The translations under genes were made by a program, and so were the position numbers. A stretch of DNA of 64,000 bases. Source: Pseudoxanthomonas gei (GTDB lineage Bacteria > Pseudomonadota > Gammaproteobacteria > Xanthomonadales > Xanthomonadaceae). Numbering within the stretch: the first letter of the stretch is position 1; each line of letters starts with the position of its first letter. Below, one piece after another: positions 1-64,000 of the stretch. The stretch lies in the NCBI RefSeq assembly GCF_010119615.1, contig NZ_QOVG01000002.1, forward strand, positions 248,001 through 312,000. The letters run 5' to 3'. The notes beneath the pieces are model-generated. The model was not told the origin of the DNA. It saw nothing but the letters and a program-made list of their open reading frames with translations, and did not search any database.

Positions 1-27
1 GAAGCAGGCGCAATAGCCAACGAGCTG

Positions 28-177
28 CTGTAGGAGCGACGCCCGTCGCGAAGCAGTGGAGATTGCAGCGGCAGCGACTTGCGTCATCGCGCCATCCCGA
101 ACCCGGCTCCGGGGACAACCACGCCAATCGTGATCGCCCCCGGTTCCACTGCTTCGCGACGGGCGTCGCTCCTACAG
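28..177. repeat. Inverted pair of a REP-like repeat (TGTAGGAGCGACGC family)
   Basis: Two 33-nt arms (28-60 and 145-177) are perfect reverse complements. Each carries the core TGTAGGAGCGACGCCCGTCG. They enclose 84 nt with no recognisable gene. The pair lies just downstream of valS, as REP-type sequences often do in xanthomonads. A third copy of the core is at 38300-38329. A transcript crossing the pair would fold into one very long hairpin. Confidence 0.85.
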
Positions 178-236
178 GGATGCGTCGCTCGTGCAGGTAT
201 ACCGTCGCATGTGCAGGGAGTGCATCCCTGTCGGCG

Positions 237-3089
237 TTACAGCTTGGCGCGCTGTTCCTGCAGGCCGCTCAGCTGGGCGCTCCAGTCGAGCAGGCGCTGG
301 CGTTCCTGGTCGATGACGGCCGGCGGGACCTTGTCGCTGAATTTCCCGAGCTTGGCTTCGCTCTTCTCCTTCTCGGCCGCGACCCGGGCAATCTCCTTGT
401 CCAGGCGCGTGCGTTCGGCATCCAGGTCGACCAGTCCTTCCAGTGGTACCAGCAGCTTCAACTCACCCACGATGGCCACGGCCGAAGCGGGAGCCTGTTC
501 GTTTTCCTGCAGCCATTCGATCGCTTCAAGCCTGAGCAGGAAGGCCAGCTGCGACGCATAGCGATCGGCCAGCTTGCGATCGTTGGCGTTGCCATCCTGC
601 AGCAGCAGGCGCACCTGCTTGCCGGGTGACACACCCAGCTCGCTGCGCACGCGGCGCAAGCCCGAGACCATGTCCTTCAACCACTCGACGTCGATACCGG
701 CCTGCGTGTAATCGTCGGCAGCATGATCGGACGCGGCCGGGTAGGGCTGCAGTGAAATCGTCGGCGCATCGATGCCCAGGCGTGGGGCGACCTGCTGCCA
801 GAGTTCCTCGGTGACGAACGGCACCAGCGGGTGCAGCAGGCGCAGCAGCGCTTCCAGCACGTACAGGACGGTGTGGCGGGTGCTGTCGGCGGCCGCCGCA
901 TCGCCACCGTTGAGCGCCGGCTTGGACAGTTCCAGGAACCAGTCGCAGAACTCGTTCCAGGCGAATTCGTACAAGGTCTGCGCAAGCAGGTCGAAGCGGT
1001 AGCTGGCGTAGTGGGTTTCGGCCTCGGCCGTGGCCTTGGCGAGGCGCGACAGGATCCACTTCTCGGCGTCGGTGACAGCCGCGGGAGTGCCTGCGGGAGC
1101 CGCGAAGCCCTCGGTGTTCATCAGCACGAAGCGCGTGGCGTTCCACAGCTTGTTGCAGAAATTCTTGTAGCCCTCGGCGCGGCCCATGTCGAACTTGATG
1201 TCGCGGCCGTGGTTGGCCAGCGCGGCGATGGTGAAGCGCAGCGCGTCGGCGCCGTGCGCGGCAATGCCATCGGGGAATTCCCGGCGCGTGGCCTTCTCGA
1301 TCTTGGGCGCGTCGGTCGGCTTCATCAGGCCGGTGGTGCGCTTGGCGATCAGGTCTTCCAGGCTGATGCCGTCGATGATGTCCAGCGGGTCCAGCACGTT
1401 GCCCTTGGACTTGGACATTTTCTGCCCGTCCTTGTCGCGGATCAGGCCGGTGATGTAGACGTCCTTGAACGGCACCTGCCCGGTGAAGTGGTCGGTGAGC
1501 ATGATCATGCGCGCGACCCAGAAGAAGATGATGTCGAAGCCGGTGACCAGCACGCTGCCGGGCAGGTAGCGGTCGAAGCCGCGCTCGTCCATGGCGCCGG
1601 CATCGGGCCAGCCCATGGTGCTGAAAGGCCACAGGCCCGAGCTGAACCAGGTTTCCAGCACGTCGTGGTCCTGGGTGAGGCGGATTCCGGTCGCTGATGT
1701 TGTGGGAGGGGCTTCAGCCCCGACGCTTTCACCCACCTGCGCGGTCGGGGCTGAAGCCCCTCCCACAGAAGCGGCGGCCTTTGCATAGGCCTCTTCTTCG
1801 GTGCGGGCGACGTAGTAATTGCCTGCCTCGTCGAACCACGCCGGGATGCGGTGGCCCCACCAGAGCTGGCGGCTGATGCACCAGTCCTGCAGGTTCTCCA
1901 TCCAGTGGCGGTAGGTGTTGATCCAGTTACCCGGGACGAAGCGCACGTCGCCGTCGTTGGCGAGCTTCAGGCCGCGCTCGCCCAGCGCGTCCATCTGCAC
2001 GAACCACTGGTCGGTCAGGTAGGGCTCGATCACCTGCCCGGTGCGGTCGCCCTTGGGCACCTGCAGCTTGTGCGGCTTGGTTTCGACCAGCAGGCCTTGG
2101 TCCTCGAGGTCGGCCAGGATGCGCTTGCGTGCTTCGTAGCGATCCAGCCCGCGGTATTGCTCCGGTGCGTTGTCGTTGATCGATGCGGTCGGGGTGAGGA
2201 TGTTGATCAGCGGCAGATGGTGGCGCAGGCCGACCTGGTAGTCGTTGAAGTCATGCGCCGGGGTGATCTTGACCACGCCGGTGCCGAATTCGCGTTCGAC
2301 ATAGGTATCGGCAATCACCGGAATTTCGCGATCAGTCAGCGGCAGCTTTACTGTCTTGCCGACCAGGTGCGCATAGCGCTCGTCTTCCGGATGCACGGCC
2401 AGCGCCGCATCGCCCAGCATGGTTTCCGGGCGCGTGGTCGCCACGGTGAGGGTGCCGCTGCCGTCGCTGAGCGGGTAGGCAATCGACCACAGGAAACCAT
2501 CCTGCTCCACGTTCTCCACTTCCAGGTCCGAGATCGCGGTCTGCAGTACCGGGTCCCAGTTGACCAGGCGCTGGCCGCGGTAGATCAGGCCTTCCTCGTG
2601 CAGGCGCACGAAGGCTTCGATAACGGCCCTGGAGGCCGGCGGATCCATGGTGAAACTGCTGCGGCTCCAGTCGCCCGAGGTGCCCATGCGTCGCATCTGC
2701 CGCTCGATGGTGTCGCCGGACTGCGCCTTCCATTCCCATACTTTCTCGATGAAGCCCTTGCGGCCCAGCGAATCGCGGGTCTCGCCATTGCCTTCCAGCG
2801 CGAGGTTGCGCGACACCACCATCTCGGTGGCGATGCCGGCGTGGTCGGTGCCGACCTGCCACAGGGTGTCGTAGCCGCGCATGCGGTGGTAGCGCACCAG
2901 CGCGTCCTGCAGGGTGTGCTGGAACGCATGGCCCATGTGCAGGGTGCCGGTGACGTTCGGCGGCGGCAGCAGGATGGTGTAGGGCTCGCCCTTGCCGCTG
3001 GGCTTGAAATAGCCGGCGCTTTCCCACTCGGCGTAGAGGCGTGCCTCGAAGGACTTGGGGTCGTAGCTGGGTGCGAGTTCGGCGGTCAT
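237..3089 (-). CDS. valS: Valine--tRNA ligase
   Basis: Cytoplasmic class I aminoacyl-tRNA synthetase that charges tRNA(Val) and edits mischarged threonine. The HIGH signature is HMGHA near residue 51 after PPNVTGTL, and the KMSKS signature is at about residue 557. The CP1 editing domain, anticodon-binding region and C-terminal coiled coil ([18 protein letters not shown]) are present. The start at [15 protein letters not shown] is chosen because homologues begin there. The frame is open upstream to a GTG at 3194, but that extension reads like translated spacer. About 950 aa, normal length. Oddity: a perfect palindromic repeat is embedded in frame at about residues 441-463, just before the conserved [13 protein letters not shown] segment. 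It lies downstream of holC and pepA on the same strand, with a 131-nt gap after holC. Confidence 0.97.
1701..1767. repeat. REP-like palindrome inserted in frame in valS
   Basis: Two 24-nt arms (1701-1724 and 1744-1767) are perfect reverse complements around a 19-nt loop. The core is GTGGGAGGGGCTTCAGCCCC. This family normally lies between genes in xanthomonads. Here it is read through without a stop as Gly/Ala/Pro-rich residues ([20 protein letters not shown] on the valS strand) in the variable stretch between the [10 protein letters not shown] segment and the conserved catalytic-domain motif that follows. Confidence 0.9.
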
Positions 3090-3220
3090 GGGTGACGCTG
3101 CAAGGAGGGAAAGGGATGGAGCGGAAAAAGAGCGAAGGGGAAACGGCGGGAAGTGCGCAGACTGCACGCGCGCGGCGGCAGTGTCTTTCTTCACCCTTCA
3201 CCCCTCACTCTTCCCCGCTC

Positions 3221-3643
3221 TCACATATCGTGTTTCTTGACCTCGTACCCGCGCGCCTTGTACTGCTTCCAGCGCTCGCGCAGCGGTTCGCGCGCCGATT
3301 CGTCGGCGGGCACGACTTCCAGGATGCGGTCGCAGGGGCCGTCGAAGGTCGCATCGCGCAGGTTGATCACCAGCGCGCGTGCCGGCACGTCGACATCGGG
3401 CGTGGCGATCAGCACGGGCGCCAACTCGTCTTCCTCGTCGCCGGCAACCTGGTGCGGAATGTAGGCGTCGTCGTCCATTTCCCACAACAGCGCGTCGATC
3501 TGCTCGGCCTGCTCCGCGTCACGCGCCAGGATCAGCGTCCACAGGTTGGCGTCGTAGGACTTGCGCGCCAGCTCGCAGACCAGCTTCAGCGGTTCCTCGA
3601 GGAACCGCGGCTTGGCGATCAGGTAGAAGTCGGCGCGTGGCAT
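3221..3643 (-). CDS. holC: DNA polymerase III subunit chi
   Basis: Accessory subunit of the replicative clamp loader. In the family it bridges the psi subunit to SSB at the fork. About 140 aa, the usual length. The start MPRADFYLIAKPRF is preferred because the family begins with a short strand ADFYLI; the frame opens eight codons earlier. Conserved features include LVCELARKSYDANLWTLI and the helix-rich C-terminus RERWKQYKARGYEV. It sits between pepA and valS, all read leftwards. A holC-valS pairing downstream of pepA is common in gammaproteobacteria. Confidence 0.93.
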   Translation of the reverse strand: MPRADFYLIAKPRFLEEPLKLVCELARKSYDANLWTLILARDAEQAEQIDALLWEMDDDAYIPHQVAGDEEDELAPVLIATPDVDVPARALVINLRDATFDGPCDRILEVVPADESAREPLRERWKQYKARGYEVKKHDM

Positions 3644-3758
3644 GGGATTCGCTTCGCTCGCGGTCAAGGGTGAAGTCGTGCGCTTTGCGCACTGTGAATG
3701 GCGAAGAGGGAAAGCGAGCGCTTTCCTTTGCCATCTGCAGCCTGCGAAGCAGGCGAAT

Positions 3759-5243
3759 TCACTCCTGGCCGCTCCGATCCAGCAGCCACTGGGTCAGCAG
3801 GCCAACCGGGCGGCCGGTGGCCATGCCGCGCTTGCCTTCGTCATTGGCCACGCCGGCGATGTCCAGATGGGCCCAGCGCTGGTTTTCAGTGAAGCGCGCC
3901 AGGAAGCAGCCGGCGGTGACCGCGCCGGCCCAACGACCGCCGATGTTGTAGACGTCGGCGAAGGTGGAATCGAGCTGGGTCTGGTATTCGTCCCACAGCG
4001 GCAGGCGCCAGGCGCGGTCGAACACGTGTTCGCCGGCGGCGACCAGTTCGTTGGCCAGGTCGTCGTGCTTGCTCATCAGGCCGGTGGCGTAGCGGCCCAG
4101 AGCCACGATGCAGGCGCCGGTCAGGGTGGCCACGTCGAGCAGGGCTTCGGGTTCGAAACGCTGCGCGTAGGTCAGCGCATCGCACAGGATCAGGCGGCCT
4201 TCGGCGTCGGTGTTGCCCACTTCGATGGTCTTGCCGGACATGCTGGTGATGACGTCGGACGGGCGATAGGCGTTGCCGTCGATGGCGTTCTCCACCGCCG
4301 GTACCACCACGATCACGTTCAGCGGCAGCTTCATCTTCACCGCGGCCACGAAGGTGCCGATCACGTTGGCCGCGCCGCACATGTCGTACTTCATTTCCTC
4401 GATGCCGCCCTGGGTCTTCAGGTTGACGCCGCCGGTGTCGAAGGTGATGCCCTTGCCGACCATCACGTAGGGCTTGGCGTCGGCCTGGGTCGCGCCGTTC
4501 CACTTGAGCACGATCAGGTGCGGGCGGTTCACCGAGCCGCGCGCGACGGCCAGCAGCGAGCCCATGCCCAGCGCTTCCATCTGCGCCTCGTCCAGGATCT
4601 CCGATTCGGCGCCTTCATGGCCGGCGGCGAATTCCTGCGCCTGTCCGGCCAGGTAGGCAGGGGTGCAGATATTCGGCGGCAGGTTGCCCAGTTCGCGGGC
4701 GAAGGCCACGCCGGCGGCGATGGCAGCGCCCTGCGACAACGCGGTTTCGTCATTGCCGCTGATCGACAGGGTGGCCAGGCCGGCGTCGTCGTTCTTCTTC
4801 TTGCCCAGGGTGGCGGTGTAGCGGTAGCTGGCGTGGTCCGAGGCAATCACCGCCTGGCGGATGTTCCAGGCCGCGTCGCGCCCTTTCACTTCCAGTTCCG
4901 ACAGGGTGAACAGTGCGTGGGCAGACGGCCCGATCTTCAGCGCGCGGGTCGCATCGCCAATGGCCTTCAGGTATTGGGGGACGCCGAATTTGGCCACGTC
5001 ACCCAGGCCGATCACCAGCACGCGCGGTGTGGTGACGCCGGCAAGGTCGTGCAGCAGGGTGGTCTTGCCGGTCTTGCCGCTGACATCGCCACGCTGGACC
5101 AGCGTATTGAGCTGGCCGCCGCTGGCCGCATCCAGGGCGCGCGCAGCCGGGGTCAGGGTCTTGTCGCCGTATGCGCCTACCACGATGCAGTCGAAGCTGG
5201 CCGTGGCCGGCGCGTCGTGGTTCAGGGTGAATTGCAGTGCCAT
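3759..5243 (-). CDS. pepA: Leucyl aminopeptidase (M17)
   Basis: Cytosolic hexameric two-metal aminopeptidase that releases N-terminal residues from peptides; in E. coli PepA also binds DNA and assists Xer recombination. 494 aa, full length. The C-terminal catalytic domain carries [15 protein letters not shown] (metal and lysine ligands) and the M17 signature [10 protein letters not shown] near residue 345. The N-terminal macro-like domain is also present. It is the first gene of the leftward run pepA-holC-valS and is divergent from lptF across 147 nt. xerD is 3 kb away, but no Xer site was found here. Confidence 0.96.
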
Positions 5244-5390
5244 TGAGCAGATTCCCAGATCAATTAATGACTAGTTCCGTACAATCGCTGGTTCCCGGCA
5301 TGCGGGATGACCCGCGCCAGACCGCGAAACAGGCCGTAAACATGCGGCCAATCCCCAGCGAACGAACCCGAGATTGTAAACCAACCCCTC

Positions 5391-6470
5391 ATGGCGAAGC
5401 TGGACCGGTACCTCTTCCGTGAATTCACCCAGAGCTTCCTGGCCACGCTGATCGTGTTGCTGGTGGTCAGCCTGGGCGGGGTCATGGCCGACCTGCTGGG
5501 CAATATCGCCGATGGCCGCATTCCGGCGACCCTGCTGCTGTCACAGGTTGGCCTGCAGTTGCTGAACTACCTGCCGGTGATCCTGCCGCTGGCGCTGATG
5601 CTGGGGCTGCTGCTGGCTTTCGCGCGCATGTACCGGGATTCGGAGATGCCGGTGCTCACCTCGATCGGGATCGGGCCACGGCGCCTGCTCCGGCCCCTGC
5701 TGATGCTGGTGGGGCCGGTGGTGGCCGTGGTCGCCATGCTTTCGCTCTGGCTCGGTCCCTGGGCCGACCGCACCAGCGAACGCATGATCGAGCACGCCAA
5801 CCGCAGCCTGGTGGTGGCCGGGCTGGATGCCGGCAAGTTCACCATGCTGCCCAATGGCAGCGTCATCTACATCGGCGGCATTTCCGCCGATGGCACCCAG
5901 CTGCAGCGGATCTTCGTGCAGCGCCAGGAAGGCGAGCGGCTGGACGTGGTCACCGCGCGCAGCGGGGAGATGTTCTTCGAAGGCGCCCGCGACCGTTACA
6001 TGCGCCTCAACGAGGGTTTCCGCGTGGAAGGGCCGCTGGACCGCGGCCGCGACTACAACCTGATGCGCTATGTCAGCAATGAGTTCGCCTTGCCCGACCG
6101 CGCCGACGTGCGCGAGCAGACCGATCCCGAGCTGCTGCCCACCCTGGCGCTGTTCAGCGACAAGCGGGCCAAGGCGCAGGCCCAGTTGCATGCGCGGCTG
6201 ACCCCGCCGCTGCTGGCGCTGGCGTTCGCCCTGATCGCCCTGCCCCTGGCGCGCAGTTCACCGCGGCAGGCGCGCTACGGCCGCATCATGCTGGGATTCC
6301 TTGCCTATCTGGTCGGCACCAACCTGATGTTCATCGGCACCGATGCGTTGTCGAAAGGCAAGATTCCCGCCCTGCTTGGCCTGTGGTGGCTGAGCCTGCC
6401 GCTGCTGGCGCTGGGCCTGTGGTTGTACCTGCGCGATGGGCGCATGAAGCGCCTGGGCCTGAAGGCATGA
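5391..6470 (+). CDS. lptF: LPS export ABC transporter permease LptF
   Basis: Inner-membrane permease of the LptB2FGC extractor that lifts lipopolysaccharide from the inner membrane onto the Lpt bridge. 359 aa, usual length. It opens with the family motif LDRYLFREFTQSFLATLIVLLVV (split here by its first membrane helix). Three N-terminal helices are followed by a beta-jellyroll domain at about residues 135-265 and three C-terminal helices (APPLLALAFALIALPLARSS region). The stop overlaps the lptG start as ATGA, so the two are probably translationally coupled. pepA is divergent upstream. Confidence 0.95.
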   Translation: MAKLDRYLFREFTQSFLATLIVLLVVSLGGVMADLLGNIADGRIPATLLLSQVGLQLLNYLPVILPLALMLGLLLAFARMYRDSEMPVLTSIGIGPRRLLRPLLMLVGPVVAVVAMLSLWLGPWADRTSERMIEHANRSLVVAGLDAGKFTMLPNGSVIYIGGISADGTQLQRIFVQRQEGERLDVVTARSGEMFFEGARDRYMRLNEGFRVEGPLDRGRDYNLMRYVSNEFALPDRADVREQTDPELLPTLALFSDKRAKAQAQLHARLTPPLLALAFALIALPLARSSPRQARYGRIMLGFLAYLVGTNLMFIGTDALSKGKIPALLGLWWLSLPLLALGLWLYLRDGRMKRLGLKA

Positions 6471-7567
6471 GGTTGCGTCCGAACCTGCATGACCTCTACG
6501 TCGGCCGGGTGGTGCTGACCACCGTGCTGCTGGTATGGGCGGTGCTGGTGGGGCTGGACGTGGTCAACGCGATTGCCTCGGAAGTGGGCAACGTGGGCAA
6601 GGGCAGCTACAGCTTCGGCCACGTCGTGGCCTACGTCGCCTACACCGTTCCGCGCCGCGCCTACACCATGTTCCCCACCTCGGCGGTGATCGGTGCGCTG
6701 ATGGGCCTGGGCCAGCTGGCCAACAGCTCCGAACTGATCGCGCTGCGCGCGGTCGGCCTGTCGCGCCGCCGCCTCAGCCTGTCCGTGGCGATCACCCTGT
6801 CGCTGCTGACCGGGCTGATGGTGGTGGGCATGGAGACCGTCGGCACCTGGGGCCAGCACCAGGCCGACAGCCTGAAGATCGCGGCCACCTCCAACAACCT
6901 GGCGCAGGCCAAGTACTCGGGAATCTGGGCGCGCGAAGGCAATACCTTCCTCAATGCGCAGAGCGGCGACGAGCGCGTGGAGAACGGCAAGCAGTGGCTG
7001 CAGTTGCGCGATGTGCGCCTGTACGAGCTGGGCGACGACGGGCGGCTGGCCTCGATTTCCCATGCCACCACCGCTGAACATTTCGAAGGCAACTGGGTGC
7101 TGAAGAATGTCCTGCGGACGACCTTCCATGCGCGCTCTGTGACCCAGCAACAGATGCTGGGCATGCGCTGGGAGTCGGACCTTGAGCCCGCCGCGATCGC
7201 CGCCACCATTGCCAGGCCGCGCTACATGACGGTGGGCGACCTGGCCAGCAGCATCGAATACCGCCTCCGCAACGGCCTGGACGCACGCGAGTACGAGGAC
7301 GTGTACTGGGGGCGCTGGTTCTATCCGCTCAATGTGCTGGCCCTGTGCCTGGCGGCGATTCCGTTCGCCTTCGGCAGCCTGCGCAGCGGCGGGCTGGGCA
7401 AGCAGCTGTTCCTCGGCATCCTGTTCGCGTTGGGGTTCTGGTTGCTGCAACTGCAATTCAGTCGCCTGGCCGGCGCCTTCAAGTTCGACTACCGCATCGC
7501 CTACCTGGTGCCACCGATCCTGATGCTGGGCATCTCCACCTGGCTGTTCAAGCGCAGAAGCACCTGA
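6467..7567 (+). CDS. lptG: LPS export ABC transporter permease LptG
   Basis: Partner permease of LptF in the LptB2FGC complex. About 366 aa. The start MRLRPNLHDLYVGRVVL is chosen because homologues begin this way and its ATG overlaps the lptF stop; the frame itself extends 84 nt further upstream. N-terminal helices, a periplasmic jellyroll (about 130-265) and C-terminal helices ending in GISTWLFKRRST fit YjgP/YjgQ permeases. A GC-rich stem-loop follows within 5 nt of the stop. Confidence 0.95.
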   Translation: MRLRPNLHDLYVGRVVLTTVLLVWAVLVGLDVVNAIASEVGNVGKGSYSFGHVVAYVAYTVPRRAYTMFPTSAVIGALMGLGQLANSSELIALRAVGLSRRRLSLSVAITLSLLTGLMVVGMETVGTWGQHQADSLKIAATSNNLAQAKYSGIWAREGNTFLNAQSGDERVENGKQWLQLRDVRLYELGDDGRLASISHATTAEHFEGNWVLKNVLRTTFHARSVTQQQMLGMRWESDLEPAAIAATIARPRYMTVGDLASSIEYRLRNGLDAREYEDVYWGRWFYPLNVLALCLAAIPFAFGSLRSGGLGKQLFLGILFALGFWLLQLQFSRLAGAFKFDYRIAYLVPPILMLGISTWLFKRRST

Positions 7568-7569
7568 GA

Positions 7570-7729
7570 GGGCGGGCCCTGGCCCGCCATTGACATGGTC
7601 AGGCTTGCGATGGCAATGGAACGAATCCATTCCCGCGCGTGTGACGACTCGCGCCGATCCGCGTCGATGTCACCCGGTTGCCGTCGGGGCCCTGGGGGAT
7701 GGCAATGGCGGGTTGAAACCCGCCCTACG
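7570..7729. repeat. Pair of palindromes around the 3' ends of lptG and the RDD gene
   Basis: At 7571-7588 the stem GGCGGGCC / GGCCCGCC has a 2-nt loop. At 7702-7729 the related palindrome CAATGGCGGGTTGAAACCCG continues CCCTACG. Read on opposite strands both share the core CAATGGCGGG...CCCGCCCT, so this is an inverted pair around about 110 nt between two convergent genes. The right copy contains the TAG stop of the RDD gene (7725-7727). The pair could serve as a bidirectional terminator. Confidence 0.65.
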
Positions 7730-8213
7730 TTTTCGGCAGCCGGATCATGCGCGTGGCGCTGGCCCGGTCATGCCACGTCAGCTTGTCGCGGTCGAAAAAC
7801 GCCCACCAGAACCCCAACCCTGCCGCCAGCACCGACAGGCAGCCCACCAGGAAACGCACCAGCAAGGCCTTCCAGCCCGGTGCCTGCCCATTGGCGCCCG
7901 CTACTTTCAGCCGCCACGGCCGCATTCCCAGGGTCTGTCCACCGCGCCGCCAGCTGAGTACCGCATACAGGCCGGTGACGGTCAGGCAGATCAGCCACTG
8001 CGCCCACCACAGCGGCGAAAACGGCGCGATGTTCTGGTGCGCGTCATGTCCGCCGATGAAGGTGTAGCCGAGCACGAACGGCACCGCCACCAGCATCCAC
8101 ATCGCCAGCACCGGCCACAGGTCGTAGAGCAGGGCCAGCAATCGCCAGCCGATCAGTGCCTGCGGGCGCGGAGTTGCGGCGGGGTGTTCCAGGGCCACGG
8201 GTTGGTCATTCAT
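7725..8213 (-). CDS. RDD family membrane protein
   Basis: Small inner-membrane protein of unknown function. 162 aa with four predicted membrane segments. The RDD signature is visible: an arginine in GWRLLALLYDLWPVL with an aspartate nearby, and a later aspartate in TWHDRASATRMI. The middle RGGQTLGMRPWRLKV segment is the conserved loop of the family. The stop codon lies inside a palindromic repeat, so that repeat fixes the C-terminus. It converges with lptG and is divergent from xerD. Some RDD proteins act as ion transporters, but nothing here shows that. Confidence 0.88.
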   Translation of the reverse strand: MNDQPVALEHPAATPRPQALIGWRLLALLYDLWPVLAMWMLVAVPFVLGYTFIGGHDAHQNIAPFSPLWWAQWLICLTVTGLYAVLSWRRGGQTLGMRPWRLKVAGANGQAPGWKALLVRFLVGCLSVLAAGLGFWWAFFDRDKLTWHDRASATRMIRLPKT

Positions 8214-8337
8214 GGGCCACAGAATACCGGCGCCACCCTTTCCACGGAACGCCGCGCGCCGCCTCGAAAGCGCGACGCGTTGCTTGTGGCGCGTTCGCGC
8301 GGTGCGCGCGGCGGCCTGCAGCGGCTAAGCTCCCCCG

Positions 8338-9288
8338 ATGAATCCCGCCACGCCTGCCGAGCGCCGCCAGTCCGCCATGGCGCTGCCGCCGGTACCCGAC
8401 GCCGATGCGCTGCTGATCGCCTCCTTCCTGGATTCGATCTGGGCCGAGAACGGGCTGGCCAGGCAATCGCTGGCCGCCTACCGGCGCGACCTGGAGGGCA
8501 TCGCGCGCTGGCGCAACGGCCAGGGCGGGCTGGTCGCCGCCGATCGCAGCGGCCTGTTCAACTATTTCGCGGCGCGCACCGTGCAGGGCTATTCCCCGCG
8601 CAGCAATGCGCGCCTGCTGTCCTCGCTGCGCGCTTTCTATGCGTGGCTGTTGCGACGCGGCGACCGCAGCGACGACCCGACCGCGCTGCTGGACCCGCCG
8701 AAGCTGCCGCGCTCGTTGCCCAAGGCGCTGGCCGAAAGCCAGATAGACGCCTTGTTGCTGGCGCCGGCGGTCGATACGCCGCTGGGCCTGCGCGACCGGG
8801 CCATGTTCGAACTCATGTACGCCGCCGGCCTGCGGGTCAGCGAACTGGTCGACCTGCCGGCCAATGCGGTGAACCTGCGCCAGGGCGTGGTCCGGGTCAC
8901 GGGCAAGGGCAGCAAGGAGCGGCTGGTGCCGCTGGGCGAGGAGTCACAGCACTGGCTGGAGCGTTACCTGGCCGAAGCCCGCCCGCAACTGGCGGGCAAG
9001 ACCCGGCCGGACAGCCTGTTTGTCGGCAGCAACGGCAACGCGCCCAGCCGCCAGGAATTCTGGGGGCTGGTGAAGCGCTACGCCGCCGTTGCCGGCATCG
9101 ATCCGGCCCGCATCAGTCCGCATGGCCTGCGCCACAGCTTCGCCACCCATCTGCTCAACCGCGGCGCCGACCTGCGCGCGCTGCAGATGCTGCTGGGGCA
9201 CAGCTCGCTGTCCACCACCCAGATCTACACCTTCGTTGCGCGTGAACACCTGCAGAAGCTGCACGGCAAGCACCATCCGCGCGGTTGA
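8338..9288 (+). CDS. xerD: Site-specific tyrosine recombinase XerD
   Basis: With XerC it resolves chromosome dimers at dif under FtsK control. 316 aa. The N-terminal SAM-like DNA-binding domain is followed by a catalytic domain with Arg in AAGLRVSEL (about residue 166), Lys in [13 protein letters not shown], the HGLRHSF box (about 262-268), GHSSLSTT and the nucleophile Tyr in QIYTF (about 296). A second in-frame ATG 36 nt downstream ([13 protein letters not shown]) is an alternative start. No integrase-type partner genes or att sites were seen, so this is the housekeeping recombinase. Its stop is followed by a repeat-rich spacer. Confidence 0.95.
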
Positions 9289-9530
9289 TCGGTAGAAGAC
9301 ATGGGGGTGGGCCGCCATGTCGTAACTCACAGGCGCGGAAATGGTTCGCGCCATTGCCACCGCGGGCGCGGGCGCAGCAATGGCGGGCTTCGTTCGATGG
9401 CCATCGCGACCGGGCGCATGGCAATGGCGGGTCAAGACCGGCCTTACGCACGGGAAGGGGTTCATTCCATTGCCGTCGCGAGGGGGAAGATGGGAATGGC
9501 GGGTCAAGACCCGCCCTACGCGTTTATCGC
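9289..9530. repeat. Spacer downstream of xerD with degenerate GGCGGGTCAAGACCCGCC palindromes
   Basis: No gene is supported here. Copies of AATGGCGGGTCAAGACCCGC or near relatives lie at 9421-9448 (partly degenerate) and 9492-9520 (clean stem, followed by CCTACG), with a half copy near 9377. They belong to the same family as the pair at 7570-7729. Several frames are open across it only because it is GC-rich. Confidence 0.65.
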
Positions 9531-9656
9531 GAGGCAAATTGACTCACGCACGAGGCAAATCCACTCAGCGATGAGGCAAATTGACACACGCACGAGGCAA
9601 ATCCACTCAGCGATGAGGCAAATTGACTCATCGTTGAGCCAGATTCCCTCGCCGTC
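9531..9656. repeat. 21-bp tandem repeats, six units in a 42-bp super-period
   Basis: Six head-to-tail 21-nt units all begin GAGGCAAAT or a close variant. Type A, GAGGCAAATTGACTCACGCA, and type B, GAGGCAAATCCACTCAGCGA, alternate A-B-A-B-A; the sixth unit is diverged. The two B units are identical and the A units differ at a few positions. The GAGGCAAAT blocks recur every two helical turns, on one face of the DNA, about 180 nt before dsbC. Translating it gives only seven-residue repeats in unlikely frames. Confidence 0.9.
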
Positions 9657-9834
9657 AGCCTTGGGCTCCTGCATCGCGCCCGGGCGGGCGTCGGGGGCAT
9701 TCCTGTGGTTCTGGCCACCCTTGGGAGCGGCCGGGGCCGGTCTCACTGGTGATATGCGAAAATCGGCGAACCTGGCACCCGGCCTGCGGTCGAATCCTTC
9801 CCCGCGCCTGCGCCCAGTTCCCAAGGATTGCTTG

Positions 9835-10659
9835 ATGAAGCTTCTGTACTGCATTGCCGCGCTGCTGGCCTCGGCCAGCCTGACCGCCTGTGCCCAGGCC
9901 CCACAACCGGGCCAGCCGGCAAAGCCAGCCGCCGCCCCGGCCGCCGCCCCGGCTGCCGCTGCGCCGACAGGAGCCACGCCCGAGGCCCGAGCCCGCGCCG
10001 CATTGCAGACGCTCAACCCGCAGGTCCAGATCGACTACGTCGGCGAAGCGCCGCTGCCCGGCTTCCGCGAGGTCATCGTTGGCGGCCAGGTGGTACTGGT
10101 CAGCGACGACGGCAAGTACCTGGTGCAGGGCTCGGTGCTGGACATCGCCCAGAAGAAGGAACTCACCCAGTCCAGCCCGGCCCTTTCCAAATACCGCGTG
10201 GACCTGCTCAAGAGCGTCAAGGCCGGCGACCGCATCGTGTTCGCCCCGCCCAACCCCAAGTACACCATCAGCGTGTTCACCGATATCGAATGCGGCTACT
10301 GCCGCAAGCTGCACAGCGAGATCGCCGAATACAACCGCCAGGGCATCGCCATCGAATACATGGCCTTCCCGCGCATGGGCCTGGGCAGCAAGGACCACCT
10401 CGACATGATCTCGGTCTGGTGCGCCAGTGACCGCAAGCAGGCGCTGACCGATGCCAAGAACGGCAAGCCGGTGCCCAAGCGCAGCTGCCAGAGCACGCCG
10501 GTGGACATGGAATACAACCTCGGCCAGCGCCTGGGAATTTCCGGCACCCCGGCCGTATTCGCCCCGGATGGCAGCCAGCTGGGCGGTTACCTGCCGCCGG
10601 ACAAGATGCGCCAGGCGCTGGACGAGCTGGCGGCAGGCGTATCGGGCGGCATCAACTGA
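9835..10659 (+). CDS. dsbC: Thiol:disulfide interchange protein DsbC (lipoprotein form)
   Basis: Periplasmic disulfide isomerase of the DsbC/DsbG family. 274 aa. The start follows AAGGA eight nt upstream. A lipobox LTAC ends the signal sequence (Cys about 19), then an Ala/Pro linker (residues 22-45), an N-terminal dimerisation domain, and a thioredoxin fold with active site CGYC in [12 protein letters not shown] (about 163). The cis-Pro loop is [12 protein letters not shown]. The predicted lipid anchor differs from the soluble E. coli enzyme. It stands alone between the repeat-rich spacer and purL and has a stem-loop after its stop. Confidence 0.9.
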
Positions 10660-10684
10660 GCCCGCGTTCGCCAACATGATCCCG

Positions 10685-10711
10685 ACGAAGCCGGCCCTGT
10701 GCCGGCTTCGT
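10685..10711 (+). terminator. Stem-loop after dsbC
   Basis: ACGAAGCCGGC pairs with GCCGGCTTCGT (11 bp) around a 5-nt loop. Only a short TT follows, so it is a hairpin in terminator position rather than a classic intrinsic terminator. It lies 25 nt after the dsbC stop and 40 nt before the purL start. Confidence 0.6.
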
Positions 10712-10750
10712 TACAATAGGCAATCCACGCTCCTCTACGGTTTCCCGGAC

Positions 10751-13700
10751 ATGATCGTCCTCGAGGGCCAGTCGGCCTTGTCGCAGTTCCGCCGCGCGCG
10801 GCTTGAATCCCGATTGCAGTCCCTGTCACCGATGGTCCTGGTGCGTGGCGCCTGGCATGTGTATTTCGTGGAGCCCGAAACCGGCGCCGGGATCGACATG
10901 GACGCGCTGGGTCGCATCCTGCAGGCCTCGGCCGAGCCGGTGGCTGCCGCCGCCGACAGCCAGTCCCGCTTCGTGGTCCCGCGCCTGGGCACGCTGTCGC
11001 CCTGGGCCAGCAAGGCCACCGAGTTGCTGCGTGGCGCCGGCCTGCCGGTACGGCGGGTCGAGCGCGGCACCCGCATCGACCTGCAGCACTGGGAAGACAG
11101 CGCGGCGCTGGCCAAAACCCTGCACGACCCGATGACCCAGTCGCTGCTGGCCACGCGCGAGCAGGCCTCGGCCCTGTTCACCGCGCCGGCCCGCGGCGCC
11201 CTGGAACGGATTCCGCTCGGCGCCCTGGAAGCGGCCAACAAGCGCCTGGGCCTGGCCCTGGCCGAGGACGAGATCGAATACCTGCGGCTGCGTTTCGGCG
11301 AGCTGGGGCGCGACCCCTCGGACGTCGAGCTGATGATGTTCGCCCAGGCCAATTCCGAGCACTGCCGGCACAAGATCTTCAACGCCAGCTGGAGCATCGA
11401 CGGCAAGGACCAGGATCGCTCCCTGTTCCGCATGATCAAGCACACCCATGCCCAGACCCCGCAGCACACCCTGTCGGCCTACAGCGACAACGCGGCGGTG
11501 GTGGAAGGCTACGTTGCCTCGCGCTTCCGGCCGGATGCCTCGGGCACCTACCGCAGCGAGCCGGCGGTCGAGTCGGCCTTCTGCATCAAGGTGGAAACCC
11601 ACAACCACCCGACCGCCATCGCCCCATTCCCCGGCGCGGCCACGGGCGCGGGCGGCGAGATCCGCGACGAGGGCGCCACCGGTCGCGGCGGCAAGCCCAA
11701 GGCCGGGTTGACCGGCTTCTCGGTCTCGCACCTGCGCATCCCGACCCTGCCGCAGCCCTGGGAAGAATTCGATACCAGCCGCCCGCGCGCGCTGAACCCG
11801 CGCATGGCCCCGGCGCTGGAAATCATGCTCGACGGCCCGCTGGGCGGCGCCGCCTTCAACAATGAATTCGGCCGGCCCAACCTGGCCGGTTATTTCCGCA
11901 GTTTCGAACTGTCCGAAGGCCGCGCCAGCGATGGCAGCACGCTGACCCGTGCCTACGACAAGCCGATCATGCTGGCCGGCGGCCTGGGCGCGATCGACCG
12001 CATCCAGGTCGAGAAGATCCGCCTGCAGGATGGCGATGCGGTGATCGTGCTCGGCGGCCCGGCCATGCTGATCGGGCTGGGCGGCGGCGCCGCCAGTTCG
12101 GTGGCCTCCGGCGACAGCGCCGAAGACCTCGACTTCGCCAGCGTGCAGCGCGACAACCCGGAGATGGAGCGCCGCTGCCAGGAAGTCATCGACCGCTGCG
12201 TGGCGCTGGGCGCCGGCAACCCGATCCGCTGGTTCCACGACGTCGGCGCGGGCGGCCTGTCCAACGCCATTCCCGAGCTGCTGCACGACTCGGGCCGGGG
12301 CGGGGTGATCGACCTGGACAAGGTGCCCAGCGACGATCCCTCGCTGTCGCCGATGCAGCTGTGGTGCAACGAATCGCAGGAGCGTTACGTGCTGGGCGTG
12401 GCCCAGGAGCGGCTGGCCGAGTTCGCCGGAATCTGTGAGCGCGAGCGCTGCCCGTTCGCGGCGGTGGGCACCGCCACCACCGAGGAGCGGCTGGTGGTCG
12501 CCTACGGCGCCGCGGTGGGATCCCTACCCGAAGCGCGCGCCATCGACCTGCCCATGGACGTGCTGTTCGGCAAGGCGCCGAAGATGCACCGCGACGCCAC
12601 CCATCCACCGGCGCCGCGCTGGCCGGCGTTGCAGACCGGCGGCATGGACCTGCATGAGGCCGGCCTGCGCGTGCTGGCCCATCCTTCGGTCGCCTCCAAG
12701 CAGTTCCTGGTCACCATTGGCGACCGCAGCGTGGGCGGCCTGACCGCACGCGACCAGATGATCGGTCCCTGGCAACTGCCGCTGGCCGACTGCGCCATCA
12801 CCCTGTCGGGCTTCGACGGATTCACCGGCGAGGCCATGGCCATCGGCGAACGCACGCCACTGGCGCTGCTGGACGCCGCCGCCTCGGCGCGCATGGCCGT
12901 GGGCGAGGCCATCACCAACCTGTGCGCGGCGCCAGTGGCCTCGCTGGACCGGGTCAAGCTGTCGGCCAACTGGATGGCCGCGGCCGGCCATCCAGGCGAA
13001 GACGCGTTGCTGTTCGATGCGGTGCGCGCGGTCGGCATGCAGCTGTGCCCGGACATCGACCTCAGCATTCCGGTCGGCAAGGATTCGCTGTCCATGCAGG
13101 CCCAGTGGCAGGCGGGCGGCGATGCGCAGAAATCCGTTTCCCCGGTCTCGCTGGTCATCACCGCGTTCGCCCCGGTCACCGATGCGCGCGAGCAGGTGAC
13201 GCCACTGCTGGCGCGCAGCGAAGACAGCGACCTGTGGCTGATCGGGCTGGGCGCGGGCAAGCAGCGCCTGGGCGGCTCGGTGCTGGCCCAGTGCCATCCG
13301 CATGCCGGCGGCGGCCCATTGCCTGCCTTCGGCGGCGACGTGCCCGACCTGGACGACCCGCAGCGGCTGCGCGATTTCTTCGAACTCATCGGCGATGCGC
13401 GCGAAGCCGGCGTGTTGCTGGCCTACCACGACCGCAGCGACGGCGGCGCTTTCGCGGCGCTGTGCGAAATGGCCTTCGCCGCGCATTGCGGGCTGGACAT
13501 CCAGCTGGACGGCTGGGGCGACGATCCGTTCCGGACCCTGTTCTGCGAGGAACTGGGCGCGGTGGTCCAGGTCGCGGCCGAACACCGCGCCACGTTCGCG
13601 GACCTGGTCGAACGCCACGCGCTGACCGAATGCGCCCAGCGCATCGCCAAGCCGACGACCGCGCCGGTGATCCGCGTGCAGCAGGACGGCGAAGTGCTGG

Positions 13701-14656
13701 CGCAGTGGCGCTGGGACGCGCTGTTCGATGCCTGGTGGTCGGTCACCCACGCCATGCAGAAGCTGCGCGACAACCCCGAGGTTGCCGACGAGGAGCGCGC
13801 CATCGCGCGTGACTACGCCGCGCCCGGCTTGCGGCCCCGATTGTCGTTCGATCCCTCCGACGACATCGCCGCGCCTTATGTGTCGCGCGGCACCAGGCCG
13901 AAGGTGGCGATCCTGCGCGAGCAGGGCGTCAACGGCCAGATTGAAATGGCCGCCGCCTTCGATCGCGCCGGCTTCGACGCCCACGACGTGCACATGAGCG
14001 ACCTGCTGGGCGGCCGCACCAGGCTGGAAGGTTTCACCGGCCTGGCCGCCTGCGGTGGTTTCAGCTACGGCGACGTGCTGGGCGCGGGCCGCGGCTGGGC
14101 GACTTCGATCCTTGAGCACAGCGCGTTGCGCGATGCCTTCGCGGGATTTTTCGCGCGCGGCGACAGCTTTTCGCTTGGGGTCTGCAACGGCTGCCAGATG
14201 ATGAGCCAGCTGAAGGACATCATCCCGGGGGCGACCCACTGGCCGCGCTTCCTGCGCAACCGCAGCGAACAGTTCGAGGCACGCTTCTCGCTGCTGGAAG
14301 TGCTGGAGTCGCCGTCGCTGTTCCTGCAGGGCATGGCCGGTTCGCGCATCCCGGTGGCGGTCTCCCATGGCGAAGGACGCGCCGAATTCGACAGCCCCGC
14401 CGACCAGGCCGCCGCCCAGGTCGCGCTGCGCTTCATCGACGGCGAGGGCAGGGTGGCCACCCACTACCCGCTCAACCCGAACGGCTCACCGGACGGCATC
14501 ACCGGCCTGACCACCGACGACGGCCGCGTCACCATCCTCATGCCGCATCCCGAACGCACCCTGCGCAGCGTCAACCTGAGCTGGAGTCCTGGCGAGTGGA
14601 ACGGGGAGTCGCCCTGGTCGCGGATGTTCGCAAACGCCAGGGCCCGCGTAGGCTGA
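10751..14656 (+). CDS. purL: Phosphoribosylformylglycinamidine synthase
   Basis: Large single-chain FGAM synthase of purine biosynthesis: ATP-dependent conversion of FGAR plus glutamine to FGAM. About 1301 aa, the gammaproteobacterial long form. Order: PurS-like N-terminus, linker, two AIRS-type synthetase domains (signature [20 protein letters not shown] near residue 280; duplicate around [12 protein letters not shown]) and a C-terminal class I glutaminase with nucleophile Cys in [14 protein letters not shown] and His in MPHPERTLR. The start [14 protein letters not shown] matches homologues; the frame opens 300 nt earlier through spacer. It is a single-gene unit with its own downstream hairpin. 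Confidence 0.97.
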
Positions 14657-14705
14657 GTGGTCCGGAAGCGTTCCGGAAGACACATCCAGGCCATCCTTGT
14701 TGCCG

Positions 14706-14734
14706 AAGCCCGCCGAAGCAAGTTCGGCGGGCTT
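14706..14734 (+). terminator. Probable terminator of purL
   Basis: A 12-bp perfect stem, AAGCCCGCCGAA / TTCGGCGGGCTT, with a 5-nt loop 50 nt after the purL stop. The sequence following the stem is TCGCGTT, a poor T-run. Position and stem strength support termination. Confidence 0.7.
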
Positions 14735-15273
14735 TCGCGTTCCGGCGCCGGCCATTGCCGTCGTCCAGGGGCGTGTACGCGGCTACATGATGCGTAGGGG
14801 CCGCGTCCCTGCCGTGGTTTGTGCAGTGCGGGAATCCGTGCAGGCCCGACCCCGCTGCCAGCAAATAATTTCTGGATATCCGAATCATTTCCGGAACGTG
14901 CGGAAGCCAATAACGACGGGCTTCCCGGGGTTTTCGACGTACCCGGGCGTATCGATCATTGCGGCCTGAAAAAAAATAGCCAACCGCTTGTTTTCAGCGG
15001 AAATCCTTTTTCGTGCCAGCGCATTCTGCTGGCCGGTCCGGATGGCGCGAGTGTGGCGTTTTGTGACTTGACTCGCGATAACGGACTGGTGACTATCGGA
15101 TTCAGGTTGCGTGGTAAAGGACACATTCAGCTAGTGCTTTTGATTTGGGGAACAACCTCCGATGCCCCGGGTGGGCATCCCACGGGAGGCTTCACGACTT
15201 TCAGCTAGGTTGTCGCGCATCAGCGCGACGGCCCGGGTATTGCTTTGCCAATTTTCTATAGGGGACAGTTTCG
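14735..15273 (+). other. Long AT-richer leader before the adhesin gene
   Basis: No gene is supported. From about 14860 the base composition drops well below that of the neighbours, with runs such as AAAAAAAATAGCC. A weak promoter candidate is TTGACT (15068-15073) with GACTAT 17 nt downstream. A small hairpin GATGCCC/GGGCATC is near 15160-15178. The last bases AGGGGA before the ATG are a good ribosome binding site. Such a long, AT-rich upstream region suggests regulated expression of the adhesin, or acquired DNA. Confidence 0.45.
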
Positions 15274-18200
15274 ATGAATCGTATTTATCGCAAGGTTTGG
15301 GATGCGGCCCGCGGCGTGGTGGTGGCTTCGGAATTGGCAAAGTCGAAAGGCAAGGGCAAGGGCGGCAGGCTGCTGCAGGCGGTAGCGCTTGCAGGTGCGC
15401 TAGGCGCGACGACCAGCGCGCTTGCCGCGGGGGTCTGTTCCGTGACTGGAACCAGCCTGGGTACGGCGGCCACCGCCGTCGGGGCCAACTCCTTCGCCTG
15501 CGGTGCCAACGGCACCATCGCCAACGGCAGCGGGGCCAACGCATTCGGTACGCAGGCCCGCGCCGTGGGCGCCAACACCACTGCCGTGGGCAATTTGGCT
15601 TGGGCAACGGCTGCCAACGCGACCGCAGTGGGACAGGATTCGTTTGCTGCCGGAATCAACTCCACCGCCGTGGGCAATTTCGCTTGGGCAACGGCTGCCA
15701 ACACGACCGCAGTAGGACAGGACTCGTTTGCTGACGGAATCAGCTCCACCGCAGTAGGCGTCTCCGCCTATGCGTTGGGCGACGACGCCGTGGCCGTGGG
15801 ATACGCCAGCCGGGCTACCGGCTTGGGCAGCGTGGCAGTGGGCGGCAATGCGGGTGGCTTTGCGGCCGAGGCGCTGGCTGATGGCGCCGCCGCGTTCGGC
15901 TCCGGCTCCGGCGCGCTCGCTGACTTCACCACCGCCATTGGCACCCTGGCTTCCAGCGATGCGGTGCAGGGCACCGCGCTGGGCGCGGGTTCTTATGCCA
16001 GTGCCGAAAACAGCGTGGCGCTCGGTGCGTTGTCGGTAGCTGATCGTGTGGACACCGTTTCAGTAGGCGCCGCAGGCGGCGAGCGGCAGGTGGTGAACGT
16101 GGCCGCCGGTACCGAGGGCACCGATGCGGTGAACCTGGACCAGCTTCAGGATGCCACCGCCAGCACCCATTATTTCCAGGCTTCGGGCAACGATCCGCTT
16201 GATGCGTCGTCCGATCCGGGCGCGTTCGTCGACGGCATCAACGCGACGGCCGCCGGTGATGCGGCCAATGCGATCGGCGCGGGCGCGTCGGCCTTCGGCA
16301 GCGGTGCCAATGCCTATGCCGACGGCGCCACCGCGGTGGGCTTCAATGCACTGGCGTTCGATGCCAATGCCGCGGCCTTTGGCAGCAATGCCCAGGCCCT
16401 CGGCGACTCGGCCACGGCGGTGGGTTCGGACAGCCTGGCCAGCGGTTTCGGGTCCGCGGCCACCGGCGCCGCCAGCCTCGCTTCTGGCGATGTGGCCACG
16501 GCCGCGGGCTTCGCCAGCGAGGCCTCCGGCCTGGGCGCCAGTGCGCTGGGTGCTTTATCGATTGCCAGCGGCGACTATGCGACTGCGGTGGGTGTGGCGG
16601 CCGAGGCCTCCGGCCTGAGCAGCTTGGCGGTGGGCGATTTCAGCATCGCTTCGGGTGATGAGAGCTTGGCCCTGGGTTCCGGCGCCGTGGCGGTGGGTGC
16701 CCTGAGCTCGGCAGTGGGCGGGCTGAGCTTCGCCGACGGCGCCAACTCAACCGCGATCGGTGGTGCCGCGTTCGCATCGGCCGATGACTCCACGGCCTTG
16801 GGCTTTGCATCAACTGCCTTGGCCGCCAACAGCGTGGCCCTGGGTACCCTGTCGGTCGCCGACCGCGCGGACACCGTCTCGGTGGGCGATGTCGGTTTTG
16901 AACGCCAGATCACCAACGTGGCCGCGGGTGTGGAAGACACCGATGCGGTCAACGTGGCGCAGTTGAACGACGTGGCAGACGTTGCCGCGGGCACCGATCG
17001 TTACTTCAAGGCCGACGGTTTGAATGACGGTACCGACGATGCGTCCATCGCCGGCATCGGTGCGGTGGCCATTGGCGCCAGCGCAATCGCCAGCAACGAC
17101 GGCGCCATCGCGCTGGGCGCAGCCAGCGAAGCCAGCGGCGAGCAGGCCATCGCGGTAGGCGCCGGCAGCGTGGCCAGCGGCGACGGCAGCGTGGCCACGG
17201 GTGCGTTGAGCGAGGCCTCCGGCCTCGAGTCGACCGCCAATGGTTACTTCAGCACCGCCTCCGGTGACTTCGCCACCGCAATTGGCGCAGAGTCGATTGC
17301 CAGTGGTACCGAAGCAGCGGCCTTTGGCTATGCGGCCGAGGCCTCGGGCAACTACAGCACCGCCGTGGGCGGCAATGCTTGGGCCGCGGGTTTCAACAGC
17401 ACCGCGCTCGGCAATTTCAGCACGGCTACCGGTTCCTCGGCCGTGGCACTGGGTTCGGACAGCACGGCCGATGGTGACTACAGCTTGGCCGTGGGCCAGG
17501 CCAGCACGGCTTCGGGCGAGGCCAGCGTGGCCGTAGGCCAGGGCAGCATTGCCACCGGCATCAACAGCGTGGCCGTCGGTGGCGCCACTTCGTTCGGTAC
17601 CGAGGCCAGTGGCGACTACAGCACTGCGGTCGGTGGTGAAGCCTGGACTCCGGGTTTCAACAGCACGGCGCTGGGCAATGCCTCGATCGCCTTTGGGGAC
17701 AACACCGTCGCCCTGGGCTCCGATGCCATCGCCGAAGCCGAAGGCAGCGTGGCCCTCGGCCAGGGTTCCTATGCCGGCCGCGACAACACCGTGTCGGTGG
17801 GTGACGTGGGCAGCGAACGCCAGATCACCAACGTGGCTGCCGGTACCGAGGGCACCGATGCGGTGAACTTGGACCAGCTGACCGCCGTGGCCGATGTGGC
17901 CGCGACCACCAACAAGTACTTCCAGGCCTCCGGTGGCCCGGGCAGCGATGCCGGTGCCTACGTGGACGGCGACTACGCCACGGCCGCCGGTGAGGCGACC
18001 AATGCGATCGGCGAGGGCGCCTCGGCCTTCGGCAGCGGCGCCCTGGCCTATGCCGACGGCGCCACGGCAGTAGGGTTCAATGCACTGGCTTCGGGCCAGA
18101 ACAGCGCCGCCTTCGGCCAGAACGCCCAGGCCACCGGCCCGGCCGCGGTCGCGGTCGGCGGCAATGCGGTGGATGAGAACGGCGATCCGCTGATCACCAA

Positions 18201-21200
18201 TGGTGGCGTGCCCGTAGACACCGGCGCGACCAGCGCTGGCGTGGGCGGCACCGCGGTCGGCGCCAGCGCGCAGGCCGATGGCTTTGCCGCCACGGCGGCG
18301 GGCGTGGGTGCCTATGCATCGGGCGCGCAGTCCTCCGCCTTCGGTGCGGTGGCCAACGCCACCGGTGACTACTCCACCGCGGTGGGCACGGAAACCACCG
18401 CCTCGGGCACCAGCAGCGTGGCCGTCGGTGGCCCGGCAGACCTGATTCCAGGCCTGGGCTTCTTCGTGACCACCCAGGCGACGGGGGAAAGCTCGGCCGC
18501 ATTCGGCGCGGGCACCATTGCTTCGGGTGACTACAGCACGGCGGCCGGCAGCCTGTCGGAAGCGGCAGGCCTGGAAAGCACGGCGGTGGGCTATTTCGCC
18601 TATGCCGCTGGCGACAACGCCAGTGCCCTGGGCGCCGAGTCCTGGGCCAGCGGCACCAACAGCACCGCAGTCGGTTTCTACAGCACGGCTTTCGGCGAGT
18701 ATTCGGTTGCCGTGGGTGACAACAGCCTGGCCAGCGGCGACGAATCGGTGGCACTGGGCGGCAGCGTGGGCGGCTCCATCTCCACCGAGGCAGCGGGTGC
18801 GGGCGCCACGGCATTGGGTGCCGGAGCCCTGGCCGTGGGCGACCAGAGTTCGGCGGTGGGCTGGCTGAGCACGGCCGAGGGCCTCAACTCAACCGCGGTC
18901 GGTGGTACCGCGGTGGCATTGGCCGATGACTCCACGGCCTTGGGCTTTGCTTCAACTGCCCTGGCCGCCAACAGCGTCGCCCTGGGTACCGGTTCGGTCG
19001 CCGACCGCGCCGATACCGTCTCGGTGGGCGATGTCGGTTTTGAGCGCCAGATCACCAACGTCGCCGCGGGTGTGGAAGACACCGATGCGGTCAACGTGGC
19101 GCAGTTGAACGAGGTAGCCGACGTCGCCGCAGGCACCGACCGTTACTTCAAGGCTGATGGTTTGAATGACGGAACCGACGATGCCTTCATCAGCGGCGTG
19201 GGTGCGATTGCAATCGGCGCCAATGCGGTCGCCAGCGCGGACAACGCCATTGCCCTGGGTGCGGGCAGCCAGGCCACGTCCGAGTACGCAACGGCTGTGG
19301 GTGCAGGCAGCGCGGCGAGCGGCGAGCAGAGCACGGCGACCGGCGCGCTCAGCGTGGCCAGCGGCGATGGCAGCGTGGCCACGGGTGCGTTGAGCGAGGC
19401 CTCCGGCCTCGAGTCGACCGCCAATGGCTACTTCAGCACCGCCTCGGGCCTGGGCTCGACGGCATTGGGTGCCGAGTCCACCAGCAGCGGCGATTACGCC
19501 ACCGCGGTGGGCCTGGCGTCGACGGCTTCGGGCGTCAGCAGCGTGTCGGTGGGCGAGTACAGCATCGCTTCCGGTGACGAGAGCGTGGCCCTGGGCGGGA
19601 CGGCGTTCGGCTTGTTCAGCGCCGAGGCCAGCGGCTACGGCGCCGTGGCTTTGGGTGCGGGCACTTACGCGGCGGGCGACTTCAGTTCGGCGATCGGCTG
19701 GCTGACCGAGGCGACCGGCTTCAACAGCACGGCCGTCGGTTCGGCGGCCAGCTCCGCGGGCTACAACAGCACCGCACTGGGTTCGGATTCCGAAGCAGTG
19801 GGCGAAGGCAGCGTGGCCCTCGGCCAGGGATCCTATGCCGACCGCGACAACACCGTGTCGGTGGGTGACGTGGGCAGCGAACGCCAGATCACCAACGTGG
19901 CTGCCGGTACCGAGGGCAGCGATGCGGTGAACCTGGACCAGCTGACCGCCGTGGCCGATGTGGCTGCGACCACCAACAAGTACTTCCAGGCCTCCGGTGG
20001 CCCGGGCAGCGATGCCGGTGCCTACGTGGACGGCGACTACGCCACGGCCGCCGGTGAGGCGACCAATGCGATCGGCGAGGGCGCCTCGGCCTTCGGCAGC
20101 GGCGCCAATGCCTATGCACTCAACGCCACGGCGATCGGCTTCAACGCCCTGGCCATTGGTGAGAGTGCCCTGGCACTGGGCGCCAGCAGCCAGGCGACGG
20201 GTGAATTCGCCACCGCAGTGGGTGCTGAAAGCGAAGCCAGCGGATACCTGTCGACCGCGACCGGCGCCGGCAGCGTGGCCAGCGGCGATGGCAGCGTGGC
20301 CAGCGGTGCATTGAGCGAAGCCTCGGGCGAGGAATCCACGGCGCTGGGCTTCTTCAGCAGCGCTTCGGGTGACGTGTCCACGGCGCTGGGTGCCGAAAGT
20401 ATCGCCTCGGGTATCGAAGCGACCGCCGCCGGTTTCCGCAGTGAAGCCTCAGGCGTGGGTGCCAGTGCACTGGGTTCGGAGTCGCTCGCCAGCGGTGACT
20501 ATTCGACGGCAGTAGGCTTGGCGGCTTCGGCCACCGGCCTGAGCAGCGTGTCGGTGGGTGAATACAGCATCGCCTCCGGCGACGAGAGCGTGGCCCTGGG
20601 TGGCACGGCCTTCGGAACCCTGAGTGCGGAAGCCAGCGGTGCCGGTTCCACGGCGCTGGGAGCCGGGGCCTGGGCCACCGGTGACCAGAGCACGGCGACC
20701 GGCTGGTTGAGCACGGCCGATGGCGTCAACTCGACGGCCGCGGGCGCGGCATCGTGGGCGGAAGCCGACGACTCCACCGCCCTGGGTTACGGTTCCTACG
20801 CCTCGGCCGCCAACAGCGTGGCCCTGGGCGCGGGTTCGGAAGCCGATCGCGTCAACACGGTCTCGGTGGGTTATGCCGGCGGCGAACGCCAGATCACCAA
20901 CGTGGCCGCGGGTGTGGAAGACACCGATGCGGTCAACGTGGCGCAGTTGAACCAGATCACCGGCGACCTCAGTGACCTGGCCGCTGATGCGGTGACCTAC
21001 GACGACGCCAGCAAGGACACCCTGACGCTGGAAGGCGCCACTGGCACCACCATCACCAACCTGGCGGCTGGTGCCATCTCTTCCACCAGCACCGACGCGA
21101 TCAATGGCGGCCAGTTGTACGGTTCGCTGGACAGCATCGCCACCGCCCTGGGCGGCGGCACCTATGTCGGCGCGACCGGCGGCCTGGTCGGCACCACCTA

Positions 21201-22188
21201 CGTGGTGCAGGGCGGCGATTACTTCAACGTCGGCGACGCCCTGGCGGCGATTGATGCAGCGGTGACTTCGATCGACGGCAGGCTGACCGTGGTGGAAAAC
21301 ACTCCGCCTCCGGGTCCGGCTCCTGATCCGCATATCGCGATCGGCGGCGAGACCGACGGCAGCGACCCGGCGGTGATCGGTGCAGGCACCAATGCCGTGG
21401 CCATAGGTTCCAACGCCACCGCCAACGCCGATGGTGGCGTGGCGATCGGCGCCGATGCCTACGCCCATGGCCCCAATGACACCGCGATCGGTGCCGGCTC
21501 GCATGTCGGCGCCGATGGCAGCACCGCGGTGGGTGCCAATACCACCATCAGCGCCACCGCCACCAACGCCGTGGCCGTGGGTGAAGGGGCCAGTGTCACG
21601 GCCGCGTCGGGCACGGCGCTGGGTCAGGGCGCTTCGGTAACGGCGGCCAACGCGGTGGCCCTGGGCCAGGGTGCGGTCGCCGACCGCGCCAATACCGTGT
21701 CGGTGGGCAGCGCGGGCAACGAACGTGCGGTCACCAACGTGGCCGCAGGTACGGCGGCTACGGATGCAGCCAACCTGGGCCAGGTGCAAGCCGGCGATGC
21801 GGCCACCCTGGCGACCAGCAAGGCCTACACCAACACCACTGCAACCCAGACCCTGACCTCGGCCAACGCTTATACCGATTCGCGCTTCGCGGCCATGGAT
21901 GACAGCTTCGAGGACTTCCGTACCCAGACCGATCGCCGCTTCCTCGACCAGGACCGTCGCATCGATCGCCAGGGTGCGATGAGCTCGGCCATGTTGAACA
22001 TGGCAACCAGCACCGCCGGCATCCGCACCGACAATCGCGTCGGCGTCGGCATCGGCTTCCAGGGCGGCGAGAAGGCGTTGTCGGTCGGTTACCAGCGTGC
22101 GCTGAGCGACCGCGCCACCATCACCATCGGCGGCGCGTTCAGCGGCGACGAGAAGTCGGTGGGCGTCGGTGCCGGCTTCGGCTGGTGA
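15274..22188 (+). CDS. Giant trimeric autotransporter adhesin (YadA-like)
   Basis: Type Vc secreted surface adhesin, 2304 aa. The N-terminus MNRIYRKVWDAARGVVVASE is an extended signal peptide region (ESPR), with cleavage predicted after TTSALA. The passenger is almost entirely YadA-head 14-residue repeats (pattern SxAxGxxSxAxG, e.g. ATAVGAESEASG). It is broken by seven neck motifs of the form DTVSVGxxGxERQITNVAAG, each followed by DAVNxxQL. A short stalk, a proline hinge (ENTPPPGPAPDP) and a second head precede the C-terminal YadA anchor (about 2228-2304, ending GVGAGFGW). Internal modules are duplicated at DNA level. It lies alone before a secreted protease gene. The ligand cannot be told from sequence. 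Confidence 0.95.
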   Translation: MNRIYRKVWDAARGVVVASELAKSKGKGKGGRLLQAVALAGALGATTSALAAGVCSVTGTSLGTAATAVGANSFACGANGTIANGSGANAFGTQARAVGANTTAVGNLAWATAANATAVGQDSFAAGINSTAVGNFAWATAANTTAVGQDSFADGISSTAVGVSAYALGDDAVAVGYASRATGLGSVAVGGNAGGFAAEALADGAAAFGSGSGALADFTTAIGTLASSDAVQGTALGAGSYASAENSVALGALSVADRVDTVSVGAAGGERQVVNVAAGTEGTDAVNLDQLQDATASTHYFQASGNDPLDASSDPGAFVDGINATAAGDAANAIGAGASAFGSGANAYADGATAVGFNALAFDANAAAFGSNAQALGDSATAVGSDSLASGFGSAATGAASLASGDVATAAGFASEASGLGASALGALSIASGDYATAVGVAAEASGLSSLAVGDFSIASGDESLALGSGAVAVGALSSAVGGLSFADGANSTAIGGAAFASADDSTALGFASTALAANSVALGTLSVADRADTVSVGDVGFERQITNVAAGVEDTDAVNVAQLNDVADVAAGTDRYFKADGLNDGTDDASIAGIGAVAIGASAIASNDGAIALGAASEASGEQAIAVGAGSVASGDGSVATGALSEASGLESTANGYFSTASGDFATAIGAESIASGTEAAAFGYAAEASGNYSTAVGGNAWAAGFNSTALGNFSTATGSSAVALGSDSTADGDYSLAVGQASTASGEASVAVGQGSIATGINSVAVGGATSFGTEASGDYSTAVGGEAWTPGFNSTALGNASIAFGDNTVALGSDAIAEAEGSVALGQGSYAGRDNTVSVGDVGSERQITNVAAGTEGTDAVNLDQLTAVADVAATTNKYFQASGGPGSDAGAYVDGDYATAAGEATNAIGEGASAFGSGALAYADGATAVGFNALASGQNSAAFGQNAQATGPAAVAVGGNAVDENGDPLITNGGVPVDTGATSAGVGGTAVGASAQADGFAATAAGVGAYASGAQSSAFGAVANATGDYSTAVGTETTASGTSSVAVGGPADLIPGLGFFVTTQATGESSAAFGAGTIASGDYSTAAGSLSEAAGLESTAVGYFAYAAGDNASALGAESWASGTNSTAVGFYSTAFGEYSVAVGDNSLASGDESVALGGSVGGSISTEAAGAGATALGAGALAVGDQSSAVGWLSTAEGLNSTAVGGTAVALADDSTALGFASTALAANSVALGTGSVADRADTVSVGDVGFERQITNVAAGVEDTDAVNVAQLNEVADVAAGTDRYFKADGLNDGTDDAFISGVGAIAIGANAVASADNAIALGAGSQATSEYATAVGAGSAASGEQSTATGALSVASGDGSVATGALSEASGLESTANGYFSTASGLGSTALGAESTSSGDYATAVGLASTASGVSSVSVGEYSIASGDESVALGGTAFGLFSAEASGYGAVALGAGTYAAGDFSSAIGWLTEATGFNSTAVGSAASSAGYNSTALGSDSEAVGEGSVALGQGSYADRDNTVSVGDVGSERQITNVAAGTEGSDAVNLDQLTAVADVAATTNKYFQASGGPGSDAGAYVDGDYATAAGEATNAIGEGASAFGSGANAYALNATAIGFNALAIGESALALGASSQATGEFATAVGAESEASGYLSTATGAGSVASGDGSVASGALSEASGEESTALGFFSSASGDVSTALGAESIASGIEATAAGFRSEASGVGASALGSESLASGDYSTAVGLAASATGLSSVSVGEYSIASGDESVALGGTAFGTLSAEASGAGSTALGAGAWATGDQSTATGWLSTADGVNSTAAGAASWAEADDSTALGYGSYASAANSVALGAGSEADRVNTVSVGYAGGERQITNVAAGVEDTDAVNVAQLNQITGDLSDLAADAVTYDDASKDTLTLEGATGTTITNLAAGAISSTSTDAINGGQLYGSLDSIATALGGGTYVGATGGLVGTTYVVQGGDYFNVGDALAAIDAAVTSIDGRLTVVENTPPPGPAPDPHIAIGGETDGSDPAVIGAGTNAVAIGSNATANADGGVAIGADAYAHGPNDTAIGAGSHVGADGSTAVGANTTISATATNAVAVGEGASVTAASGTALGQGASVTAANAVALGQGAVADRANTVSVGSAGNERAVTNVAAGTAATDAANLGQVQAGDAATLATSKAYTNTTATQTLTSANAYTDSRFAAMDDSFEDFRTQTDRRFLDQDRRIDRQGAMSSAMLNMATSTAGIRTDNRVGVGIGFQGGEKALSVGYQRALSDRATITIGGAFSGDEKSVGVGAGFGW

Positions 22189-22198
22189 TGAAACACAC

Positions 22199-22231
22199 GG
22201 GGCTTGCCGCCGGTTGCGGCCGGCAAGCCCC
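22199..22231 (+). terminator. Stem-loop after the adhesin gene
   Basis: GGGGCTTGCCG pairs perfectly with CGGCAAGCCCC around an 11-nt loop, starting 10 nt after the adhesin stop. There is no T-run. It is the only strong hairpin between the adhesin and the protease and probably ends adhesin transcription. Confidence 0.65.
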
Positions 22232-22357
22232 GGAGGTTGTGGCCTGATTCGCGGGCCAGCGCAGGAAACACCTGGCCGGGCCGGCCAAGGGACCGGGGTC
22301 GCAAGCCACCACAGCAAACGGCCTGACATCTCGCGGCTCCAGGCAAGTCGTTCAAAT

Positions 22358-22383
22358 ACATTGCTCAAACACATTGCTCAAAC
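22358..22383 (+). repeat. Perfect 13-bp tandem duplication before the protease gene
   Basis: ACATTGCTCAAAC occurs twice head to tail, 22 nt before the GTG start of the protease gene. A third, partial copy (TTCAAATACA) precedes it. The stretch is AT-richer than its surroundings and lies where operators or a 5' leader would be. Confidence 0.7.
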
Positions 22384-22404
22384 AAATTCCATGAGGGCTT
22401 CAAC

Positions 22405-24246
22405 GTGATCAAGAAGAACAAACTCGGTTTGGCGGTAGCAGGCGCGGTAGTGATGATTGCAATGGGTGGCCCGGCGGCATTCGCCGCCGCCCCGGACAAG
22501 ACCGTGCCCGTCGCGCACCCCTATGCCAACCCCGACATGGGCGCCCGGATCATCGTCAAGTATCGCGATGCGAGCGGCAGCAATGCGGCGAAGCTGACGT
22601 CGGTGCGCTCGGCCGCATCGCGGGCCGGCGTGGTCCAGGGCCGCAGCGGCACCACCGCCACGCCGCTGGCCGTCAGCTTCGTGCGCAAGCTTGGCGTGGG
22701 TGCGGACGTGATCAAGCTGTCGCGCTCGCTGAGCGAGGCTGAAATGACCAACCTCACCCGTGAGATCGCGGCCGATGCAGCGGTGGAATTCGTCCAGGTC
22801 GATCGGCGCATGAGCCGCCTCAGCACGCCCAACGACCAGTACTACGCCACCTACCAATGGCATTTCAACAATGCAGTGGGCGGCATCAACGTACCCACCG
22901 CGTGGGACATTTCCACGGGCACCGGTGCGGTCGTGGCCGACCTGGACACTGGCATCCTGCCGGCCCATCCGGACATGAGCGCCAACCTGCTGCCGGGCTA
23001 CGATTTCATCACCGATGCGTACGTGTCGCGCCGCGCGACCGATGATCGCGTCCCGGGCGCGCTCGACTATGGCGACTGGACCGACGGCAGCCAGGCCGAA
23101 ATCGATTACTGCGGCGATGTGGGCGCCGAAGCGAGCTCGTGGCATGGCACGCACACCGCCGGCACCATCGCGGAAATGACCAACAACAGCATCGGCATGG
23201 CGGGTGTGGCGCATAACGCCAAGGTCCTGCCGGTGCGTGTGCTGGGCCGCTGTGGTGGTTACACCTCCGATATCGCCGATGCCATCATCTGGGCCTCGGG
23301 CGGGACGGTAGCCGGCGTGCCGGCCAACGCCAATCCGGCCGAAGTGATCAACATGAGCCTGGGCGGCGGCGGCGCCTGCGACACCGTGACCCAGGCCGCG
23401 ATCAATACCGCCGTGGCCAACGGTACCGTGGTGGTGGTCTCGGCTGGCAACAGCAACGCCAACGCCGCGAACTATTCGCCGGCCAGCTGCGCCAACGTGA
23501 TCACCGTGGGCGCCACCGGCATCAAGGGCGCGCGTGCGTACTACTCCAACTACGGGGCGCTGGTGGATATCTCGGCCCCGGGTGGTGGTGTCACCGACAG
23601 CACCGTGAATGCGGAAAAATACGTCTGGCAGGCCGGCTACAACGGAACCACCACGCCGACCTCCGGCGCCTACAGCTACATGGGCATGGCGGGTACCTCG
23701 ATGTCGGCTCCGCATGTGTCCGGCGTGGCCGCACTGGTGCAGAGCGCGCTCATCGCCGGTGGCAAGGATCCGCTGACTCCCGCGGCGATGGAGGCACTGC
23801 TGAAGGAAACGGCCCGCGCATTCCCGGTCACCATTCCTGCCGCCACCCCGATCGGCGCCGGCATCCTCGATGCCAGGGCAGCGCTGGACAAGGCCCTGGA
23901 AGAGCCGTGCGATCCGGCGACCGAAACCTGCGGCCCGGTGGCCACGCCGCTGGTCAACAAGACCAACGTGACCGGCCTTTCCGGCGCAGCGGGCAGCGAG
24001 AGCCTGTACAGCTTCCAGGCGACCGCCGGCAGCGTGCTCAGCATCATGACCCTGGGCGGCACCGGCAACGTCGGCCTGTACGTCAGCTTCGATGAAGAGC
24101 CCACCACCAGCTCGGCCGACTTCACCTCGGTGCGTCCGGGCAACAGCGAAACGGTGCGCATCACGGCGCCGCAAGCGGGCACGTACTACATCAAGCTGGT
24201 CGGCAACGGCGCCTACAGCGGCGTGACCCTGGTGGCGCGCCAGTAA
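22405..24246 (+). CDS. Secreted subtilisin-like serine protease (S8) with PPC domain
   Basis: Exported endopeptidase, 613 aa, read from a GTG after a GAGGG motif. It has a signal peptide ending AAFAAA (about 28), an inhibitor-type propeptide (45-135), and a subtilase domain with catalytic Asp181 (VVADLDTGI), His247 (SSWHGTHTAGT), oxyanion Asn349 (SAGNS) and Ser432 (GTSMSAPHVSG). A short Pro/Cys linker leads to a C-terminal pre-peptidase domain (about 515-613). It resembles extracellular proteases of Xanthomonas and Lysobacter. Its place directly before the xps operon makes it a plausible type II substrate, though that is inference. Confidence 0.93.
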   Translation: MIKKNKLGLAVAGAVVMIAMGGPAAFAAAPDKTVPVAHPYANPDMGARIIVKYRDASGSNAAKLTSVRSAASRAGVVQGRSGTTATPLAVSFVRKLGVGADVIKLSRSLSEAEMTNLTREIAADAAVEFVQVDRRMSRLSTPNDQYYATYQWHFNNAVGGINVPTAWDISTGTGAVVADLDTGILPAHPDMSANLLPGYDFITDAYVSRRATDDRVPGALDYGDWTDGSQAEIDYCGDVGAEASSWHGTHTAGTIAEMTNNSIGMAGVAHNAKVLPVRVLGRCGGYTSDIADAIIWASGGTVAGVPANANPAEVINMSLGGGGACDTVTQAAINTAVANGTVVVVSAGNSNANAANYSPASCANVITVGATGIKGARAYYSNYGALVDISAPGGGVTDSTVNAEKYVWQAGYNGTTTPTSGAYSYMGMAGTSMSAPHVSGVAALVQSALIAGGKDPLTPAAMEALLKETARAFPVTIPAATPIGAGILDARAALDKALEEPCDPATETCGPVATPLVNKTNVTGLSGAAGSESLYSFQATAGSVLSIMTLGGTGNVGLYVSFDEEPTTSSADFTSVRPGNSETVRITAPQAGTYYIKLVGNGAYSGVTLVARQ

Positions 24247-24386
24247 GCAGGCGCGTTTCACTGGTCTAAACGGAACCCCGGCCATGGCCGGGGTTCCTGC
24301 ATCTGCGCTTCGCACGCGTGCGAACGCCTCCAAATTCAGGATGGAATCGCTGCTAGAGTGTGCCCCGGTTCCCTGCGGAGTACTGC

Positions 24387-26132
24387 ATGAGCGCAGCGCT
24401 TTCACCCGACATCCAGCACCCGTCCATCGCCGCGATGGATGCGGAGGAAAGGATCGTCGCCGCCCTGCTGGAAAAAGGCAGGCTGAAGGATGCCGACCTG
24501 GTGCGCGCGCGCCGCCTGCAGGAAGAGACGGGCGGCAGCCTGTTGTCGTTGCTGGCGCGGCTGGGACTGGTGTCAGAGCGCGACCATGCCGAAACCTGTG
24601 CCGAGGTCCTGGGCCTGCAGCTGCTGGGCCTGAAACAGCTTCCCGAACTGCCGCCCGAACTGCTGCCCGAAGCGCAGCCGCTGTCGCCGCGCTTCCTGCG
24701 CCAGTTCCATGTCTGCCTGCTGGGCGAAAGCAAGGGCCAGCTGGACCTGTGGATGGCCGACCCCTACGATTCCTACGCCATCAAGGCGGTGCAGCTGGCC
24801 ACCGGCATGCGCGTGCGCCCCTGGGTCGGGTTGCGTTCCGAGATCGACGACCTGGTCGAACGCTGGCACGGCCAGGGCCGCAGCGCGATGGGCACGATCG
24901 TGGAAGACGCCGATGGCGAAAGCACCGGCAACCTGGACGACGTGGAGCACCTGCGCGACCTGGCCTCCGAAGCGCCGGTGATCCGCCTGGTCAACCTGGT
25001 GATCCAGCGCGCGGTCGAGCTGCGCGCCTCCGATATCCACATCGAGCCGTTCGAGAACCGCCTGAAGGTCCGTTACCGCGTCGATGGCGTGCTCGAAGAG
25101 GGCGAGAGCCCGCCGGCCAACCTCACCGCCGCGGTGATCAGCCGGGTCAAGATCATGGCCAAGCTCAACATCGCCGAGCGCCGCCTGCCGCAGGACGGCC
25201 GCATCATGCTGCGCGTTCAGGGCAAGGAGCTGGACCTGCGCGTAAGCACCGTGCCGACCGCGCATGGCGAATCGGTGGTGATGCGCCTGCTCGATCGCGA
25301 AACCGTGGTCTTCGATTTCCACAGGCTCGGCTTCACCGACCACTTCCTGCCGCAGTTCCAGAAGGTGCTGGAGCAGCCGCATGGCATCCTGCTGGTCACC
25401 GGACCCACCGGCTCGGGAAAGACCACCACGCTGTACACGGCTTTGAGCAAGCTCAACACCGCCGACGTCAAGATCATCACCGTCGAGGATCCGGTCGAAT
25501 ACCAGATCGAGGGCATCAACCAGATCCAGGCCAAGCCGCAGATCGGGCTGGACTTCGCCCATGCGCTGCGCAGCATCGTGCGCCAGGACCCGGACATCAT
25601 CATGATCGGCGAAATGCGCGACCTGGAGACCGCGCGCATCGCCATCCAGTCCGCGCTCACCGGCCACCTGGTGTTGTCCACCCTGCACACCAACAATGCC
25701 GCCGGCGGCATCACCCGCATGCTCGACATGGGAGTGGAGGATTACCTGCTCACCTCCACCATCAACGGCATCCTGGCCCAGCGCCTGGTGCGCCGGCTGG
25801 AGCCGGTGCACGCGGAAAAATACGCCGCGTCGCCCGAGGAAATCGAGAAGTTCGCGCTGCGCCGTTACCAGCCGCAGGGCGAGATCTTCCTGTACCGCCC
25901 ACGCGCCTCGCCGCTGGCGCCGACCGGCTACTTGGGCCGCACCACGATCATGGAATTCCTGGTCATGAACGACGAGCTGCGCCGCGCGGTGATGCGCCAT
26001 GCCGGCATGGGCGAACTGGAGCAGCTCGCACGCGACGCCGGCATGCGCACCATGTACGAGGACGGCATCGTCAAGGCGCTGAGCGGGCAGACCACGATCG
26101 AGGAGGTGTTGCGGGTTACGGAGGATGCGTAG
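24387..26132 (+). CDS. gspE: Type II secretion ATPase GspE (XpsE)
   Basis: Cytoplasmic hexameric ATPase powering pseudopilus assembly. 581 aa. The start MSAALSPDIQHPSIA follows GGAG six nt upstream; the frame opens 27 nt earlier. It has N-terminal N1E/N2E domains, Walker A GPTGSGKTT (339-347), Asp box, Walker B DIIMIGEMRD (403-412) and His box GHLVLSTLHTNN. The C-terminal CxxC-CxxC zinc module of many GspE proteins is absent: the corresponding segment after RRLEPVHAEKY has no cysteine. First gene of the xps operon. A 594-nt gap with a mobile-looking element now separates it from gspF. Confidence 0.95.
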   Translation: MSAALSPDIQHPSIAAMDAEERIVAALLEKGRLKDADLVRARRLQEETGGSLLSLLARLGLVSERDHAETCAEVLGLQLLGLKQLPELPPELLPEAQPLSPRFLRQFHVCLLGESKGQLDLWMADPYDSYAIKAVQLATGMRVRPWVGLRSEIDDLVERWHGQGRSAMGTIVEDADGESTGNLDDVEHLRDLASEAPVIRLVNLVIQRAVELRASDIHIEPFENRLKVRYRVDGVLEEGESPPANLTAAVISRVKIMAKLNIAERRLPQDGRIMLRVQGKELDLRVSTVPTAHGESVVMRLLDRETVVFDFHRLGFTDHFLPQFQKVLEQPHGILLVTGPTGSGKTTTLYTALSKLNTADVKIITVEDPVEYQIEGINQIQAKPQIGLDFAHALRSIVRQDPDIIMIGEMRDLETARIAIQSALTGHLVLSTLHTNNAAGGITRMLDMGVEDYLLTSTINGILAQRLVRRLEPVHAEKYAASPEEIEKFALRRYQPQGEIFLYRPRASPLAPTGYLGRTTIMEFLVMNDELRRAVMRHAGMGELEQLARDAGMRTMYEDGIVKALSGQTTIEEVLRVTEDA

Positions 26133-26245
26133 TGCCGCGAGGTGGGAGATGGGAGGTGGGAAGCGGGAGGCGCGATAGTGCTTCGCGTTTTGTGCTGCCC
26201 GAGTGCATCACTAGGGTCTCAATGCAACCCGGAGTTTTTCAAGAT

Positions 26246-26629
26246 CGTCATTCCCGCGAAGGCGGGAACCCAGCGACTTTGCTTTTGGAATGCTTATGGA
26301 CAAGCAGCCTGCGACGTACATTCTGGCCAGCGAGCGGAACGGAACGCTTTACATTGGAGTCACCAGTAACCTTATAGCGAGGGTTTGGCAGCATCGTGAG
26401 CATGTAGTGGAAGGATTCACCAGCAAATACGAGGTGAGCGTATTGGTTTGGTACGAGTTCCACAGCGCGATGGAGGAAGCCATCCTTCGCGAGAAGCGGA
26501 TAAAAAATTGGAACCGGGCGTGGAAGATCCGGTTGATCGAAGAAAAGAATCCCTATTGGAACGATCTCTGGAACGAAATAGCGGGATGAACGGCAAAGTC
26601 ACTGGGTTCCCGCCTTCGCGGGAATGACG
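26246..26629 (+). mobile_element. 384-bp GIY-YIG mini-element bounded by 37-bp inverted repeats
   Basis: The ends (26246-26282 and 26593-26629) are inverted repeats matching at 36 of 37 positions. Each carries its own small hairpin, TTCCCGC-GAAG-GCGGGAA on the left. One gene fills the interior; the right arm begins 3 nt after its stop and the left arm ends 7 nt before its first ATG. The element lies between gspE and gspF, genes that are adjacent in typical xps operons. No clear target duplication flanks it. The terminal repeat recurs as an array at 38421-38738. Confidence 0.8.
26296..26589 (+). CDS. GIY-YIG domain protein of the COG2827 type
   Basis: Small single-domain putative endonuclease, about 97 aa. 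YIL and YIG motifs lie in ATYILASERNGTLYIGVTSN, the catalytic Arg in NLIARVWQHR, the metal-binding Glu in AILREKRIKNW, and the conserved end is NPYWNDLWNEI. An in-frame ATG 6 nt earlier is also possible. All expected catalytic positions are present, so the domain looks intact. It is the only gene in an inverted-repeat-bounded element, with lower GC than the surrounding gsp genes. The biochemical role of this subfamily is poorly defined; involvement with its flanking palindromes is inference. Confidence 0.88.
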   Translation: MDKQPATYILASERNGTLYIGVTSNLIARVWQHREHVVEGFTSKYEVSVLVWYEFHSAMEEAILREKRIKNWNRAWKIRLIEEKNPYWNDLWNEIAG

Positions 26630-26726
26630 GCTGAAATGAATCGAATGACTACAAATCACTGCTATCCGTACATCAATAAGCAAAACCTAATAACTACCCA
26701 ACAACTCATCCCTAGCCCACAACACC

Positions 26727-27944
26727 ATGCCCCTCTACCACTACAAAGCCCTCAACACCCGCGGCGAAGTCCTTGACGGCCAGATGGAGGCCGCCAGCGA
26801 CGTCGAGGTGGTGGCGCGGCTGCAGGAGCAGGGACATCTGCCGGTGGAGGCACGGCTGGCGACCGAGGGTGGTGGCGGCGGCTCATTGAAATCGCTGTTC
26901 CAGGCCAAGCCCTTCGCAGGCGAGCGGCTGGTGCAGTTCACCCAGCAACTGGCCACGTTGCTGGGGGCCGGGCAACCGCTGGACCGTGCGCTGAGCATCC
27001 TGCTGGAGCTGCCCGAGGACGAAAAGGCCCGGCGCACGATTGCCGACGTGCGCGACGCGGTGCGCGGCGGTGCGCCGTTGTCGGCGGCGCTGGAGCGCCA
27101 GCACGGCACGTTCTCGCGGCTCTACATCAACATGGTGCGCGCGGGCGAGGCCGGCGGCAGCCTGCATGAAACCCTGCAGCGGCTGGCCGATTATCTGGAG
27201 CGCAGCAGCGCGCTGCGCGGGCGCGTGATCAACGCGATGATCTATCCGGCGATCCTGGTGGTGGTGGTTGGCTTTGCGCTGCTGTTCCTGATGGGCTTCG
27301 TGGTGCCGCAATTCGCCCAGATGTATGAAAGCCTGGACGTCACGTTGCCCTGGTTCACGCGCATCGTCCTGGGCGTCGGCATGGGGGTGCGCGACTGGTG
27401 GCTGCTGCTGGTGCTGGCCCCCGCCGCGCTGCTGTGGTGGTTCGATCGCAAGCGCCGTGACCCGGTGTTCCGGGATCGCTTCGATGCCTGGATCCTGCAG
27501 CGCAAACTGGTCGGCCCGCTGATTGCCCGGCTGGAAACCGCGCGCCTGGCACGCACGCTGGGCACCTTGCTCAAGAACGGCGTGCCGCTGCTGGCCGCGC
27601 TGGGGATCGCGCGCAACGTGCTGGGCAACCGCGCACTGGCAACGGACGTGGATCAGGCCGCCGAGGACGTGAAGAACGGCCACGGCCTGTCGGTGTCGCT
27701 GGCCAAGGGCAAGCGTTTCCCGCGGCTGGCGCTGCAGATGGTGCAGGTGGGCGAAGAGTCCGGGGCCATGGACACGATGCTGCTGAAGGCCGCCGATACC
27801 TTCGAGCAGGAAACCGCGCAGGCCATGGACCGCATGCTCGCCGCCCTGGTGCCGGTGGTGACCCTGGTCTTGGCAGCCGTGGTGGCGGTGGTCATCATCG
27901 CCGTGCTGGTGCCGCTGTACGATCTGGCCGGCGCCATCAGCTGA
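26727..27944 (+). CDS. gspF: Type II secretion inner-membrane platform protein GspF (XpsF)
   Basis: Polytopic platform protein contacting GspE and GspL. 405 aa, usual length. It begins MPLYHYKALNTRGEVLDG, as the family does. Two homologous cytoplasmic T2SSF domains (about 70-190 and 270-395) are separated by the helices AILVVVVGFALLFLMGFVV and LLLVLAPAALLWW. It ends in a third helix LVLAAVVAVVIIAVLVPLYD. It is second in the operon after the inserted element; gspG follows at 21 nt. Confidence 0.95.
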   Translation: MPLYHYKALNTRGEVLDGQMEAASDVEVVARLQEQGHLPVEARLATEGGGGGSLKSLFQAKPFAGERLVQFTQQLATLLGAGQPLDRALSILLELPEDEKARRTIADVRDAVRGGAPLSAALERQHGTFSRLYINMVRAGEAGGSLHETLQRLADYLERSSALRGRVINAMIYPAILVVVVGFALLFLMGFVVPQFAQMYESLDVTLPWFTRIVLGVGMGVRDWWLLLVLAPAALLWWFDRKRRDPVFRDRFDAWILQRKLVGPLIARLETARLARTLGTLLKNGVPLLAALGIARNVLGNRALATDVDQAAEDVKNGHGLSVSLAKGKRFPRLALQMVQVGEESGAMDTMLLKAADTFEQETAQAMDRMLAALVPVVTLVLAAVVAVVIIAVLVPLYDLAGAIS

Positions 27945-27965
27945 CCCTTAATCACGGAATACAAG

Positions 27966-28403
27966 ATGCGAAACCCACGAAGCAATTCCCGCACGCCACG
28001 CCGCGGCCGCCAAGCCGGCTTCACCCTGATGGAAATCATCGTGGTGGTGATCCTGATCGGCGGCATCGTGGCGTTCGCCGCGACCCGCATCCTGGGCAAC
28101 GCCGACCGCGCCAAGGTCCGGCTGGCGCAGGCCCAAGTGCAGACCGTCGCCGAGAAGATCCAGCAGTACGAGATGGACACCGGCAGCCTGCCCAACACGC
28201 TCGATGACCTGGTTGCCGCGCCCGGGGACGCCGGCGGCTGGCTGGGCCCGTACGCCAAGACGGCCGAGCTCAAGGACCCGTGGAACAAGCCCTACGAATA
28301 TCGCGTTCCCGGTGACGGCGCGCCGTTCGACCTGCTGAGCCTGGGCAAGGACGGGCAGCCGGGCGGCGACAGCGTGAGCGCCGACATCAAGTACCAGCAG
28401 TAA
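27966..28403 (+). CDS. gspG: Type II secretion major pseudopilin GspG (XpsG)
   Basis: Main pseudopilus subunit. 145 aa. The basic leader ends GRQAG, cleaved before FTLMEIIVVVILIGGIV, with Glu at mature position 5. The C-terminal GspG calcium-binding fold is visible as WLGPYAKTAELKDPWNKPYEY and the DLLSLGKDGQPGG loop. The leader is slightly long (about 18 residues). Processing needs a GspO/PilD peptidase, which is not encoded in this window. Confidence 0.96.
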   Translation: MRNPRSNSRTPRRGRQAGFTLMEIIVVVILIGGIVAFAATRILGNADRAKVRLAQAQVQTVAEKIQQYEMDTGSLPNTLDDLVAAPGDAGGWLGPYAKTAELKDPWNKPYEYRVPGDGAPFDLLSLGKDGQPGGDSVSADIKYQQ

Positions 28404-28445
28404 GCCACAATGGAGCTTGTCGCCCGCGCTCGCGACAGGACATCG

Positions 28446-28913
28446 ATGCCCGCGGCGCGTACTGCGCATGGCTTCACGCTGATCGAGATCCTGGTGGTGC
28501 TGGCGCTGATCGCCTTCGCCACCACGCTGGCCGCGGTGGCCTTCAGCGGCGGAGTGGACGGCATGCGCCTGCGTTCGAGTTCCAAGGAAATCGCCGCGCA
28601 GTTGCGTTACGCACGGACACTGGCCATCGCCACCGGCACGCCGCAGCGCTTCAGCATCGATCCTGCCGGGCATCGCTGGCAGGGCGCACGGCAACGCCAC
28701 GGCCGCATTCCGGAATCATTGAGCGTCGAGTTCACCGGCGCGCGCCAGGCGGGCGTGCGCGGGGGCGAGGGCGGCATCCTGTTCTTCGCCGATGGCGCGT
28801 CCACCGGCGGACGCATCCAGCTGCAGGTCAAGCGGGCGGCCTGGCGCATCGACGTCGGCTGGCTGACCGGCGAGGTGAAGCTTGCGCGCGTCGACCCAGG
28901 CTTGCTGCAGTGA
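28446..28913 (+). CDS. gspH: Type II secretion minor pseudopilin GspH (XpsH)
   Basis: Minor pseudopilin, about 155 aa. The start MPAARTAHGFTLIEILVVLAL is preferred because AGGA lies five nt upstream and gives a short prepilin leader; an in-frame ATG at 28410 would add 12 residues. Cleavage is before FTLIE. The globular part contains SSKEIAAQLRYARTLAIATG, typical of GspH/FimT. The stop overlaps the GTG of gspI. Confidence 0.92.
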   Translation: MPAARTAHGFTLIEILVVLALIAFATTLAAVAFSGGVDGMRLRSSSKEIAAQLRYARTLAIATGTPQRFSIDPAGHRWQGARQRHGRIPESLSVEFTGARQAGVRGGEGGILFFADGASTGGRIQLQVKRAAWRIDVGWLTGEVKLARVDPGLLQ

Positions 28914-29347
28914 GGCCGGCGACACGCCACGCGCAGCGGGGCTTCATGCTCATTGAAGTGATCGTGGCATTCGCATTGCTGGCGCTGGCGCTGAGTTTCC
29001 TGCTGGGAGCGCTTTCCAGTGCGGCGCGACAGGTACGCATCGCCGAACAGTCCGGGCGGGCAACGCTGCATGCGCAGTCATTGCTGGCGCAGGTGGGAGT
29101 GGGTGAAACCCTGCAGGCAGGGCATAGTGCAGGCAGCCTGGAAGAAGGCCGCTATCGCTGGACCCTGGACGTGGCGCCCTACGCCGACCCGGCCCTGCCG
29201 GCTTCGTCCTCCACCGTCGATGCCGCGGCGCCGCGCCTGCTGGAACTGCGCCTGCACATGCAATGGGGGGACAGCGCGGCGCAGAAGCTGCAGTGGCAGA
29301 CCTTGCGGCTGGCACCGGCCGACATCAACCAGCCCGCCCTGCCATGA
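28910..29347 (+). CDS. gspI: Type II secretion minor pseudopilin GspI (XpsI)
   Basis: Minor pseudopilin of the I-J-K tip complex. 145 aa. GTG start inside GTGA overlapping the gspH stop. The prepilin site is RG / FMLIEVIVAFALLAL with Glu5. It has a short GspI-type globular domain. Its stop overlaps the gspJ ATG as ATGA, so gspH-I-J are translationally linked. Confidence 0.92.
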   Translation: MRPATRHAQRGFMLIEVIVAFALLALALSFLLGALSSAARQVRIAEQSGRATLHAQSLLAQVGVGETLQAGHSAGSLEEGRYRWTLDVAPYADPALPASSSTVDAAAPRLLELRLHMQWGDSAAQKLQWQTLRLAPADINQPALP

Positions 29348-30009
29348 ACAATGCGAAGCAGGCCGCGGGCGGCTTTACCCTGATCGAAGTGCTGCTGGCG
29401 ACCATGCTGCTGGTGATGGGGCTGGGCTTGGCATTCGCCACCCTGCGCGCCTCCACCACGGTGGTGCAGCGGGGCGAGCTCATCGCCCAGCGCAGCGAGC
29501 GCATGCGCGCGGTGGAGGGATTCCTGCGGCGCCGGCTGGCTGCCGCGCAGATGATCGCCTTCGCCACCGATCCCTCCACCCGGCAGCAATCGCGTTTCAT
29601 CGGCGAGCCGCAGCGCATGCGCTTCGTTTCCGACCTGCCGGATTACCTGGGTCGTGGCGGACCCTACCTGCACGACCTGGTGGTCGCCGATGGCGGCAGT
29701 CGTCTGCTGGTTGCATTCCAGATGGTGCATGCGGGGCAGGCCATCGAGGAGGCGCAGCCACGACCGCCCGAAGCGCTCGCCGACGGACTGCGCGAGGTGC
29801 GTTTCCGTTATCGCGGGCTGAAGCCGGAGGGTGGGCTGGACGACTGGCAAAGCCAGTGGACGGCGAGCGAAACCCTGCCGCTGCAGGTGTCCATCGACAT
29901 CGAAGCGGCCGACGGCAGCCGCTGGCCGGCGCTCATCGTCACCCTGGCCCAGGGCAGTGGTGGCGGCTACACCGGTCTCGATGGCAACACCGGTTTGCCG
30001 ACCCGATGA
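29344..30009 (+). CDS. gspJ: Type II secretion minor pseudopilin GspJ (XpsJ)
   Basis: Minor pseudopilin, 221 aa. Starts MNNAKQAAGG / FTLIEVLLATMLLVMG with the cleavage site and Glu5. The globular domain includes GLREVRFRYRGLK and SLPLQVSIDIEA-like strands of the family. The start overlaps the gspI stop and the stop overlaps the gspK start. Confidence 0.93.
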   Translation: MNNAKQAAGGFTLIEVLLATMLLVMGLGLAFATLRASTTVVQRGELIAQRSERMRAVEGFLRRRLAAAQMIAFATDPSTRQQSRFIGEPQRMRFVSDLPDYLGRGGPYLHDLVVADGGSRLLVAFQMVHAGQAIEEAQPRPPEALADGLREVRFRYRGLKPEGGLDDWQSQWTASETLPLQVSIDIEAADGSRWPALIVTLAQGSGGGYTGLDGNTGLPTR

Positions 30010-30866
30010 GCAGGCAACGCGTACAAGGCGCGGCGCTGGTGCTGGTGCTGTGGCTGACCATGCTGCTGGCCACGCTGATCGTGGCCTTCACCCTCACCGC
30101 GGGTGTTGAATCGATGCAGGGCAAGGTGCTTGGCAAGGGCGCAGCCGCCCAGGAAGTCGCGCGCGCCGGGGTGGAGTACGCGCTTCTGCGGGTGGGCCAG
30201 GCCGATCCGGCCGTGCAATGGCTGCCCGATGGCCGGCCCTACCGCTGGGACTATGCCGGCAGCGTGGTGACCATCCGCATCGTCGACGAGACCGGCAAGG
30301 TCGACCTCAACCAGGCCGAGGCACCACTGCTCTCCGCGCTGGTGCGCACCGTTGGCGGCGAGCCGGCGCTGGCCGATGGCATCGCCGCGGCGATCATCGA
30401 CTGGCGCGACAGCGACCCGCTGACCCAGCCGGCCGGTGGCGCCGAGGATCCGGACTATGCCGCCGCCGGCCTGCCGTACGGCGCCAAGGACGCACCGTTC
30501 GAATCGGTGGCCGAAGTGGAACAGGTGCTGGGTATGACGCCCGAACTCTACGCGCGGCTCGAGCCCAGCCTCACCCTCTACAGTGGCCGCCCGCAGCCTG
30601 ATCCCACCTATGCGCAGGCCCCGGTGCTGACGGCGCTGGGGCTGGACCCGGGCGAATACGAAGCGCGTCGTCGCGGCGCCGTGGCTGCTATCGCAGGGCA
30701 GCAACTCGTGGGCGGCGGCACCGGCACGTATAGTATCCAGAGCCACGTCCGCACCGCCGAGGGAGGCGATGCGACAACCAGGACGGTAGTGCGCGCAGGC
30801 GGCGGCCCGGTGCCGGGCTCCGTGTACACCATTCTGCGCTGGGAGGAAGCTGCGGCACCCCGATGA
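30006..30866 (+). CDS. gspK: Type II secretion minor pseudopilin GspK (XpsK)
   Basis: Large pseudopilin thought to cap the pseudopilus. 286 aa. The leader-helix segment is QGAALVLVLWLTMLLATLIVA; GspK proteins lack the Glu5 of other pseudopilins, as here. The alpha domain includes VDLNQAEAPLLSALVRTVGG and IDWRDSDPLTQPAGGAEDPDY, family hallmarks. The start overlaps the gspJ stop as ATGA. The frame is open far upstream but the ATG at the overlap is clearly the start. Confidence 0.94.
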   Translation: MSRQRVQGAALVLVLWLTMLLATLIVAFTLTAGVESMQGKVLGKGAAAQEVARAGVEYALLRVGQADPAVQWLPDGRPYRWDYAGSVVTIRIVDETGKVDLNQAEAPLLSALVRTVGGEPALADGIAAAIIDWRDSDPLTQPAGGAEDPDYAAAGLPYGAKDAPFESVAEVEQVLGMTPELYARLEPSLTLYSGRPQPDPTYAQAPVLTALGLDPGEYEARRRGAVAAIAGQQLVGGGTGTYSIQSHVRTAEGGDATTRTVVRAGGGPVPGSVYTILRWEEAAAPR

Positions 30867-32011
30867 CTAGTCTCGACCACAGTCCCGCGCTGGCGGACCG
30901 TATCCGGCGTTATGGCGTTGGCACCGGCAGCTTTCTGATCTGGTGGCGCCAGGCGCTGGCCAGCTGGCTGCCCGCACGCTGGCGGGTGCTGCTGGGCCTG
31001 GCCCAGGACCGCCTGCTGCTGGCCGGTGCCGGCGAGGAAGTCCAGTTGCAGTGGCAGAACGGCAACGGCGTGCACGACGTCGTGCGCCTTCCGCTGCCCT
31101 TGCAGGACGCCGACCTGGAACGCGTGCTCGGCAATCGCCTGGCCGCATTGCCGCGCTGGCTGGTGCTGCCGCCGGGCCTGGTGCTCAGGCGCTCCATGCT
31201 GCTGCCGGCCGCCGCGGCCGAACGCTTGCGCGACGTGGTGGGTTTTGAAGTCGACCGGCAGACTCCCTTCAGTGCAGCCGCGGTGCGCTTCGATGCACGC
31301 CTGCTCGGGCGTCGCGCGGACGGCCAGCTGGAGGTGGAGCTGGTGGCGGTGCCGAAACCGGCGTTCGAGGAAGCGCTGTCCGCTTTGGGCGGACTGGCCG
31401 GCGGACTGGTCGGGGTGGACGCGCTGGACGCCGCGGGCACGCCGCTGGGGGTCAACCTGTTGCCGCAGGAGCAGCGCCGCAGCCGCAGCACTCCAATGCG
31501 TAGCTGGAACATGGTGCTCGTCGCAGTGGCCTTGCTCGCCGTGGTCGCCACTGCCTGGCAGGTGCTGGCCAACCGCCGCGATGCCGCGGCGGCGTTCAGC
31601 GCGCAAGTCGACGCGAGCGCGATCCAGGCCCGCAAGGTCGCCATCCAGCGCGACCGCCTGCGCGATATCGTCGAAGGAGCGAAGTTCCTGGACCGGGCGC
31701 GCGCCAGCCGGCCCACCACCGTGGAAGTGATCGACGAAGTCAGCCGCCGCCTTCCCGACAACACCTATCTGGAAAAGCTCGCCATCGAAGGCGATCGCCT
31801 GCTGCTGATCGGCCTGAGTCCCGAGGCCTCCGCGCTGGTCGGCAGGATGGAGGGCTCCAGCCTGTGGAAATCGCCCGCGCTCAGCGGCGCCCTGCAGCCG
31901 GACCCACGCACCCGTCGCGACCGCTTCAGCCTGACCGCCGACCTGGTCGGCACCCGCCCGGCGGCCACCGCCCCAGCAACGGGGGCTGCCAATGGCGATG
32001 CCCGTCGCTGA
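30863..32011 (+). CDS. gspL: Type II secretion inner-membrane protein GspL (XpsL)
   Basis: Bitopic platform protein that recruits GspE through its cytoplasmic actin-like domain and pairs with GspM in the periplasm. 382 aa. N-terminal cytoplasmic domain about 1-215 with FEVDRQTPFSAAAVRFDA, a membrane helix MVLVAVALLAVVATAWQVLA near 220, then a periplasmic coiled coil and ferredoxin-like domain. The start overlaps the gspK stop; the C-terminus overlaps gspM by about 20 nt. Confidence 0.9.
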   Translation: MTSLDHSPALADRIRRYGVGTGSFLIWWRQALASWLPARWRVLLGLAQDRLLLAGAGEEVQLQWQNGNGVHDVVRLPLPLQDADLERVLGNRLAALPRWLVLPPGLVLRRSMLLPAAAAERLRDVVGFEVDRQTPFSAAAVRFDARLLGRRADGQLEVELVAVPKPAFEEALSALGGLAGGLVGVDALDAAGTPLGVNLLPQEQRRSRSTPMRSWNMVLVAVALLAVVATAWQVLANRRDAAAAFSAQVDASAIQARKVAIQRDRLRDIVEGAKFLDRARASRPTTVEVIDEVSRRLPDNTYLEKLAIEGDRLLLIGLSPEASALVGRMEGSSLWKSPALSGALQPDPRTRRDRFSLTADLVGTRPAATAPATGAANGDARR

Positions 32012-32672
32012 GCGCGACCGCTGGCTGGCGCTCGCGCTGCTGCTGGCGGTGCTGGGGATCGGCTACCTGCTGCTGGTCCATCCGTGGTGGACGGCGCCCA
32101 TGCTGGCCGTGAACCAGGACATCGCCGCCAGCCAGGAACGCGAGCTGCGCGTGCGCACCCAGTTGCAGCAGGCACCCCAAGTGGAAGCCCAGCTGGCCGC
32201 AGCCCTGGTGCAGGAGGCGCAGCGACCGGGCTTCCTGCTCGAGTCCAGCGCCGAGCTGGCCACCGCAGGACTGGTGCAGCGACTGGAAACCGTGGTCGTC
32301 CAGGCCAGTCCTGGCAACCGCAGTTGCGCCATCAGCAATCGTTCGCCCATGCCGCAACCCGGCCGCGAGCGTTTCGAGCGGGTGGTCGTGCAGGTGCGCC
32401 TGCGCTGCGGCACGCCGGAACTGGCCGCGGTGCTGCATGCGCTGGAAAGTGGCACGCCGCGGTTGTTCATCGATAACCTCAACGTGCTGGCCCAGCGCTA
32501 TGCCTATGTGTCGGCCGCGCCCGCTGCGGGCAGTGGTGGCCTGGACGTCAGCTTCGACCTGTATGGCTACCTGCGACCGGTTGCAGGCGCCACGGCCGCC
32601 AATGCCGCAGGACGGCCCGCTGCACGCAGGCCGCAGGTGACGGCTGCGCAGGGAGGCATGGATGGGATCTGA
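31992..32672 (+). CDS. gspM: Type II secretion protein GspM, XpsM type
   Basis: Inner-membrane partner of GspL. 226 aa, with one N-terminal helix (WLALALLLAVLGIGYLLLV) and a periplasmic ferredoxin-like domain at about 95-200 (VVVQVRLRCGTPELAAVLHA). It corresponds to the Xanthomonas-type subfamily rather than E. coli GspM. Two ATG codons 6 nt apart are possible starts. It overlaps gspL upstream and xpsN downstream. Confidence 0.85.
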   Translation: MAMPVAERDRWLALALLLAVLGIGYLLLVHPWWTAPMLAVNQDIAASQERELRVRTQLQQAPQVEAQLAAALVQEAQRPGFLLESSAELATAGLVQRLETVVVQASPGNRSCAISNRSPMPQPGRERFERVVVQVRLRCGTPELAAVLHALESGTPRLFIDNLNVLAQRYAYVSAAPAAGSGGLDVSFDLYGYLRPVAGATAANAAGRPAARRPQVTAAQGGMDGI

Positions 32673-33435
32673 CGCCATCGGACCGCGCACCTGGTTGCTG
32701 GTCGCCGTCGCCGGCTGGGCCGTGCTGGCCTGGGTGCTGGCGTTGTCCGGCATGGGCGGCGTGATCCGTCCGCTGCCCGCCGATCCCAGCCTGGTGCAAC
32801 CGCTCCCGCAACTGCAGGCCGCGACGAACGAAAGACTCGGGCCGCTGGCGCAGTACGGGGAAATGAGCGCGCGTCCGTTGTTTTCCGAAAACCGCCAGCC
32901 GGAAGCCTTCTTCATTGCCGGCGAGGAAGGCGGCGAGCAGCCGCAGACCTTCGATTTCGAGCTGACCAGCGTGCTGATCAGCCCGGGACTGCAGTTGGCG
33001 ATCCTGCAGTCCAGGGAAAGCGGGGAATCGGTACGGGTCAAGCTGGGTGAAGCACCCGATGCCGCACCCAACTGGCGGGTCATCGAGATAAGGCCGCGCA
33101 GCGTGGTGTTCGCCGGTCCGGAAGGCCAGCAGACCCTGGACCTGCGGGTGTTCGATGGCAGTGGTGGCCAGCCGCCTACGCCTTCCCAGGCAGCGGCCGG
33201 GCCGGGCGCAACCACAGCCCCCGCGCAGCCCCCCAGGCAGACGCCGACGCCTACACCCGTACCGGTGTCGCCCGCAGCTCCGGCGATGCCCGTACCCACG
33301 GCCAGCGGCGCGACTGCCGAACCCGTGCTCACCACCGAGCAGCAGATGGACCTGATCCGCAAGCGTATCGAGGCAAGACGCGCGCAACTGCGCGAGCAGG
33401 GCGCAGTCCCGCCAACCCCAGACAAGACAAAGTAG
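32662..33435 (+). CDS. xpsN: Type II secretion protein XpsN (GspC-like)
   Basis: In Xanthomonas, XpsN does the job of GspC, linking the XpsL/M platform to the secretin XpsD. 257 aa. One N-terminal membrane helix (about 10-30), a homology-region-like beta domain (about 70-155: RPLFSENRQPEAF, LTSVLISPGLQLAIL, VRVKLGEAPDAAPNWRV), a Pro/Ala/Thr-rich linker and a charged C-terminal helix EQQMDLIRKRIEARRAQLRE. The operon has no separate gspC, which supports this reading. gspD follows at 9 nt. Confidence 0.85.
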   Translation: MGSDAIGPRTWLLVAVAGWAVLAWVLALSGMGGVIRPLPADPSLVQPLPQLQAATNERLGPLAQYGEMSARPLFSENRQPEAFFIAGEEGGEQPQTFDFELTSVLISPGLQLAILQSRESGESVRVKLGEAPDAAPNWRVIEIRPRSVVFAGPEGQQTLDLRVFDGSGGQPPTPSQAAAGPGATTAPAQPPRQTPTPTPVPVSPAAPAMPVPTASGATAEPVLTTEQQMDLIRKRIEARRAQLREQGAVPPTPDKTK

Positions 33436-33444
33436 AGTGCAGGC

Positions 33445-35634
33445 ATGACCTCACGTTTCATCCTTATCTCCGTGTTGGCGGGCCTGCTGGCTGCGTGCGC
33501 GACCGTTCCTACCCCGGACGTGCGCCGCAAGGGCAATCCCGATCGCGTTGTGGTCGCCGGCAGCGGCGTACAGACCTCGCCATTGGATGTGGTGGAAGAG
33601 CCGCAGGCCGGACCGCAGGCAGTGATCCGTCGTGGCAGCGGCCAGGTGATCAACCGCAGCGCCGCCGCCGCGGCCCCGCCGTCACTGTCCAACCTCAGTG
33701 GCAGCGGCGCGACCTTCAATTTCGAAGGCGAATCCGTGCATGCGGTGGTCAAGGCCATCCTCGGCGACATGCTGGGCCAGAACTACGTGATCGCGCCGGG
33801 CGTGCAGGGCACGGTCACCCTGGGCACGCCCAAGCCGGTGTCGCCGGCCCAGGCCATGACCCTGCTGGAACAGGTGCTGGGCCAGAACAACGCGCGCATG
33901 GTCTACAGCGACGGCCGCTACAACATCGTGCCCGCCGACCAGGCGCTGTCCGGCACGCTGTCGCCGCGCACCGGACCGGCTGCCAATGCCCGTGGCTTCG
34001 AGGTGCGGGTGGTGCCGCTGCGCTTCATCTCGGCCAGCGAAATGAAGAAGGTGCTGGAGCCCTATTCCCGTCCCAACGCCATCGTCGGCGTGGACAACTC
34101 GCGCAACGTGATCACCCTGGCCGGTACCCGCAGCGAGCTGGAAAACTACCTGCGCACGGTGGAGATTTTCGACGTCAACTGGCTGGCGGGGATGTCGGTG
34201 GGCGTGTTCCCGCTGCAGTCCGGGCGCGCCACCAAGGTGGTCGCCGACCTGGAGAAGGTGTTTGGCGAAACCAGCAAGACGCCCAGCGCCGGCATGTTCC
34301 GCTTCATGCCGCTGGAAGGCGCCAACGCGGTGCTGGTGATCACGCCGCAGGCGGCCTACCTGGATGACATCCAGGACTGGCTGGAACGCATCGACGGCGC
34401 CGGCGACGGCGCGCGCCTGTTTTCCTACGAACTGAAGTACATCAAGGCCAAGGACCTGGCCGACCGCCTGGCCGAGGTGTTCGGCGCCGGCCGCAGTGGC
34501 AGCCAGCAGACCGGCGGCGACAGCCCGGCCTCGCTGATGCCCGGCACCGACCCGGTGCAGATCCGAGACGGCGCCAATGGCGGCAGCGTCGACTTCGGCG
34601 GCAGCGGCAGTGATTCCTCTGCCGGCAGCAGCGGCGGCGGGCTTGGCAACGGATCGCTGTCGCTCAACCAGCGTACCGGCGGCAACGGCAGCGTGACCCT
34701 GGAAGTGGAAGGAGACCGGGTCGGCGTCTCCGCCGTGGAAGAAAACAACACGCTGCTGGTGCGCGCCAGCGCCAGCGCCTGGAAATCGATCAAGGATGTG
34801 ATCGAGAAGCTGGACGTGATGCCGCTGCAGGTCCACATCGAGGCGCAGATCGCCGAGGTCAACCTGACCGGCGACCTCAGCTATGGCGTCAACTGGTACT
34901 TCGAGAATGCCGTCACCGCTGCGCCGCCAGCCGGTCCGGGCCTGCCCAGCGCGCTTGGCCGCGACATCTGGGGCGACATCGCCGGCAGCATCACCGGCAG
35001 CGCCGGGCTGGGCTGGACCTTCCTGGGCAGGAATGCGGCCGCAGTCATCACCGCGCTCGACCAGATCACCGACGTGCGCCTGCTGCAGACGCCGTCGGTG
35101 TTCGTGCGCAACAACGCGGAGGCCACGCTCAACGTGGGCAGCCGCATCCCGATTTCCTCGGTCACGGTCAATCCCGGCCTTGGCGGGGACAACACCTACA
35201 GCCAGGTGCAATACCTGGACACCGGCATCATCCTGAAGGTGCGCCCACGGGTGACCCGCGACGGCATGGTGTTCCTGGACATCGTGCAGGAAGTCAGCAC
35301 CCCGGGCGACATCCCCGATGAGAACGGCAACGTCCGCATCAACACGCGCAGGTTGAAGACCGAGGCGGCGGTGCAGGCCGGCGATACGGTGATGCTGGCC
35401 GGCCTGATCAGCGACTCGGCCTCCAACGGCTCTTCCGGGGTGCCGGGCCTGAGCCGGCTGCCGATCATCGGCTCGCTGTTCGGCAAGAAGACGCAGAACT
35501 CGACCCGCAACGAAGTCATCATCCTGCTGACGCCCACGATCGTGCGCAACCCGCAGGAAGCGCGCAACCTGACTGACGAGTACGGGCAGAAGTTCCACGC
35601 GCTCGACCCGCTGCAGACACCGAAGAAGAAGTGA
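33445..35634 (+). CDS. gspD: Type II secretion outer-membrane secretin GspD (XpsD)
   Basis: Outer-membrane channel of the system. 729 aa. Lipoprotein signal with lipobox LAAC (Cys about 18), fitting the lipidated XpsD of Xanthomonas. N0 (about 90-155), N1-N3 ring domains, a Gly/Ser-rich linker (about 380-415) inside the N-domain region, then the C-terminal secretin domain with VPGLSRLPIIGSLF. It ends GQKFHALDPLQTPKKK. Its stop overlaps the GTG of the following glycosyltransferase-like gene. Confidence 0.96.
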   Translation: MTSRFILISVLAGLLAACATVPTPDVRRKGNPDRVVVAGSGVQTSPLDVVEEPQAGPQAVIRRGSGQVINRSAAAAAPPSLSNLSGSGATFNFEGESVHAVVKAILGDMLGQNYVIAPGVQGTVTLGTPKPVSPAQAMTLLEQVLGQNNARMVYSDGRYNIVPADQALSGTLSPRTGPAANARGFEVRVVPLRFISASEMKKVLEPYSRPNAIVGVDNSRNVITLAGTRSELENYLRTVEIFDVNWLAGMSVGVFPLQSGRATKVVADLEKVFGETSKTPSAGMFRFMPLEGANAVLVITPQAAYLDDIQDWLERIDGAGDGARLFSYELKYIKAKDLADRLAEVFGAGRSGSQQTGGDSPASLMPGTDPVQIRDGANGGSVDFGGSGSDSSAGSSGGGLGNGSLSLNQRTGGNGSVTLEVEGDRVGVSAVEENNTLLVRASASAWKSIKDVIEKLDVMPLQVHIEAQIAEVNLTGDLSYGVNWYFENAVTAAPPAGPGLPSALGRDIWGDIAGSITGSAGLGWTFLGRNAAAVITALDQITDVRLLQTPSVFVRNNAEATLNVGSRIPISSVTVNPGLGGDNTYSQVQYLDTGIILKVRPRVTRDGMVFLDIVQEVSTPGDIPDENGNVRINTRRLKTEAAVQAGDTVMLAGLISDSASNGSSGVPGLSRLPIIGSLFGKKTQNSTRNEVIILLTPTIVRNPQEARNLTDEYGQKFHALDPLQTPKKK

Positions 35635-36479
35635 GCCCGGCACCCGCCGCTGCGCTGCCCGTCATCCTGCTGCCGGTCGGCGTCGACGACGACGCGCTGG
35701 ACGCCTGCCTGGGCTCGCTGGATGCCGGCACCCCGGCAGGCACGCGCATCTGGCTGGCCGACGACGCCCAGGCCGGGCCGCGCGCCGCCGTCATCATCGA
35801 GCGCTGGCTGAAGCGCACGCCGCTGCAGGCCGACTACACGCGCCGCCACAGCATGATCGGCGAGGTCGCGCACCTGGATGAAATGCTGAAGGCCTGTGCG
35901 GGCGCGGACGTGGTGGTGCTGGCGCCTGACGCCCAGCCGCTGCCCGGCTGGCTGCAGCAACTGGCGGCCTGCTTTGCCCGTGATGCCTCCATCGCCAGCG
36001 CCACCCCCTGGTGCAATGCCGGCGAAGCGGCCTCGTGGCCGCAGCTGGGCGAAATCACCGCGCCTCCGGTCGACTTCGAGCGCACCGCCGCCGCCTGCGC
36101 GGCCATGCCGCCCGTGCATCCCGAGCTTCCCTGCGCGGTCAACCATGCCGTTGCCCTGCGCGGCAGCGCGCGCCAGCGCGCCGGCGGCCTGGATGCCAGC
36201 AGTTACGCTTCCTGGTATGCGGCGCTGATCGATCTTTCGCTGCGCATGTCGGGACTGGGCTGGCGCAATGCGCTGTGCGAAACCGCGTTCGTGGCCCGCG
36301 GCGGCGAAGGTCTCCCCGCCGATGGCGACATGGATACCCTCAACGTGCGCTGGCCGGCCTGGCATGCGCGGCTGGCGAACTTCCTGATGCAGGATCCCCT
36401 GCGCACCCAGCGCGAGCAGCTGGCCGCGCTGTACGCAAAGACTGCATCGCCGGAGCCGCAGCGTGAACTCTTCCACTGA
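35631..36479 (+). CDS. Glycosyltransferase-2-like protein
   Basis: 282 aa, read from GTG in a GTGA overlap with the gspD stop. The fold looks like a GT-A type family 2 transferase: an N-terminal strand PVILLPVGVDDDALDACL, then ADVVVLAPDAQPLPGWLQQLAACF, where the acidic nucleotide-sugar site would be, and a VNHAVALRGSARQRAGGLD segment. The canonical DxD is weak (APDAQP), so it may be divergent. It is coupled to gspD and to a second GT2 gene; the acceptor is unknown. Confidence 0.7.
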   Translation: MSPAPAAALPVILLPVGVDDDALDACLGSLDAGTPAGTRIWLADDAQAGPRAAVIIERWLKRTPLQADYTRRHSMIGEVAHLDEMLKACAGADVVVLAPDAQPLPGWLQQLAACFARDASIASATPWCNAGEAASWPQLGEITAPPVDFERTAAACAAMPPVHPELPCAVNHAVALRGSARQRAGGLDASSYASWYAALIDLSLRMSGLGWRNALCETAFVARGGEGLPADGDMDTLNVRWPAWHARLANFLMQDPLRTQREQLAALYAKTASPEPQRELFH

Positions 36480-37332
36480 CCCGCGCGACATCGCCGCCAT
36501 CGTGGTCAGCCACGAAAGCGCCAGCACCCTGGACGAATGCCTGAAGCGGCTGCGTGCCGCCCACGGCGTCTGCGAGATCCGCATCATCGACAACGCCTCG
36601 GTGGACGGCACGCTGGACCTGATCCAGCGCCACGCGGCCCAGGATGCGCGCGTGCGCTTCATCGGCAATCCCGACAATCCCGGCTTCGCGGTGGCCTGCA
36701 ACCAGGGCGCGAAGGAATCCGCCGCGTCGTGGCTGGCGTTCGTCAATCCGGACCTGATGGTGGAAATCGATACGCTGTCGCGGTTGCGCGCGCATGCCGA
36801 TGCCCTGTGCGGCAATGTCGTGCTCGGCGTGGACCTGGTGGATGAGTCCGGGATGCTGGACGAGGCGGCGCGTCGCCGGGATCCTGATTTTGGTGCCATG
36901 GTGGCGTCGCCCGCGGCGTCACGTCTGGGGATTGCCGCCGATCGGGAATCCAGCGTGCAGGTCGTGGATGCAGTCTCCGGTGCATTGATGCTGATGCCGC
37001 GTGCCCTGTTCGACACCTTGCACGGTTTCGATGAAGGTTATCGCCTGCATGCCGAAGACCTGGACCTGTGCCGCCGCGCGCGCACGGCCGGGGCGATCGT
37101 GGCCATCGCCAACGACATCCGCGTGCTGCACGTGCGCGGCGTGTCCAGCCGCGCGCGGCCGCTGTTCGTGGAGTGGCACAAGCACCGCGGGCTGTGGCGG
37201 TACTTCAGCAAGTTCGAGGCGCCGCGGCGCAGCCTGTTGACCCGGGCCATGGTGTTCGCGTCGATCTGGTTGCGGTTCGGGTGGGTGGTCGTGGGAAAAT
37301 ACGTCTCCACAAGAACCGGCGACAGGCATTGA
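36463..37332 (+). CDS. Family 2 glycosyltransferase (rhamnosyltransferase-like)
   Basis: 289 aa, most likely starting at GTG 17 nt before the end of the preceding gene (MNSSTDPRDIAAIVVSHES). Typical GT2 features: AAIVVSHESASTLDECLKRL, EIRIIDNASVDGTLDLI, NPDNPGFAVACNQGA, and the metal-site strand LAFVNPDLMVEI. The later part, FDEGYRLHAEDLDLCRRARTAG, contains the ED base motif. It resembles transferases acting on polyprenyl- or lipid-linked sugars. It is cotranscribed with the upstream GT and the DUF3667 gene. Confidence 0.85.
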   Translation: MNSSTDPRDIAAIVVSHESASTLDECLKRLRAAHGVCEIRIIDNASVDGTLDLIQRHAAQDARVRFIGNPDNPGFAVACNQGAKESAASWLAFVNPDLMVEIDTLSRLRAHADALCGNVVLGVDLVDESGMLDEAARRRDPDFGAMVASPAASRLGIAADRESSVQVVDAVSGALMLMPRALFDTLHGFDEGYRLHAEDLDLCRRARTAGAIVAIANDIRVLHVRGVSSRARPLFVEWHKHRGLWRYFSKFEAPRRSLLTRAMVFASIWLRFGWVVVGKYVSTRTGDRH

Positions 37333-38129
37333 ATATCCTTCAAGCAGGAAACTGCGCCAGTTGCGATCGCGCCATCGACGGCGCCCTGCAAAAGTTCTGC
37401 CCGGCCTGCGGCCAGCCCACGCCGGCGCATCGCATCGACTGGCATTTCCTCGGCCACGAACTGGAGCACAGCGTGCTGCACATGGACCGGGGCATCCTGT
37501 ACTCGCTGAAGGAGCTGATGTTGCGGCCCGGCCATCTGATGCGTGATTACATCAACGGGCGCCGCGGCCACCAGGCCAAGCCGTTGCTGATGCTGATGGT
37601 GATGGCGGCCGTGGTGGTGATTCTCAGTAAATACCTGGCCGGCGAGGGAGTCGCTGACGCCGCAATGATGGCCGGAGCGGCAGCGGCCACAGAAGGCAGC
37701 GGGGGCGTGCCTGTGGACAAGGCGCTGCTGGACAAGACCACCCGCATGGCGGCCGACTTGATGAACCAGTACTTCGCCGCGTTCACCTTGCTGCTGCTGC
37801 CGCTGGAGGCGGCCGCATTCCGTCTGGCGTTCCGTCGCGTGGGCAACCTCAATTACCCCGAATGGCTGGTGATCACCGCCTTGCTTACGGTGCAGGCTTT
37901 CGTGTTCTGGGCCGCCCTGCTGGTCCTGCATCGATGGATACCGCAACCGGCGATCTGGGCGTTGTTGCTGTCGATGGTTTACGCGGTGTTTTCCCTGGTC
38001 CAGTTCTTTCAGGGCTATCCGCGCTGGAAATCCGTGCTGCGTACGCTCCTGGGCCTGGCAATCTTCATGGTCATGAACATGGTGGTCAGCCAAGTCGTGG
38101 CGATGCTGCTGTTCCTTTCGATGCGCTGA
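37329..38129 (+). CDS. DUF3667 membrane protein with zinc ribbon
   Basis: 266 aa. The N-terminus has a CxxC-x(12)-CxxC ribbon (CASCDRAIDGALQKFCPACG), followed by the family motif LMLRPGHLMRDYINGRRG. About four to five membrane helices follow (PLLMLMVMAAVVVILS, AFTLLLLPLEAAAF, TVQAFVFWAALLVL, LLSMVYAVFSLVQFF, LGLAIFMVMNMVVSQV). The start is probably a TTG overlapping the preceding stop as TTGA, since no ATG or GTG exists before the cysteines without a long overlap. Function unknown. Confidence 0.8.
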   Translation: MNILQAGNCASCDRAIDGALQKFCPACGQPTPAHRIDWHFLGHELEHSVLHMDRGILYSLKELMLRPGHLMRDYINGRRGHQAKPLLMLMVMAAVVVILSKYLAGEGVADAAMMAGAAAATEGSGGVPVDKALLDKTTRMAADLMNQYFAAFTLLLLPLEAAAFRLAFRRVGNLNYPEWLVITALLTVQAFVFWAALLVLHRWIPQPAIWALLLSMVYAVFSLVQFFQGYPRWKSVLRTLLGLAIFMVMNMVVSQVVAMLLFLSMR

Positions 38130-38420
38130 CCCGAGTGCTGCTTCGCTCGCCGGACCCACGCGAGGGGTTACGGCCTGGAGTGCAAGGGTGTATCGGGGAT
38201 CAACGGCAGCAGGAACGAGACGCCCGCCAGTCGGCGTTTGCTCGCAGCGTCAATCTTCCTGGCAATGAGCGGTCAGGTCGACCGGGCGCGCACCAGATCC
38301 TGTAGGAGCGACGCAGGTCGCGAAGCTTCCATCGTCCGGACGGCGATGGCTCGGCGACCCGCACTGCTCCTGCAAAATCCGGGATCAGGCGACCGGGCTG
38401 CGATGTAGTGGTCAGGTGTG
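38130..38420. repeat. Gene-free spacer with an imperfect TGTAGGAGCGACGC inverted pair
   Basis: No coding region is supported. CTGTAGGAGCGACGCAGGTC (from 38300) is a copy of the repeat family seen at 28-177. An imperfect reverse-complement mate (TCGGCGACCCGCACTGCTCC, from 38351) follows after about 21 nt, so the two arms could pair. The repeats lead directly into the 80-bp tandem array. Confidence 0.7.
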
Positions 38421-38738
38421 ACGCATCGGCAAAATCGCGCTGCACGCGGTGCTTTTCAGATCAGGAACAAAGTCCGTGGATTCCCGCCTGCGCGGGGATG
38501 ACAGATTGGCCAAGCCGCGCTGCAAGCGGTGCTTTTCAGATGAAGAACAAAGTCGCTGGATCCCCGCCTGCGCGGGGATGACAGATAGGCTAAGCCGCGC
38601 TGCGCGCGGTGCTTTCAGATGAGGAACAAGGTCGCTGGATCCCCGCCTGCGCGGGGATGACAGATAGGCTAAGCCGCGCTGCGCGCGGTGCTTTCAGATG
38701 AGGAACAAAGTCGCTGGATCCCCGCCTGCGCGGGGATG
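38421..38738. repeat. 79-80-bp tandem array built on the GIY-YIG terminal palindrome
   Basis: Four units (38421-38500, 38501-38580, 38581-38659, 38660-38738) run head to tail, followed by a 30-nt partial fifth. Each unit has a CCGCGCTGC-rich part, GCTTTTCAGAT, then AAAGTCGCTGGATCCCCGCC and TGCGCGGGGATGAC. The last two parts form a hairpin. Units 3 and 4 are almost identical and units 1 and 2 more diverged. It is not CRISPR: there are no variable spacers. The palindromic 34-nt part matches the ends of the GIY-YIG element at 26246-26629. Confidence 0.9.
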
Positions 38739-38779
38739 ACGCATTGGCAAAACCGCGCTGCGCGCGGGCCAATGCGTCA
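38737..38779 (-). terminator. Long hairpin at the 3' end of ettA, built from the array edge
   Basis: Outer arms TGACGCATTGGC / GCCAATGCGTCA (12 bp) enclose an inner stem CCGCGC / GCGCGG. The right arm contains the ettA stop codon (TGA on the minus strand) and the left arm begins inside the last array unit. There is no T-run on the ettA strand. It likely protects or ends the ettA transcript. Confidence 0.6.
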
Positions 38780-40441
38780 CTTCAGTGCCTTGAACCTCAG
38801 GCGTTTGGGTTGCGCGCCTTCGGCGCCCATGCGGCGCTTCTTGTCTTCTTCGTATTCGCGGTAGTTGCCCTGGAAGTACTCCACGTGCGAGTCGCCTTCG
38901 AAGGCGAGGATGTGGGTGGCGATGCGATCCAGGAACCAGCGGTCATGGGAAATGACCACAGCGCAGCCCGGGAACTCCAGCACTGCATCTTCCAGCGCGC
39001 GCAGGGTTTCGATGTCCAGGTCGTTGGACGGTTCGTCGAGCAGCAGCACGTTGCCGCCCTGCAGCAGGGTCTTGGCCAGGTGCAGGCGGCCGCGCTCGCC
39101 GCCTGACAGCGTGCCGACCAGCTTCTGCTGGTCCTGGCCCTTGAAATTGAAGCGGCCGATGTAGGCGCGCGACTGGATCTCGACGCCATTGATGTTGAGG
39201 ATGTCGGCGCCGCCGCTGACCTCCTGGAACACATTGTGGTTGCCGGTCAGGGCGTCGCGGCTCTGGTCGACGTAGGCGATCTTGGTGCTGGGACCCTTGA
39301 CGACTTCGCCCTTGTCCGGCGTTTCCTGGCCGGTGATCATCTTGAACAGCGTCGACTTGCCCGCGCCGTTGGGGCCGATGATGCCGACGATGGCGCCCGG
39401 CGGGATGATGAAGCTCAGGTCGTCGATCAGCAGGCGGTCGCCAAAGCTCTTGGACACGTTCTTGAACTCGATCACCGACTGGCCCAGGCGCTCGCCGGGC
39501 GGGATGAAGATCTCGTTGGTCTCGTTGCGCTTCTGGTATTCGACCGAGTTCAGTTCTTCGAACCTGGCCATGCGTGCCTTGCCCTTGGTGCGGCCGCCCT
39601 TGGCGTTGCTGCGCACCCACTCCAGTTCCTTGGCCAGGGCCTTCTGGCGCGCCTTTTCGCCGGACTCTTCCTGCTTCAGGCGCTCGGATTTCTGCTCCAG
39701 CCAGGCGGTGTAGTTGCCTTTCCACGGGATGCCCTTGCCGCGATCCAGTTCCAGGATCCATTCGGCCACGTTCTCCAGGAAGTAGCGGTCATGGGTGACG
39801 GCGACCACGGTGCCGGTGTAGCGGGCCAGGAATTGCTCCAGCCATTCAACCGACTCGGCGTCCAGGTGGTTGGTCGGTTCATCCAGCAGCAGCATGTCCG
39901 GCTTCTGCAGCAGCAGCTGGCACAGGGCCACGCGGCGCTTCTCGCCACCGGACAACTTGCCGATGATCGCGTCCCACGGCGGCAGGCGCAGCGCGTCGGC
40001 GGCCACGTCCAGCTGGTGTTCCAGGGTATGCGCGTCATTGTTGGCCAGGATGGCTTCCAGGCGCTGCTGGTCGATGGCCAGCTTGTCGAAGTCCGCGCCT
40101 TCCTCGGCATAGGCCTCATAGATCTTGTCGAGTGCGGCCTGGGCCTTGAGCACTTCGCCGACGCCTTCTTCCACCGCCTCGCGCACCGTGTGCTCGGGGT
40201 TGAGCTGCGGCTCCTGGGCCAGGTAGCCGACCTTGATGCCGGCGGCAGGGCGTGCTTCGCCGCTGAAATCGGAGTCCACGCCGGCCATGATTTTGAGAAC
40301 GGTGGACTTGCCCGCGCCGTTCAGGCCCAGCAGGCCGATCTTGGCCCCCGGGAAGAAGGACAGCGAGATGTCCTTGATGATCTGGCGCTTCGGCGGCACG
40401 ACTTTGCTGACGCCGTTCATGGTGTAGATGTATTGCGACAT
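38777..40441 (-). CDS. ettA: Energy-dependent translational throttle ABC-F protein
   Basis: Ribosome-binding ABC-F ATPase acting at the E site to couple elongation to ATP/ADP. 554 aa. Two ABC domains: first Walker A GLNGAGKST (about 40), signature LSGGEKRRVAL, Walker B DMLLLDEPTNHLD; second GPNGAGKST, LSGGERGRLHLAK, NVLLLDEPSNDLD. Between them lie the arm and linker helices (WLEQKSERLKQEESGEKARQ). The start MSQYIYTMNGVSKVVPPKR has GGAG seven nt upstream; 12 further codons are open before it. It ends KRLRFKALK. Divergent from the RcnB-like gene. Confidence 0.96.
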   Translation of the reverse strand: MSQYIYTMNGVSKVVPPKRQIIKDISLSFFPGAKIGLLGLNGAGKSTVLKIMAGVDSDFSGEARPAAGIKVGYLAQEPQLNPEHTVREAVEEGVGEVLKAQAALDKIYEAYAEEGADFDKLAIDQQRLEAILANNDAHTLEHQLDVAADALRLPPWDAIIGKLSGGEKRRVALCQLLLQKPDMLLLDEPTNHLDAESVEWLEQFLARYTGTVVAVTHDRYFLENVAEWILELDRGKGIPWKGNYTAWLEQKSERLKQEESGEKARQKALAKELEWVRSNAKGGRTKGKARMARFEELNSVEYQKRNETNEIFIPPGERLGQSVIEFKNVSKSFGDRLLIDDLSFIIPPGAIVGIIGPNGAGKSTLFKMITGQETPDKGEVVKGPSTKIAYVDQSRDALTGNHNVFQEVSGGADILNINGVEIQSRAYIGRFNFKGQDQQKLVGTLSGGERGRLHLAKTLLQGGNVLLLDEPSNDLDIETLRALEDAVLEFPGCAVVISHDRWFLDRIATHILAFEGDSHVEYFQGNYREYEEDKKRRMGAEGAQPKRLRFKALK

Positions 40442-40636
40442 GGGGTCTCCGGGGAAGGCACTGCCGTGCCCGCGCAAGGCTGGCGCGGTGGCGAAAATCG
40501 AGAAAGGGCGAATTATACGGGCTGCGGCCCGCTGGCTGGGGTCTTAACGGTTTTCTACAAATCCATTTACAGAAGGCCGTGGTTCAGCACGTCCATTCGA
40601 TATTCAACCCACCAGGGCAAACAGGAGGTGGATACG

Positions 40637-41110
40637 ATGAATTACGTGATCAAGACCGGCTTGGCGCTGCTGTTCGCGGCGACCGTGGCCTCCGCCCCCG
40701 CAATGGCCCGTGATCACCACAGAGACCGCGAGCACGGCAGCCGGGGTTATGAGCGTGAGTGGAGTGACCGCGGTGTAGGGCGCTACGAAACGCGCCAGAG
40801 AAGGGAAGACGGCAACTACCGCGCTTACATGCACAATGACCGTAATTACCGCCCCGCCCCGCCCCGCGTCGTTTACCGGCCGGCCTATCGGTCCTCGTAT
40901 GGCAACGCGGGCTACGGACCCCCGCGCTGGGCCCGGGGCGCACGCTACTACGGTGACGGCTATGGCCCGACCTATGTGGTCAACGATTACCGGGGCTATG
41001 GTCTTCGTGCTCCGCCTCGCGGCCAGTACTGGCGCCGCAGCGACGCAGGCGACTACCTGCTGGTCGCCGTGGCCACGGGCATCATCACCGACCTGATCCT
41101 GCGTCACTGA
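40637..41110 (+). CDS. RcnB-family periplasmic protein
   Basis: 157 aa with strong AGGAGGTG ribosome site. Signal peptide MNYVIKTGLALLFAATVASA cleaved near APAMA. The middle is rich in Arg, His and Tyr (DHHRDREHGSRGYERE). The C-terminus has the RcnB pattern: LRAPPRGQYWRRSDAGDYLL, then a short hydrophobic tail VAVATGIITDLIL. E. coli RcnB affects nickel and cobalt homeostasis, but this larger family is widespread without metal genes nearby, as here, so the role is uncertain. A clear terminator follows. Confidence 0.85.
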   Translation: MNYVIKTGLALLFAATVASAPAMARDHHRDREHGSRGYEREWSDRGVGRYETRQRREDGNYRAYMHNDRNYRPAPPRVVYRPAYRSSYGNAGYGPPRWARGARYYGDGYGPTYVVNDYRGYGLRAPPRGQYWRRSDAGDYLLVAVATGIITDLILRH

Positions 41111-41136
41111 TAGTCCCAGAGGATCTGTTTGAACGG

Positions 41137-41167
41137 AAAAGCGCGCCGCAAGGCGCGCTTTTTCTTT
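41137..41167 (+). terminator. Intrinsic terminator after the RcnB-like gene
   Basis: The stem AAAAGCGCGCC / GGCGCGCTTTT (11 bp) with loop GCAA runs into TTTTTCTTT. This is the best-formed classic terminator in the window and separates the RcnB-like gene from glyA. Confidence 0.9.
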
Positions 41168-41269
41168 GTGGGCAGGCGTTTACCCCTCACAACTCCGTTC
41201 CATTCACTTCTTTTGTAGGGGCGGGAGCGGGGGGCTACAATCGGCAGCCCGATCCCTCCCGGAGCTCCG

Positions 41270-42523
41270 ATGTTCCAGCGCAACGCCCGCATTGAAGGTT
41301 ACGACCCCGAACTGGCCGCCGCGATCGCGTCGGAGAACCGCCGCCAGGAGGACCACGTCGAGCTGATCGCCTCCGAGAACTACTGCAGCGCACTGGTGAT
41401 GGAAGCCCAAGGCAGCCAGCTGACCAACAAGTACGCAGAGGGCTACCCGGGCAAGCGCTATTACGGCGGCTGCGAATACGTCGACATTGCCGAGAAGCTG
41501 GCCATCGAGCGGGTCAAGCAGCTGTTCGGCGCCGACTACGCCAACGTGCAGCCGCATTCGGGCTCGCAGGCGAACCAGGCCGTCTACCTGGCGCTGCTGA
41601 GCCCCGGCGACAGGATCCTGGGCATGTCGCTGGCCCATGGCGGCCACCTGACCCACGGTGCCAAGGTCAATATCTCCGGCAAACTGTTCGATGCCATGCA
41701 GTACGGCGTCAACGAGCAGGGCCTGATCGATTACGACGAAGTCGAGCGCCTGGCGCTGGAACACAAGCCGAAGATGGTGGTCGCTGGTTTCAGTGCCTAT
41801 TCCCAGGTGGTCGACTGGGCGCGCTTCCGCGCCATCGCCGACAAGGTGGGCGCCTATCTGTTCGTCGACATGGCCCATGTCGCCGGCCTGGTGGCCGCGG
41901 GTGTCTATCCCAATCCGTTGCCACATGCGCACGTAGTCACCTCGACCACGCACAAGACCCTGCGCGGTCCGCGCGGCGGCATCATTGTCGCCAAAGGGGC
42001 GGGCGAAGAGATCGAGAAGAAGCTGCAGAGCATCGTCTTCCCCGGCATCCAGGGCGGCCCGCTGATGCACGTGATCGCGGCAAAGGCGGTGGCCTTCAAG
42101 GAAGCGCTGGAGCCGGAATTCAAGGCCTACCAGGCGCAGGTGGTGAAGAACGCGCAGGCCATGGCCAAGACGATCATTTCCCGCGGCTACAAGATCGTCT
42201 CGGGCGGCACCGAGAACCACCTGATGCTGGTCGACATGATCGGCAAGGGCGTCACCGGCAAGGCCGCCGAGGAAGCGCTGGGCAAGGCCCACATCACCGT
42301 CAACAAGAACGCAGTGCCGAACGATCCGCAGAAGCCCTTCGTGACCTCGGGCCTGCGTCTGGGCACGCCTGCGGTCACGACCCGCGGTTACCTGGAACCG
42401 GATTGCGTGGCCCTGGCGAACTGGATCTGCGACGTGCTGGATGCGCCGGGCGATGAAAATGTCATCGCCGGAGTGCGTGATAACGTCGAGAAGCAGTGCG
42501 CGAAGTTCCCGGTGTACGGATGA
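41270..42523 (+). CDS. glyA: Serine hydroxymethyltransferase
   Basis: PLP enzyme interconverting serine plus THF with glycine plus 5,10-methylene-THF. 417 aa, full length. GGAG precedes the ATG. Signatures: [10 protein letters not shown], the active-site loop [16 protein letters not shown] with the PLP lysine, and [17 protein letters not shown] near the C-terminus. The stop overlaps the start of the next small secreted protein (ATGA), and nrdR follows closely. The glyA-nrdR-ribD order is common in this group. Confidence 0.97.
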
Positions 42524-43056
42524 GCGGGTTGCGCTACGCAGCCTTCAATCTGCTGGCCCTCCTGGTTGGATGCGCAGCATTGCCCCCGCTGCTGCATGCG
42601 GCCGGGCAGCCGCCGACCAAGGTCAACGAGGCCGCCCTGCAGAACAGCAAGCGCATCACCACCACGATGCGACTCGCACGTTACGATGGCACGACCGGCC
42701 TGTGCACCGCTGGCTCGGTGCAGCTTTTGACGAAAGCGGCGATTCTGGAGCGCAAGGCGGCCTGGAACGAAAAGTCGGTGGACGGTGGCTGTGTCGACCC
42801 TGCCAAGAAGCCGGTGCAGGCGCGGGCCCTGTATCCGGTGGACGAAAAGGGAAAGCACTTGCGGGGAGCGGCGCACCTGCTTCTGGAGCTGGACGAGGCC
42901 GGCGCCATCGCGGCCGTGCGTCCGGTGTGTGCGACCGATGCCGCGTTCGCAAGCGCCGCAGCGGTCACCGCCGCCAAGCTGGCGTTCTCCCCCAGGATGT
43001 GTGGTGGAAAGGCGGTCCGCAGCGCCATCCTGCTGCCTTTCGCATTCGATCCCTGA
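42520..43056 (+). CDS. Small secreted protein with TonB-C-like C-terminus
   Basis: 178 aa, starting MSGLRYAAF at an ATGA overlap with glyA. Predicted signal peptide ([19 protein letters not shown]). Mature part has four cysteines, possibly two disulfides (GLCTAGS, DGGCVDP, RPVCATD, PRMCGGK). The final 70 residues, [18 protein letters not shown] through [11 protein letters not shown], follow the strand-helix-strand pattern of TonB C-terminal domains, but there is no TonB membrane anchor or Pro-rich spacer. No named function recognised. It lies between glyA and nrdR in one probable transcript. Confidence 0.75.
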
Positions 43057-43057
43057 A

Positions 43058-43582
43058 ATGCATTGCCCCTTCTGCCAGCACACAGACACCCGCGTGATCG
43101 ACTCGCGCGTTTCCGAAGACGGCGCGACCATTCGCCGTCGCCGTGAATGCGAGGCGTGTGGCGAGCGCTTCAGTACCCTCGAGAACATCGAGATCAAGTT
43201 GCCCACCGTCATCAAGGGTGATGGCCGCCGCGATACGTTCGACGCGCGCAAGTTGCGGGTGGGCTTCGATCGCGCATTGCAGAAGCGGCCGGTGTCCGAA
43301 GAGCAGATTGAATCGGCGGTGCGCGCGGTGGTCCACCAGATCCGCATGAGCGGCGAGCGTGAAATCGCCTCGCGCCGGATCGGCGAATTCGTGATGACCG
43401 AACTGCGCAAGCTCGACCATGTCGGCTACGTACGCTTTGCGTCGGTCTACCGCAGCTTCGAGGACGTGGCCGATTTCCGCGAGGAGATCGAGAAGCTCGA
43501 GCGCGACCTGCCTACCTCCAGCGGCCAGTTGCCCTTGCTGGGCGGCGAGGTGGTGCCGATCGACAAGAACAAGAAACGCTGA
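43058..43582 (+). CDS. nrdR: Transcriptional repressor NrdR
   Basis: ATP-cone and zinc-ribbon repressor of ribonucleotide reductase genes. 174 aa. Zinc ribbon [17 protein letters not shown] ... [11 protein letters not shown] (four Cys), then the ATP-cone (about 49-139, [16 protein letters not shown]). The C-terminal tail [15 protein letters not shown] is slightly longer than in E. coli. The start lies 2 nt after the previous stop. It is usually linked to ribD, as here. Confidence 0.96.
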
Positions 43583-43590
43583 TGATGAAG

Positions 43591-43712
43591 CTTCTCCAAT
43601 TCGGGAGAAGGTCGCGCAAAGCGACAGCGGGAACCCGGTGGAATTGCTGACCCTCATGTCACCCGGATTCCACCGTACCCTCACCCCAACCCCTCTCCCG
43701 ATGGGAGAGGGG
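43591..43712. repeat. Two hairpins between nrdR and ribD
   Basis: CTTCTCC / GGAGAAG (43591-43597 with 43604-43610) and the stronger 10-bp stem CCCCTCTCCC / GGGAGAGGGG (43690-43712, 3-nt loop). The CCCTCTCCCGATGGGAGAGG type of sequence is a common intergenic repeat in gammaproteobacteria. It may reduce read-through from nrdR into ribD. Confidence 0.7.
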
Positions 43713-43729
43713 CTCGACAGCCGGTCCAC

Positions 43730-44824
43730 ATGACTGCCTTCACTGCCACCGATCACCTGCTGATGGCCCGCGCCCTGCGCCTGGCCGAACGTGGCGCCTA
43801 TACCACCCGCCCCAATCCTATGGTCGGCTGCGTCATCGCCCACGGTGAGGAGGTGGTGGGCGAAGGCTTCCACCAGCGTGCCGGCGAGCCGCACGCCGAA
43901 GTGCTGGCATTGCAGGCGGCCGGTGCGCGCGCCCAGGGCGCGACCGCATACGTCACCCTGGAGCCCTGCGCCCACACCGGTCGCACCGGTCCCTGCGCGG
44001 AGGCGTTGATCGCCGCAGGTGTCAGCCGCGTGGTCTCGGCCATGCGCGATCCCTTCCCGCAGGTCGACGGCGCGGGCTTCGACCAGTTGCGTGCCGCCGG
44101 TATCACGGTCGAATCAGGTTTGATGGAAGCACAGGCGCGCCAGCTCAACCGCGGGTTCCTGTCGCGGCTGGAACGTGGCCGCCCGTGGGTGCGGGTCAAA
44201 CTCGGCACCAGCCTGGATGGCCGCACGGCGATGGCCAGTGGCGAATCCAAATGGATCAGCGGCGAAGCCTCACGCCAGGACGTGCACAAATGGCGCGCCC
44301 GCGCCGGCGCCATCATCACCGGTGCCAACACAGTGCTGATCGACGATCCTTCGCTCACGGTGCGCTTCGATGACGACACGCCGTTCCTGCCACCGCTGCG
44401 CGTGGTGCTGGATCCGGGCCTGGCCACGGTGGCGCGCGGGCGGGTCCGGGATGATGCGGCACCGACGCTGTACCTGCACGCTTCCGATGCCAAGCCTCCG
44501 CGTGATCTTGACGTGCAGCGCGCCGTCGCTCCGGTCAATGGCGGGCGCTTCGACCTGGAGGCGGTGCTGAAGCTGCTGGCGGCGCGCGAAATCAATGAAG
44601 TGCAGGTTGAAGCCGGCGCCACCCTGGCCGGGGCCTTCGTGGCGGCCGGCTTCGCCGATGAAATCCTGTTGTATGTGGCGCCTGTACTGCTGGGCGAACG
44701 TGCACGGCCGCTGTTTGCAGGCCTGGGGATCGACGCCATGGCGCAGCGTGCGCAACTCACCGTGGTCGATGCGCGTGCAATGGGCGAGGACCAGCGCCTG
44801 CTGCTGCGACCGGCAAAGGCCTGA
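43730..44824 (+). CDS. ribD: Bifunctional riboflavin deaminase/reductase RibD
   Basis: Second and third steps of riboflavin synthesis: deamination of the pyrimidine intermediate, then NADPH side-chain reduction. 364 aa. N-terminal CMP/dCMP deaminase-type zinc site HAEVLAL plus PCAHTGRTGPC; C-terminal reductase (from about 145, KLGTSLDGRTAMASGESKWI) with the substrate loop KWISGEASR. It is separated from ribE by a methyltransferase and is not behind the FMN riboswitch. Confidence 0.96.
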   Translation: MTAFTATDHLLMARALRLAERGAYTTRPNPMVGCVIAHGEEVVGEGFHQRAGEPHAEVLALQAAGARAQGATAYVTLEPCAHTGRTGPCAEALIAAGVSRVVSAMRDPFPQVDGAGFDQLRAAGITVESGLMEAQARQLNRGFLSRLERGRPWVRVKLGTSLDGRTAMASGESKWISGEASRQDVHKWRARAGAIITGANTVLIDDPSLTVRFDDDTPFLPPLRVVLDPGLATVARGRVRDDAAPTLYLHASDAKPPRDLDVQRAVAPVNGGRFDLEAVLKLLAAREINEVQVEAGATLAGAFVAAGFADEILLYVAPVLLGERARPLFAGLGIDAMAQRAQLTVVDARAMGEDQRLLLRPAKA

Positions 44825-44933
44825 ACAATGCAAACAGGCGCTCCGGTCGCACTGCCAGCGAACGCAGCCTCGGCATCGGTAATGCCGCGATGACAACGCA
44901 GTTCCTGTTGCCAGCACCGGGTTGCACGAGCGC

Positions 44934-45695
44934 ATGAAAACCTTCAAGGATCACTTCTCCCAGGTCGCAGGCGCCTACGCCAGCTGGCGGCCTACTTATC
45001 CCGATGCATTGTTCAATGCCATCGCCGCGGTAGCGCCGGCAAATGCTTCGGTATGGGAGCCGGGCTGCGGCAGTGGCCAGGCCACGCGCGGATTGAGCCA
45101 ACGCTTCGCCGATGTGTTCGCCACCGATCCCAGTGCAGCGCAGATCGGGCAGCACTGGGCCGCGGGCGGAGACACCGCCAACGTCCGGGTCGCGGTCGAG
45201 CCGGCAGAAGCCACGTCGCTGGCCGACCACAGCGTGGCACTGGTCGCGGTCGCGCAGGCGCTGCACTGGTTCGACCGCCCGCGCTTCTTTGCCGAATGCG
45301 AACGCGTGCTGCGCCCCGGTGGGGTGCTGGCGGCCTGGACCTACCAGGACATGGTGTTTTCGGATGACCTGCTACCCGCGGCGGATGCCTTTCGCGCGCA
45401 GATCGAAGCGTACTGGCCGCCGGAACGCGCGGACGTGGATGCCGGTTATGCAGGCTATGCATGGCCGTTCCCGGCCTTGCCAGCACCGGCCTTGTGGCTG
45501 ACCGCCGAGTGGAACCTGCCGCAGTTGCTGGGTTACCTGGGCAGCATGTCGGCAACCGCGCGCTGCAGGGCCGACACCGGGCGTGACCCGGTCGAGCACC
45601 ATGCCGATCCACTCGCCGCGGCCTGGGGCGAACCCATGCGCCAGCGCACCATGCGTTGGCCGCTGGTGCTGCACCTGCGCCGGAAACCCCGCTAG
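44934..45695 (+). CDS. Class I SAM-dependent methyltransferase
   Basis: 253 aa. Motif I is VWEPGCGSGQATRGL, the acidic ribose-binding residue lies in FATDPSAAQI, and motif IV is SVALVAVAQALHWF. This is the Methyltransf_11 pattern seen in trans-aconitate/ubiquinone-like enzymes (start FKDHFSQVAGAYASWRPTYP). ATG MKTFKDHF chosen; a TTG four codons upstream is possible. Substrate unknown. It interrupts the rib genes between ribD and the riboswitch, with no visible link to flavin synthesis. Confidence 0.88.
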   Translation: MKTFKDHFSQVAGAYASWRPTYPDALFNAIAAVAPANASVWEPGCGSGQATRGLSQRFADVFATDPSAAQIGQHWAAGGDTANVRVAVEPAEATSLADHSVALVAVAQALHWFDRPRFFAECERVLRPGGVLAAWTYQDMVFSDDLLPAADAFRAQIEAYWPPERADVDAGYAGYAWPFPALPAPALWLTAEWNLPQLLGYLGSMSATARCRADTGRDPVEHHADPLAAAWGEPMRQRTMRWPLVLHLRRKPR

Positions 45696-45853
45696 CAGGG
45701 CTTGACCGCGATGCGCTTGCGGAAAACCAGGCGGGCCAGGTCCGTTGCGGCCTGAGGTGGAACATTGCGTCCGGCGGCCGACGCAGGTGGCGATGCTAGA
45801 ATTCGCCGCCGGTTCGCCGGCCAGCACCAACCAGTAATTCCAACCAGTAAACG

Positions 45854-46019
45854 TCTTCAGGGCGGGGTGCGATTCCCCACCGGCGGTAGGTCTTCGGCGT
45901 CATGCGCCCTTGATGAGCCCGCGAGCGCCTCTGCAGTTTCCACCCAGGAGACCGCCGAAGGGTCAGCAGATCCGGTCCGATGCCGGAGCCGACGGTCATA
46001 GTCCGGATGAAAGAAGACG
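45854..46019 (+). promoter_or_regulatory. FMN riboswitch (RFN element)
   Basis: All conserved blocks are present in order: CAGGGCGGGGTGCGATTCCC then CACCGGCGGTAGG; AGCCCGCGAGCG; GCAGATCCGGTCCGATGCCG then GAGCCGACGGTCATAGTCCG, closing with GATGAAAGAAGACG. In the known class FMN binding turns off downstream expression by termination or blocked translation. It precedes ribE-ribBX-ribH by about 130 nt and controls that block rather than ribD. Confidence 0.97.
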
Positions 46020-46053
46020 AGCCATGTGCGACCTCGCGGTTGCGCGTTGCCCC

Positions 46054-46073
46054 GTGCCCTGTGGGCGTTTTTT
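46054..46073 (+). terminator. Riboswitch expression-platform terminator (putative)
   Basis: A short GCCC / GGGC stem (46056-46059 with 46063-46066) runs directly into six T residues (46068-46073), 35 nt after the riboswitch. An alternative pairing uses GCCC at 49-52 of the same hundred. It fits FMN-dependent premature termination before ribE. The stem is short, so an upstream anti-terminator partner is likely. Confidence 0.6.
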
Positions 46074-46100
46074 CGCATTCTTCAACGCGGGAAACGATCC

Positions 46101-46154
46101 ATGACCATCGCCAAGCAGGATTTTCCAGTCGCCGCCTTCCTGGGTGCGCACTGA
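46101..46154 (+). CDS. Possible 17-aa leader peptide before ribE
   Basis: An ATG after CGGGAAACGATCC opens MTIAKQDFPVAAFLGAH, and its TGA overlaps the ribE ATG as TGATG. It sits between the riboswitch terminator and ribE, where a coupled leader would sit. ribE itself has no good ribosome site outside this ORF. Chance is possible for so short a frame; conservation is unknown. Confidence 0.35.
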   Translation: MTIAKQDFPVAAFLGAH

Positions 46155-46765
46155 TGTTCACCGGGATCATCGAAGGCGTGGGCCGCCTGGCCGGCATCGA
46201 CACCGGCAGCGGCGATGCGCGCCTGGACATCGAGGTCGGCAACCTGCCTTTCAGCGACGTACAACTGGGCGAGAGCATCGCCGTCAATGGCGTCTGCCTG
46301 ACCGTGGTCGCCTTCAGCGCGACCCATTTCGAGGCCGATGCCTCCAACGAAACCCTGTCGCTGACCACGCTGGGCGCTTTGCTACCTGGAGCACTGCTCA
46401 ACCTGGAACGCGCAATGCGGCCGACCGATCGTCTGGGCGGCCACCTGGTCAGCGGCCACGTCGACGGCGTGGGCAAGGTGCTTGGCATCCTGCCCGACGC
46501 ACGTGCGCAACGCTGGCGATTCGCGGCGCCGCAAGCCCTGCTGCGCTACGTCGCCAGGAAGGGTTCGATCTGCGTGGATGGCGTCAGCCTGACCGTCAAC
46601 CAGGTGGACGCGGATGGGTTTGAAGTAGCCCTGATCCCGCACACCGTTGCCAACACCGCTTTCGCCGGCACCGCGATCGGCGCGGCGGTGAACCTGGAAA
46701 TCGACCTGGTCGCGCGTTATGTCGAGCGCCTGCTCGGCGCGCATTCCGACGGAGCAAGCGCATGA
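46154..46765 (+). CDS. ribE: Riboflavin synthase, alpha subunit
   Basis: Dismutates two molecules of dimethylribityllumazine to riboflavin. About 203 aa. Two lumazine-binding repeats: MFTGIIEGVGRL with SIAVNGVCLTVV, and GHLVSGHVDGVGKVL with SICVDGVSLTVN. The start is fixed by the family N-terminus MFTGII. The stop overlaps the start of ribBX. First full gene after the FMN riboswitch. Confidence 0.96.
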   Translation: MFTGIIEGVGRLAGIDTGSGDARLDIEVGNLPFSDVQLGESIAVNGVCLTVVAFSATHFEADASNETLSLTTLGALLPGALLNLERAMRPTDRLGGHLVSGHVDGVGKVLGILPDARAQRWRFAAPQALLRYVARKGSICVDGVSLTVNQVDADGFEVALIPHTVANTAFAGTAIGAAVNLEIDLVARYVERLLGAHSDGASA

Positions 46766-47859
46766 GTTTCGCCACCATTCCCGAACTGCTGGAAGAGATC
46801 CGCAACGGCCGCATGGTCGTGATCGTCGACGACGAGGACCGCGAGAACGAAGGCGACCTGATCATGGCCGCCGAACTGGTCAAGCCTTCCGACATCAACT
46901 TCATGGTCACCCATGCGCGCGGCCTGGTGTGCCTGTCGCTGACCCGCGAGCGTTGCCGCCAGCTTGGCCTGCCGCCCATGGTTCAGGACAACACGTCCCA
47001 GCACCACACCAACTTCACCGTCAGCATCGAGGCCGCGGAAGGCGTCACCACCGGCATCTCCGCCTACGACCGCGCCCACACCATCCGCACTGCCGTGCGT
47101 CCCGACGTGAAGCCGCAGGACCTGTCGCAGCCGGGGCACATCTTCCCTCTGACCGCGCAACCTGGCGGCGTGCTCAACCGCTCCGGCCACACCGAGGCGG
47201 CCACTGATCTGGCGATGCTGGCGGGAATGGAGCCGGCCGGCGTGCTGGTCGAGATCCTCAACGCCGACGGCAGCATGGCGCGCCGGCCGCAACTGGAGGA
47301 ATTCGCGCGCACCCACGGCCTGAAGATCGGCTCCATAGAGGAACTCATCCGCTACCGGCTTAGCACCGAGCACACCGTCGAGCGCGTGGACGTGCGCGAG
47401 ATCGAAACCGAACACGGCCCATTCCGGCTGCACACCTATCGCGATCGCCTCAGCCACGGCCTGCATTTCGCGCTGCTGCGCGGCGACGCAGACGCCAGCG
47501 TGCCCACGCTGGTGCGCGTGCACATGCAGAACCCGCTCGCCGATGCGCTGCACTGGCGGCGCGCGGATTTCGGGCCGGCAGTGGGGGAGGTGCTGGCGGC
47601 TATCGCCCGCGAGGAGCGCGGCGCGTTGGTCCTGCTGGATGAGGCGTCCAGCCCGCAGGCGCTGCTGGCGCGGATCCAGGCCCAGCCCGGCCACGACTCC
47701 GAGCCGCCCAGCGGGGGCGCGCTGGCCGAATGGCGGCGCAATGGTGCCGGTGCCCAGATCCTGGCCGACCTGGGGCTGGGCAAGCTGCGCGTGCTCGGCA
47801 CCCCGCGCCGGCAAGTGGGACTGGCTGGCTATGGTCTGGAGGTCGTGGAATACGTCTAG
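46762..47859 (+). CDS. ribB: DHBP synthase with degenerate GTP cyclohydrolase II domain (RibBX type)
   Basis: 365 aa. The N-terminal domain (1-about 205) is an intact 3,4-dihydroxy-2-butanone-4-phosphate synthase with [17 protein letters not shown], the RGLVCL segment and the [21 protein letters not shown] catalytic region (in two parts: HIFPLTA and GHTEA). The C-terminal RibA-like domain has lost the zinc cysteines: where active enzymes have a Cys-rich SECLTGDVFGSLRCDCG loop, it reads [17 protein letters not shown]. Such hybrids are known in Proteobacteria as RibBX; only the first step is expected to be catalytic. A separate ribA must then lie elsewhere. Confidence 0.92.
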
Positions 47860-47986
47860 TTGCCAGGCAGTAAAGGGCTGCAGCGCCGATCACTTCCGGG
47901 TCGAGCGCCGGGACTGGAGCCCGGCCCACGAGGCATCGGGCCTCTGTCGCTGCTGTTAAACTGCCGCCCCCAAGGAAACATCACCC

Positions 47987-48454
47987 ATGCCCCATTACGA
48001 AGGCGAGCTGCGCGCTCCCGAAGCCGCACGTTTCGCAATCATCGCCAGCCGCTGGAATCCGCGCATCACCGATGCGCTGGTCACCGGTGCGCGGCAGAGC
48101 CTGGCGGACAATGGGATTGCCGATGCGGCTGTGGACGTGGTCCGCGTGCCGGGCGCCTGGGAAATTCCGCTGGCCGCGGCGCGCATCGCCGCCGCCAGCC
48201 AGCATGCGGCGATCATCGCGCTTGGCTGCGTGATCCGCGGTGACACCCGCCATTACGAACACGTGGCTGATCGTTGCGCCGAGGGCCTGATGCGGGTGTC
48301 GCTGGATTTCGGCATCCCGGTGATGAACGGGGTGCTGGCGGTCGAACGCATCGAGGATGCCGAGGTGCGCGCCGGCGGCAGCCACGGCAACAAGGGCGAG
48401 GAAGCCGCGCTGGGCGCCATCGAGATGGCGCAGCTGCTGGAGCAACTGCCATGA
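47987..48454 (+). CDS. ribH: 6,7-dimethyl-8-ribityllumazine synthase
   Basis: Condenses DHBP with the ribitylaminouracil; forms icosahedral or pentameric particles. 155 aa. Motifs [36 protein letters not shown] (with catalytic His) and [12 protein letters not shown]. Follows ribBX after a 127-nt spacer and overlaps nusB (ATGA). Confidence 0.97.
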
Positions 48455-48924
48455 ACCGAAATTTCCGCAAGGACAGCAACCGTCGCGACGGCGTCGACCC
48501 GGTCACCCGCGCGCGCGCGCGCCGCCGCGCCCTGCAGGCGATCTATGCCTGGCAGATATCGGGCGGCCTGGTGGATCAGGTCATCGCCCAGTTCGCGCAC
48601 GAACAGGCGCACGAGATCGCCGACCTGGAATACTTCGACGACCTGGTCCGCGGCGTGATCAAGCATCGCGCCAGCCTGGACGAGGCGCTGGTGGGCTGCC
48701 TGGACCGTGCGGTCGAGGAAGTGGACCCGATCGAACGCGCCGTGTTGCGGCTGTCGGCCTACGAGCTGATCCACCGGCTGGACGTGCCGTATCGCGTGGT
48801 CCTCAACGAAGCCATCGAGATCGCCAAGCGCTTCGGTTCCGAACACGGCCACACCTACGTCAACGGCGTGCTGGACAAGGCCGCCGCCGAATGGCGCCCC
48901 GCGGAATTCAGCGCCACCCGCTGA
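48451..48924 (+). CDS. nusB: Transcription antitermination factor NusB
   Basis: With NusE/S10 binds boxA in rRNA antitermination complexes. 157 aa. Basic N-terminus with an Arg-rich run ([17 protein letters not shown]), then all-helical core with [18 protein letters not shown] and the C-terminal [20 protein letters not shown] signature. ATG overlaps the ribH stop; the frame itself is open earlier inside ribH. ribH-nusB-thiL is the usual order. Confidence 0.96.
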
Positions 48925-49028
48925 CCAGGCCGAGCGGGCCGGTTGCCGATCGTCTTCCCCCACTCATTGCTGGCGCCGCCACACCGCTTCCAGCTGGCAA
49001 CGCCGTGCCAGGGCGATAGGATGCAGCG

Positions 49029-49979
49029 ATGGGTACCGCAGAATTCGACCTCATCTCCCGTATCCGTGCACGCATCGGCGCACGCGGCGACGTGGTGCTG
49101 GGCATCGGCGACGATGCCGCGCTGCTAGCGGTCCCCACGGGCATGCAACTGGTAGTCACCGCCGACACGCTCAATGCAGGCGTGCATTTTCCCCATGCCA
49201 CCACGGCCGCCGACATCGGCTGGAAGTCACTGGCGGTAAACCTCTCCGACCTCGCGGCCATGGGCGCCGTGCCCACCTGGTGCACGTTGTCGCTTTCGCT
49301 GCCGCAGGCGGAGGAAACCTGGGTCGACCAATTCCTGGACGGGTTCCTGCAGCTGGCCGAACCCCACGGGATTGCGCTGGTAGGCGGCGACACCACGCGC
49401 GGCCCACTGTCGATTTCGGTCACCGCCATGGGCCTGGTGGAAGCAGGCACTGCCTTGCGCCGCGATGGCGCCCGCATCGGCGACGACATCTGGGTCACCG
49501 GTACCCTGGGCGACGCCGCAATGGCATTGCATGGCGTGCTGGAAGGAGCGGAGGCCAGCGCGTCATCGCGCCTGCGCCTTGATCGCCCAAGCCCGCGCGT
49601 GGCAGCGGGCCGGCGCCTGTCCGGTCTGGCGAACGCCTGCATCGATCTGTCCGACGGATTGTTGGCCGACCTCGCCCACGTGTGCGAACGCAGTGGCATG
49701 GGCGCCGAAGTGGACTTGCCTGCGTTGCCTGCTTCGGCCGAACTGCAGCAACTCGATGCGGCGGCCCGCTGGCCGCTGCAGGCCTGTGGTGGCGACGATT
49801 ACGAGTTGTGTTTCAGCGCCCCGCCAACGCATCGGGAATTGATCCTGCAGGCAATGGATTTCGCCGGCGTCGACGCCACGCGCATCGGCCGCATCGTGCC
49901 GGGGCAGGGCGTAAGGGCACTGGATGGCGGTGGCGCGGAGTGGCACCCGGCCCGTTCCGGATACCAGCACTTCCGTTGA
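49029..49979 (+). CDS. thiL: Thiamine-monophosphate kinase
   Basis: Phosphorylates TMP to the cofactor TPP. 316 aa. AIR-synthase-type fold with IGDDAALL (Mg/ATP), AVNLSDLAAMGAVPTW, LVGGDTTRGPLSIS and a C-terminal GGDDYELCF. Lies 104 nt after nusB, probably in the same transcript. No thiamine riboswitch seen. Confidence 0.96.
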   Translation: MGTAEFDLISRIRARIGARGDVVLGIGDDAALLAVPTGMQLVVTADTLNAGVHFPHATTAADIGWKSLAVNLSDLAAMGAVPTWCTLSLSLPQAEETWVDQFLDGFLQLAEPHGIALVGGDTTRGPLSISVTAMGLVEAGTALRRDGARIGDDIWVTGTLGDAAMALHGVLEGAEASASSRLRLDRPSPRVAAGRRLSGLANACIDLSDGLLADLAHVCERSGMGAEVDLPALPASAELQQLDAAARWPLQACGGDDYELCFSAPPTHRELILQAMDFAGVDATRIGRIVPGQGVRALDGGGAEWHPARSGYQHFR

Positions 49980-50054
49980 GGCCCGCAAGCGCCGGCGCGG
50001 GCGCCCGGGCAGGCGGTCCACGCCCCGCATTCCCCGTGTAGGCTAGGGACAACA

Positions 50055-50070
50055 GCGGCACCGGTGCCGC
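50055..50070. repeat. 16-bp perfect palindrome upstream of the SLOG-TM gene
   Basis: GCGGCACCGGTGCCGC is a perfect palindrome ending 13 nt before the ATG. It overlaps the region where a ribosome site would be, so it could be an operator or an RNA hairpin limiting translation. Chance cannot be excluded in GC-rich DNA. Confidence 0.5.
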
Positions 50071-50083
50071 CGCGGCGCTGCCC

Positions 50084-51781
50084 ATGTCCGACCGCAACGA
50101 CGTCCCGCTGCTGGCCAACAGTCTGGTGCTTGGAGTCACCGGCCACCGCAGGTTGCGCAGCGCCGATGTGCCCGGCCTGCAGGCGCGGGTGCGCACGTTC
50201 CTTGAAGACTTGCAGGCGCGTCATCCCGAATTGCCGCTGGTCCTGCTGTCGCCCATGGCCCAGGGCAGCGACCAGCTGGTCGCGCAGGTGGCGCTGGACC
50301 TGGGCCTGCGCGTGATTGCGCCGCTGCCGCTGCCGCTGTCGACCTACCGCGAGGACTTCGATGCGCCGGACCTGCAGTGGCTGGAGCGGCAACTGCCACG
50401 GGTCGAAGTGCTGGAACTGCCGCTGGAACGCGGCAGCACGCCCCAATCGGTGGCCGTGCCGGGACTTGACCGCGACCGGCAGTACGCGCAGGCCGGGATT
50501 TTCGTCTCCAGCCATTGCCATGTGCTGCTGGCGTTGTGGGACGGGCAGGAATCAGGACGGCTCGGTGGTACTGCGCAGATCGTGCGTTTCCACCTGCACG
50601 GGGCGATGTTCGGTGGCGCTGAACGGCGCCACGCCACGGCCAACCTGCTGGGACCCGACCACGAGAACGTCGTGCACCACATGCACACCGCCCGCCAGGG
50701 CGACGGCGATGTCTCCGATCCGGGCGGCCGCTGGCTCACTGCAGCCGAAGGAACGCAGGCCAGCGAAGAGCTGCAACCGGAGTTCGCCCAGATGCTCCAT
50801 CGCCAGGCGGACTACAACGTCGACGTGCACAAGTACGCCGCGCAGATCGCCGCCCAGCCGGCAGACTCGGCGCAGGCAGCGCAGTGCCCGGTCTGGAAGA
50901 CATTCATCGCGGCGGACTGGCTGGCCCGCACTTACCAGCGGCGCGTGGGGCGAGTGCTGCGCAGCACCTATGCGCTGGTCGCGCTGATGGGCTTTGCGTT
51001 CTTCACCTATACCCACGTGGTGACCCAGGATGTGGTGATCTACACCTTCCTGTTGCTGTTCCTCATCGGCATGGGCGTCACCGGCCTGGCCAGCCGCCGC
51101 CAGTGGCAACGCAAATACCTGGACTACCGCACGCTGGCCGAGGGCCTGCGCGTGCAGTCGTACTGGCGCCGCGCAGGGATCGTGGTCCCCGGCACCCCGG
51201 CTTTCGCGCATGACAATTTCCTGCAGAAGCAGGACGTCGAGCTGGGCTGGATACGCAATGTGATGCGCGGCGCCAGCCTGGACGGGATGCTGGCGCCGGT
51301 GATGGCCGATGCCGGCCACGTCGATGCGGTGATCGGCGAATGGATCGGCACCTCGCGCTCGGGCGGACAGCTCGGTTATTACTCCCACTCGGCGCTGCGC
51401 AGGTCACGCCTGCATCATCGTGCCGAGCTCATGGGCCATGTCTGCATCGGGCTGGGCGTGGCGCTCAGCGTATTGCTGGCCATCCTTGCCCATCGCTTCG
51501 ACGACCACCTCAAGCACACCCTGGTATCGGTGATGGGCATCCTTTCGGTGATCGCCGCGGTGCATGAAGCCTACGTGCACAAGAAGGCGGACAAGGAGCT
51601 GATCCGCCAATACCGCTTCATGCAGCGCATTTTCGCTGCGGCGCAGCGCCTGCTCGATAGCGCGCGTGGACTGGAAGAAAAGCGCGGGATCCTGCGCGCA
51701 CTGGGCGAAGCGGCCCTGACCGAACACGCCGAATGGAGCCTGATGCACCGGGAGCGGCCGCTGCCTACCTCGCGCATCTGA
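50084..51781 (+). CDS. SLOG-domain protein with four transmembrane helices
   Basis: 565 aa, no assigned function. The N-terminal domain (about 10-175) has a SLOG/LOG Rossmann pattern: LVLGVTGHRRL (P-loop-like turn), LSPMAQGSDQLVAQVALDLG, VLLALWDG and a Gly-Gly-Thr site in RLGGTAQIV, all usual for nucleotide-sensing SLOG domains. Two helix pairs follow (about 295-313/317-337 and 449-470/477-497), with WQRKYLDYRTLAEGLRVQSY between them, which resembles the segment after the helices in SLATT-type effectors. SLOG-SLATT proteins have been predicted to be ligand-gated membrane effectors in bacterial conflict. It stands alone between thiL and the convergent yraN. Confidence 0.7.
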   Translation: MSDRNDVPLLANSLVLGVTGHRRLRSADVPGLQARVRTFLEDLQARHPELPLVLLSPMAQGSDQLVAQVALDLGLRVIAPLPLPLSTYREDFDAPDLQWLERQLPRVEVLELPLERGSTPQSVAVPGLDRDRQYAQAGIFVSSHCHVLLALWDGQESGRLGGTAQIVRFHLHGAMFGGAERRHATANLLGPDHENVVHHMHTARQGDGDVSDPGGRWLTAAEGTQASEELQPEFAQMLHRQADYNVDVHKYAAQIAAQPADSAQAAQCPVWKTFIAADWLARTYQRRVGRVLRSTYALVALMGFAFFTYTHVVTQDVVIYTFLLLFLIGMGVTGLASRRQWQRKYLDYRTLAEGLRVQSYWRRAGIVVPGTPAFAHDNFLQKQDVELGWIRNVMRGASLDGMLAPVMADAGHVDAVIGEWIGTSRSGGQLGYYSHSALRRSRLHHRAELMGHVCIGLGVALSVLLAILAHRFDDHLKHTLVSVMGILSVIAAVHEAYVHKKADKELIRQYRFMQRIFAAAQRLLDSARGLEEKRGILRALGEAALTEHAEWSLMHRERPLPTSRI

Positions 51782-51880
51782 GCGCCGAACCATGCACGTG
51801 CGGGCGGAGTGCGGCCCGGGGCCGATACCGCGGGTCAGTGGTTTGTCGATCCCGTGGCGGGGCGGGCGCGCCCGCGCAGC

Positions 51881-52267
51881 TCAGCAGTCGTCGGCGCGGA
51901 ACGCATCGCGCAGCCAGGTGATGCGTGGTGAGTCGGGGTCTCCATCGGCCTCGATGACATCGAAGCGGCACGCCGTATTCGCGTATTGCCGGTGTTCGGA
52001 CAGGAAACTCTGGGCGGCATGGATGAGCTTGCGGCGCTTGCCGGCATCGACCGAAGCGGCACCGCCACCGAACGCCGCCGATTTCCGGTACCGCACTTCC
52101 ACGAACACCAGGGAGGGGCCGTCGCGCCCGCTGTCATCGCGCATCACCAGGTCAAGCTCGCCGCCGCGGTAGTTCGCATTGGACGCGACCTGGCGCAGGC
52201 CCGCGCGCAGCAGGTATTCAAGCGCAGCCGTCTCGGCACGGTCGCCACGCGCCCTGCGATCGATCAC
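51881..52267 (-). CDS. yraN: YraN family (UPF0102) endonuclease-like protein
   Basis: 128 aa, read from a GTG. Restriction-endonuclease-like fold with the family motif [14 protein letters not shown], then the PD-(D/E)xK-type site [10 protein letters not shown] ... LVFVEVRYR, and the end [10 protein letters not shown]. Cellular role not established. It follows the LpoA-like gene at 9 nt on the same strand, the usual rsmI / lpoA / yraN neighbourhood. Confidence 0.92.
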
Positions 52268-52276
52268 GCGGGCCGC

Positions 52277-53659
52277 TCAACCGCCTCCGGAAACCGGCAC
52301 TGCACGTCCGTCGTTGAAGGTGGCCCATGCCGGCATGCGGATCACGTTGCCAAAGCCATCCAGGGTGAGCTCGCCGGTCGCGCCCTCGAGTCGCGCGTTG
52401 TTGCCCGTGGCCAGCTTCTCCAGGTATGCCGTCAGCATCCAGGCGTCGTAACCAAAGGCGAACAGGCGCGCGGCCGGGCCGCGGGCGGTGGGCAGGCGTG
52501 CACCCACCACGCTGGCCGCCGGCAATCCGCCAAGACCGCGTGCAGTCCACACTTCAGTGGGGTAGACGATGCCATCCAGCGCGCTGTCCTGCTCGGGCTT
52601 GCCCGTACCCGAGATCAGCTGGGAGCTGGCCACGCGACTCTTGCCGGCCAAGCCGGCCAGCGCCAGCTGTGGCGCGATCGCACGCGCGGTGTTGCCCTTC
52701 ATCGCAAGGAAGACCGCGTCCACGCCGCGTTGCGCCGCAGTGGCCAGGTTGGCGGAAATGCTGCCCGGCACCTCGGCCACGCCAATGGTTTCCACCACGG
52801 TTCCGCCGCGCTGGGTGAAGCGCTCGCGGAACGCGGTGGCCGCCCGCCTGCCGCTGTCGTCGTTGCCGTTGATCACCACCGCTGTGCGACGCTCGCGGCC
52901 CAACAGGTATTCGGCGGCAATGATGCCGTCGTCCTCGGGGGCCAGCGAGAAGCCCGCGTTGCCTGCAGGCGGCGCGGAAGTGCCGCGATTCAGCGCCAGC
53001 ACCGGCACCGACAGATTGGCCTGTCCGAACACCGCGCTGACTTCGTCGCGTCCCAGCGGACCGATGATGAAATCGGCGCCCGCCGCGGCCGCAGACGCAT
53101 AGGCGGCGACCGCGCCGCCGGCCGTTCCCGCGGTGTCGTAGAAATTGATCTCGGGGCGGCGCCGGCTTTCACCGTAATACCCGGCCAGCAAGCCATCGCG
53201 AACCGGTGCCGCGGCCGTGGCCAGCTGTCCGGACAAGGGCAGCAGCACCGCCAGTTTCACGGGCGGACGATAGCCGTCGCGCTCCGCAGCGGGGCGGTTG
53301 TTGAGGTCGAAACGCCACTGGGCGCCACGTTCGAACGCGTGCGGCAGGGGCAGGCCCCGGCTCAGCAGCGCGCGGCCCACGAACGGATACAGGGGATCGC
53401 CGGCACGCAGCGCCGATGCACCGCGCGCCAGGCTTGCGTTGTCGATGGCGGCCAGCAGGCGTTCGATCTGCCGCGCATTGTCGGCCTTGGCCTGGCCGCT
53501 CAGGCTTGCATCGTTGCGCGCCAGCTCCGATGCGGCAGAGAGAGCGCCGCGCTCGGCCTGCGTGGTCTGGCCGCCGCCGCTCACCTGGGTGGTCGCGCAG
53601 CCGGCGAACAGCGCCGCCAGCATGAAGAGGGGGAAGATCCTTCCGAATCGCATATCCAT
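52277..53659 (-). CDS. LppC/LpoA-family lipoprotein (penicillin-binding protein activator)
   Basis: 460 aa. Lipoprotein signal MRFGRIFPLFMLAALFAGC with lipobox FAGC; an in-frame ATG two codons in is an equally good start. The C-terminal part (about 130-450) is a periplasmic-binding-protein-like LppC domain (VKLAVLLPLSGQLATAAAPV, FIIGPLGRDEVSAV, FAFGYDAWML). In E. coli LpoA activates PBP1a through the outer membrane lipoprotein. This protein is much shorter: the long N-terminal TPR domain is reduced to about 100 residues. Divergent from rsmI across 93 nt. Confidence 0.85.
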   Translation of the reverse strand: MDMRFGRIFPLFMLAALFAGCATTQVSGGGQTTQAERGALSAASELARNDASLSGQAKADNARQIERLLAAIDNASLARGASALRAGDPLYPFVGRALLSRGLPLPHAFERGAQWRFDLNNRPAAERDGYRPPVKLAVLLPLSGQLATAAAPVRDGLLAGYYGESRRRPEINFYDTAGTAGGAVAAYASAAAAGADFIIGPLGRDEVSAVFGQANLSVPVLALNRGTSAPPAGNAGFSLAPEDDGIIAAEYLLGRERRTAVVINGNDDSGRRAATAFRERFTQRGGTVVETIGVAEVPGSISANLATAAQRGVDAVFLAMKGNTARAIAPQLALAGLAGKSRVASSQLISGTGKPEQDSALDGIVYPTEVWTARGLGGLPAASVVGARLPTARGPAARLFAFGYDAWMLTAYLEKLATGNNARLEGATGELTLDGFGNVIRMPAWATFNDGRAVPVSGGG

Positions 53660-53752
53660 GGGGCTTGCTCGGCGGGGGTGCGTGGGAACCGGCTAGGATT
53701 GTACCTTCGGCGGCGCTGGACTGCGTTCAGGCCACGGCCCAAGGATCATGTA

Positions 53753-54571
53753 ATGCCTGCTGGAACTCTGTTCATCGTGGCAACGCCCATTGGCAATCTC
53801 TCCGACCTTTCGCCGCGCGCGCTGGAGACGCTGCGGAGCGTGGCCGGCATCTGTGCCGAAGACACCCGCCACACCCGCCAGTTGCTGTCCCATTTCGGCA
53901 TCGAGCGCCCGCTCATCGCATTGCATGAACATAACGAGGAAGCGATTTCCGAGCGCGTCGTGGAACGCATGGTGGGTGGGGATTCGCTGGCGCTGGTCAG
54001 CGACGCCGGCACTCCGCTGGTCAGCGATCCGGGTTTCCGGGTCGTGCGGGCAGCGCGTGCGGCGGGCCTAAGGGTCAGCCCGGTTCCCGGCGCCTGCGCG
54101 GCTATCGCGGCGCTGAGCGTGGCCGGATTGCCCAGCGACCGTTTCGTCTTCGAAGGCTTCCTGCCGGCCAAATCCTCGGCGCGGCGCGAACGCCTCGGCA
54201 AGCTGGCCAGCGAGACGCGCACGCTGGTCTTCTACGAATCCTCGCACCGCATCGCCGAATCGCTGGCCGACATGCGGGTGGTGTTTGGCGATGCGCGCAA
54301 TGCGGTCATGGCGCGCGAGTTGACCAAATTGTTCGAGACCGTGCTCGATGGCAGTCTGGAATCACTGCATGCGCAAGTGCTGGCGGATGACAACCAGCGC
54401 AAAGGCGAGTTCGTGGTGATGGTGCAGGGCGCGGGCGACGACGAGGAGGCCCAGCTCATCGAAGGCCGGCGCCTGTATGCCAGGCTCAGCGAACACCTGC
54501 CGCCGTCGACGGCGGCCAAGCTGGCGGCCGAACTCAGCGGCGCGCCGCGGAAGTCCTTGTACGGCAGCTGA
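53753..54571 (+). CDS. rsmI: 16S rRNA 2'-O-methyltransferase RsmI
   Basis: Methylates the 2'-hydroxyl of C1402 in 16S rRNA. 272 aa. Tetrapyrrole-methylase fold: LFIVATPIGNLSDLSPRA, AEDTRHTRQLL, LVSDAGTPLVSDPG, VPGACAAIAALSVAGLP and FYESSHRIAESLADM. The start at MPAGTLFIVATP matches homologues; the frame runs far upstream through unrelated sequence. Followed 35 nt later by the RNase P RNA gene; opposite in direction to the LpoA-like gene. Confidence 0.96.
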   Translation: MPAGTLFIVATPIGNLSDLSPRALETLRSVAGICAEDTRHTRQLLSHFGIERPLIALHEHNEEAISERVVERMVGGDSLALVSDAGTPLVSDPGFRVVRAARAAGLRVSPVPGACAAIAALSVAGLPSDRFVFEGFLPAKSSARRERLGKLASETRTLVFYESSHRIAESLADMRVVFGDARNAVMARELTKLFETVLDGSLESLHAQVLADDNQRKGEFVVMVQGAGDDEEAQLIEGRRLYARLSEHLPPSTAAKLAAELSGAPRKSLYGS

Positions 54572-54606
54572 CAGCGGCCGGTACCGGCGACGTGAGACAA
54601 TGCGCG

Positions 54607-54958
54607 CGGCGGAGTCGGCCAGACAGTCGCGTCACTCGCAAGAGTGCCGAGGAAAGTCCGGGCTCCACAGGGCACGGTGCCAGGTAATGCCTGGGCGGCG
54701 CGAGCCGACGGAAAGTGCAACAGAAAGATACCGCCGATGGCCCGCAAGGGATCAGGTAAGGTTGAAATGGTGCGGTAAGAGCGCACCGCGAGTCTGGCAA
54801 CAGACCGGCACGGCAAACCCCACCGGGAGCAAGACCAAATAGGGACCTCATGACGCGGCCCGCGTCGGGTCCGGGTAGGTTGCTTGAGCGTAACGGCGAC
54901 GTTGCGCCTAGAGGAATGACTGTCCACGACAGAACCCGGCTTATCGGCCGGCTCCGCC
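54607..54958 (+). ncRNA. rnpB: RNase P RNA (bacterial class A)
   Basis: Catalytic RNA maturing tRNA 5' ends. The conserved core GAGGAAAGTCCGGGCTCCAC lies near 54649, the AGGGTGAAA-type region is read as AGGTTGAAATGGTGCGGTAA, and the 3' block is ACAGAACCCGGCTTATCGGC. P1 is visible: 54609-54620 (GCGGAGTCGGCC) pairs with 54946-54957 (GGCCGGCTCCGC) with one G-U. Length about 350 nt is normal. The rsmI-rnpB-mraZ region order is typical. Confidence 0.97.
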
Positions 54959-55490
54959 ACTTTCATCGACGCTTTGCTTTCGATGAAAGTCCCAAAGTTT
55001 GCTTTGCAAACTTTGGGCCCCTGGCTTGTGCCTCCAATTCCCCGCCGCTGTCGCGGCGCCCCCTTTACCAAAGGGGGCTGTTGCTCCGCTTTCGACTGAT
55101 GGCTCCGACAGTAGACGGGGCGATGAGAGTCGCGACTTTCCGCGCTACGCCCAGGAAAATCCCAAAGTTTGCTTTGCAAACTTCGGGCGCCGCTTGTTAT
55201 CCAATTCCCTGCCGCTGTCGCGGCGCCCCCTTTACCAAAGGGGGCTGTTGCTCCGCTTTGGACTGATGGCTCGGGCACTAGACGGGGCGATGGGAGCCGC
55301 GACTTCCCGCTCTGCGCCAGAAAAATCCCAAAGTTTGCGTTGCAAACTTCGGGCCACGCTTGTGCCAGCGATTGCCCGCCGCCGTCGAGGCGCCTGCTTG
55401 CCAAAGGGCCTGTCGCTCCGATCCTTGATCGATGGTTTGGCATTGCAGGGTGCGGCCGGGCACGGCAGGGGCGAGGTAGGTAGTGATTGA
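54959..55490. repeat. Triplicated ~168-bp repeat with strong hairpins downstream of rnpB
   Basis: After an 11-bp stem ACTTTCATCGA / TCGATGAAAGT (54959-54990) the spacer holds three diverged copies starting at 54991, 55161 and 55327 (periods 170 and 166). Each copy begins with a hairpin CCCAAAGTTTGC-TTT-GCAAACTTTGGG or a variant. The first two then share CGCTGTCGCGGCGCCCCCTT and a second palindrome CCCCCTTTACCAAAGGGGGC. No gene is supported. Frames open through it are a by-product of repetition. Confidence 0.88.
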
Positions 55491-55525
55491 GGCGACAGAG
55501 GCGACTCGGGTCGCTCTTGCGCCAG

Positions 55526-56293
55526 CTACGGATCTGTATTGATCGACAGGGTGGTTTCGCCTTCGAACAGGCCGTTCGGGCCGAAGCGGCGTTCACTGAT
55601 GAAGCCGCGGCCTTCGTAGTCGATGGCGATGAGGGTGCTGGCGCGGGTGCCGTAGGCCTGGCCGCGGATAAAGGCAGCCGAAAGCAGGCGTTCCAGTTCG
55701 ATGCCGACGCCGGTATCCGGCAACGCGGAGTCTTCGGCAATGCGTTCGTCGGCCAGCGCGTTCCAGAGCGGAGCAAGGTCCTCTTCGCCGGAATCGATCC
55801 ATTTTTCCAGCGCTCCGCACAGGCGCCTGGTCTTGGGCCAGGCGACGTCGAATCCGCCATTCGACATGCCGTGGATGCCCGGTGCGATGGCGTGCTGTTC
55901 CAGGCGCGGATGGTTGCCCAGGTAAGCGCAGGCGTCCGCATCGACCAGCAACAGGTTGAAGGGCGCGTAGCCGGCGGCGTCACTGGCAAGGGCCGTCGTC
56001 GTGGCCAGTGCATCGCGGCCTCCTTGCAGGAACCGCACCGGCAGCTGTCCGCGCGAAGGGCCGGTGCTGGCGGCAAGGGGGTCGCGCACATTGGTCACCA
56101 CGGCGCAGCGGCCCCGTGCGTCGGCGCCCACCCAGGTGCCGCCCGAGCGCAGGTCGCGGCCGGCTTTGACCCCCGCAGGCAGCCGCCATTCGGCCAGCGG
56201 CGCGGTGGGGCGGGCGTGGAGCTCGTCACGGTTGCCCGCCATCAGCCAGCGCCAGCGGGGGTGGGTTTTCCAGGCAAGGGCGACCAGGCACAT
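55526..56293 (-). CDS. NRDE/TANGO2 family protein
   Basis: 255 aa. N-terminal nucleophile-like start MCLVALAWKTHPRWRWLMAG followed by NRDELHARPTAPL, the motif naming the family. Later conserved segments GRDLRSGGTWVGADARGR, TNVRDP, GISNGGF-like GMSNGGFDVAWPK, and a closing STLIAIDYEGRGFISER. Bacterial members lack a settled function; eukaryotic TANGO2 is tied to haem and lipid handling. Divergent from mraZ. Confidence 0.9.
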   Translation of the reverse strand: MCLVALAWKTHPRWRWLMAGNRDELHARPTAPLAEWRLPAGVKAGRDLRSGGTWVGADARGRCAVVTNVRDPLAASTGPSRGQLPVRFLQGGRDALATTTALASDAAGYAPFNLLLVDADACAYLGNHPRLEQHAIAPGIHGMSNGGFDVAWPKTRRLCGALEKWIDSGEEDLAPLWNALADERIAEDSALPDTGVGIELERLLSAAFIRGQAYGTRASTLIAIDYEGRGFISERRFGPNGLFEGETTLSINTDP

Positions 56294-56399
56294 GGGTGGG
56301 ATTCTCCGCCGGCGCGGAATGCAGGGCCAGTCGGGGATACCTCTCGACCAGGATCATGTCGTTTTAACAAGCCGTCGACAGGGCTGAATGATGGCTCAA

Positions 56400-56414
56400 T
56401 CTCAAAATTTGAGA
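56400..56414. promoter_or_regulatory. 15-nt operator-like palindrome
   Basis: TCTCAAAATTTGAGA has 7-bp arms around a single central A. It lies between the divergent NRDE and mraZ genes, about 107 nt before the -35 box of mraZ, in a locally AT-rich stretch. It resembles a dimeric regulator site; which regulator is unknown. Confidence 0.45.
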
Positions 56415-56427
56415 CTAAACAGCAGCT

Positions 56428-56436
56428 TGTGGATAA
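56428..56436 (-). promoter_or_regulatory. DnaA-box match upstream of the dcw cluster
   Basis: TGTGGATAA is the exact reverse complement of the DnaA 9-mer TTATCCACA. It sits 71 nt upstream of the -35 box of mraZ. Single consensus boxes occur by chance, but the site would suit coupling of cell-wall and division genes to DnaA. Confidence 0.5.
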
Positions 56437-56506
56437 CCCTTGAACAAGTTTGTGAAGTTGCTCGCAAGCCATTGAAGTAAAAGACGATTTATCACTCTGT
56501 TTCCTG

Positions 56507-56534
56507 TTGACAACCTTTCGGGCGGTGCTAAGGT
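56507..56534 (+). promoter_or_regulatory. Probable mraZ (dcw) promoter
   Basis: A perfect -35 TTGACA (56507-56512) is followed at 16 nt by a weak -10 TAAGGT (56529-56534). It is the only good sigma70-type element before the mraZ-mraY chain. The -10 abuts the first of the phased GNGG repeats, as expected if MraZ represses it. Confidence 0.6.
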
Positions 56535-56578
56535 GGGCACCAGAGGGAAAACCGGGTTATTGGTGGTTTTTCGTGGTT
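56533..56578 (+). promoter_or_regulatory. MraZ-type box: five GNGG repeats at 10-bp period
   Basis: GTGGGC (56533), GAGGGA (56543), CGGGTT (56553), GTGGTT (56563) and GTGGTT (56573) start exactly 10 bp apart. E. coli MraZ binds several TGGGN repeats with 5-nt spacers, a 10-bp period, in its own promoter. The layout here fits an octameric ring contacting one DNA face. The last repeat ends 40 nt before the mraZ start. Confidence 0.7.
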
Positions 56579-56618
56579 CAATTGCCGCCTTCAAGCGGGT
56601 TTCGTGGGTGCAGGGCTT

Positions 56619-57065
56619 GTGTTCCAGGGTGAGACCGCTATCACAGTTGACGACAAGGGCCGGTTGGCGGTGCCCACCGCCTACCGGGATCTGGTCGCGC
56701 GCGAGTGCGGCAATCGTCTGGTGATCGCTTACAACCCGTTCGAGCTGGGTTGCCTGTACCTGTATCCCGAGAAGGAATGGCAGCGGGTGCGGGACTCGGT
56801 CAACGCCTTGCCCAGCACCCAGCGCGCCCATCGCAACCTGCAGCTGAAGCTGGTGGGTGCGGCGACGCCGGTGGAGCTGGACGGCAACGGCCGCATCAGC
56901 ATCCCGGCCAGCCACCGCAGCGCGGTGGGCATCGAGAAGAAAGCCGTGCTGCTGGGCATGGGTGACAAATTCGAATTGTGGAGCGAGCAGGCGCATCACG
57001 CGCAGATCCGTCAGACCTTGTCCGACGAAGATCTGAGCGCGCACATGCTCGAACTGAAGCTGTGA
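56619..57065 (+). CDS. mraZ: Transcriptional regulator MraZ
   Basis: AbrB-fold ring-forming DNA-binding protein that represses its own operon. 148 aa. The start is the GTG at [20 protein letters not shown], where homologues begin; a GTG five codons upstream is also open. Two SpoVT/AbrB-like repeats: [16 protein letters not shown] and [14 protein letters not shown]. First gene of the dcw cluster; its stop overlaps the rsmH GTG (GTGA). Confidence 0.95.
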
Positions 57066-58030
57066 CGGACGGTGCCCGGGTGCGCGGCGAAGCGCAGGCC
57101 GGCCACCTTCCGACGCACTTGCCGGTGATGTTCGAGCAGGTCATGGAAGGGCTGCGGGTCCAAGAGAACGGAACCTATCTGGACGGCACGTTCGGGCGCG
57201 GCGGCCATGCGCGCGGGGTGCTGCAACGACTCGGCCCGGGAGGCCGGCTGCTGCTGATGGACAAGGATCCCGAAGCGATCGCGCATGCCGGGCAGCTGTT
57301 CGGCGGCGATGCGCGCGTGGCGATCCACCGCGGCAGCTTCGCGGCCATGGCCAAGTGGGAAGCGACTTCCGCGGGCCTCGACGGAATCCTGCTGGACCTG
57401 GGGGTTTCCTCGCCGCAGCTGGACATGGCCGAACGCGGTTTCAGTTTCGGCAAGGACGGCCCGCTGGACATGCGCATGGATCCGGACAGCGGCGAAAGCG
57501 CCGCCCAGTGGCTCGCACGTGCCGAAGAAGCCGAAATCGCCGACGTGCTGTGGACCTATGGAGAAGAACGCCTGAGCCGGCGCATCGCCAAGGCCATTGT
57601 CGCGCGCCGCGCAGACAAGCCGTTTACCCGCACGGCCGACCTGGCCGATCTGCTGGGCGCGGTGGTCGGGCGTGGCAAGCACGACATCAATCCAGCCACG
57701 CGCAGCTTCCAGGCCATCCGCATCCACATCAATCGCGAACTGGCCGACCTGGAAACCGGGCTGGATGCGGCCCTGGAACGCCTGAACGTGGGCGGCCGCC
57801 TGGCCGTGATCAGCTTCCATTCGCTGGAAGACCGCATCGTCAAGCGCTTCATCGCAAAGTACGCCAAGGCGCCGCCCGCCAATCGCCGGTTGCCCGAGCT
57901 CGAAGTGTTCGTGCCGACGCTCAAGGCCATCGGCGACGCCGTGCGTGCCGAACCCGCCGAAACCTCCTCCAATCCACGTGCCCGCAGCGCCGTCCTGCGC
58001 GTGGCCGAGAAGCTGGGGCGGGCCGCGTGA
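57062..58030 (+). CDS. rsmH: 16S rRNA (cytosine-N4)-methyltransferase RsmH
   Basis: Methylates N4 of C1402 in 16S rRNA, the same base modified by RsmI encoded 3 kb upstream. About 322 aa. The start is the GTG overlapping the mraZ stop; [13 protein letters not shown] follows about 19 residues in. SAM site [16 protein letters not shown], then [14 protein letters not shown] and [13 protein letters not shown]. The frame is open 84 nt earlier inside mraZ. Couples to ftsL by a GTGA overlap. Confidence 0.96.
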
Positions 58031-58290
58031 GCCGCTTCCTGCTGGCGGTGCTCATCCTGGCCTGCGTCGGTTCGGCTATCGGCGTGGTCCATGCGCGCCA
58101 TCGCCATCGCCTGCTGTTCGTGGAGCTGTCGCGACTGGAAAAAGCGCGCGATGAACTCAATATCGAGTTTGGCCGCCTGCAGCTGGAACAGGCCACGGTG
58201 GCCGAGAGCAACCGCATCGACCAGGTGGCGCGCCTGCGCCTGGGCATGAAGTTCCCGGAAGCGGGCGACGTGGTGGTGATCCGCCCATGA
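58027..58290 (+). CDS. ftsL: Cell division protein FtsL
   Basis: Bitopic divisome protein of the FtsQLB complex. 87 aa from a GTG overlapping the rsmH stop. Short cytoplasmic start, a membrane helix [19 protein letters not shown] (about 5-23), then a periplasmic coiled coil [20 protein letters not shown] and [19 protein letters not shown]. The cytoplasmic tail is much shorter than in E. coli. Overlaps ftsI as ATGA. Confidence 0.93.
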
Positions 58291-60122
58291 AAGGTTCGGT
58301 CAAGAACGCAGCCCCCAACCGCAGCCGCAGCCGCGCACGCTTCAACCTGCGCGGCCGGGTGCTGATGGTGGCGTGCGCACTGGGCCTGTGCTCCATCAGC
58401 CTGGTCGGGCGCGCCGCCTATGTGCAACTGGTCAACAGCGACTTCTACCAGCGCGAAGGCAACGAGCGTTTCGTGCGCGACATCGAGATCCCGATCTCGC
58501 GCGGCATGATCACCGACCGCAATGGCGAGCCCGTTGCGGTGTCCTCGCCGGTGGAATCGATCTGGTGCGACCCGAAGGAGCTGTTGAAGACGCCCGACCG
58601 CCTGCCCGAACTTGCCAGGGCCCTGGGCGAGCCGCTGGAACTGCTCACCAGCCGCATCAGCCAGCGCGCGGAGAAGGAGTTCTACTACCTCAAGCGCCGC
58701 ATCAACCCCGACGAAGCCAGGAAGATCCTCGCCCACGGCGTGCCGGGCGTGTATTCGAAGCGCGAGTTCCGCCGCTTCTATCCGCAGGGCGAAGCCATGG
58801 CGCACGTGCTGGGCTTCACCAATATCGACGACCGCGGCCAGGAAGGCGTGGAGCTGGCGTTCGACGAATGGCTGCGTGGCAGCCCGGGCGAGAAGAAGGT
58901 GATCCGCGACCGCCGCGGCCGCATCGTCGAGAACGTCGACCTGGTGCGCCAGGCGCAGCCAGGCAAGGACCTGGTACTCAGCATCGACCGTCGCATCCAG
59001 TTCCTGGCCTACCGCGAACTGCGCAACGCACTGGTGTCCAACAATGCCAGCAGTGGTTCGGCGGTGGTGCTGGACGTGGCCACCGGTGAGGTGCTGGCCA
59101 TGGTCAACCTGCCCACCTTCAATCCGAATGCGGCGTCGCTGGGCAAGCAGGAAGCGCACCGCAACCGCGCGATCACCGACATGATCGAGCCGGGTTCGAC
59201 CATCAAGCCGATCACCGCGGCGGCGGCCCTGTCGGCGGGCCTGGTCACGCCGGGCACCCAGTTCAATACGGCGCCGGGCTGGATCCCCAATGGCAGGTGG
59301 AAAACCACCGACACGCACAATTACGGTTTGCTGGATGTCACCGGCATCATCCGCAAGAGCTCGAACGTGGGCGCGGCCAAATTGGCTGCCCTCGTGCCCG
59401 ATCGCCAGTACTACGAGTTCCTGCGCAAGTTCGGTTACGGCAGCAAGACCGGCAGCGGCTTCCCGGGTGAAGCGGCGGGCGAAATATCTCCGCCCGAACG
59501 CTGGAGCGGCACGACCAAGCAGACCATGTCATACGGCTACGGCCTGTCGGCGACGCCGCTGCAGATAGCGCATGCCTACGCGACCATCGGCAACGGCGGT
59601 CGCGCCATCGCGCCGACCTTCATCAAGGGCCAGCGCAACGAATCGACCGAAGTGCTGTCGCCGGCGATCGCAAGCCAGGTGCTGCACATGATGCAGACGG
59701 TCACCGAGCCGGGCGGCACCGCCACCCAGGCGGCGATCCTGGGCTACCACGTGGCTGGCAAGACCGGTACCGCGCGCAAGGCCAGCGCGGGCGGCTACTC
59801 GCGCGAATACCGCGCTTTCTTCGCCGGCCTGGTGCCGGTGGAAAATCCGCGCTTCTCCATGGTCGTGGTGATCGACAATCCTCAGGCCGGTTCCATCTAC
59901 GGCGGCATCGTCTCGGCGCCCGTGTTCCGCAACGTCATGGAAGGCTCGCTGCGCCTGATGGACGTGCCGCCGGACGATATCGAGACCTGGATCGCGGCAC
60001 AGGAAAAGAACGAAGCCAAGCGCCCGCTCGCTGCGCGGCTGCCGACGGCCATCGCCGAGCCCGCCACCGCCGTCGACGTGCGCGCGGCGTTGCCCGCGCC
60101 CTTGCCGGGCAACGTGCAATGA
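58287..60122 (+). CDS. ftsI: Peptidoglycan transpeptidase FtsI (PBP3)
   Basis: Septal class B penicillin-binding protein. 611 aa. Basic cytoplasmic N-terminus, one membrane helix ([20 protein letters not shown], about 30-49), pedestal domain with [15 protein letters not shown], and transpeptidase domain with the SxxK serine in [15 protein letters not shown] in [13 protein letters not shown] and KTGT in [10 protein letters not shown]. All three catalytic motifs are intact. Overlaps both ftsL and murE. Confidence 0.96.
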
Positions 60123-61588
60123 GGCGCGCGATGGCCCTTGCCGACCTGCTGCCGGAGCTGGACGTGCCGCGCGACATCGTGGTGCGCGGACTGGTGCTGG
60201 ACAGTCGTGCGGTCGAGCCGGGCGACGCCTTCGTCGCCATCGGCGGATTTGGCGCGCATGGACTGGGATTCGTGGAGCAGGCGAAAGCGGCCGGCGCGGC
60301 GGCGATCCTGTTCGAGCCGCCGGCACCGGCCGAGCTGCCCGCGCCTGCCGATGCCATTGCCGTGCCGGGGTTGCGCGAGCGGCTGGGCGACATGGCCGAT
60401 CGTTTCCACGCCCGTCCGTCGCGTGACATGGACATGGTCGGCGTCACCGGTACCAACGGCAAGACCTCGACCGTGCAGTTGCTGACCCAGGCCTGGCACC
60501 TGCGCGGCAAGCGCGCCGGCAGCATCGGCACCCTGGGTGCGGGCATGCATGGCGAAGTGGTGCCGACCGGGTTCACCACTCCCCTGGTGCTGCAGATGCA
60601 CGCGCTGCTTGCGGAAATGCGCGATGCCGGGGCCAGGGCCGTGGCCATGGAAGTCAGTTCCCATGCGCTGGACCAGGGCCGCGTGGATGGCGTGCATTTC
60701 GACGTGGCGGTGTTCACCAACCTCACCCGCGACCACCTCGATTACCACGGCGACATGGACAGCTATGGCCGCGCGAAGGCGCGCTTGTTCGCCTGGCCCG
60801 AGTTGAAGGCCGCGGTGCTGAACCTGGACGATGCGTTCGGCCGCCAGCTGCAGGCGGAACTGCCGGCCCAACTGCGCAGCATCGGCCTGAGCTCGCGCGG
60901 CCAGCCGCTGGCGACCGTCCGCGCCGAGCAATTGAGCCTGGACGCCAGCGGCATCACCTTCGAGCTGGTCATCGAAGACCAGTCCCAGCACGTGGAATCC
61001 AGGCTGCTGGGCCGCTTCAACGTGGACAACCTGCTGGCCGTGGCCGGTGCGCTGCATGCGCTGGGCGACGCCCCCGCCGATATCGCGCGCACCCTGGCAC
61101 GGCTGCAACCGATCCACGGGCGCATGAACCGCCTGGGCGGCGACGGCGAGCGGCCACTGGTGGTCATTGACTATGCACACACGCCCGATGCACTGGAGCA
61201 GGCGCTGTCCAGCCTGCGTGACCATGCGGCGGGCCGGCTGATCTGCGTGTTCGGCTGCGGTGGCGAACGCGACGCCGGCAAGCGCCCGCAGATGGCGGCC
61301 AGTGCCGAACGACTGGCCGACCTGGTGATCGTCACCGACGACAATCCACGCGGCGAATCCGGCGATGCGATCGTGGCCGACATCCTGGCCGGTTTCTCCC
61401 GGCCCGGTGCGGTGATCGTGCAGCGCGACCGGGCTGCCGCCATTGCCCGCGCTATTGGCGAAGCCGGCCCGGACGACATCGTCCTGGTTGCCGGCAAGGG
61501 CCATGAGCCGTACCAGGAAATCGACGGCGTCAGGCATCCCTTCGACGACACCCAGGTGGCGCGCCAGTGCCTGGAGGTGGCCGCATGA
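60119..61588 (+). CDS. murE: UDP-MurNAc-tripeptide ligase MurE (meso-diaminopimelate adding)
   Basis: Adds the third stem residue to UDP-MurNAc-dipeptide. 489 aa. ATP site [16 protein letters not shown] (about 115), carbamoylated-Lys region, and [12 protein letters not shown] (about 405), whose DNPR motif marks use of meso-diaminopimelate. ATG overlaps the ftsI stop; a second ATG four codons in is possible. Overlaps murF. Confidence 0.96.
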
Positions 61589-62967
61589 AGCGACTGCCGC
61601 TCTCGCTGCTCGCGCACTGGGCCGGTGGCGAACTGCACGGCGATGACGTGCTGGTCGACACCCTGGCACATGACACCCGCGCGCTGATGCCCGGCAGCCT
61701 GTACGTCGCCTTGCGGGGCGAGCGTTTCGACGGCCACGACTTCGCCTATGACGCGGCCATGCGCCACGCCGGTGCCTTGCTGGTCGACCACCCGGTGCAA
61801 GTCGAACTGCCGCAGATAGTGGTGGCCGACACCCAGCTTGCGCTGGCCCGCATTGCGTCCAGCCTGCAGGGCGACCGCAGCGCGCGCGTGGTCGCGATCA
61901 CCGGCAGCAACGGCAAGACCAGCGTCAAGACGCTGCTCCACTCCATCCTGCAGCTGGCTGGCAGCAGCTATGTCAATCCGGGCAACCGCAACAACGAAAT
62001 AGGCCTGCCGCTGGCCGTGATAGATGCGCCCGACGATGCCGACTTCGCGATCTACGAGATGGGTGCCGGCAAACCCGGCGACATCGCCTACCTGACCGAC
62101 ATCGTCACCCCGCAGGTGGCGCTCGTGAACAACATTGCATCGGCTCACCTGGAGCGCCTTGGCAGCCTGCTGGGTGTGGCCGAGACCAAGGGCGCGATCT
62201 ATGCGGCGCTGCCGGCTGACGGAGTGGCGGTGATCAACGCCGATGACGCCTTCGCGGAATATTTCGCCGGCATTGCCGCGGGCCGGCGCATCCTGCGCTT
62301 CGGTCTGGAGGCCAGCGCCGACGTGACCGCGAGCAACCTGCGCAGCGATGGGCATGGTTCGCAGTTCACCCTCAGCACGCCGCAGGGCGAGATCGCCGCG
62401 AGCCTGCCGCTGCCGGGCCGCCACAACGTGCTCAACGCGCTGGCGGCGGCCTCGCTGGCACTGGCCTGTGGCGTTTCGCTGGCCACCATCGCCCACGGGC
62501 TGGCCGAGACCCGGCCGGTGCCGGGCCGGCATGTGCCACGCACCTTGTCCAATGGCGCGGTGCTGATCGATGACAGCTACAACGCCAATCCGGGGTCGCT
62601 GGCCGCGGCCATCGACACCTTGGCTGCCGATGGCGGCGAGGCCTGGCTGGTATTGGGTGACATGCGCGAGCTTGGTGATGAAGGTGAGGCGCTGCACGCC
62701 GATGCCGGTCGACGCGCCAAGGCTGCCGGCATCGCCCGCCTGTACACGCTGGGAGCGCTCAGCGCCGCCGCTGCGCAGGCATTCGGCGAAGGCGCGCGCC
62801 ATTTCGAAACACACGCCGCACTGATCGATGTCTTGCGCGTCGACCTGCGCGAATCGACGCAGCCCAAGGCGCTGCGTTGCCTGGTGAAGGGATCGAGGGG
62901 AAGCGCGATGGAACGCATCGTCAGTGCATTGCTGTCCAACGGGGAGGGCGCATCACATGCTGCTTGA
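61585..62967 (+). CDS. murF: UDP-MurNAc-pentapeptide ligase MurF
   Basis: Adds D-Ala-D-Ala to the UDP-MurNAc-tripeptide. About 460 aa. The start [17 protein letters not shown] is at the ATGA overlap with murE. P-loop [15 protein letters not shown] (about 108), then [14 protein letters not shown] and the C-terminal [18 protein letters not shown] and [13 protein letters not shown]. Its last codons overlap mraY by 11 nt. Confidence 0.96.
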
Positions 62968-64000
62968 GTTGACACGTTGGCTGCAGCAGCTGGAGAGCCT
63001 GTTCGGCTTGTTCGGTTACCTGACCTTCCGCGGCATCCTGGCCGCGCTGACTTCCCTGTTCCTGTCCCTGTGGCTGGGGCCGGCGGTGATCCGCCGGCTG
63101 GCCCAGTTCAAGGGCGGCCAGCCGATCCGCGCCGACGGCCCGCAGACGCATTTCACCAAGGCCGGTACGCCGACCATGGGCGGTGCGCTGATCCTGATGA
63201 CGGTCCTGCTCTCGGTGTTGCTGTGGGGCGACCTGCGCAACCGCTATGTGTGGGTGGTGCTTGCGGTGATGCTGGCCTTCGGTGCCATCGGCTGGTACGA
63301 CGACTGGATCAAGATCGTCAGGCGCGATCCGAATGGCCTGAAGTCGCGCTGGAAGTACCTGCTGCAGTCGGTCTTCGGGCTGGCCGCGGGCATCTTCCTG
63401 TGGATGACGGCCGACCCGTCGGTGCCGGCGTCGACCACCTTCTACATCCCCATGATCAAGAGCGTGGCCTTGCCGCTGGCCGGGCTCAGCTTCATCGCCA
63501 TTGCCTATTTCTGGATCGTCGGTTTTTCCAATGCGGTCAACCTGACCGATGGCCTGGACGGGCTGGCCATCATGCCGACCGTGCTGGTCGCGTGCGCGCT
63601 GGGCGTATTCGCCTATGCCTCGGGCAACGCGGTGTTTTCGGCCTACCTGCAGATTCCGCAGGTGCCTGGCGCGGGTGAACTGGTGATCATCTGCGCGGCC
63701 ATCGCCGGCGCAGGGCTCGGCTTCCTGTGGTTCAACACCTATCCGGCCATGGTGTTCATGGGCGATATCGGGGCCCTGGCGCTGGGCGCGGTACTCGGCA
63801 CCGTGGCCGTGATAGTGCGCCAGGAGCTGGTGCTGGTGATCATGGGCGGCATCTTCGTGATCGAAACCCTGTCGGTGATGATCCAGGTGGCGTCGTTCAA
63901 GCTCACCGGCAAGCGCGTGTTCCGCATGGCGCCCATCCACCATCACTTCGAATTGAAAGGCTGGCCGGAGCCGCGCGTCATCGTGCGCTTCTGGATCATC
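62957..64000 (+). CDS. mraY: Phospho-MurNAc-pentapeptide transferase MraY (3' end cut by window)
   Basis: Integral-membrane enzyme making lipid I from UDP-MurNAc-pentapeptide and undecaprenyl phosphate. 348 codons are visible of an expected ~360; the frame runs off the end of the sequence. It starts [20 protein letters not shown], overlapping murF. Signatures: [58 protein letters not shown] and the C-terminal [20 protein letters not shown]. Order matches the standard dcw cluster. Confidence 0.95.

Follow-up and report, generated by a model that had tools for sequence, protein, structure and literature searches.

The valS gene of Pseudoxanthomonas gei carries within its coding sequence a REPIN, formed by two inverted REP units, and in relatives the same loop of valyl-tRNA synthetase (ValS), together with a second one, repeatedly hosts repeats of different families. 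The first-pass annotation of the window (the whole stretch of 64,000 nucleotides analyzed) had described a REP-like palindrome translated in frame inside valS and had missed this recurrence. We consider it quite likely that repeats mobilized by a RAYT transposase last within genes only if the loop they enter can accommodate an inert, disordered peptide.

Table 1. Positions in the window of valS, of the REPIN and its parts, and of the two variable sites of ValS
Feature	Position	Strand	Description
valS, valyl-tRNA synthetase, 950 aa	237..3089	minus	ATG at 3089, stop at 237-239
REPIN, two inverted REP copies	1701..1767		Encodes ValS residues 441-463 (23 residues)
REP unit 1, TGTGGGAGGGGCTTCAGCCCCGAC	1701..1724	plus	
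Spacer/loop separating the REP units, 19 nt	1725..1743		
REP unit 2, inverted	1744..1767	minus	All 24 positions complementary to unit 1
Site A, loop of variable length, residues 438-470	1680..1778	minus	ValS alignments, hairpin survey; relatives have no insert or other REP families
Site B, loop residues 662-672, empty here	1074..1106	minus	Repeats in about 40/131 relatives

The identity of the gene was confirmed by a match of Thermus ValRS (1GAX) to the encoded protein (E=1.6e-212), and full-length ValS is encoded by a single copy in the genome. The position and description originally given for the palindrome held, and we add only that the gene is read on the minus strand. As the annotation had stated, the 24-nt arms are perfect (each is the exact reverse complement of the other across the spacer), translation passes through the element without a stop and with the frame kept, and the added Gly/Ala/Pro-rich peptide lies directly ahead of a conserved motif of the catalytic domain, D474-x-D476-V-L-x-T-W-F-S-S. 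In the window the 20-nt REP core is found exactly two times; shuffles, even when allowed three mismatches, predict 0.04 occurrences. In an AlphaFold2 model of ValS, the mean pLDDT was 90.2 and values below 50 were found only at residues 445-459, within the repeat peptide; this Gly/Ala/Pro-rich peptide is thus predicted to be disordered, and it is probably inert.

The window contains several other repeats. Just downstream of the valS stop codon is a second perfect inverted pair, CTGTAGGAGCGACGCCCGTCGCGAAGCAGTGGA, with 33-nt arms 84 nt apart (28-60 and 145-177), and a related copy is found at 38299-38326. Five 21-nt tandem units, alternating between GAGGCAAATTGACTCACGCAC and GAGGCAAATCCACTCAGCGAT, occupy 9531-9656; four tandem units of 79-80 nt with GGATCCCCGCCTGCGCGGGGATGACAGAT palindromes lie at 38454-38770; and units of about 170 nt with the palindrome CCCAAAGTTTGCTTTGCAAACTTTGGG lie at 54981-55363. 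A long, degenerate coding array of 42-54-nt units with GS-AVA-G motifs, at 15541-21786, looks like a trimeric autotransporter adhesin of the YadA/Hia type.

We found 42 half-sites of the REP core genome-wide at up to two mismatches and none with a reversed control. Most of the places where it occurs are plus/minus inverted pairs spanning about 56-65 nt, and the copies elsewhere in the genome include exact ones. At its foot the hairpin has GTGG in this genome and GTAG in relatives that share the core, so that, as a variant, this tetranucleotide matches the GTAG type loosely. A RAYT gene of 181 codons (G000:C22:233621-234166) has this REP on both sides, and its product carries a DHWHG motif and a match to Y1_Tnp (PF01797) above the Pfam cut-off. 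The family thus shows a short palindromic unit, repeated, arranged in inverted pairs with a short spacer, and accompanied by a RAYT, as expected of REPINs. RAYT proteins (TnpA-REP) are HUH tyrosine transposases that act on single-stranded hairpins. Binding and cleavage of single-stranded REP hairpins by TnpA-REP have been observed in vitro, including with the S. maltophilia enzyme (PMC8266576). The presence and absence of the REPIN among relatives suggest that it is mobile, and the RAYT is its presumed mover. A further locus with a Y1_Tnp-like match, L123, does not reach the Pfam cut-off and is accompanied by three copies of another REP, GGCGGGTY..RACCCGCC (GGCGGGTY..RACCCGCCCTACG), which is also present in the window at 7707-7729, 9426-9448, and 9498-9520 and is carried by relatives at ValS site A.

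The element resembles known REPtrons (REP/REPIN plus RAYT) in its two inverted REP units, its GTGG/GTAG head, its many exact genomic copies, and a linked HUH transposase gene with flanking REPs. However, REPINs are by definition mainly extragenic, and although the family as a whole is so located, the valS copy is coding and, like a copy in icmF, is translated. We examined 20 stretches besides the valS site, and only the valS and icmF copies (about 2 of 21 places) lay within Pfam-confirmed genes, most others being intergenic or ahead of genes, in line with the earlier description of this type of repeat as normally intergenic. Open reading frames that span copies upstream of TGT, ThiC, and malic enzyme were not counted, because there the element lies ahead of the Pfam domain and, probably, of the true start as well.

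We aligned 131 ValS sequences from the Xanthomonadaceae-type family and some from outside it. By its ValS the present genome falls among sequences like those of Pseudoxanthomonas and Stenotrophomonas. The first-pass annotation had proposed looking for length variation in relatives, and ValS proteins vary in length exactly at the position of the repeat: the segment between the anchors flanking site A ranges from 22 to 99 residues and is 50 residues long here but no longer than 25 in 87 of the 131. The opposite outcome that it had named, the same residues in all relatives with non-palindromic codons, is therefore not what the alignment contains. When aligned with 1GAX, site A falls between C417 and C438/C441, a region that we take to be the cysteine-rich zinc-binding knob of Thermus ValRS, missing in the ValS of the window. 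Site B corresponds in the model to the loop between the helices at 635-658 and 674-695.

A survey of the 131 genes yielded 11 ungapped hairpins with a score of at least 15, all of them at residues 438-472 or 662-672. Those at site A were in G000 (the present genome), G025, G120, and G266, and those at site B were in G002, G008, G013, G015, G073, G181, and LUTEI1. Only hairpins of this score were counted, since at scores of 11 to 12 shuffled sequences give as many as are observed; at 15 or above, codon-shuffled valS genes gave none, and chance or GC content was rejected as their source.

The occupants of the two sites belong to several unrelated families. Site A holds the present REP in G000 and G120; GTAGAGCGG in G025 and G266, whose genomes have 65 and 309 half-sites, respectively; and GTAGGGCGGG in paired form in G157 and as single palindromes in G010, G035, G181, G264, and G073, these single short REPs (8-bp arms) being recognized by their palindrome and CTACG end, with no support from folding energy. 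At site B, the present REP is found in G008, G015, and G073, in decayed form in G267, and in diverged form in G002, while CTTCCCCCGC..GCGGGGGAAGG is found in ten genomes (with 4 to 240 matches per genome, both strands counted); further occupants are CTCTCCC/GGGAGAGG composites and direct repeats of GGGACTC or CCATTCAC. On a FastTree phylogeny built without the insert columns, the hand-assigned classes required no fewer than 20 changes at site A and no fewer than 26 at site B, losses and non-REP inserts included.

Other kinds of sequence were also seen at site A. Three ValS proteins (G152, G177, and G138; loci L205, L203, and L202) have 74-99 residues between the anchors that are low in complexity or repeat-derived and are not simple REPINs, and six others (G019, G006, G075, G079, G242, and G268) have long inserts that look helical and do not seem to derive from repeats, implying that the port accepts ordinary insertions too. 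One sequence in the set (L009, JAHREJ010000003.1), titled Bacillus subtilis SK7B5, encodes a ValS that groups with Stenotrophomonas and probably comes from a mislabeled assembly.

As controls, we examined ileS, leuS, and alaS in 30 genomes of the genus and found no hairpins with a score of at least 15 in them, versus six in valS of the same genomes. The length of valS in these genomes ranged from 2772 to 3009 nt, and the matched stretches varied by 21 nt in leuS, 6 nt in alaS, and 12 nt in ileS (the last measured by match coordinates and leaving out a locus cut by a contig end). A general proneness of class I synthetases to repeats was rejected, given that ileS and leuS, like the class II alaS, were free of such strong hairpins.

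The same REPIN is also in frame in icmF, a fused methylmalonyl/isobutyryl-CoA mutase gene (L167, G000:C11:379896-383951; element at 2001-2056), where it encodes a 19-residue peptide between the GTPase and mutase domains. Different repeats occupy this linker in most of the genus (relatives L354-L383), and the icmF linker, behaving like the sites in valS, is a recurrent port as well. For this REP type, seven copies in valS and one in icmF were found, some of them related by descent, and 8 of 8 are read in one phase, which gives a VGGASAPT-like peptide, and all three phases of the REP entry arm are free of stops. The preferred frame and the recurrence of insertions at the same two loops could be taken to mean that selection favors the inserted peptide for some function in ValS, such as tRNA binding, solubility, or partner docking. 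We regard this as very unlikely, however, in that the inserts are unrelated in sequence, differ in length over the full range given above for site A, and are lacking in most species; the insert here is predicted to be disordered, and the preferred phase yields small, bland residues, as expected from tolerance alone.

With regard to the origin of the valS copy, the closest ValS, that of G003 (93% identical), has no insert at site A, nor do those of G026 and G033. Near-exact REP matches numbered 2 in G003 (an 89% complete draft), 0 in G026, 0 in G033, and 74 in G025. Because its nearest relative is without it, the repeat in valS is probably a recent, lineage-specific gain. An artifact of assembly or annotation is scarcely credible: the genome is a draft of 50 contigs, but the site lies inside a contig of 477 kb, the frame is open across the repeat, and analogous insertions are found in independent genomes.

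The first-pass annotation had left a choice between recent arrival and selection on the RNA hairpin, and the evidence favored the former and gave no support to the latter. The RNA of 1680-1790 folds with −68.5 kcal/mol (z=−6.2), and this stability, the perfect 24-bp arms, and the similarly perfect arms at site B in G015 and G073 would fit selective retention of the hairpin as an element of the mRNA, either slowing translation or acting in the control of the valS mRNA. Yet most relatives have no hairpin, and in G120, G267, and G002 the insertion no longer pairs but is still in frame, which argues against such selection. When folding energies were compared with those of synonymous recodings, z ranged from −4.0 to +2.2 among repeat-bearing segments, with no consistent signal, and selection on RNA structure was rejected on this ground. 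Since exact copies of the REP exist elsewhere in the genome, the perfection of the arms is better explained by recency, and we find it highly improbable that the hairpin itself has been selected.

We did not find a clean empty site. The residues flanking site A also differ between G000 and G003, the nucleotide identity of which falls to 0.71-0.76 around residues 411-485, versus 0.85-0.99 over most of the remainder. The repeat may therefore have come in with a short valS tract recombined from another species and not have transposed in place, and an 11-residue flank common to G000 and the more distant G025, which has a different REP there, points the same way. We think this possible but not probable: no relative fetched has the REPIN at site A along with matching flanks, save the distant G120, flank drift beside a tolerant loop would look similar, and the donor must still have acquired the repeat.

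We therefore retain transposition in place and tolerance as the preferred account. The REPIN would be a nonautonomous mobile palindrome, most likely moved by the RAYT of the genome, and its insertion at the valS locus would have been a single step. Most insertions into genes would be lethal or costly and be lost, and those that survive would leave the frame intact, enter in a phase free of stops, and occupy a loop exposed to solvent where extra residues are tolerated. ValS would offer two such ports: one is site A, at the knob, and the other is site B, which separates the first helix after the catalytic core from the second. Here site A would be filled by the REPIN as an inert disordered peptide, presumably neutral for the function of ValS. 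That loop insertions may be neutral has been suggested in PMC3733652. A further observation stands against this account: unrelated families at site B start within 1 to 2 codons of one position, for which chance plus tolerance offers no obvious explanation. The loops might instead be inherited landing ports, where, once one palindrome has arrived, later ones of unrelated families take its place or are added beside it at the same codon, perhaps as resident hairpin DNA attracts insertion or template exchange. We consider this unlikely; were it true, mobile repeats would keep rewriting the same loops in essential enzymes.

REPs lying in frame inside known genes have been reported, among them genes for tRNA synthetases in X. 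oryzae and others, and different REPs have been found at about the same recB site in X. campestris and X. oryzae (Di Nocera 2013, PMC3733652); the accessible part of that paper describes no ValS ports, no shared reading frame, and no site that hosts several repeat families in different members of a bacterial family. Rickettsia palindromic elements (RPEs), a classic counterpart, are, according to PMC10969869 (citing Ogata 2000, 2002), mobile palindromes that lie in frame in unrelated protein genes and are apparently tolerated. The element studied here likewise sits in frame in intact genes, with valS and icmF open through it, but RPEs are about 100-150 bp long, unrelated in sequence, and have a large share of their copies in genes. 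Membership in the RPE family was rejected for an element that is 67 nt long and GC-rich, from a Xanthomonadaceae-type gammaproteobacterium.

We found no open paper on repeat insertions in ValS. What is new, and was not found described, is that, within one bacterial family, the same two ValS loops, and the icmF linker, have been filled repeatedly by several unrelated repeat families. Intragenic REPs were earlier known as scattered curiosities, whereas the ValS loops amount to a natural replicated experiment that informs on the positions at which random peptides are tolerated, on the selection of reading frame, and on whether mobile palindromes prefer certain targets in genes. These loops carry indels that derive from repeats and that phylogenetic or structural work ought to mask.
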